This document shows positions 1 through 33,511 of a stretch of 33,511 nucleotides of DNA, one piece after another (position 1 is the first letter of the stretch; each line of letters opens with the position of its first letter). The position numbers and the translations under genes are program-made. The notes below the pieces were generated by a model. That model had not been told where the DNA came from and ran no database searches. It saw only the letters and a list, made by a program, of their open reading frames with translations. Source of the DNA: Deltaproteobacteria bacterium (GTDB lineage: Bacteria > Desulfobacterota > Desulfobulbia > Desulfobulbales > BM004); assembly GCA_024639555.1 (NCBI GenBank), contig JAHEID010000007.1, forward strand, positions 1 to 33,511, in the 5' to 3' direction.

Positions 1-287
1 TGGCCCTCACCAAAGCTAAAATAACCAACCGGGTGCATGTATCTATTCCGGAGTTAACAAAAGCTCAAGCTCGTGAAGCTGTCGAAACCATTTTGAAGAT
101 AATGAAGAACAGTTTTGGCAATGGAGAAGATGTCCTACTGTCAGGGTTCGGAAAATTCAATGTTAAGGATAAATCAGCAAGAAAGGTAAGGAATCCTCGA
201 ACAGGAGAATCAATGGTGCTGGAAGCCAGAAGGGTTGTTACATTTAAACCATGCAGGAAATTGCGGCAGAAAGTGAATGGGAAGTAG
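1..287 (+). CDS. ihfA: Integration host factor alpha subunit (partial, first base outside window)
   Basis: This is a DNA-bending nucleoid protein of the HU/IHF family, the alpha half of the IHF heterodimer, which acts in recombination, replication and sigma-54 promoter control. The window opens with TGGCC, so the ATG start begins one base to the left and the protein reads (M)ALTKAKITN onward, about 95 residues, the normal family length. The ALTKA start is typical of IhfA. The GEDVLLSGFGKF core, the RNPRTGE beta-arm tip with its DNA-intercalating proline, and the RRVVTFKP segment are all present. A GTG at 33 would remove the first helix and is not a credible start. The next gene, a response regulator, starts about 60 bases downstream. 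Confidence 0.93.
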   Translation, partial: ALTKAKITNRVHVSIPELTKAQAREAVETILKIMKNSFGNGEDVLLSGFGKFNVKDKSARKVRNPRTGESMVLEARRVVTFKPCRKLRQKVNGK

Positions 288-347
288 TTAAGTTTATTTG
301 CATATTGTTTTATAAAAACACGAGTGGTAATTGGGAGGGGAAGATAG

Positions 348-731
348 ATGAGCCCAAAAAATATACTGGTAGTTGACGATGACGAATTGGTCCGTAAGGC
401 CCTGCAAGTCAACCTTGAAAGAGCGGGGTTCAATACCGACATTGCTGAAAGTGGGAAATCAGCCCTGAGATTACTTGAAAAACAACCATACAACCTCCTG
501 CTCACCGATTATCTGATGCCTGGAATCGATGGACTTGTGCTGATGAAGCACGCGAAAGAACGCTTTCCGAAGATGAGGGTGATAATTCTTTCCGCTTTTG
601 TGCATAGCGGCTTGCAGCAAAAGTTTCTGGCATGCGGGGCTGACGATTTCTTCCATAAGCCCTTAAACATTCACGATGTGCTTAAACGAATTCAACATAT
701 TCTGAAACCATCTACAACAGTCCCCCAATGA
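348..731 (+). CDS. Single-domain response regulator (CheY-like receiver)
   Basis: This 127-residue protein is a phosphoacceptor receiver domain with no output domain. The acidic pocket is D10-D11-D12, the phosphoacceptor is D54 in the TDYLMPG motif, and the switch residues are S82 and K104 (HKP). A strong ribosome binding site (GGGAGGGG) lies about 7 bases before the ATG. It probably works in a phosphorelay or by protein-protein contact, like CheY, Spo0F or DivK. No kinase lies next to it. The nearest signalling gene is the GGDEF-EAL protein at 1963, and a link to it is only inference from position. Confidence 0.9.
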   Translation: MSPKNILVVDDDELVRKALQVNLERAGFNTDIAESGKSALRLLEKQPYNLLLTDYLMPGIDGLVLMKHAKERFPKMRVIILSAFVHSGLQQKFLACGADDFFHKPLNIHDVLKRIQHILKPSTTVPQ

Positions 732-794
732 ATTATACTGTTCATTAGCCATTGTCATAAAAGTATTAATAAAAACATTTAAGGTGAACTTGCA

Positions 795-869
795 ATGATG
801 AAAAAAAGGCCGAACTTTGTCGTAATTGTAAGCAGTATCGCCCAGATCTTTGGTCAGGATGTAAAATAG
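795..869 (+). pseudogene. Decayed duplicate of the 5' end (signal peptide) of the gene at 1026
   Basis: This 24-codon reading frame (MMKKRPNF, then VVIVSSIAQIFGQDVK, then TAG) aligns without gaps to residues 1-24 of the haem-domain protein at 1026 (MMNKWQVF, then LVIVSSIVLVFSHDVK). At DNA level, a block around 825-840 (GTAATTGTAAGCAGTATCG) is identical to the block at 1054-1072. The copy stops where the mature protein would begin. It is best read as the remnant of a tandem duplication. A functional leader peptide is possible but not supported. Confidence 0.7.
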
Positions 870-1025
870 AAGTTGGATGGATTATTGGGGATTTATAATT
901 AAATTATAGATAATAATGGTTGTTAGTATTAAATTTTATGTGTTTAACTGAAACAGTTTGGCTCCTGTTTCTGATAAGACAGCAACCTCCACAGCAACAT
1001 TGCCATTCGCCAAGGAAAAAATAAA

Positions 1026-1907
1026 ATGATGAATAAATGGCAGGTCTTTCTCGTAATTGTAAGCAGTATCGTCCTGGTCTTTAGCCATGATGTCAAGGCG
1101 GATCAGGTTGTGAAGTCCTACAAAACCGTACAAAGTCCCCTGCTAGACGGACTTGGAACAGATGAAGTCTGGAAAAATGCAGAACCGGTGACAACTTATG
1201 ATCCAATAGCCCAGGTAGATATCACCATTAAGAGTGTATACACTGATACAACCATCTTTTTCCTTGTCAGTTTCCCGGACACTGACGAGTCCAGGCTCCA
1301 TAGGTGCTGGGTTTGGGATAAAGAAGAAAAGATTTACAAACAAGGAGCGATGAGGGAAGATGTTTTCGTATTCAAGTGGAAGATGGACCAGGAAACTAAA
1401 GACCTGAGCATTTTCAGTGATGAGAGCTATGAAGCTGACACATGGTTTTGGAAAGCCCAGAGAACTGACCTTGTTGGATTTGCTGATGACAAAATCCAGC
1501 GATTATTCAATTATCCTACGCGAAACAGTTATGAACTTACTTCAAAGTCCGGCAGAAAAATGCATATACAGCGCCAGGGCGATAAAGGGCGCAGTGCATA
1601 TAAATCCCAAATATTAATCGACTATGAAGAGGATATGGTTACGCGTTACTCATCAAGACAACCCGAATCCAGCCGGGCGGATATAAAGGCCAAAGGGGCG
1701 TGGCAGGATGGCCGCTGGACCATCGAATTTGCCAGGGCCCTTGTCACAGGCAATTTAGATGATGTCAACTTCCGGTCTTTGGACAAGTCTTATGGATTCG
1801 GTGTTTCCCGATATGAGATTGCTGGCCGCCCCCCAGAGGAGAATTCAGATCAGCCGCTTTATGGCTCTGGCGATATCACGGAATTACTGACTCTTGAGTT
1901 TCACTGA
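1026..1907 (+). CDS. Periplasmic ethylbenzene dehydrogenase-type haem-binding domain protein
   Basis: This 293-residue protein has an N-terminal signal peptide (hydrophobic residues 7-20, likely cleavage after VKA at residue 25). The rest resembles the haem-binding beta-sandwich domain of the ethylbenzene dehydrogenase gamma subunit and DMSO-reductase-like cytochromes. Supporting features are the LDGLGTDEVWKNA start, the VYTDTTIFFLVSFPD strand, and the GRWTIEFARAL and FGVSRYEIAG segments near the C-terminus. Such domains bind b-type haem in the periplasm and either carry electrons or sense. No molybdopterin dehydrogenase lies nearby, so this may be a stand-alone cytochrome or sensor. The membrane GGDEF-EAL gene begins 55 bases after its stop, suggesting an operon in which this protein could feed a signal to it (inference). 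Confidence 0.78.
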   Translation: MMNKWQVFLVIVSSIVLVFSHDVKADQVVKSYKTVQSPLLDGLGTDEVWKNAEPVTTYDPIAQVDITIKSVYTDTTIFFLVSFPDTDESRLHRCWVWDKEEKIYKQGAMREDVFVFKWKMDQETKDLSIFSDESYEADTWFWKAQRTDLVGFADDKIQRLFNYPTRNSYELTSKSGRKMHIQRQGDKGRSAYKSQILIDYEEDMVTRYSSRQPESSRADIKAKGAWQDGRWTIEFARALVTGNLDDVNFRSLDKSYGFGVSRYEIAGRPPEENSDQPLYGSGDITELLTLEFH

Positions 1908-1962
1908 AACTCTTTCTGGTGCAGCCCAATGCACCTGCCATTATTAAAATGCCTACTCTCAC

Positions 1963-4104
1963 ATGGCCCAATTATTCTCATTTAAAACATTCCGAAACAT
2001 CTGTTTCGGCTTGATAGTTTTTCTGAACATATTCGGGGGATTATTTTTTGTTTCTCAGTTTAATGAGGTTGCTCGAAACATGTCCAGATCCATTAGGGAC
2101 ATGCGGCCGTATCTAAACGAAATAATTTCTCTGCAGACATCAACCTCGACGCTTGACATGCAATTGCACAAGCAGTTAACCGGTGAATTAACCTATACAC
2201 CGCAAGCAATTGAGCTGATTGATGTAATTCTCCTGGAAGCCGATACACTAAAAAAAGCCAAGAAAACCACTCAAGAAGATCTGCAGCACCTGAATTCCTT
2301 CATAAAAACGTTGAAGAAATTAAAGGCGGCACTTCTCTATTATAAAGAATACATTCTGTATGATGCTGCCAGTTCAACCGCAGCGGAACTATTTGAAATA
2401 ATTGATGAAAGTATAGTTGATGTCAATTACGATCTTAACAGCGTCATTTCCATACTCAGACGGGAGATTGCCAGTTCGGAAGAAAGGGTTCTGGAAGGTA
2501 CAGAACTTCTTCGGAAAGGTATGGTCGTCTTTCTTTCATTAATTATTTTAGGAACCTTTTTCATTTTCTATTATTTCAATAAAATTCTTTCCGGCAATCT
2601 GACAGCATTAGTCAATGGAACAAAACAGATTGGTGAAGGAAATCTAGAATGGAGGGTTGAAAGCAAATTTGATGATGAATTCGGCAAATTAAACAATGCC
2701 TTTAACGATATGGCACGCAGGATTGCTGTTTCTAAGCAAGAAATAGTATCCCAGACTAAAAAAATTAAACGCTTAGCCTATTTTGATTCACTCACGGAAC
2801 TTCCTAACCGCAATGCATTTATGGATAAACTGAAACAGGAAGTGGCCCGGGCAAAGAGGAATACTGAAAAAATAGGTGTCCTCTATATTGATCTTGATGA
2901 TTTCAAGGTGGTTAATGATGCTTATGGTCATGAAATAGGCGACCTCCTGCTGAACAAGGTAGCCAGACGTTTGCAAAAAAGTTCCCGGGTTTCTGATACT
3001 GTCGCCCGTCTGGGCGGAGATGAGTTTGCCATACTCCTTACCCATCTCAACACGTATGAGGACTCTTCAAATATTGGCCAGAGGATTCTTGCTGATATTT
3101 CCTTTCCAGTCGATTTCAGCAATATGATTATTGAAGAGCTGGCCAAGCCATATGCAATACAAAACAACTCAGTTACGGTTTCGTCCAGTATCGGTATTGC
3201 GCTCTATCCTGAAAATGGAAAGGATGCCACTGAACTTCTCAACAGTGCTGACACGGCTATGTACGCTGCCAAGAAAGAGGGAAAAAACCGGTTTCAATAT
3301 TGTACTGAAGAGATGACCCAAGCGATGCACAAATTGGTGGAAATTGAGCGTAATATGCGGCAGGCCCTTGCTGACCGGGAGTTTGTCCTGTACTTTCAGC
3401 CCCAGATTGATCTGGCAACAAAGAACATAATCGGTCTCGAGGCCCTTATCCGCTGGAACCATCCGCAGCGTGGCTTTATTCCTCCGGGAGATTTCATCCC
3501 AATTGCTGAAGAAAGGGGTATTATACAAGATATCAGCAGATGGGTAGTTCGTGAAGTTTTTGATCAACTGAAATTATGGCAGGAAGCCGGCTGCAGACTG
3601 GTACCGGTGATGGTCAACTTGTCGGCCCGTGACTTTTATCAGCAGGGAATAGAAAAATATATCGTTGGTGTCATTGAGGATGAGGAAGAGTTTCGCGAAT
3701 TGTTTGGTGTCGAGGTGACCGAAACCGCTATTATGGGCGACCGGGAAAATGCCTTAGTCACTTTGAATAAACTGAAGGAAATGGGAATTAAAATAGCCCT
3801 TGATGATTTCGGTACCGGTTATTCTTCATTAAATTATCTCCAATTCCTTCCAATTGATATGGTAAAAATTGATCGTTCTTTTGTTAAAAATATCAACGAA
3901 AATGCAAAGAATGCTGCTATTACCGAGGCTATTATTTCAATGTCTCATACGCTCAACCTAACGGTGCTGGCTGAAGGAATTGAAACCGAAGAAGAGCTTG
4001 AATTTATCAGCAATATCCAGTGTGACCAGGCCCAGGGATATCTTTTTTATAAACCGATACCTGCCGATGAAATCCGCAAACTATTAGGCGAATCTTCCGG
4101 CTAA
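1963..4104 (+). CDS. Membrane HAMP-GGDEF-EAL protein (c-di-GMP synthesis/hydrolysis)
   Basis: This is a 713-residue bifunctional c-di-GMP enzyme candidate. A first membrane helix (about 10-30) and a second (about 188-208) bracket a roughly 155-residue helical periplasmic sensor region, and a HAMP linker follows (about 208-260). The GGDEF domain has an intact GGDEF at 351-355 and an inhibitory site RxxD at 342-345, so cyclase activity with product inhibition is expected. The EAL domain has E493-A494-L495, the DDFGTGYSSL loop at 614-623 and the EGIET motif at 671-675, so phosphodiesterase activity is also plausible. No clear ribosome binding site precedes the ATG, which suggests translation coupled to the haem-domain gene upstream. 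Which activity dominates cannot be told from sequence. Confidence 0.93.
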   Translation: MAQLFSFKTFRNICFGLIVFLNIFGGLFFVSQFNEVARNMSRSIRDMRPYLNEIISLQTSTSTLDMQLHKQLTGELTYTPQAIELIDVILLEADTLKKAKKTTQEDLQHLNSFIKTLKKLKAALLYYKEYILYDAASSTAAELFEIIDESIVDVNYDLNSVISILRREIASSEERVLEGTELLRKGMVVFLSLIILGTFFIFYYFNKILSGNLTALVNGTKQIGEGNLEWRVESKFDDEFGKLNNAFNDMARRIAVSKQEIVSQTKKIKRLAYFDSLTELPNRNAFMDKLKQEVARAKRNTEKIGVLYIDLDDFKVVNDAYGHEIGDLLLNKVARRLQKSSRVSDTVARLGGDEFAILLTHLNTYEDSSNIGQRILADISFPVDFSNMIIEELAKPYAIQNNSVTVSSSIGIALYPENGKDATELLNSADTAMYAAKKEGKNRFQYCTEEMTQAMHKLVEIERNMRQALADREFVLYFQPQIDLATKNIIGLEALIRWNHPQRGFIPPGDFIPIAEERGIIQDISRWVVREVFDQLKLWQEAGCRLVPVMVNLSARDFYQQGIEKYIVGVIEDEEEFRELFGVEVTETAIMGDRENALVTLNKLKEMGIKIALDDFGTGYSSLNYLQFLPIDMVKIDRSFVKNINENAKNAAITEAIISMSHTLNLTVLAEGIETEEELEFISNIQCDQAQGYLFYKPIPADEIRKLLGESSG

Positions 4105-4499
4105 AGAACACGTAGAAAGATCATATATCAGTTATTCGTCCGTCTCTTTCCCAGGGGCAAGTGTTTCAATTATTGACTAAAGTAAGACACTGTAAAAATG
4201 TGAAACCAGATAAATCAGCACCGCCTGAGCAGGGCCGCAGACCTGTCTCATCATTTTGTACAATACAATATTATTTGAATCGTACGTGTACAAATACTTG
4301 CCCAATAGCAACCTTCTGCAACTTCAGGCTCGATAACAACGGTGCCATATATCATATTGCATGATATTCCTTTAAAAATTTGAATTTGTTTTACACTTGT
4401 GGATATAGAAATGTAATAAACCCTGCCTTTATATGTAATGATCTGACTGCCCAAATCGCTTAACTCCCCTGAATAGTAGCTGAACTTTTCCCCATTAAA

Positions 4500-4528
4500 T
4501 AAACAATAACCTAGTACCAAGGTACAAT
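4500..4528 (+). promoter_or_regulatory. Possible sigma-70 promoter for the Sel1-repeat gene
   Basis: TAAACA at 4500-4505 (4 of 6 to TTGACA) and TACAAT at 4523-4528 (5 of 6 to TATAAT) are separated by 17 bases. The palindrome GTACCAAGGTAC overlaps the -10 element. Confidence 0.4.
4514..4525. promoter_or_regulatory. Operator-like palindrome GTACC-AA-GGTAC
   Basis: Perfect 5-base arms around a 2-base centre, overlapping the likely -10 box of the Sel1-repeat gene. The position suits a repressor site, but the regulator is unknown. Confidence 0.35.
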
Positions 4529-4549
4529 AGATTTGTGTGCATAAATAGA

Positions 4550-4563
4550 GTTATGTACATAAC
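4550..4563. promoter_or_regulatory. Perfect 14-base palindrome GTTATGTACATAAC
   Basis: The sequence equals its own reverse complement over 14 bases. It lies about 22 bases after the proposed -10 box and 44 bases before the Sel1-repeat start, where a repressor could block transcription. No known regulator is recognised. Confidence 0.4.
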
Positions 4564-4607
4564 TGATACGGGAGAAGATGCAGGTATTCTTCGAGACAGG
4601 AGTCATT

Positions 4608-5183
4608 ATGAAACTGATACAGAGAGTGTTAGCAATATTTCTTGTAATGGGTTTCATCTCTATTTGTTTGACGCAACAAGTGAGAGCTGAATCAAGTGAT
4701 GCAGATATTTCATTATTTATATCACTAGCTGAACAAGGGGACGTTAACGCCCAATGGGTTTTGGGATTTATGTATCTTAACGGAGAAGGTATTCCTCAAA
4801 ATTACAAACAGGCTGCTTATTGGCTTACAAAAGCAGCTGAGCAGGGATTTGCCTTGGCTCAATTTAATTTGGGATTTATGTATGATAACGGCAAAGGTGT
4901 CCCTCAAGACGATAAAAAGGCCTTATATTGGTACAAAAAAGCAGCTCTACAGGGCCTTGCCGAAGCTCAAACTAATTTAGGTGTTATGTATGCAGCCGAC
5001 CATAGTGCCGGGCAGGATTATGCAATAGCATATTCATGGTTCAATCTGGCAGCTTTACAAGGGAATGAATTAGGGAGGAAAAATAGAAACCTTGTTCTAG
5101 AGAATATGTCCTCAAGCCAAATTAAAGAAGGTCAAATACTCTCAACAGCACTCTATGAAAAAATAGAGAACCAAGCCAGGTAG
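4608..5183 (+). CDS. Secreted Sel1-like repeat (TPR-like) protein
   Basis: This 191-residue exported protein has a signal peptide (MKLIQR, then a hydrophobic stretch, likely cleavage after VRA at residue 27). Three or more Sel1 repeats follow, at about 47-80, 83-116 and 119-152, each with the pattern AQxxLGxMYxxGxGVPQDxxxAxxWxxKAAxQG. Such repeats form helical scaffolds for protein contact, often in periplasmic or envelope processes. The start at 4608 is preferred over an in-frame ATG at 4578 because it has AGGAG at good spacing and puts the signal peptide at the N-terminus. The gene stands alone, with operator-like palindromes upstream. Its partner is unknown. Confidence 0.87.
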   Translation: MKLIQRVLAIFLVMGFISICLTQQVRAESSDADISLFISLAEQGDVNAQWVLGFMYLNGEGIPQNYKQAAYWLTKAAEQGFALAQFNLGFMYDNGKGVPQDDKKALYWYKKAALQGLAEAQTNLGVMYAADHSAGQDYAIAYSWFNLAALQGNELGRKNRNLVLENMSSSQIKEGQILSTALYEKIENQAR

Positions 5184-5309
5184 CCAGCTCTTTATTTGAA
5201 ATAGTTCAGATTGCCGCAAGCGCCACTTCGAAGGACAGCTTCACAATCCCCAGTATGCATATACCGATTATGTACCACTGATGCCCCTCTTTCTGCAAGT
5301 TTTGAGAAA

Positions 5310-6503
5310 TTACGAGGCGGGCTGTGTTGTTTTAGCAGAATGATCCGGGATGTCTTTAAGATGTTTGATCAGGTAACTTGAAATCTCATTTTTGATAATT
5401 ATGCCGGAATCAATAAAAGCAACGCTAATGTGGTTGCTGCCTGTACCAGTTTTTTCTGAACGGACAACATTACCAATAAGCAGAAGAGGGTTTTCCTGGC
5501 TGACTGGTATGGTGATCTGGATTTTCGTTCCGGTCTCTAAGTGCTTGTTGCTTTCAAGCAATATGCCGCCAATGCTTAAACTTTTGGTTGTGGCGGTAAA
5601 TGAAGGTTTTGCATGTATGCCAAGTTCCTGTATTTCAACGGATGAAGTATATTCGACGCGAATATTTCGTCTTTTATTCATAGAGTAAAAAGAAATATTG
5701 TTCTTGCCGAAACTTTTTGCCCGGTACATCGCCTTGTCAGCATTTTTCAGTAAACTCAGACCATCGCTTGCATCAATGGGAAATGACGCCAGACCACCGC
5801 TTAAAGTGGCTTTAATATTCTGACCTTCATAGTGTATCTCGGCCTCTTCCAACCTTTGGCGGATCCTTTCACCTATAAGCCAGCCGTCAGCCTTGCACGT
5901 TTGCGGCAGCAAAATTGTAATCTCTTCCCCTCCGTAGCGGGCCCCAAAATCTTCGGTCCTTTTTTCAAGCATGATCATCTCGGCTACTTTTCTTAAGACT
6001 TCGTCTCCTGCCATATGTCCCAGGGTGTCATTTACCCGTTTAAAATCATCAAGATCCAAAAAGAGCAGGGTCAGGTTTGAATCATGGCGTTTCGCCCTGG
6101 ATATTTCACGAGACAGCATTTCATCAAAGGCACTACGATTCAATAAGCCGGTCAGGGCGTCAAATGTTGATGACCTCGCAGTTTTTTCGAAAAGATGTAT
6201 TTCAATGATTTTGGGGTTGTGCAAGGATTTATTGACCGAGCAGAAGTAGTCACAAACAGCAGTTCTGAGGTTTACTTCACGGCCCATGGCAGTACTAAGA
6301 TCCTTGCTGTGGGCTATGATTTGCTCCCAATGATGTGCAGCTTCCGCTGGAGGTAAATCGAGGTTGGTGAGAATTTGGAAAATGTAAGTATAAACCTCTT
6401 TCCCTTGCTGTGAAATGAGAGAGTGAAGTTCTTTAATGAGTCGGGCATCATCATCGGCAAACTGCTCAAAAAAATCCAGAAGCTGTTTGCGGATTGACGA
6501 CAT
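5310..6503 (-). CDS. Diguanylate cyclase with C-terminal PilZ domain (variant GGEEI)
   Basis: This 397-residue cytoplasmic protein has an uncharacterised helical N-terminal region (about 1-115), a GGDEF domain (about 115-275) and a PilZ domain (about 276-380). The active-site loop reads GGEEI at 191-195, where the usual last residue is F, and the inhibitory RxxD is kept at 182-185. The DxLT and DLDDFKxxND motifs needed for GTP and metal are present. In PilZ the RxxxR motif is R278-R282, but the [D/N]xSxxG motif reads SLSIGG (308-313), with Ser at the first position, so c-di-GMP binding may be weaker. The fusion suggests a cyclase that reads its own product. GGAG lies before the start. The tatC gene diverges from it. 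Confidence 0.92.
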   Translation of the reverse strand: MSSIRKQLLDFFEQFADDDARLIKELHSLISQQGKEVYTYIFQILTNLDLPPAEAAHHWEQIIAHSKDLSTAMGREVNLRTAVCDYFCSVNKSLHNPKIIEIHLFEKTARSSTFDALTGLLNRSAFDEMLSREISRAKRHDSNLTLLFLDLDDFKRVNDTLGHMAGDEVLRKVAEMIMLEKRTEDFGARYGGEEITILLPQTCKADGWLIGERIRQRLEEAEIHYEGQNIKATLSGGLASFPIDASDGLSLLKNADKAMYRAKSFGKNNISFYSMNKRRNIRVEYTSSVEIQELGIHAKPSFTATTKSLSIGGILLESNKHLETGTKIQITIPVSQENPLLLIGNVVRSEKTGTGSNHISVAFIDSGIIIKNEISSYLIKHLKDIPDHSAKTTQPAS

Positions 6504-6577
6504 GGTTGCTCCAATAGTTGAAATAGAAAGTGATAAAGAATCGAACTTTGAATTATTTGTTTAATTAATAAAATTCT

Positions 6578-6595
6578 CACACTGTTGTCAATGTG
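6578..6595. promoter_or_regulatory. Dyad CACACTG-TTGT-CAATGTG over a likely -35 box of the cyclase gene
   Basis: Seven-base arms match at six positions around a 4-base centre. On the minus strand the dyad contains TTGACA (6586-6591), a consensus -35 box for the GGEEI-PilZ gene, with an AT-rich but poor -10 region about 16-17 bases on. It is a possible repressor site for that gene, in the 307-base divergent region before tatC. Nothing else recognisable was seen there. Confidence 0.35.
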
Positions 6596-6810
6596 TAAGA
6601 GTTTTGTGAATTTACGCAATAAGTTTATATTCAACAACATCAATGCTTAACGATTTTATGAGTTTTTTTTTATTGAGGGATGAAAAGACAAAGTGCTTAA
6701 AATTATGTAATTTTCAATTTGATGTTTTGGTGATGACGATTTATGGTAACCTTCGTCCTGGAAAATTATAAGAATCACCCCTTTACTCATTGTTCCATTG
6801 GCCTGGAAGT

Positions 6811-7583
6811 ATGGAAGACTTTAAAAAACAGATGCTGACGGAGCATTTGGCAGACCTGCGAAGCTGTCTTATCTATTCGTTTATTGCAAGCGGCGGCGGC
6901 TTTGCTCTGTCCTATGTTTTTATCAAGGAGATCGGCAACTGGTTTTTTAAGCCCTTGTTTAAGGTGTTGCCAGACCAGACGAGTCTTATATTCACATCCT
7001 ATCAGGAGGCCTTTTTTTTTATCTAAAATTAGCCCTGGTCTGTGGTGTGCTGATTGCCAGTCCCGTTATATTCTGGCAGATCTGGAAATTTGTGGCTCCC
7101 GGCTTATATAAAAATGAAAAAAGGCTGCTGCTTCCTTTCTCCTTTCTATCATCGTTATGTTTTCTTGGCGGGGCGGCATTTGGCTATTTTGTTGTTTTCC
7201 CTCCGGCCTTTCGTTTTCTGTTGGGATATTCTGCCGATTTTCTCATTCCTATGCCGGCAGTCAACGAATATTTCTCTTTGTCACTCCGCTTGTTGATAGC
7301 GTTCGGTGTTATTTTTGAACTGCCGATCCTTATGGTTTTTCTTGCAAAGATAGGCATTGTTGATGTTGCTTTTCTCAACAAAAACAGAAAATATGCTATC
7401 TTGATCAATTTTATTATTGCCGCAGTTCTTACTCCGACCCCTGATGTTGTAAACCAGATGCTCATGGGAGTCCCGCTCCTGGTTTTGTATGAAGTGAGTG
7501 TTATTGCCGTCTGGCTGTTCGGCAGGAAAAAACTGACCTCCGGAACCCAGGAGGAGCGCCTTGAAGCTGAAAATGAAGAATGA
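6811..7583 (+). pseudogene. tatC: Sec-independent protein translocase TatC, interrupted by a one-base frameshift
   Basis: TatC is the polytopic membrane receptor of the twin-arginine translocase, which exports folded proteins. The first part (from MEDFKKQMLTEHLADLR, ATG at 6811) runs into a run of nine T at 7012-7020 and stops at 7024. The rest continues in another frame to 7583. One extra T joins them exactly as EAFFFYLKLALVCGVL, giving a full TatC of about 257 residues with six membrane helices, including the SFLSSLCFLGGAAFGYFVVFP segment split over two helices, the FGVIFELPIL segment and the LTPTPDVVNQ loop. The cause may be a sequencing error, a real mutation, or a slippage-dependent gene. 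A TTG at 6790 is an alternative start. No tatA or tatB lies next to it. Confidence 0.88.
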
Positions 7584-7726
7584 AAGTGTGGATTGAAGAT
7601 TGATATTGTATGGTAATTATTTTATTCAATAATATAGTAAAAGCGGATATAAATTTGTTCCTGCACGATCATAATGATTACAATTTTTTAACCTGTTGAT
7701 CATCGTATTTATAAGGAGGGATACTT

Positions 7727-9013
7727 ATGGCTCAGATTTCCGGGACTGATTTCAGGAAGGCAGTCGAAACAGGAAGACCCCCCAATGTGGTTAAACTTTT
7801 TCCCCATTCCCAGGCTCTCATTGTCAGTGGCAAAGTAGTTGATCGCGCCATGCTGGCCAAGGGCAAGGCCATGACAATAGCAGCCAACGGCCGCAACCAT
7901 TTTATTATCCGGGGAGCTCTGGCGGCGGCCCAGAGAGCAAACAGCGCCATTATCATTGAAATTGCAAAATCAGAGGGGGGAGCCAGTGCCTATTGTGCAG
8001 TTAACTACTGGAATATTGCCAGGCAGGTTGATGCTGTCTGCAATGAACTGGGCATTACCATTCCTGTTGCCATTCATGCCGACCATTACGGTATTAAAAG
8101 CGACCAGGATATAGCGGCTGCCAAGATTGAAATTCCGACCCTGTTTGAAGCAGGTATCACCTCGATTGCCATTGATGCGTCACATCTACCCGACGATCAG
8201 AACCTTCTTGCAAGTATCGCCTTAAACCCCTGCGTTCCCAAGTGGGCTGCACTGGAAACAGAGGTCGGTGAAATCAAGGGAAAAGAAGGCCTTTCAACGG
8301 TTGAAGAGGCCCTTTTTCTTATCCGAGGCCTCAATGCCCATGGTATTTTCCCTGACTGGATTGCCCTTAATAATGGCACAACCCATGGTATAGAGGCCAG
8401 CGACCAGGGTATACAGGTTGAGCTGACCGCCGAGATTCATGGCAGCTTGGAAAAATACAGGGTCTCCGGAGCCCAGCACGGCACGTCAGGTAACAGTTCA
8501 GAGCGGCTGCGGGCAATTGCCTCACAGACAAGAACGACCAAGGCAAATGTGGCTACAGCACTGCAGATGCTTTCCTGGGGGCTTGAAGTCAATGATTTCG
8601 GTAATGCCCAGCTTGATGCCCAGGGGAATTTCATCAAGACCCAGGACCAGGGTGTCACTGAGGATATGTGGCAGGCAATGGTTGCATATGCAGATAAACA
8701 GGGATGGAAGGGTGGCAATTACAAGAAACTCAACCTGCCTTTTGAAACAAAACTTCTCGGCCAGGCAAGGGAAGTCAGGGAAAGAATGTGCAAACGGGTT
8801 GAAGATTTTGTCTACAGGCTGTTGCTCGAGGTGTTTAATGCCGGTGATACAGCCCCCCTCGCCATTGAGGCTATTCTGCAAGCGAACTCTTATGATCTCG
8901 GCCCCAAGGCGGATCGCCTTGAGGACCCTGCCGGGTGGACCGAGGATAAAATCAGGAAACGTGCTGCTGCCATTGACTCGGATAAGGGGCCTGTCGGCAA
9001 TTTTGATGATTAA
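7727..9013 (+). CDS. fba: Class II fructose-1,6-bisphosphate aldolase
   Basis: This zinc enzyme reversibly joins dihydroxyacetone phosphate and glyceraldehyde 3-phosphate in glycolysis and gluconeogenesis. The 428-residue protein has the class II barrel motifs: H117-A-D119-H120 for metal and catalysis, an acidic ALETEVGEI segment, NNGTTHG, and GAQHGTSG as the counterpart of the usual HGGSG phosphate loop. It is longer than the common ~350-residue enzymes and belongs to a longer divergent subgroup. The start is fixed by a near-perfect AAGGAGGG ribosome binding site, which together with good codon choice suggests high expression. It is a single gene between tatC and a sugar epimerase. Another ketose-bisphosphate substrate is possible but less likely. 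Confidence 0.85.
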   Translation: MAQISGTDFRKAVETGRPPNVVKLFPHSQALIVSGKVVDRAMLAKGKAMTIAANGRNHFIIRGALAAAQRANSAIIIEIAKSEGGASAYCAVNYWNIARQVDAVCNELGITIPVAIHADHYGIKSDQDIAAAKIEIPTLFEAGITSIAIDASHLPDDQNLLASIALNPCVPKWAALETEVGEIKGKEGLSTVEEALFLIRGLNAHGIFPDWIALNNGTTHGIEASDQGIQVELTAEIHGSLEKYRVSGAQHGTSGNSSERLRAIASQTRTTKANVATALQMLSWGLEVNDFGNAQLDAQGNFIKTQDQGVTEDMWQAMVAYADKQGWKGGNYKKLNLPFETKLLGQAREVRERMCKRVEDFVYRLLLEVFNAGDTAPLAIEAILQANSYDLGPKADRLEDPAGWTEDKIRKRAAAIDSDKGPVGNFDD

Positions 9014-9039
9014 TGGTTTGTAAAAAACGTAATCTACGG

Positions 9040-9115
9040 TGTTGTGCTGCATTTCTCGTCACTGCGGCGTACCGCTTGTACGCCTCATTTCTTGAAATTT
9101 GCACGCCTTTCAAAA
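9040..9115. repeat. Palindromic intergenic element with GGCGTAC/GTACGCC hairpin
   Basis: A perfect 7-base stem, GGCGTAC (9066-9072) and GTACGCC (9078-9084), has a 5-base loop and extends by two more pairs past one mismatch. The flanks (ATTTCTCGTCA on the left, TCATTTCTTGAAATTTGCACG on the right, about) resemble a dispersed palindromic element I associate from memory with deltaproteobacterial intergenic DNA. No second copy was noticed in this window. It may end transcription after the aldolase gene, although a T run is lacking. Confidence 0.45.
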
Positions 9116-9148
9116 ATTTATCGTCATACATTTATAGGAATTTAAAAC

Positions 9149-10177
9149 ATGGATTCTACAATAAAAAAAGTTCTGGTCACCGGTTCAGCAGGTTTTATTG
9201 GCTTTCATCTAAGCAGAAAGCTTTTGGAAAACAACATTGCGGTAGTCGGTCTGGATAATCTGAATCCATATTACGATCCGGAGTTAAAAAAGGCGCGCCT
9301 CGATCAGCTCATACCCCATCAGGCATACAGCCATGTAAATCTTGATCTGTCTGACCGGGATGGTATGGCGGAACTTTTTTCCGGGCACAGTTTTGATGCT
9401 GTGGTCAACCTGGCAGCCCAGGCAGGGGTCCGTTATTCCCTGATAAATCCCCATTCCTATGTTGATACGAATATTGTCGGCTTTGTCAATTTGTTGGAGG
9501 GCTGCCGTCATTCAGGGGTGAAACATTTTGTATTTGCCTCATCAAGTTCTGTTTATGGTGCTAACACCAGGATGCCGTTTTCAGTGCATCACAATGTGGA
9601 TCATCCTGTTTCGCTTTACGCGGCATCCAAAAAGTCCAATGAGTTGATGGCCCATACATACGCACACCTGTTTGGCCTGGCGGTTACCGGCTTGCGGTTT
9701 TTCACGGTATACGGGCCCTGGGGCAGGCCTGATATGGCCCTGTTCCTCTTTACCAAGGCCATACTTGAAGACCGGCCGATTGATGTCTTTAATCATGGTA
9801 AAATGGTCAGGGACTTTACCTATATTGATGATATCGTGGAAGGGGTTTACCGGGTTATTCACCACATGCCTGAACCGAACACCGATTGGGACAGCGACGA
9901 TCCCGATCCGGCAACCAGCTATTGTCCATACAGGATATATAATATCGGCAACAATCAGAAAGTCGATCTCATGCGGTATATAGAAGTACTGGAAGAATGC
10001 CTCGGCAGAAAGGCCCAGAAGAATTTTCTCCCCATGCAGCCCGGTGATGTGCCTGCAACCTATGCCAATGTCGATGATTTGGTCCGCGATGTCGGCTTTA
10101 AGCCCGACACCCCGATTGAGGAAGGGATTAAGCGCTTTGTTGCATGGTACAAGAACTATTACAAAATTGCTGGTTGA
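9149..10177 (+). CDS. NAD-dependent UDP-sugar epimerase, likely UDP-glucuronate 4-epimerase
   Basis: This 342-residue extended short-chain dehydrogenase/reductase probably converts UDP-glucuronate to UDP-galacturonate for envelope polysaccharide. The Rossmann motif is G12-SA-G15-FI-G18, the catalytic pair is Y157 and K161 (YAASK) after the SSSSVYG serine stretch, and the [15 protein letters not shown] and [15 protein letters not shown] segments are hallmarks of the LpsL/Cap1J/plant GAE group. UDP-glucose or UDP-GlcNAc 4-epimerase activity is the main alternative. No glycosyltransferases lie next to it. The stop is about 50 bases from the convergent dxs stop. Confidence 0.88.
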
Positions 10178-10225
10178 GCAGAAAACAGGGTAATAGCGCA
10201 AGGCTTCCGGCAGACAAGCAGAATC

Positions 10226-12118
10226 CTACTCGGCAGATGTGTCCATCAGTTCCATTGCTGCATTAATGATGGCAGGCCCGTCAATGTGTCCTTTGCGCCA
10301 GAGAATTTCCTGGGTGCCATGCTCCATGAATCTATCACCGTAGCCCAAAATATTCACCCTTATATGAGAGAGGTTGTTGGCGGCAAAAAGCTCAAGTACA
10401 GCAGAGCCGAATCCTCCCATGCGGGCATTGTCCTCAACCGTGACAACCTTGCCGGTTTTTTGGGCCCATTCAATGATAAGGTTACTGTCCAGGGGTTTGA
10501 CAAAACGGGGATTAATAACGGCTGCATCAATACCGACCTTTTCAAGGCCCAGGGCTGCTTCCAAGGCAGGATAAACACGGTTTCCGACCGGCAGCAGCAG
10601 AATATCATTGCCTTCACGCAATATTTCCCCTTTGCCGATGGGAATTTCATTCAGGTTGTCTGACAGCTCGACACCCTCGCCGTGGCCGCGTGGATAGCGT
10701 AATGCTGCAGGTCCCTCATGAAGAATCGCGGTGTAGAGCATATGCTGCAGTTCATTTTCATCTTTCGGGGCCATAAGTACCAGGTTGGGAACATAGCGCA
10801 GGAAACTTAAGTCAAATACACCGTGGTGGGTGGGACCGTCGTCACCAACAACACCACCCCTGTCAAGAGCAAATGTCACAGGCAGGTTTTGCAGGCAGAC
10901 ATCATGGATGATCTGGTCCAATGCCCTCTGCAAAAAAGTGGAATAGACGGCAACAACAGGAAGCATCCCTTCCGTGGCCAGTCCTGCAGCAAAAGTAACA
11001 GCATGCTGCTCTGCAATGCCTACGTCAAAAAACCTGTTAGGAAAACGGCGGGCGAAGCGCATCAGTCCTGTGCCTGCAGGCATGGCTGCAGTAATGGCCA
11101 CGACCTTTGGTTCCGTCTCGGCCAAATGGACAAGTGTGTCACCAAAACAGCGCGTGTAGGTTATGGGGACCTCGGCAGCTGGAAGAGGTGCACCCGTCGT
11201 AATATCAAAGGGTCCAAGGCCATGGTAGTCGCCGGGGTTTTCTTCAGCCGGTGTATAGCCCTTACCCTTTTTCGTTATGACATGGATTAGAACCGGGCCA
11301 TGGCTGAAATCCCTGACATTCTGGAAGGTTGCAATCAGGTTCTCAATTTGATGCCCCGGGATGGGGCCGATATATTCAAATTTCAGGGCTTCAAAAAGCA
11401 TTCCCGGTGTAAAAAATCCCTTAAAGCTCTCCTCACTTTTTTTCAGGACCTGCAGGATGTTTTCACCAATGTTGGAAAAAGATTTTAAAAGGTGTTTCAA
11501 TTCCTCTTTGGCCCGGACTACCTGTTTACTGGTCATTTTCCTGCTCAGAAAACTGGAAAGAGCGCCAACATTGGGAGAGATTGACATCTCGTTATCATTG
11601 AGAATTACTATGAGGTTTTTATCCAGATGACCGGCCTGGTTGAGGGCCTCAAATGCCATGCCTCCGGTCATGGAACCGTCACCGATGACGGCGATGACGC
11701 GATCATTGCATTTTTTCAGGTGCTTGGCGATTACAATACCAAGGCCGGCAGAAATTGAAGTGGAACTATGCCCGGTATCAAAGGCATCGTACGGGCTTTC
11801 CGATCGCTTGGGAAAGCCGCTGATTCCCTTATACTGGCGTAAGGTGTGAAATTGATCTTTACGGCCGGTAATAAGTTTGTGGGCGTATGCCTGGTGGCCA
11901 ACGTCCCATATCAATTTGTCAGACGGCGTATTGAATACATGGTGCAGGGCCAGGGTCAACTCAACAACTCCCAGGCTGGGAGCAAGATGCCCTCCGGCCT
12001 TGGAGACCGTTTCAACAATCTCTGCGCGAAGGTCGGCGGCAAGCTGTTCAAGATCGGCCATTGAAAGCTGGCGGACATCTTCAGGTGAATTAATCGTTTG
12101 CAGTATGGTCTGTTTCAT
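10226..12118 (-). CDS. dxs: 1-deoxy-D-xylulose-5-phosphate synthase
   Basis: This thiamine-diphosphate enzyme condenses pyruvate with glyceraldehyde 3-phosphate in the first step of the MEP isoprenoid pathway. The 630-residue length is typical. H44 in [10 protein letters not shown], the ThDP motif GDGSMTGG (from residue 146) through the NDN at 174-176, the [17 protein letters not shown] segment with the catalytic Glu, and [15 protein letters not shown] are all present. It is the last gene of a minus-strand xseB-ispA-dxs operon, the same order as in Escherichia coli, and it starts 73 bases after ispA ends. Confidence 0.97.
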
Positions 12119-12191
12119 ATAATCTTTAATAATACACTAATACACGAGATACAACAGGATAGAAGTATCCTCCTCCTGAATGGAGCGTTTG

Positions 12192-13094
12192 TTATCTTTT
12201 CCGGGAGATTATGTATTGAGCCAAATCTCTCAGCATTGCTGCCCGGTCATCAAAACCATCAAGAGCAGCTAATGCCTCCTGTACAGCTACCTCTGCTTTT
12301 TTCCTTGTTTTGTCAACACCAAACAGGGCAGGGTAGGTAGCTTTGTTTCTGGCAGCGTCGGAACCGGTAGCCTTTCCAAGTTGCTCTTCGGTGCCCTCCA
12401 CGTTAAGCAGGTCATCAATGATCTGGAAAGCGAGGCCAATTTGTATACCATATCGGGTAAGGGCCTGGAACTGTTCCGGAGTGCTGCTGCCGAGAACACC
12501 CCCGGTTTGAACAGATACCGTAATAAGGGCGCCGGTTTTGCGGCTGTGGATCTCACGCAGAGTATCATATTCTACTTCCTTCCCCTCATTGGTCAGGTCA
12601 AGGAACTGTCCGCCGGCCATGCCTTCAGGACCAGCCGCTTTGCTGATAAGAGAAATTACTGTTAATCGATCATGGGCGGAAACCGTTTCCATCACATCTC
12701 TGCTTAACAAGTCAAAGGCATGAGTAAGAAGGCTGTCACCGGCGAGTATGGCTCCCGCTTCACCGAAAACCACATGGTTTGTTGGTTTGCCCCGGCGCAG
12801 ATAATCATCATCCATGGCCGGCAGGTCATCATGGATAAGGGAGTAAGTATGGATGCATTCCAGGGCACAGGCGGTAAGCATTACTGCTTCAGGAATAGCA
12901 TCGTTGAAATCCTTCACCGACTCTGCTGCTGCAAGGCAGAGGATTGGCCTTACCCGTTTGCCGCCGGCAAAAAGACTGTAGCGCATGGCTTTGATATGTT
13001 GAGCCAAAGAGTTTTTCTGTTCAGGCAGATACCTTTCAAGGGCGCTATCTACCTGTTTTTGTTTTATATCAATATACTGGCTGATATCCATCAT
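12192..13094 (-). CDS. ispA: Farnesyl (polyprenyl) diphosphate synthase
   Basis: This trans-prenyltransferase builds farnesyl or geranylgeranyl diphosphate from IPP and DMAPP for quinone and undecaprenyl lipids. The 300-residue protein has the first Asp-rich motif D89-D90-LPAM-D95 (the two-residue insertion typical of bacterial FPP synthases), the GGKRVRP segment at 44-50, and the second Asp-rich motif with D227-D228 in QIIDDLLNVEG. The KATGSDAARNKATYP tail segment is also conserved. The start overlaps the xseB stop by four bases (ATGA), indicating coupled translation. Chain-length specificity (C15 versus C20) cannot be fixed from sequence alone. Confidence 0.95.
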   Translation of the reverse strand: MMDISQYIDIKQKQVDSALERYLPEQKNSLAQHIKAMRYSLFAGGKRVRPILCLAAAESVKDFNDAIPEAVMLTACALECIHTYSLIHDDLPAMDDDYLRRGKPTNHVVFGEAGAILAGDSLLTHAFDLLSRDVMETVSAHDRLTVISLISKAAGPEGMAGGQFLDLTNEGKEVEYDTLREIHSRKTGALITVSVQTGGVLGSSTPEQFQALTRYGIQIGLAFQIIDDLLNVEGTEEQLGKATGSDAARNKATYPALFGVDKTRKKAEVAVQEALAALDGFDDRAAMLRDLAQYIISRKR

Positions 13095-13327
13095 TCGTTC
13101 TCTTCGTCAAAGCCCTCGAAAGCAGCCGGTTCCAGCCCGTCATTTTTTTTCAATAGAATTTCAATTTTTTTCTGCGCATCATTTAATTTGCTGTTGCACT
13201 GTGCAGCAAGCTTAACCCCTTCGTCAAAGCTCTTAAGGGCTTCCTCCAGCGATAAATCGCCTTCCTCGAGTTCCTTGGTGATCTGTTCTAATTTTGCCAG
13301 GGCCTCCTCAAATGATTTTTTCTTCAT
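13091..13327 (-). CDS. xseB: Exodeoxyribonuclease VII small subunit
   Basis: This 78-residue helical protein binds several-to-one to XseA to form exonuclease VII, which trims single-stranded DNA. The start KKKSFEEALAKLEQITKELE, the GDLSLEEALKSFDEGVKLA segment and the acidic tail are characteristic. AGGTGA precedes the ATG. It is first in the operon with ispA and dxs. The large subunit xseA is not in the window. Confidence 0.95.
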   Translation of the reverse strand: MKKKSFEEALAKLEQITKELEEGDLSLEEALKSFDEGVKLAAQCNSKLNDAQKKIEILLKKNDGLEPAAFEGFDEENE

Positions 13328-13801
13328 GACTCACCTGCCTGCAGTTTAATAAACATTATATAAAAGTACGTCTCTCCATGAGACTTTCCCTGGGACCGGC
13401 AATCTGACTCTTCCCCCTTTCCTTGCAGATAATTAAAGAAACAGAAGAACATTTCATAAGAAGGTATATCAAAATGAAAGGTTCAAGAGTATCCTGCTGG
13501 AAGAGGCAAATTGTGAAAGGCTTTCAACTAAGACGAATTTGCAATAAGTCTCGCAGTCATTAACGGGCCAAGTGAAATCAATGGATTCTATACGCAATAC
13601 CTGTCCGTCGAGTTATTTACGAGACCGACAATCATATATCATTAAGAGCTGATCATCAACGACTTTACAAAAAAATCATGACTGTGTTAAGAATGCGGTC
13701 TTGCATAGTATGCTTACTAAAAAATCATACAGAAGCCGGCTTGAAAAAGATTTCACCTGGTTATGCCGGTTTTTCAGGTATGAGATTTTACGCTTTGTGA
13801 G
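13328..13801. other. Divergent intergenic region, nothing recognised
   Basis: About 470 bases between the divergent xseB and xerC operons. It must hold promoters for both, but none stands out by consensus. No RNA gene, terminator or family-like short frame was recognised. Confidence 0.4.
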
Positions 13802-14734
13802 ATGCAACAGCGTATACCTTGTGGAATGCTGACAGATTATATTGAACGGTTCATAACCTGGTTGACCGATGAGAAAGGATACTCTCCTCATACCATCGTC
13901 AATTACCGAAGAGACCTGCTGGAATTTGCAGATGAGGCCGGTCGGGAAATTGATGTCGGCGCCCTTGATACACGCATCATCCGGAATTATGTTTACAGCC
14001 TGAATATCAAGAACAAAAGTTCTTCAGTGGCAAGAAAGCTCTCAGCTTTAAGAACGTTCTTTAAGTTTCTGGAGCAGGAGAATGTGATCACTCACACCCC
14101 CATGGGATCAATCTCCACGCCGAAACAGGAACAGCATTTACCGGTTTATTTATCTGTTGACGAGGTTTTTGCCTTGTTGGAGTCGCCTGGAAACGGGGAG
14201 AATTTTGCAGCCCGTGACAGGGCTGTTCTGGAATTGTTGTACTCTACAGGAATGCGGGTGTCAGAACTTGTTGCCTGCAATTTGTCAAGTCTTGATTTTG
14301 ATAGTGAAATGGTTAGGGTTAAAGGCAAGGGCAACCGGGAACGCATTGTACCCATAGGTCAACAAGCTATTAAAACACTTCAGGCGTATTTTCCTGTGCG
14401 GCAGGAGCTTTTAAGAAATCGTTTGCAACAGGGGAAAAAGATTGATAAGGAAGCTGTGTTTTTAAACAACCGGGGCACCAGGCTCACAGCGAGAAGTATT
14501 GAGAGACTGATAGCTGAATACGGACGAAAAGCCGGAATAGACAAACCGGTCACGCCTCACGTGCTCCGGCATTCTTTTGCTACACATCTTCTCGAGATGG
14601 GAGCTGACATGCGTTCGGTGCAGGAATTGCTGGGACATGCCAGTTTGTCAACAACCCAGAAGTATACGCACCTGGACATGATTCACCTGATGAAGGTCTA
14701 TGACAGGGCACATCCCAAGGCCAGAAGAAAGTGA
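13802..14734 (+). CDS. xerC: Tyrosine recombinase XerC
   Basis: This site-specific recombinase resolves chromosome dimers at dif with XerD. The 310-residue protein has an N-terminal SAM-like core-binding domain (about 10-95) and a catalytic domain with all expected residues: R152 (GMRVSEL), K176 (KGKGNRER), H253 and R256 (HVLRHSF), H279 (GHAS) and the nucleophile Y288 (KYTHLD). An in-frame ATG at 13826 (MLTDYIERF) is an equally good start, since neither has a strong ribosome binding site and family members usually begin near there. It heads the xerC-hslV-hslU run, an order also found in Bacillus (codV-clpQ-clpY), which favours the XerC assignment over a phage integrase. Confidence 0.93.
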   Translation: MQQRIPCGMLTDYIERFITWLTDEKGYSPHTIVNYRRDLLEFADEAGREIDVGALDTRIIRNYVYSLNIKNKSSSVARKLSALRTFFKFLEQENVITHTPMGSISTPKQEQHLPVYLSVDEVFALLESPGNGENFAARDRAVLELLYSTGMRVSELVACNLSSLDFDSEMVRVKGKGNRERIVPIGQQAIKTLQAYFPVRQELLRNRLQQGKKIDKEAVFLNNRGTRLTARSIERLIAEYGRKAGIDKPVTPHVLRHSFATHLLEMGADMRSVQELLGHASLSTTQKYTHLDMIHLMKVYDRAHPKARRK

Positions 14735-14783
14735 GAGTTGGAGAAGAAAGTACTGTCCCCGGCAAGCAGTTAAAAATTGAAAA

Positions 14784-15326
14784 ATGGTGGTAAAAGTGGC
14801 AACACGTTCAACGACAATTATTGCAGTGAGGCATAAAGGCAGTGTGGTTGTCGCCGGTGACGGCCAGGTGACCATGGGTAATACAGTGGTAAAGCATGCG
14901 GCCCGCAAAGTCAGGCGCCTTTATAACGGCAAGGTCGTAACAGGTTTTGCCGGTGCCACTGCCGATGCCTTTACCCTTTTTGACAAACTGGAGCAAAGAC
15001 TGGAACAGTACAAAGGGAACCTCATGCGCGCAGCTGTTGAACTGGCAAAAGACTGGCGTACCGATAAGATTCTGCGGCGCCTGGAGGCCTTTCTCATAGC
15101 TGTTGATGAAAAATCTTCCCTGCTGCTTTCCGGTTCCGGTGATGTTATCGAATCAGATGACGGTATCCTGGCCATTGGTTCCGGCGGGCCATATGCCCAG
15201 GCGGCAGCCAAGGCGTTGGTTGATCACAGTGATCTGAGTGCCGAGGAAATCTGCCGCGAAGCCATGAAGATAGCAGCTTCCATCTGTATATATACCAATG
15301 AAAATATTGTGATTGAAACCCTTTAG
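14784..15326 (+). CDS. hslV: ATP-dependent protease proteolytic subunit HslV
   Basis: This N-terminal nucleophile peptidase forms the double hexamer core of HslUV, the bacterial proteasome-like protease. The 180-residue protein matches the family from [10 protein letters not shown] onward, with [22 protein letters not shown] and [14 protein letters not shown] segments. The catalytic threonine should be T10 (first T of TTI), so a 9-residue N-terminal extension (MVVKVATRS) must be removed to expose it, whereas in Escherichia coli only the Met is removed. The ribosome binding site is weak. It lies 50 bases after xerC and 55 before hslU. Confidence 0.96.
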
Positions 15327-15380
15327 GGCATCCCATGGCGGGATTGATTAAAGAGAAAAAATAAACTCAGGTTTTCATAT

Positions 15381-16769
15381 ATGAATGATTTAAAAGCATT
15401 GACTCCGAAAGATACGGTCAGTGCCCTTGACAAGTATATTATTGGGCAGGATGAGGCGAAAAAATCGGTTGCAATAGCACTGCGAAACCGCTGGCGGAGG
15501 CAGCAGGTGGAACCACCCTTGCGGGATGAGATTGCGCCTAAAAATATTATCATGATCGGTCCTACAGGTGTGGGCAAAACTGAAATTGCCCGAAGGCTTG
15601 CCAACCTGGCGCAGTCACCGTTTCTCAAGGTCGAGGCATCCAAGTTTACGGAGATCGGCTACGTCGGACGGGATGTTGAATCAATGATCCGGGATCTCGT
15701 TGAATTGGCAGTTAATATGGTAAAAAAGGAAGAGCGCAGCGAAGTAGAGAAGAAAGCCCGGGAAATGGCGGAAGAACGGCTGCTTGACCTGCTTCTGCCT
15801 TCAATGCCTCCTCCAGGTGACAGGTCGAGGCTGGAGATCCCGGCAAATGTTGAAACGCCAGGTTCTGATTCAGACGAAAAGAGTGAATCAACCCGTGACC
15901 GCTTCAGGAAAATGTTACGGGAGGGGAGACTTGAAGAAAAAGAAGTTGAAATGGAAGTCACCCAGGCGCAGCCGATGCCCATGATCGAAGTCTTTTCCAA
16001 TGCCGGTATGGATGAGATGGAATCAAACCTGCGGGATGCCTTTGGCAAGATGTTTCCCAAAAAGGGCAAGATGCGTAAGCTGACGGTGTCGGAGGCTTTT
16101 GTAATATTAAAAAACGAGGCAGTGGAAGATCTTATCGATATGGATAAGGTTACCAGCAAGGCAGTAATAAGAACTGAGCAGTCCGGCATTATTTTCCTGG
16201 ATGAGATAGATAAGATCGTTTCACGGCAGGGAGGCGGGCATGGCCCGGAAGTGTCGCGGGAAGGGGTGCAACGCGACTTGCTGCCTATTGTCGAGGGTGC
16301 TACCGTTACAACGAAGTACGGGATGGTTAAAACCGACCACATCCTGTTCATTGCCAGCGGTGCCTTCCATCTCTGCAAACCCTCTGATCTTGTCCCTGAA
16401 CTCCAGGGGCGTTTTCCCATAAGGGTGGAACTGAAGGCCTTGGGCAAAGAGGAATTTTTCCGGATTTTAACAGAACCGGAAAACGCCCTGCTGAAACAGT
16501 ACGTGGCATTGATGAAAACAGAGGGCGTAAATCTTGTTTTTGCTGAGGATGGAGTTCTGGAAATGGCCCGTCTGGCAGCAGAAGTGAACCAGAAAACAGA
16601 AGACATAGGTGCCAGAAGACTGCATACTGTACTGGAGAGGATCCTGGAAGATTTGTCTTTCCAGGCCCCCAATGTCGAGGACAAAACATTTACTGTCACA
16701 GCCGATTATGTCCGGGAGCAGCTAAGTGATATTGCCCGTGATGAGGATTTAAGCCGTTTCATTTTATAA
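15381..16769 (+). CDS. hslU: ATP-dependent protease ATPase subunit HslU
   Basis: This AAA+ unfoldase feeds proteins to HslV. The 462-residue protein has Walker A GPTGVGKT (60-67), an inserted I-domain (about 110-240) that includes charged helices, Walker B IIFLDEID (D274, E275), and a sensor-2 region [18 protein letters not shown]. The C-terminus ends DLSRFIL; this short tail docks into HslV. Length and order are standard, and the gene follows hslV in the usual operon. Confidence 0.97.
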
Positions 16770-16819
16770 TGGAACGGGTTTGGACTTGCAGAATTGTATG
16801 AAGTGCATCGGAGGAAACA

Positions 16820-17338
16820 ATGGTTGAACCGGATTTAAAATACTGCCCCCAATGTAATGATGAATATCGGGCCGAGATTGAAAAATGTGCTGCCTGCAGA
16901 ATTGATTTGATCACGGGCCGGCAGAAAATAGAAATTGAAGAGGCGCTGAGGAAAAAACTGGAAAGCAGAACAGCTGAATTAAATCCGGATGATGATCTCG
17001 TTGCCTTGCGCAGAGGACCGTTGCCTGAGATGCGGCATCTAGCCGCCTTGCTGCATGGTGAGAATATCGGTACCCTTCTGGCAGGAGATGAAAAGACCTG
17101 CGGTAAATCATGCTGCCCTACTGCCTATGATCTCCTTGTCAAGAGGGAGGATGGCATGGAGGCTCTGCATATTATTGAAGATGAGCATAGAAGAACGACC
17201 GGTTTGGATGGACTTGATCATTCTAATGCTGACTCGGTTTTTAACCCTGAGGCCGGGGAGGCATGCTGCCCTGCCTGCGGACACTCGTTCCCGACCACTG
17301 AGACTGCCTGCCCGGATTGTGGTTTGAGTTTCGGGTAG
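16820..17338 (+). CDS. Double zinc-ribbon protein with DUF2007-like middle
   Basis: This 172-residue protein of unknown function has a zinc ribbon at each end: CPQC with CAAC at residues 9-26, and CPAC with CPDC near 152-168. The middle (about 58-128, from DLVALRRGPLPEMRHLAALLHGENIG) resembles DUF2007, a small fold often described as a putative signal-transducing domain. An extra Cys cluster (CGKSCC) sits inside it. GGAGG lies before the start. It is downstream of hslU and its stop is 14 bases before the oxidoreductase gene, so it is probably cotranscribed with both. A role as adaptor or regulator is only a guess. Confidence 0.7.
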   Translation: MVEPDLKYCPQCNDEYRAEIEKCAACRIDLITGRQKIEIEEALRKKLESRTAELNPDDDLVALRRGPLPEMRHLAALLHGENIGTLLAGDEKTCGKSCCPTAYDLLVKREDGMEALHIIEDEHRRTTGLDGLDHSNADSVFNPEAGEACCPACGHSFPTTETACPDCGLSFG

Positions 17339-17352
17339 ATTATCCCGCTGCA

Positions 17353-19119
17353 ATGAAAGAGAAACCGGTAGTCATAATTGGGGCTGGCCCTGCCGGCCTT
17401 GCTGCCGGTTATGAGTTAACAGGCCGGGGAATCTGTCCGATCATTTTAGAACGGGGTGATATTGTCGGGGGTATCTCCCGGACCGAATCATACAAGGGCT
17501 TCAATTTCGATATTGGCGGGCATCGTTTTTTAACCAAGAATGACGAGATAAACCAGCTTTGGGAGAATATGCTCGGGCCTGATTTTCTCAAGGTAAACCG
17601 CCTTTCCCGCATCTACTATCAGGGGAAATTTTTCAACTATCCCCTGCGCCCTGCCAACGCCTTACTCAATCTCGGCCCTGTAGAAAGCCTGCTTGTTCTG
17701 ATAAGCTATTGCAGAACCCGTTTGTCTCCCCGGCCAGAAGAAAGCAGTTTTGAGGAATGGATTGTCAACCGTTTTGGGGAACGGCTTTACAGGACATTTT
17801 TCAAAACATATACGGAAAAGGTCTGGGGTATTCCCTGCAATGAGATCAGGGCCGACTGGGCAGCACAGCGTATCAAGGGGCTGTCGCTTCTTGTCGCTGT
17901 ATCCAATGCCCTCTTCGGCGGACAGCAGGCGAAAAGTCTCAGTGAGCAGTTTTCCTATCCTAAACTCGGGCCGGGTATGATGTGGCAACGGTTTATGGAA
18001 CGCATTGTGGCAGGCGGAGGCGAGGTCATGTTTCATTCTGAGGTGTCTGCCGTGCACCATGACAACAGCAGGATAACGGCAATAGAGTACAGCAACGGTG
18101 AAACCTCCGGGAAACTGAGGGCGGAACACTATATCTCGAGCATGCCGATTTCCAGACTGGTGCAACTTTTTCAGCCCCAACCACCTGCTGAAGTTTTGGA
18201 GAGTGCCGGGCAGCTTGTATATCGTGATTTTATTATTGTAGTTCTCATAATTGACAAACAAAGGCTTTTCCCTGACCAGTGGTTGTATGTCCACAGCCCT
18301 AAAGTGCGTGTCGGGCGTATCCAGAACTTCAAGAACTGGAGCAGTTACATGGTTCCGGATCAGAGCAGGACCAGTATCGGCATGGAGTATTTCTGCAATG
18401 AAAATGACCAGACCTGGAAAATGACTGACAATGAACTGGTTGCCATGGCAACAGGGGAAATGGAGGAAATGGGCTTTGCTCCAGCCTCCAAGGTAATAGA
18501 CAGTTATGTGGTGCGGCAGTCCCATGCCTATCCGGTTTATGATGCAACGTATAAGCAAAACCTGCAGGCAATCAGAAACTATCTCGAAAACTATAACAAT
18601 CTACAGACAATCGGCCGCAGCGGTATGCATCGCTATAACAATATGGACCACTCAATGCAGACCGGGATACTGGCAGCAAAAAACTGTTGTGGAGAGCATA
18701 ATGATCTCTGGGCGGTAAATGAGGAGAAAAGCTATCTGGAAGAGGAGAGGGCCGCTAAAGATGTGCCGCTGGTCCCGGAAAAGGTATTGATAGGGGTATT
18801 TGCCAGGATGGACAAATTCGCCTTTGCTGCTGCTGTAGGAACAGTTTGCGGCCTGCTTGTTTTTTGTGCCACCATGTGGATTATAAGCCGTGGTGGGGAT
18901 GTGCTGAATTCCCATCTCAGGCTCTTAGGGCAATACTTCATTGGCTATACGGTGACTGTCAAAGGAGGCTTTATCGCTTTCGGCTATTCCTTTTTCTGGG
19001 GCTTTCTTTTTGGCTGGCTTTTTGCATATCTGCGTAATCTGTTTCTGGCAATTTATATTTATAGAATTAAAAGAAAGGTTGAACTGCTGTCATTGAAGGA
19101 TTTTTTTGATAGTTTTTAA
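17353..19119 (+). CDS. FAD-dependent oxidoreductase (UDP-galactopyranose mutase/protoporphyrinogen oxidase-like) with C-terminal membrane domain
   Basis: This 588-residue protein begins with an FAD-binding Rossmann motif (IGAGPAGLAAGYEL, G10, G12, G15), followed by ERGDIVGGISRT and DIGGHRF segments typical of flavin amine-oxidase-like, UDP-galactopyranose mutase-like enzymes. A C-terminal flavin-contact segment reads GRSGMHRYNNMDHSMQTG. From about residue 486 a separate membrane domain follows (about 490-580) with two or three helices and the motif LGQYFIGYTVT. The next gene encodes a stand-alone relative of this domain. The ATG at 17353 fits the family; an in-frame TTG at 17317 lies inside the upstream gene. 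The substrate is unknown; a lipid-linked or nucleotide sugar at the membrane is plausible. Confidence 0.83.
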   Translation: MKEKPVVIIGAGPAGLAAGYELTGRGICPIILERGDIVGGISRTESYKGFNFDIGGHRFLTKNDEINQLWENMLGPDFLKVNRLSRIYYQGKFFNYPLRPANALLNLGPVESLLVLISYCRTRLSPRPEESSFEEWIVNRFGERLYRTFFKTYTEKVWGIPCNEIRADWAAQRIKGLSLLVAVSNALFGGQQAKSLSEQFSYPKLGPGMMWQRFMERIVAGGGEVMFHSEVSAVHHDNSRITAIEYSNGETSGKLRAEHYISSMPISRLVQLFQPQPPAEVLESAGQLVYRDFIIVVLIIDKQRLFPDQWLYVHSPKVRVGRIQNFKNWSSYMVPDQSRTSIGMEYFCNENDQTWKMTDNELVAMATGEMEEMGFAPASKVIDSYVVRQSHAYPVYDATYKQNLQAIRNYLENYNNLQTIGRSGMHRYNNMDHSMQTGILAAKNCCGEHNDLWAVNEEKSYLEEERAAKDVPLVPEKVLIGVFARMDKFAFAAAVGTVCGLLVFCATMWIISRGGDVLNSHLRLLGQYFIGYTVTVKGGFIAFGYSFFWGFLFGWLFAYLRNLFLAIYIYRIKRKVELLSLKDFFDSF

Positions 19120-19145
19120 ACCCCATGCATACTGAAGGTGACAGA

Positions 19146-19469
19146 ATGGTAAAATCTGATAAGGAAAATACACTGTTGACCCCTGAAGAGAAACTGTTCA
19201 GCGGTGTTCTGTTGCTGAACGCTAAAGTTGTAGGCCTTGCATTCGGACTCATTCTGGGTCTTGGAATATTTGTGGCGACAAATTGGCTCATTATCAAGGG
19301 AGGTGAAAGGGTTGGGCCCCACCTTATACTCCTGAGCCAGTATTTTATCGGTTACCGGGTGACTTTTTTAGGAAGCCTTATTGGCGCCGCATACGGTTTT
19401 GCCCTGGGTACTATCTGCGGCGCCTTTATGGGTTGGATTTATAACAAAATAGTGGCACTCAGGCAGTAA
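19146..19469 (+). CDS. Small membrane protein related to the C-terminal domain of the preceding oxidoreductase
   Basis: This 107-residue protein has two predicted membrane helices (about 24-46 and 72-98) joined by a loop with the motif LSQYFIGYRVTFLG. It aligns through its whole membrane part with the last ~90 residues of the FAD oxidoreductase: ATNWLIIKGGERVGPHLILL against ATMWIISRGGDVLNSHLRLL, and the QYFIGYxVT motif in both. The start at 19146 is chosen for its GAAGGTGA ribosome binding site; an in-frame ATG at 19125 has none. It starts 26 bases after the oxidoreductase stop. Function is unknown; the family appears to be an uncharacterised small bacterial membrane domain. It ends 13 bases from the convergent dnaE stop. 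Confidence 0.8.
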   Translation: MVKSDKENTLLTPEEKLFSGVLLLNAKVVGLAFGLILGLGIFVATNWLIIKGGERVGPHLILLSQYFIGYRVTFLGSLIGAAYGFALGTICGAFMGWIYNKIVALRQ

Positions 19470-19482
19470 TGCAGCATTTTCT

Positions 19483-22400
19483 TCAAGCCGCTGTTTGCCT
19501 CTGCTTCCAAGCTCCATTTTTCTTTTTCTGCGGCTCATTAACCGGTTTTTTCTCATAGGTTATTACCGGTTCCCCCATGGTCCGGTTCACTTCAGCGGTA
19601 AACTCCTTGCACGGCTTGATGGTGATGTCCTGAGGGATTTCGAGGTCCACCTCACCCCGGCCTGCAAAGTGCAGGGTCAGGGATATCGGGCAACCCCCGT
19701 GATGACGATAAAAGACCTTTTTGAGCGCCTCAAGATTTTGGCGATTGACGCGGTCTGACTGCAGCCTGATACGGGCCCCTGCCGTATATTTATCACGTGC
19801 CGCCTCCAGGGTATCCGCGCCGTTGGCAATAATATTATCCCCGCGCTCATCCTTTTTGACAAAACCTTCTATAACAACGGGTGTATCATTATGCAGGATA
19901 GAAGCGCACCTGGCATATAATTCGGGAAAGACAACCACTTCAACAGTTCCGGCAATATCCTCCATGACGATAACTGCCATGGGGTCACCTTTTTTTGTCT
20001 TCCTGTTCTTTATATCTCGGATCAAGCCGCCAACCCGGAGGCTTTGGCCTTCCACCCATTGTTTGTTTTCACTGAGGTTGGTATCGGTCACCGACAGGAT
20101 ATCTTCCCGGTAATCATCCAGAGGATGACCGGTCAGGTAAAAGCCTACAGTTTCTTTTTCAAAGGTAAGTTTTTCCTGGTCAGTCCAGTCCGGGATAGAC
20201 GGGATTTCGATTGTAGTATGCTGTTGTTCATCTTCACTTTCCATGACTGCAAAGAGCGATATCTGGCCGCTCAATCTGTCGCGCTGGGCAGCCTGACCCT
20301 GCTCCAACGCCTGGTCGAAAATGGCAAAGAGCTGGGAGCGCTTCAGGCCCAGAGAATCAAAAGCCCCGGACTTGATAAGGCTTTCAAGAACCCGACGGTT
20401 GACCCTGCGCAGGTCAACCCTGCAGCAGAAATCTTCCAGGGAGGTATAAGGCCCGTCAGCCAGGCGCTCCTCAACAATTGAATCAAGCGCTGCCTCGCCA
20501 ACATTTTTAACTGCAGCCAGCCCAAAGCGGATACGGTCTTCAACAACGGTGAAGTCCTTGTCACTTTCATTAATATCCGGAGGCAAGACCTCTATTTCAT
20601 TATCACGGCACTCATTAATGTATGCAACCACCTTATCGGTGTTGTTCATGTCGCAGGAAAGAAGTGCTGCCATGAACTGGGCAGGGTAATGGGCCTTGAG
20701 GTATGCAGTCTGGTATGCGATCAGGGCATATGCAGCAGAGTGCGATTTATTAAAGCCATAGCCGGCAAACTTTGCCATGAGGTCAAAGACATATAGGGCT
20801 TTGTCCAGCGGGATATTATTGTTTTCCGCACCGGCCATGAACTTTTCCTTTTCATTGGCCATTGCTTCGGGAATTTTTTTCCCCATGGCCCGGCGCAGAA
20901 TATCGGCATCGCCGAGGGTATAGTTTGCCAGGATATTGGCAATTTTCATAACCTGCTCCTGGTAGACTATGACGCCATAGGTCTCCTCAAGTACCGGCTT
21001 GAGCTGGGGCAGGGGATAGTTGGCAGGCTTCTTGCCGTGCTTGGTGTCGACAAAATTGCCAACCATGCCGCTCTCCATGGGGCCCGGACGATAGAGGGCA
21101 ACCAGGGCAATAAGATCAGTAAAGACTTCGGGCTTCATGTTTGTCAAGAGTGCCCGCATGCCTGAGCTTTCAAGCTGGAACACACCAAGGGCATCACCCT
21201 TGCAAAGCAGATCGTAGGTTTTAGGATCATCCAGTGGGAGAGTATCGATATCAAGAGGATTGCCGAGATCTGCTTCAATCAGTTTGATCGCCCGGTCAAT
21301 GACTGTAAGGGTTTTCAGCCCCAGGAAGTCAAACTTGATAAGCCCGGTCATCTCCGTATACTTCATGTCATACTGGGTCAGAATCTCACCCTTTGATCCT
21401 TTGCAGAGAGGCAGGTATTCAACCATCGGTTCGGGTGATATAACAACCCCGGCGGCATGGGTTGACATATGCCTGGACAGGCCTTCGAGGACCCTGGCTA
21501 TTGAAAGCAGGGAAGCCACCTTTTCATCTCTTTTTTCCGCATCCCGGAGCCGGGGTTCCTGCTCAATGGCTTCCTTGATGGTTATCTTCAGCTGATCCGG
21601 AATAAGCTTGGCTATGCGATCAACATCACCATACGGCATGTCAATGGCCCGGCCAACGTCCCTGATAACAGCACGGGCCTTCATGGACCCGAAAGTTATA
21701 ATCTGGGCAACATGCTCGGCCCCGCCGTATTTTTCCTGTACATAATGGAAAACTTCCCCTCTGCGTTCCTGGCAGAAATCTATGTCAAAGTCAGGCAGGC
21801 TTTTGCGCTCGATATTGAGAAAGCGTTCAAATATCAGACCATAGGGCATTGGATCAATTTCAGTAATGCGCAGACAATAGGCCACCAGGCTGCCGGCACC
21901 CGAACCACGGCCGGGGCCAACCGGTATTTTATTATTTTTTGCCCAATTGATGAAATCGGCCACGATGAGAAAATACCCTGGGAACTCCATGGCCTGTATG
22001 ACCTGTATTTCCATCTCCAGACGTTCGTGGTAGGTTTTCTCCAACTCAGCGGTCAACTCCCCTTTGTCCCGGATTGCAGCCAAACGTTCTTTCAATCCTT
22101 CCCGGACAAGCCTTTCAAAATATGTATCAAGGGTCTCATCCTCGGGCAAAGGGAAATTGGGAAAGTGATGCTGTCCGAATTCAAGCTCAAGGTTGCAGCG
22201 ATCTGCAATTTTTACGGTTTCAGCCAGCGCATCCGGGAAATTTTTGAGCCGTTCCCGCATTGCAGCAGGGGATTTGAAATAAAGTTCATCGGTTGCAAAC
22301 TTGAACCGGCCTGCATCGTTTATTGTTCTGCCTGTCTGAATACAGAGAAGCACTTCATGGGCAAAGGCCTCGTCGCGGTTAAGGTAATGGCAGTCATTGG

Positions 22401-23028
22401 TTGCCACGAGTGGAACGGAAAACTCCAGGGAGAGTTTTTTTAAGCCTTTATTAACTTTTTTCTGTTCTTTGATGCCGTTGTCCTGCAGCTCAAAGTAGAG
22501 ACGGTCCCCAAAGATTTTTTGCAGCGCCTTTGTTTCCTTGCGTGCCCCCTCCATGTTGCCGTTAAGAATCAGGTGGGGTACTCCGCCATGCAGGCAGGCG
22601 GTTAGGGCGATTAAGCCTTCGTTGTGGACAATCAGCGTTTCCTTGTCAATGCGCGGCTTGTAGTAGAAACCTTCCAGCTGGGCAATGCTTGCCAGTTTCA
22701 TCAGGTTTTTATAGCCTGAGAGATCCATGGCCAGAAGGACAAGATGAAAGGCAGCATCACTGGGGCTTTTTGCCCCTGAATGTATTTTTCTGTCCTGGGG
22801 CGCAATATAGAATTCACAGCCGATGATCGGTTTTATGCCCGCTTCTTTGGCCTTTACATAAAATTCAAGGGCACCATGCATGGCACCATGGTCGGTAATT
22901 GCCACTGCACCCATGTTGAACTCCTTGCATTTTTCCAGGAGATCATTGATGCGGATGGCTCCGTCAAGCAGGCTGTATTGGGTGTGAACGTGAAGGTGAA
23001 CAAAGTCGGCTGCAGGTGTATCCGTCAT
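19483..23028 (-). CDS. dnaE: DNA polymerase III alpha subunit
   Basis: This is the replicative DNA polymerase catalytic subunit. The 1181-residue protein has an N-terminal PHP domain (H11, H13, H15 in HLHVHTQYSLLDG), the C-family palm with the catalytic aspartates in PDFDIDF (413-417), fingers, a helix-hairpin-helix region, the internal clamp-binding motif QISLF at 922-926 (the same position as in Escherichia coli alpha), and an OB-fold domain around 990-1080 (LRVGGLIRDIKNRKTKKGDP). The length is slightly above the usual ~1160. A TIM-barrel gene lies upstream on the same strand, about 205 bases away. No other replication genes are adjacent. Confidence 0.98.
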   Translation of the reverse strand: MTDTPAADFVHLHVHTQYSLLDGAIRINDLLEKCKEFNMGAVAITDHGAMHGALEFYVKAKEAGIKPIIGCEFYIAPQDRKIHSGAKSPSDAAFHLVLLAMDLSGYKNLMKLASIAQLEGFYYKPRIDKETLIVHNEGLIALTACLHGGVPHLILNGNMEGARKETKALQKIFGDRLYFELQDNGIKEQKKVNKGLKKLSLEFSVPLVATNDCHYLNRDEAFAHEVLLCIQTGRTINDAGRFKFATDELYFKSPAAMRERLKNFPDALAETVKIADRCNLELEFGQHHFPNFPLPEDETLDTYFERLVREGLKERLAAIRDKGELTAELEKTYHERLEMEIQVIQAMEFPGYFLIVADFINWAKNNKIPVGPGRGSGAGSLVAYCLRITEIDPMPYGLIFERFLNIERKSLPDFDIDFCQERRGEVFHYVQEKYGGAEHVAQIITFGSMKARAVIRDVGRAIDMPYGDVDRIAKLIPDQLKITIKEAIEQEPRLRDAEKRDEKVASLLSIARVLEGLSRHMSTHAAGVVISPEPMVEYLPLCKGSKGEILTQYDMKYTEMTGLIKFDFLGLKTLTVIDRAIKLIEADLGNPLDIDTLPLDDPKTYDLLCKGDALGVFQLESSGMRALLTNMKPEVFTDLIALVALYRPGPMESGMVGNFVDTKHGKKPANYPLPQLKPVLEETYGVIVYQEQVMKIANILANYTLGDADILRRAMGKKIPEAMANEKEKFMAGAENNNIPLDKALYVFDLMAKFAGYGFNKSHSAAYALIAYQTAYLKAHYPAQFMAALLSCDMNNTDKVVAYINECRDNEIEVLPPDINESDKDFTVVEDRIRFGLAAVKNVGEAALDSIVEERLADGPYTSLEDFCCRVDLRRVNRRVLESLIKSGAFDSLGLKRSQLFAIFDQALEQGQAAQRDRLSGQISLFAVMESEDEQQHTTIEIPSIPDWTDQEKLTFEKETVGFYLTGHPLDDYREDILSVTDTNLSENKQWVEGQSLRVGGLIRDIKNRKTKKGDPMAVIVMEDIAGTVEVVVFPELYARCASILHNDTPVVIEGFVKKDERGDNIIANGADTLEAARDKYTAGARIRLQSDRVNRQNLEALKKVFYRHHGGCPISLTLHFAGRGEVDLEIPQDITIKPCKEFTAEVNRTMGEPVITYEKKPVNEPQKKKNGAWKQRQTAA

Positions 23029-23233
23029 GACAGTTTATTCGTTTTTGGGGGTTCCGGGTTTATGGGAGCAGGTATGTTCAGGTTCATGATTTGAAAATAT
23101 AAATCACACAATTTTGTCAGCAGAAACGTTGGGGATTCCACGGGAAGAAAAGCAGGAATCACTGGCATATAAAGAGTTTCAAAGGAGGCCTCTCATCTGT
23201 GGAAGATGATGGGTAATCTTTTAATTCTCAGTC

Positions 23234-24037
23234 TCATTTATGGTCGAATATGGAAAATCTGTCAAGTGCATTCAGGCTATCCCACAAATCACTTTCACTG
23301 CGGGGCTCCAGGGTAATAATAGGCTTAATATTCCTTGATTTCAGGTAGGAAAAAAGGCCCGGAAAATCAAAGTCGCCTTTGCCCACAGGCAAATGATCGT
23401 CCCGGATGCCATGGTTGTCATGCAGGTGAAGTTGCCCGAGCCACTGCCCCAAAGTAGCAAGCCATTCATGCAATGGCGCGTGGGCAAAAGCCAGAAGGTG
23501 CCCCGCATCCAGGCAGAAAAGGGCTAAAGGAGAATCGAGGGCTTCAAGAATTATCTTGTGGGTGCGGGGGCCTTCCTCGTAAGTATTTTCAAACATGATC
23601 GGAGTGGAATATTGTTCAGCCACACCGAGCATTTCCTGCCATGTTTCCAGCGAGGTGGCAAGCCACTGGTCCTGATCATAACTGTGGACGCAATCCAGGT
23701 AGCCCAGATGGCATACCACAGAACGCGGTTTGAATATTTCTATAAGATCGAAGCAGCGTCTCAGTTTGTCCCTTGCAGCCTGAAGAACATATTGGTCCCG
23801 GGCTCCAGGCAGCATATCATGGAAGGGTGCATGCAGAGTGCAGCTCAACCCCTTGTCATTTAAAAATTTCGACCTATCCTGAAAGTCCTGGCGGCTGAAG
23901 GTGTAAAGTGCATCACCGTCAAGACCGATCTCAGGGTTAATGCTGTATCGTGAAACCAGCTGTTCGTATTTGTCAAACTCAGCAAAGGGGATGTTAACAA
24001 AACAACTTGCAATTATGTGTGAAAGATTATGTGCCAT
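23234..24037 (-). CDS. TIM-barrel sugar phosphate isomerase/epimerase family protein
   Basis: This 267-residue protein belongs to the xylose isomerase-like/AP-endonuclease-2 barrel family. Likely metal ligands are the Glu in IMFENTYEEG, the Asp and His in CLDAGHLLAF, the His residues in LHLHDNHGIRDDHLPVGKGDFDF (about 200-222) and the Glu in ITLEPR. The HDNHGxxDxHLPVGxG motif is typical of the sugar epimerase branch rather than DNA repair endonuclease IV. The substrate is not predictable. It lies upstream of dnaE on the same strand and may be cotranscribed with it. Confidence 0.8.
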   Translation of the reverse strand: MAHNLSHIIASCFVNIPFAEFDKYEQLVSRYSINPEIGLDGDALYTFSRQDFQDRSKFLNDKGLSCTLHAPFHDMLPGARDQYVLQAARDKLRRCFDLIEIFKPRSVVCHLGYLDCVHSYDQDQWLATSLETWQEMLGVAEQYSTPIMFENTYEEGPRTHKIILEALDSPLALFCLDAGHLLAFAHAPLHEWLATLGQWLGQLHLHDNHGIRDDHLPVGKGDFDFPGLFSYLKSRNIKPIITLEPRSESDLWDSLNALDRFSIFDHK

Positions 24038-24655
24038 GATCAGTCAGGTATGCTACTGCGATTATGACACAAAGACGAGTTGAATTTTAGTGAATGAGAA
24101 TATTCAGGAAAGTAATAAGAACTTTTTCTTCACCGGTTCTTCATTAATCATTGGTTAAGTATTTTCGTCTGGGATAATTTGTTCTGTGGGCACTTATGGG
24201 GGATTTCTACAGACTTCATACGCCACCACCCCGAACCGGGGTCAGTACGGGGTGGTGAAGCATTCTACTCTCGTTTTCAAGAAGGCCAAACGGGGGGGAG
24301 GCCTTTTAGAAAACGTATGCGGAGAAAAGAACTTATAATCTTTTTACCATAGAGATACGGTCTTGAGAATGCGGCAAATTGTCGCACCTGGATTCATGTG
24401 AAGCGGAACAGCGCATCCATTCCTCGCTGCTCGACACGAGGTTAAGGGACGAATTTAATACAATGAGCATCCTTTGCAAAGAAGATTCCCTGCCGGTGAC
24501 GCTGCGCTGAGCAAGAGACCGCGGGGAGCTTCAATATTTTTAAAAAACCGGAGCATTTGACAATTGTCCCCGGTACTGATAATTACAATCTGGGTCAAAG
24601 CGTTTTCAACGTAGAGCACGAGGCAGGATGCCCTCTCCGGGAGAAAAACAGAGTG
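24038..24655. other. Intergenic region rich in strong inverted repeats
   Basis: About 620 bases between the divergent TIM-barrel gene and the RegB-like kinase. The centre holds the structured RNA candidate listed separately. TTGACA at 24557-24562 is a consensus -35 box, but only weak -10 sequences follow (TAATTA at 17 bases, GATAAT at 15). It supports the kinase starting at 24656 rather than at the TTG at 24557. The remainder (24330-24540) shows no family-like coding frame. Confidence 0.5.
24217..24319. ncRNA. Candidate structured RNA: three-way junction of three helices
   Basis: Three nested helices are visible. P1 pairs CATACG (24217-24222) with CGTATG (24314-24319). P2 pairs CACCACCCCG (24224-24233) with CGGGGTGGTG (24248-24257), ten perfect pairs. 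P3 pairs 24272-24287 with 24300-24315 (CGTTTTCAAGAAGGCC side), with one mismatch and one G-U; its outermost two pairs compete with P1. Inside P2, CCCCG-AAC-CGGGG (24229-24241) can form an alternative hairpin. It may be a leader with a switch, a small RNA, or a relic of a mobile element. It matches no RNA family I recognise, and the strand cannot be fixed. Confidence 0.45.
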
Positions 24656-26032
24656 ATGCAGAAAAAATATCCAATATCGGTCTGGCAGGCAAATGAAGCA
24701 AATGCAAATATAGCGTTCTCATGGCTTTTGCTTCTTCGCTGGGGGGCCGTACTCTGCCAGGCTATCCTTATTCTTGCTGCCTACAGTTATCTGGAAATTG
24801 CTATCCCGATCATCTTTGTTTCGGCAATTATAATATTCGAAGCTGTAAGCAATCTTTTTTTTTCATACCTGCACAGGCTCAATAAAGTTATCCCTGAATG
24901 GCTTTTCGGCCTCGTGATGTTCCTTGATATTATTCTTCTCACGGCGCTTCTCTACTATACCGGTGGACCGATGAACCCCTTTACCTTTCTGTACCTGGTG
25001 CACATCGTCCTCGGCGCAGTATTGATGCATCCCAATTGGTCCTGGAGCCTGACGGTTTTTACAGTATTGTGTTACGCTTCCTTCTTTATGGTTGACCCGG
25101 AGCTCCTGGGTGACTTGCCGCTTATGCTGCCCGGGGGGTTTATAGGTGGCCCGGAAGTTGATGAAACCTGTCATCCGGCACTTGCAGAGTATGCATTGCT
25201 GTCTGACCATATGAAGCTGCACCTCAAGGGCATGCTCCTGGCCTTTGCAATCAGCGCATTTTTCATAGTTTTCTTTGTGGGCCGTATCCAGAAGGCACTT
25301 GAGGAGCACCAGCAAACACTTGTCAGCCTTGAGGAGGAAAGAGCCAGGAGCGAAAAACTGGCCTCACTTGCAACTTTGTCTGCAGGGGCAGCCCATGAGT
25401 TTTCCACGCCACTATCTACAATTGCCGTTGCCGCAGGTGAAATGCTGCATCAGTTAAAAGATGGAAAGATCGATCAGGGGCTCATTGATGACGCGCTGCT
25501 TATAAAAGACCAGGTCAGGGCCTGCAAGGATATTTTATACCAGATGGCGGCTGATGCAGGAAAACACCTGGGTGAGGCACTGGGAAAATACTCTGTCGAG
25601 CATGTCGTGCAACATATTCTCAACGAGTTTTCTGCAGAAGATCAAGCCAGAATAAGCGTCGAGAATGAAGCTGCTGCAATTTCCATACTGGTTCCATTGC
25701 GCTCACTGGTGCGCACTTTAAAGGGTCTGCTGAAAAATGGCATTGAAGCTTCACTGCCACCATCCCAGGTATTTCTTAGATGTTATTATGATGCAGACTT
25801 TTTATATTTTCAGGTATCAGATCAAGGGCCGGGCATGGATGAAGAAACGAGAAGCAGGGCCACTGAACCATTTTTTACGACAAAGGAACAGGGCAAGGGT
25901 TTGGGCCTGGGCCTCTTTCTGGCGCGGAACGTGGCCGAACAGTTTGGGGGCGGGTTGGCAATTTCTTCAGAAGTATCGGCAGGGACCTCGGTAACAATAC
26001 GTTTTGCCCTGGATCATATCCGCATTGCGTAA
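24656..26032 (+). CDS. regB: Redox-sensing histidine kinase of the RegB/PrrB family
   Basis: This 458-residue membrane kinase has about six helices in its first 215 residues. The periplasm-near GGPMNPF motif at 103-109 is the quinone-sensing signature of RegB/PrrB/ActS kinases, followed by LYLVHIVLGAVL. The H-box reads AAHEFSTPLSTI with phosphoacceptor H247. C290 in RACKDIL lies where the redox-active Cys of Rhodobacter RegB (Cys265) lies, 43 residues after the His instead of 40. The ATPase domain has DQGPGMDEE and GKGLGLGLFLARN. An in-frame TTG at 24557 overlaps a -35-like box and is unlikely to be used. The partner regulator follows 89 bases downstream. Expected role: global control of energy metabolism by quinone redox state. 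Confidence 0.87.
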   Translation: MQKKYPISVWQANEANANIAFSWLLLLRWGAVLCQAILILAAYSYLEIAIPIIFVSAIIIFEAVSNLFFSYLHRLNKVIPEWLFGLVMFLDIILLTALLYYTGGPMNPFTFLYLVHIVLGAVLMHPNWSWSLTVFTVLCYASFFMVDPELLGDLPLMLPGGFIGGPEVDETCHPALAEYALLSDHMKLHLKGMLLAFAISAFFIVFFVGRIQKALEEHQQTLVSLEEERARSEKLASLATLSAGAAHEFSTPLSTIAVAAGEMLHQLKDGKIDQGLIDDALLIKDQVRACKDILYQMAADAGKHLGEALGKYSVEHVVQHILNEFSAEDQARISVENEAAAISILVPLRSLVRTLKGLLKNGIEASLPPSQVFLRCYYDADFLYFQVSDQGPGMDEETRSRATEPFFTTKEQGKGLGLGLFLARNVAEQFGGGLAISSEVSAGTSVTIRFALDHIRIA

Positions 26033-26121
26033 CCCGTATTTCTCACGGACACTACATGTGAAATATACGGGCTGGTAAATTTTTAAGTCGGCTTGAAAAC
26101 AAGGTCGGGGAGGGCTTTTTT

Positions 26122-26655
26122 ATGCAAAGCATCATACTGGTTGATGATGAAGAGCAATTCAGGGGACGCCTGGCAAGGGCTTTTAGCAACAGGGGGTATA
26201 CGGTTTTCGAGGCAGAAGATGTCGATGGGGCATTGGAAAAGATAAAAGAGAACAAGCCGGACTGGGCCCTGGTGGATTTGAAGATGCCGGGTAAAAGCGG
26301 CCTTGATCTGATCAGGGAGGCCAAGGAGTTTCTGCCCTTTCTTAAAATTGTAGTGCTTACAGGCTATGGAAGTATTGCTACAGCAACTGAGGCCGTTAAA
26401 CTCGGAGCCCATTCTTACCTGCCCAAACCGGCGGATGTTGACGACATTCTCAATTCTTTTGAAAAGGATTCTGATCTTCCAGGTGTTCCTGAACACAATG
26501 AGTTTGAGGCGCCGTCGCTGGCAAGAGCCGAATGGGAACATATTCAAAGGGTCTTAAACGACTGCGACAACAACATTACAGCCGCAGCCCATAAGCTTGG
26601 CATTCATAGAAGAACCCTGCAAAGAAAACTCTATAAGTACGCCCCCAAAAAGTAA
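26122..26655 (+). CDS. regA: Response regulator of the RegA/PrrA family
   Basis: This 177-residue regulator has a receiver domain (D8-D9 acidic pocket, phosphoacceptor D52, T80, K102) and a C-terminal Fis-type helix-turn-helix (about 137-175). The PSLARAEWEHIQRVLNDC and LGIHRRTLQRKL segments are hallmarks of RegA/PrrA, which binds DNA with this domain without an AAA+ module. GGGGAGGG precedes the ATG at good spacing. Together with the upstream RegB-like kinase it forms a complete redox two-component pair. The usual neighbour senC/prrC (a SCO1-like copper protein) is absent here. Confidence 0.9.
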   Translation: MQSIILVDDEEQFRGRLARAFSNRGYTVFEAEDVDGALEKIKENKPDWALVDLKMPGKSGLDLIREAKEFLPFLKIVVLTGYGSIATATEAVKLGAHSYLPKPADVDDILNSFEKDSDLPGVPEHNEFEAPSLARAEWEHIQRVLNDCDNNITAAAHKLGIHRRTLQRKLYKYAPKK

Positions 26656-26880
26656 GCAGTATGGAAAGATATTGCAGCCCTCCCCATATCTATCAGTGTT
26701 CTTGCCAATTTTGCCCTATGCAAGCCAAAAGCCTTTCACGGAGGAGGGTTGACAGGAATTGCGTTTATTCTGTGCATCTGCAGAGAAAAATACATATTGG
26801 TTAATGTGTTGGCCTGCGGAACTTCCCATGTTACCGCAGGCAAGGCAGCCCCAATAAAAATAATTGTCGAGGAAAACTTT
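26656..26880. other. Intergenic region with a strong hairpin at 26812-26841
   Basis: GCCTGCGG (26812-26819) and CCGCAGGC (26834-26841) form a perfect 8-pair stem with a 14-base loop. A consensus TTGACA at 26749-26754 lies upstream but no good -10 is placed at 16-18 bases. The hairpin lies 39 bases before the small broken gene at 26881 and could be its leader structure or a roadblock after regA. It lacks a T run, so it is not a classical terminator. Confidence 0.4.
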
Positions 26881-27049
26881 ATGAATGCAAGCAAGAGACA
26901 GAAATATTTCCAAACCGGTCTGGTACTCGCTATCTCCCTGCTCCTGTGAAATCATCTTCCGGCGGCGCCCCCCGGCAGCAACCCCGGTTCCGGATAAGGC
27001 GCCCAATGCGCCCAAGATCAAGGAACCCGAAGACTGGAAAGATTTTTGA
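26881..27049 (+). pseudogene. Possible broken small exported protein gene (about 56 codons)
   Basis: An ATG with AGGA at good spacing opens MNASKRQKYFQTGLVLAISLLL, a typical signal or anchor sequence, then stops at 26947. Shifting frame once there gives KSSSGGAP, and again at a run of six C (26968-26973) gives AATPVPDKAPNAPKIKEPED and WKDF before TGA. Together this makes a plausible 56-residue protein with an N-terminal hydrophobic segment, a Pro/Ala-rich linker and an acidic tail. Two one-base losses are needed, so it is either decayed, mis-sequenced, or a chance reading. No known family is recognised. Confidence 0.33.
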
Positions 27050-27354
27050 AACGAAAGTCATTCATTAACCAATTAAAATCATCATGCCCGAAAGCCGACA
27101 TTGTGGCAAGAAAGACGGACTTCCCCAGGCATAATAGATTCCGAAATAGTTTGACTCAAACTACTACATACATTGAAAGAATTACCTTGCTGAAATATTG
27201 TAACATACATGATAAAATTAGATTTTTCGTGAGGCAGGGACATAAAGCCACAGGTGTTGTGAATAGAGATGGACTGCCAGTTTAAAGTAAAGTCCCGGAA
27301 AGAACATATCCTTCAAAAGGCCAAACAAATTGACTTGTTGTAAAAAAACCGATC
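27050..27354. other. Intergenic region with a perfect palindrome; no supported gene
   Basis: AT-rich DNA before the glycosidase-DUF547 gene. It contains the palindrome at 27147-27163 and no convincing gene. A 79-codon frame starting with TTG has no ribosome binding site or family look. Confidence 0.45.
27147..27163. promoter_or_regulatory. Perfect palindrome TAGTTTGA-C-TCAAACTA
   Basis: Eight-base arms match perfectly around a single central base, and the site includes TTGACT, a possible -35 box. It lies about 190 bases before the glycosidase-DUF547 gene and looks like a binding site for a dimeric regulator. The regulator is unknown. Confidence 0.4.
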
Positions 27355-29535
27355 ATGTCCCGTCTATTTGCCGACTATATCAAGAAAGCAAAGAATATCC
27401 TTGAAGACAACTGGTTGGGTTCGTCCACAAAACCTGCACCTTCGTTGTATCCTCATCAGTGGAATTGGGACTCTGCCTTTATCTCCATAGGTCTATCTCA
27501 TTATAATACCGGCAGGGCTATCCAAGAGATAGAGACGCTCTTTGAAGCCCAATGGCTTAATGGCATGGTGCCGCAAATAGTCTTCAATCATGATGCCCTC
27601 GGGCATTATTTTCCCGAGCCCGACTTCTGGCAGACTGAAAGATCCCCAAATGCACCGAGAAACCATTTATCGTCAGGCATTACCATGCCCCCGGTGCATG
27701 CCATTGCAGTGGAAAAAATTTACGTAAATGCCAAGAAACCCAGAACCACAATACCTTTTCTTAAACGCATTTATCCAAAGTTGCTCAATGCCCATACCTA
27801 CCTTTACCGTGAAAGAGATCCCGGTAAAGAAGGACTTGTTTATATTCGGCATCCCTGGGAGTCGGGTATCGACAACTCGCCCACATGGGACGCACCTCTA
27901 AAACGTATAACGCTAGACAAGGCAAAACTGCCGTATTATGAACGCAAAGACCTGGGACACGGTGTAAACCCCCAGATGCGTCCCAGTGATAAAGAGTATG
28001 ACCGGTATGTCTATCTTGTGAATCTTTTTCGGCAAAACGACTATGACGAGGCCAGAATAAGACAGATATGCCCCTTTCTTATACAAGACCCGCTGTTTAA
28101 CGCTATTTTATGCAAGGCTAATGAATCTCTGGTTCGTATAGCAGAGGTCATTGGTGCAGACTCAAAACAACCTGAAAAGTGGGCAAAAAAGACCGCATCA
28201 ACCATTAAGGACAAGTTGTGGAACCTGAATCAAGATATATTCGGCGCTTATGATCTCGTTGCGGATACGTCCATTGATGTGGATACAGCTGCTGGCTTTT
28301 TGCCCCTTTATGCCGGTGCAGCCTCACAAGAGCAGGCCCGCAAGATTTACGAGAGACTTAACTCCGCCTCATTTTGTGCCCTGCACCAGGGAAACTGTTT
28401 TACCATTCCAAATTATGACACACGCAAGGAGGGATTTGAACGTTCAAACTATTGGCGTGGTCCGGTTTGGATCAACATCAACTGGATGCTTGCTGAGGGA
28501 CTGAGACGCTATGGTTATACCCTAAAGGCAGATTCCCTCCAGAAAGATCTGCTACAGCTCCCCATACGATTCGGGTTTTATGAGTATTTTGATTCTTTTG
28601 ACGGCAGAGGATATGGAACGGACAACTTCAGCTGGACAGCGGCGCTCTTCATTGACCTGGTTGAAGATTTTTATTCTTCGCAGAAAAAAGCCCATTTGAG
28701 TCTAGCAAAGCAAGTTAACTCATTAATATCAAGCGGTATTATATTAAACGATGGAAATGAAATGACAGAGGTTTCTCTTGACAGCCTGAGCCATGAACTT
28801 ATGCGCAACATGAGGCAGCTCAGAAACAGATTTTATGACACTAAGCGTGGCCGTGTCGATTATCATGCTCTTAAGGAATCAGAAGAGTTTCGAAATTACA
28901 GACTTCTTTCCAACAGCCTCCAGAAGTTTGATCCTTCCAGATTATTAGGTCGCAAAGAAAAAATCGCCTTTTGGGTTAACCTTTATAATACTATTGTGGT
29001 TGATGGTATTGCGAGATTGTCTATCGAGCAATCGGTAAAAGAGGTTGCCGGCTTTTTCAGCTCCGTAAAGTACCAAATCGGTGAATACCTTTACTCCCCG
29101 GATGACATTGAGCATGGAATTCTTCGGGGAAATGTCCGGCCCTGGTTCCGCCCATTCAAGCAGTTCGGCGCCTTTGATAATAGAAAAAAATGGGTTGTGA
29201 CTCCTGTGGACCCGCGCATACACTTTGCTCTGGTCTGCGGCTCTCGGTCCTGTGCACCCATTGATTACTATGAATCGCAGAAAATTTATGATCAACTCGA
29301 TGAAGCTGCAAAAAGTTTTGTTAATTCTTCTGAGGTAGTCATTCTGCCTGAGAAAGGAAAACTCATGCTTTCTGAAATATTCCGTTGGTATGGAGATGAT
29401 TTTGGAGGAATATCCGGGGTCATTGATTTTATTTTTGATTACCTGGCAGACAGTAACGCCCGAGAATTTCTGGAAAAGTCGAGGCAACATATCCAGTTTG
29501 AATATATTTATTATGACTGGAATCTGAACCGATGA
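27355..29535 (+). CDS. Fusion of a GH63/MGH1-like glycoside hydrolase and a DUF547 domain
   Basis: This 726-residue cytoplasmic protein (no signal peptide) joins two families. Residues about 1-445 resemble the (alpha/alpha)6-barrel GH63 group that includes mannosylglycerate hydrolase: YPHQWNWDSAFISIGL near the start, the acid D173 in WESGIDNSPTWD, NYWRGPVWININWM, the likely base E410 in GFYEYFDSFDG, and FSWTAALFIDL. Residues about 470-726 are DUF547: KIAFWVNLYNTIVVDG, EHGILRGN, DPRIHFALVCGSRSCAP (C628, C633), WYGDDFGG and the final YYDWNLNR. Both parts look complete, so the protein should be active on an alpha-linked sugar such as glucosyl- or mannosylglycerate or trehalose (inference). The ribosome binding site is weak. 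Confidence 0.83.
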   Translation: MSRLFADYIKKAKNILEDNWLGSSTKPAPSLYPHQWNWDSAFISIGLSHYNTGRAIQEIETLFEAQWLNGMVPQIVFNHDALGHYFPEPDFWQTERSPNAPRNHLSSGITMPPVHAIAVEKIYVNAKKPRTTIPFLKRIYPKLLNAHTYLYRERDPGKEGLVYIRHPWESGIDNSPTWDAPLKRITLDKAKLPYYERKDLGHGVNPQMRPSDKEYDRYVYLVNLFRQNDYDEARIRQICPFLIQDPLFNAILCKANESLVRIAEVIGADSKQPEKWAKKTASTIKDKLWNLNQDIFGAYDLVADTSIDVDTAAGFLPLYAGAASQEQARKIYERLNSASFCALHQGNCFTIPNYDTRKEGFERSNYWRGPVWININWMLAEGLRRYGYTLKADSLQKDLLQLPIRFGFYEYFDSFDGRGYGTDNFSWTAALFIDLVEDFYSSQKKAHLSLAKQVNSLISSGIILNDGNEMTEVSLDSLSHELMRNMRQLRNRFYDTKRGRVDYHALKESEEFRNYRLLSNSLQKFDPSRLLGRKEKIAFWVNLYNTIVVDGIARLSIEQSVKEVAGFFSSVKYQIGEYLYSPDDIEHGILRGNVRPWFRPFKQFGAFDNRKKWVVTPVDPRIHFALVCGSRSCAPIDYYESQKIYDQLDEAAKSFVNSSEVVILPEKGKLMLSEIFRWYGDDFGGISGVIDFIFDYLADSNAREFLEKSRQHIQFEYIYYDWNLNR

Positions 29536-30013
29536 TCTTTTTTTAATTCAGTAGGTCCATTTTAGGTTCTAGTTGATGCTTTCCAATGTAATCCAAAAGA
29601 AGAACAAAAAGTAAAACATTCTATTATCCAGCAGAAGTAGATGGATTGATAGCTCAGTGACTATAGCCAGTGGACATGACAACTTCCAAAACGATTCAAT
29701 TAAGTTACTATTGTGGCAAGATATATTTATTTTGTTATCAGGCACACTCCTAACACGTTGTGGCACTTGATGGTTTCTTCCTTAAAGAGTAAAATTTAAT
29801 TTCCCATCTGAAAAGATTTTTAACTCTTGGATATGAGTGAACTCCAATGAAAGGAGTTGCCAAAAAGTTGCATATCAGAACCTCCAAAGGATTATCTTCC
29901 TGCTGGAGGCTTTTGTCCTTTTTACCAAGCGCTTGTTGTAGTTAAATGAACTTGCTGAGATAGTTAATGTGTCCACTTTCACAGGTAAGTTGTGCGAATA
30001 ACCCTTAAAAAAC
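29536..30013. other. AT-rich intergenic region with nested inverted repeats at 29830-29922
   Basis: No gene is recognised. GATATG (29830-29835) pairs with CATATC (29871-29876) and encloses AACTCC (29840-29845) paired with GGAGTT (29853-29858). Just after, CCTCCA (29881-29886) pairs with TGGAGG (29904-29909) and is followed by CTTTTGTCCTTTTT, a terminator-like ending with a long loop. This may be a terminator region after the glycosidase gene or a small structured RNA. Confidence 0.35.
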
Positions 30014-30059
30014 TTGACACTGCATTCTAATTAAAATAATTTTGCAAATAGGAATTATT
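30014..30059 (+). promoter_or_regulatory. perR promoter with PerR-box-like operator
   Basis: TTGACA (30014-30019) is a perfect -35 box, and a weak -10 (TAATTT) follows after 17 bases. The segment 30031-30045 matches the 7-1-7 Bacillus PerR box TTATAAT-N-ATTATAA at 10 of 14 positions and overlaps the -10. A second dyad, AATAATT (30035-30041) with AATTATT (30053-30059), lies over the same place. This suggests self-repression by the PerR-like gene downstream. Confidence 0.5.
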
Positions 30060-30095
30060 CTTATTTGGCGTTTATGTGTAATTGGGGGGCTGTAA

Positions 30096-30530
30096 ATGAG
30101 TGTTAAAGACAGGCTTCGTGATTTTGAGGAAGTCTGCAGGAAAGAAGGTCTAAAAATAACCCACCAGCGCCTTGAGATTTTCAGGGAACTGCTAAATTCC
30201 CACGATCATCCAACTGTTGAAAAGCTTTATCATCGACTCCGGCCAAAGCTCCCGACCATATCTCTTGACACGGTATACAGGACATTAACAACTTTGGAGC
30301 AGCATGGTCTTGTTGGCAGGGTTGAGACTGAAGAAAGTCAAGCCCGCTTTGAAGGAGAAATGGAAGAACATCATCATGCTATCTGCAAGAAATGCGGTAA
30401 GATTACCGATTTTTTTGGGGAAATTCCCTAATGTAGCGGCCTTGCCGGACGATATTTTGAAATGGGGAAAATATCTAAGAAAAGTATTGCGTTGCATGGT
30501 CTTTGCGGGCAATGTGCCCAGGAAAAATAA
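30096..30530 (+). pseudogene. perR: PerR-like Fur-family peroxide regulator with two compensating frameshifts
   Basis: This metal-dependent repressor has an N-terminal winged helix (KITHQRLEIFRELL, HPTVEKLYHRLRPKLP, TVYRTLTTLEQHGLV) and metal-site residues EEHHHAICKKCGKITDF; the Asp in ITDF corresponds to the PerR-type Asp104 that favours peroxide sensing. The frame stops at 30431, after 111 codons. Removing one base in the T run at 30410-30416 gives DFLGKFPNVAALPDD, then adding one base at GGGGAAAA (30464-30471) restores the first frame through KISKKSIALHGLCGQCAQEK to 30530: a normal 144-residue protein with the second CxxC zinc site. As sequenced, the product lacks that site and would probably be inactive. 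katG lies downstream. The RFE motif replaces RFD (Asp85). Confidence 0.85.
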
Positions 30531-30595
30531 ATCATTTTGGGAGAAGCGCTTTTTTGAGCATATATAAATATATTTACTAACAGCACAGAGAATAA

Positions 30596-32818
<2,223 letters not shown>

Positions 32819-32892
32819 TCGTATCATAAACGTCTTCGAGGGTTTATGAAGCGTATTCTGGACTAGTTAGAATAATTAGGTGTAAATTTTTT

Positions 32893-32934
32893 AAATAAAA
32901 AGGCAGGGGCAAAAGTGTTCCTGCCTTTTTATTT
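32893..32934. terminator. Strong bidirectional rho-independent terminator
   Basis: AAATAAAAAGGCAGG (32893-32907) and CCTGCCTTTTTATTT (32920-32934) form a perfect 15-pair stem with a 12-base loop and T-rich ends in both directions. It ends katG and can also end the convergent kinase gene. The rest of the 337-base gap shows nothing recognisable. Confidence 0.9.
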
Positions 32935-33155
32935 TCAGAGTCAATATATCTATCAAGTGTGAATCGTGAATGGTTTCTGAATTATATAGATGTCCACTGG
33001 ATATATGGCCCCAAAACGTTTTCCTTGCAAACCATGGAAATTGGTTGCGTTTATAAATTGCAAAATTTGAAAAACGTACCTGAGCCTCATGGAGTCTGAT
33101 GATCTCAGGTATTATATGTGTCTTTTTGAGTCAATCCCGCAATGCAATATCCGGC

Positions 33156-33511
33156 TCAGCTCTTTTCTGCAATAACCGGGAGCAGGACAGTTACCTTGGT
33201 ATGCTCCCCGTAACTGCTTTCAAAAATAAGTTTACCGTCATGATCCGTAATAATTCCATGGCTGATGGCAAGGCCCAGGCCTGTTCCTATTCCTGCAGGC
33301 TTGGTAGAAAAAAAGGGGTTATATATCTTGTCGATAATTGAAGACGGAATGCCTGTACCATAATCAATGAAGGTTATATCAACGTAGTCTTTATCATCAA
33401 CGGTTTCCTCTATGCCATGGATAACAAGGTTTTTCTTGGGGTGTGCTTTCGCATGTTTCTGGTTTAAGGCATAGCGGGCATTGTTGATTATATTTAAAAA
33501 TACCTGCTCCA
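33156..33511 (-). CDS. Sensor histidine kinase, C-terminal ATPase domain (partial)
   Basis: The minus strand is open from the right edge to a TGA at 33156-33158, giving the last 117 residues of a histidine kinase. The N-box reads LEQVFLNIINNARYAL, G1 is DYGTGIP, the F-box is NPFFSTKPAG, and G2 is GTGLGLAIS, with the C-terminal GKLIFESSYGEHTKVTVLLP strand. The sensor and His-phosphoacceptor parts lie outside the window, so the signal and partner are unknown. It converges on katG across the shared terminator. Confidence 0.9.
   Translation of the reverse strand, partial: EQVFLNIINNARYALNQKHAKAHPKKNLVIHGIEETVDDKDYVDITFIDYGTGIPSSIIDKIYNPFFSTKPAGIGTGLGLAISHGIITDHDGKLIFESSYGEHTKVTVLLPVIAEKS

Follow-up and report, generated by a model that had tools for sequence, protein, structure and literature searches.

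A GH63-like hydrolase fused to a cytosolic DUF547 module, a probable glucosylglycerate-type enzyme of bacterial glucose release

One gene in the window (the whole 33,511-nucleotide stretch analyzed here, from a Desulfobulbales genome) joins a sugar hydrolase to a DUF547 module and raises the question of what DUF547 contributes to such an enzyme. The papers that we found assign no function, in their titles and abstracts, to DUF547 of bacteria or plants; most are plant transcript lists and none of these titles and abstracts describes the hydrolase fusion. The gene (Table 1) is one open frame with an ATG start and zero internal stops or frameshifts. Both halves scored far above their Pfam cut-offs: the MGH1-like_GH profile (PF22422) matched over positions 1–356 of 356 with 339 bits (cut-off, 27 bits; E = 5e-101), and DUF547 (PF04784) matched as a complete domain with 118.7 bits (cut-off, 27 bits; E = 2e-34). 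The ORF, the full profiles and the alignments bear out the initial annotation of two complete domains in one frame, with key residues D173 and E410 in the hydrolase and C628 and C633 in the CGSRSC motif of DUF547, all located as it had stated. The AF2 model of the full-length protein (pLDDT 88.8, pTM 0.86) was confident apart from the linker. By inspection only, the hydrolase fold begins at once at the N-terminus without a hydrophobic stretch, which supports the cytoplasmic location proposed earlier. A promoter and terminator scan around the gene gave no decisive signal.

Table 1. Features of the fusion gene and its flanking genes (window coordinates).
Feature	Position	Strand	Evidence or remark
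GH63-like (MGH1-like) hydrolase–DUF547 fusion	27355..29535	+	726 aa, with stop
MGH1-like glycoside hydrolase domain, residues 32–428	27448..28638	+	Pfam PF22422, E 5.2e-101; fold match 4wva
D173, predicted general acid (MhGgH Asp182)	27871..27873	+	Alignment
E410, predicted general base (MhGgH Glu419)	28582..28584	+	Alignment
Low-confidence linker, residues 443–459	28681..28731	+	AF2 pLDDT < 50
DUF547 module, residues 462–726	28738..29532	+	PF04784, E 2e-34; AF2 of module alone
DUF547 Pfam core, residues 531–656	28945..29322	+	PF04784
H587, first member of the invariant His2-Cys2 set	29113..29115	+	Conservation across DUF547 rows
Residues 592–618, with the insert of the cytosolic DUF547 subtype	29128..29208	+	H587–H623 spacing of 36
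H623-x4-C628-x4-C633 (HFALVCGSRSC), other three His2-Cys2 members	29221..29253	+	Conservation
RegB/ActS-like histidine kinase and RegA/ActR-like response regulator, upstream	24557..26655	+	Both under curated cut-offs; context only
Fur/PerR-family regulator and catalase-peroxidase KatG, downstream	30096..32818	+	Context only

The nearest solved structures to the hydrolase half by sequence are the Thermus mannosylglycerate hydrolase (MgH) and the Mycolicibacterium hassiacum glucosylglycerate hydrolase (MhGgH). The AF2 model matched 4wva/4wvc and 5ohc with TMt values of 0.92–0.96 (0.95 at 42% identity for 4wva), confirming a GH63-type match to the (alpha/alpha)6 fold of MgH/GgH. Equivalents of D173 and E410 are present in all complete relatives, and the catalytic Asp and Glu plus 12 further substrate-contact positions are conserved in essentially all 75 relatives compared. 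We took the substrate contacts of MhGgH from the literature (PMC6608630) and mapped them by alignment onto the fusion protein, which retains 14 of the 16 positions, including the catalytic pair; equivalents of the glycerate-binding residues Y88, R216 and Y222 are also retained. The two replacements (Q115 by M111 and Q434 by F425) suggest that specificity may be shifted. Furthermore, the GgH equivalog model (NF047898) gave 391 bits, under its curated cut-off of 550, and we therefore call the hydrolase glucosylglycerate-type rather than GgH. Taken together, sequence and modeled fold support the prediction of a cytosolic GH63-like enzyme of the glycosylglycerate type.

Conservation in the DUF547 half centers on a predicted His2-Cys2 site. 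Among the bacterial rows fetched, the conserved positions are Y503, N542, N545, S560, H587, H623, C628, C633, F683 and W722. Of the 82 rows, 74 carry H587, H623 and the two CGSRSC cysteines; 7 rows of Persephonella-type fusions have lost the four residues together, and only in the Persephonella clade is the set missing as a whole. Internal identity in this group is 73% for the hydrolase halves and 44% for the DUF547 halves (82 and 73%, respectively, in the other Aquificota fusions). The joint loss of the four residues and the decay of DUF547 beside a conserved hydrolase suggest that the site behaves as one unit and that the hydrolase can be retained without it. The initial annotation had suggested that the cysteines perhaps transfer or cleave a sugar-linked acyl or peptide group. 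We found no support for this proposal: no finding indicates such chemistry, and the cysteines belong to the invariant His2-Cys2 set, of which no member is left in the Persephonella-type fusions. The spacing between H587 and H623 marks a cytosolic subtype, being 36 residues with a 23-residue insert versus 13–15 in exported DUF547. Modeled alone, the module (residues 462–726) reached a pLDDT of 91.7 and a pTM of 0.89. A sequence search of the PDB returned no relative of DUF547, and the best structural match (Foldseek on the model) had an E-value of 0.55 in a search that permuted matches could escape.

The neighbors of fusion genes in other genomes point to a fate for the glucose. When the proteins with this architecture were listed (about 50 loci), glucokinase, zwf and gnd emerged among their neighbors. 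Glucokinase lies 0–14 nt from the fusion gene at L033, L035, L043 and L051, and zwf (glucose-6-phosphate dehydrogenase) lies -19 to 66 nt away at L045, L057, L058, L062, L094 and L099, in all cases on the same strand; at L036, genes for transaldolase/glucose-6-phosphate isomerase, rpiA, rpe and gnd are upstream. Glucokinase or pentose-phosphate genes were near 18 of 51 fusions versus 1 of 21 unfused hydrolases (p 0.005). The source fusion gene adjoins neither glk nor zwf nor the GpgS operon, all of which are on other contigs; zwf and glk both scored over cut-off in this genome. The link to the pentose-phosphate pathway is not universal, because neither zwf nor glk was found in the Aquificota fusion genomes tested.

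A module with a MerA-like FAD disulfide oxidoreductase and a TVP38 protein (12 loci each) was also near 18 of 51 fusions and 0 of 21 unfused hydrolases. This association is consistent with DUF547 as a redox- or metal-sensing regulator whose CX4C motif and two histidines would form a disulfide or zinc switch to tune glucose release and, hence, NADPH supply. The source gene has a RegBA-like redox two-component pair on one side and PerR-family/KatG genes on the other, which fits such a role, as does the joint loss of the four residues in Persephonella-type fusions, whose genomes lack both zwf and glk. However, the redox neighbors of the source locus are not conserved at other fusion loci and a single clade underlies the zwf correlation. 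Furthermore, the His2-Cys2 set is equally invariant in exported stand-alone DUF547 proteins that have no hydrolase, an invariance that fits a general chemistry better than a hydrolase switch. We regard the switch as conceivable, if rather unlikely.

Other features of these loci deserve mention. At L034, L047, L065, L099 and others, the module comprises the MerA-like FAD oxidoreductase, a TVP38-family membrane protein, TIGR04282/TIGR04283 'arsenosugar' glycosyltransferases, an ArsM-like methyltransferase, DUF3047 and an exported DUF547. In the window, the Fur/PerR-family gene upstream of katG (30096–30431) stops short, at 111 aa that cover 94 of 121 profile positions, and is perhaps truncated or frameshifted. 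The window also encodes a relative of CbiR-like cobamide-remodeling phosphodiesterases that scored under the curated cut-off (23234–24037) and a protein with an ethylbenzene-dehydrogenase-type heme-binding domain adjoining an EAL/GGDEF protein (1026–1907).

Genes for glucosylglycerate synthesis suggest the substrate. The source genome carries on contig C152 an operon for an MPGP-family phosphatase, a GpgS-like glycosyltransferase (299 bits), glycerate 2-kinase and a second GpgS-like transferase, with every equivalog model scoring below cut-off. Using the GpgS protein of the source genome as the query, we identified a relative in 38 of 45 fusion genomes (about 9 of them weak, E 1e-28 to 1e-50) versus 9 of 146 genomes taken chiefly from the source order, counts that are confounded by kinship and incomplete genomes; 7 fusion genomes had no GpgS relative. 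The NF010496 model was discarded as a GpgS marker, as it matched all 14 controls and was thus uninformative. Glycerate 2-kinase is present in 35 of the 45 fusion genomes, 17 of which carry it on the same contig and within ~5 kb of the GpgS relative. The operon in the source genome, the glucokinase and pentose-phosphate neighbors elsewhere and a second DUF547 fusion, to GH15, all support the proposed tie between DUF547 and sugar or compatible-solute metabolism.

Mannosyl-3-phosphoglycerate synthase (MpgS) was found in 0 of 45 fusion genomes, whereas the Thermus control was positive, and we rejected MpgS-based synthesis of mannosylglycerate in these genomes. The hydrolase had been annotated as of the mannosylglycerate/trehalose type; the glycosylglycerate type stands, and the mannosylglycerate option is weakened by the lack of MpgS. 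At L126 (6357–7619), a second GpgS-like glycosyltransferase sits beside GpgS and glycerate 2-kinase, an arrangement kept in most fusion genomes looked at. This second transferase may be a one-step glucosylglycerate synthase or may produce a diglycosyl glycerate. A single-step glucosylglycerate synthase is known in Persephonella. A diglycosyl glycerate product would agree with another alpha-glycoside (mannosylglycerate, mannosylglucosylglycerate, trehalose or similar) as the substrate in place of glucosylglycerate, as would the differences from MhGgH at M111 and F425. For MhGgH, both glucosyl- and mannosylglycerate were used in assays and both were bound (PMC6608630). Against these points, MpgS is absent, glucokinase adjoining the fusion gene indicates glucose and the equivalents of the glycerate-binding residues are in place, making a different substrate unlikely.

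The cytosolic DUF547 subtype with the 23-residue insert is not confined to these fusions. A new observation is that it also forms the C-terminus of TREH_N plus GH15 trehalase-like hydrolases in the order and phylum of the source genome (L110–L115, L225 and L226) and exists as free proteins of ~275 aa, two of them near a gnd or rpe-like gene (L219 and L224). The DUF547 modules from both types of fusion and the free proteins form one clade (support, 99) separate from exported DUF547. The surprise of the analysis is that one cytosolic DUF547 branch goes with two different glucose-releasing hydrolase families. No free cytosolic DUF547 adjoined a separate hydrolase gene in 10 loci. An apparent triple fusion in one genome (G209; 1554-aa open frame) was rejected as a GC-rich open frame, as the protein of its congener (G404) begins at the hydrolase (732 aa). 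Among 395 sampled genomes of the source phylum, the hydrolase occurs in 11 and this DUF547 subtype in 28. Its occurrence as a free protein argues against DUF547 as merely a structural or oligomerization appendage of the hydrolase, and so does the near invariance, outside the Persephonella clade, of the four His/Cys and several Asn, Tyr and Trp residues across 26–30% identity. We consider an appendage improbable, even though unfused hydrolases without DUF547 exist and the Persephonella-type fusions keep a decaying DUF547 next to a conserved hydrolase.

A single scan across 84,980 species genomes turned up about 50 fusion loci, with hosts in Nitrospirota, Desulfobacterota, Myxococcota-labeled MAGs and Aquificota, plus a Scalindua and an Aminicenantes. 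The two-domain protein recurs whole, at 45–80% identity, on about 50 independent contigs, four of which are chromosome records, and the fusion is therefore not a chance event. In the hydrolase tree, the fusions fall in one clade of 56 rows, 6 of which have no recognizable DUF547 (4 are truncated at a contig end); the unfused hydrolases outside this clade are cyanobacterial or from Calditrichota and Bacteroidota. As judged from these comparisons, the hydrolase–DUF547 architecture is old. The initial annotation had considered that it might prove common and already characterized; it is common, but none of the papers that we found describes it in its title or abstract. Although the source is only a MAG contig, in a genome of 233 contigs, the independent loci with their chromosome records, the single clade and a DUF547 end 84% identical in a same-genus genome (G001) rule out an assembly or annotation artefact almost completely.

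We consider it probable that the fusion protein is a cytosolic glucosylglycerate-type hydrolase that supplies glucose to glucokinase and the oxidative pentose-phosphate pathway, and that DUF547 serves it as an accessory module. The GH63-like domain would work as an inverting alpha-glycosidase, with D173 as the acid and E410 as the base, as in MhGgH, and would split a stored glycosylglycerate, most likely glucosylglycerate, into glucose and glycerate. The glucose could then enter the oxidative pentose-phosphate pathway through glucokinase and glucose-6-phosphate dehydrogenase, and glycerate 2-kinase would recover the glycerate. DUF547 most likely brings in another site, dependent on a thiol or a metal (H587, H623, C628 and C633), that acts in or controls glucose release, and would not be required for the hydrolase itself. 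Our preference, a judgement held with slightly less than even confidence, is that DUF547 supplies a second active site for the step that releases glucose. The computed results are the domain content, the residue conservation, the history of the fusion, its genomic context and the co-loss of the four residues; the substrate, the direction of flux and everything on what DUF547 does are what we infer. More tentatively, DUF547 could be an unrecognized enzyme or sensor of unsolved fold with a His2-Cys2 site, its cytosolic branch having been joined to two hydrolase families to couple osmolyte breakdown to the pentose-phosphate pathway. The retention of the fusion over several phyla, the second hydrolase family and the glucokinase and zwf operons offer a concrete pathway and four residues for testing DUF547. 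They also lead to the prediction that many uncultured Nitrospirota and Desulfobacterota store glucosylglycerate as a solute and draw glucose from it.

Comparison with known systems places the fusion protein among four relatives. Thermus thermophilus HB8 MgH (GH63; TTHA0978; PDB 2z07 and 4wva-c) is the nearest solved one (~42% identity, TMt 0.95). Like the fusion protein, it has a phenylalanine at the Q434 position; unlike it, it has a glutamine at the M111 position and no DUF547, and its genome, the control, is positive for MpgS. M. hassiacum GgH (PDB 5ohc and others; PMC6608630) shares the (alpha/alpha)6 fold, the acid and base and 12 other contacts at ~35% identity, but ends after the hydrolase and has Q115 and Q434 where the fusion protein has M and F. 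Exported stand-alone DUF547 (PF04784) has the His2-Cys2 and Asn/Tyr/Trp invariants in common with the fused module, but lacks the 23-residue insert and forms a separate clade. The GH15 trehalase-like proteins have a TREH_N plus GH15 region resembling TreH1 (NF041084) but under its cut-off, and the genes seen close by encode sucrose-phosphate synthase, debranching enzyme or glucose dehydrogenase and not GpgS. Yet in these proteins, too, a glucose-releasing hydrolase of (alpha/alpha)6 type has at its C-terminus the DUF547 subtype of the fusion protein.
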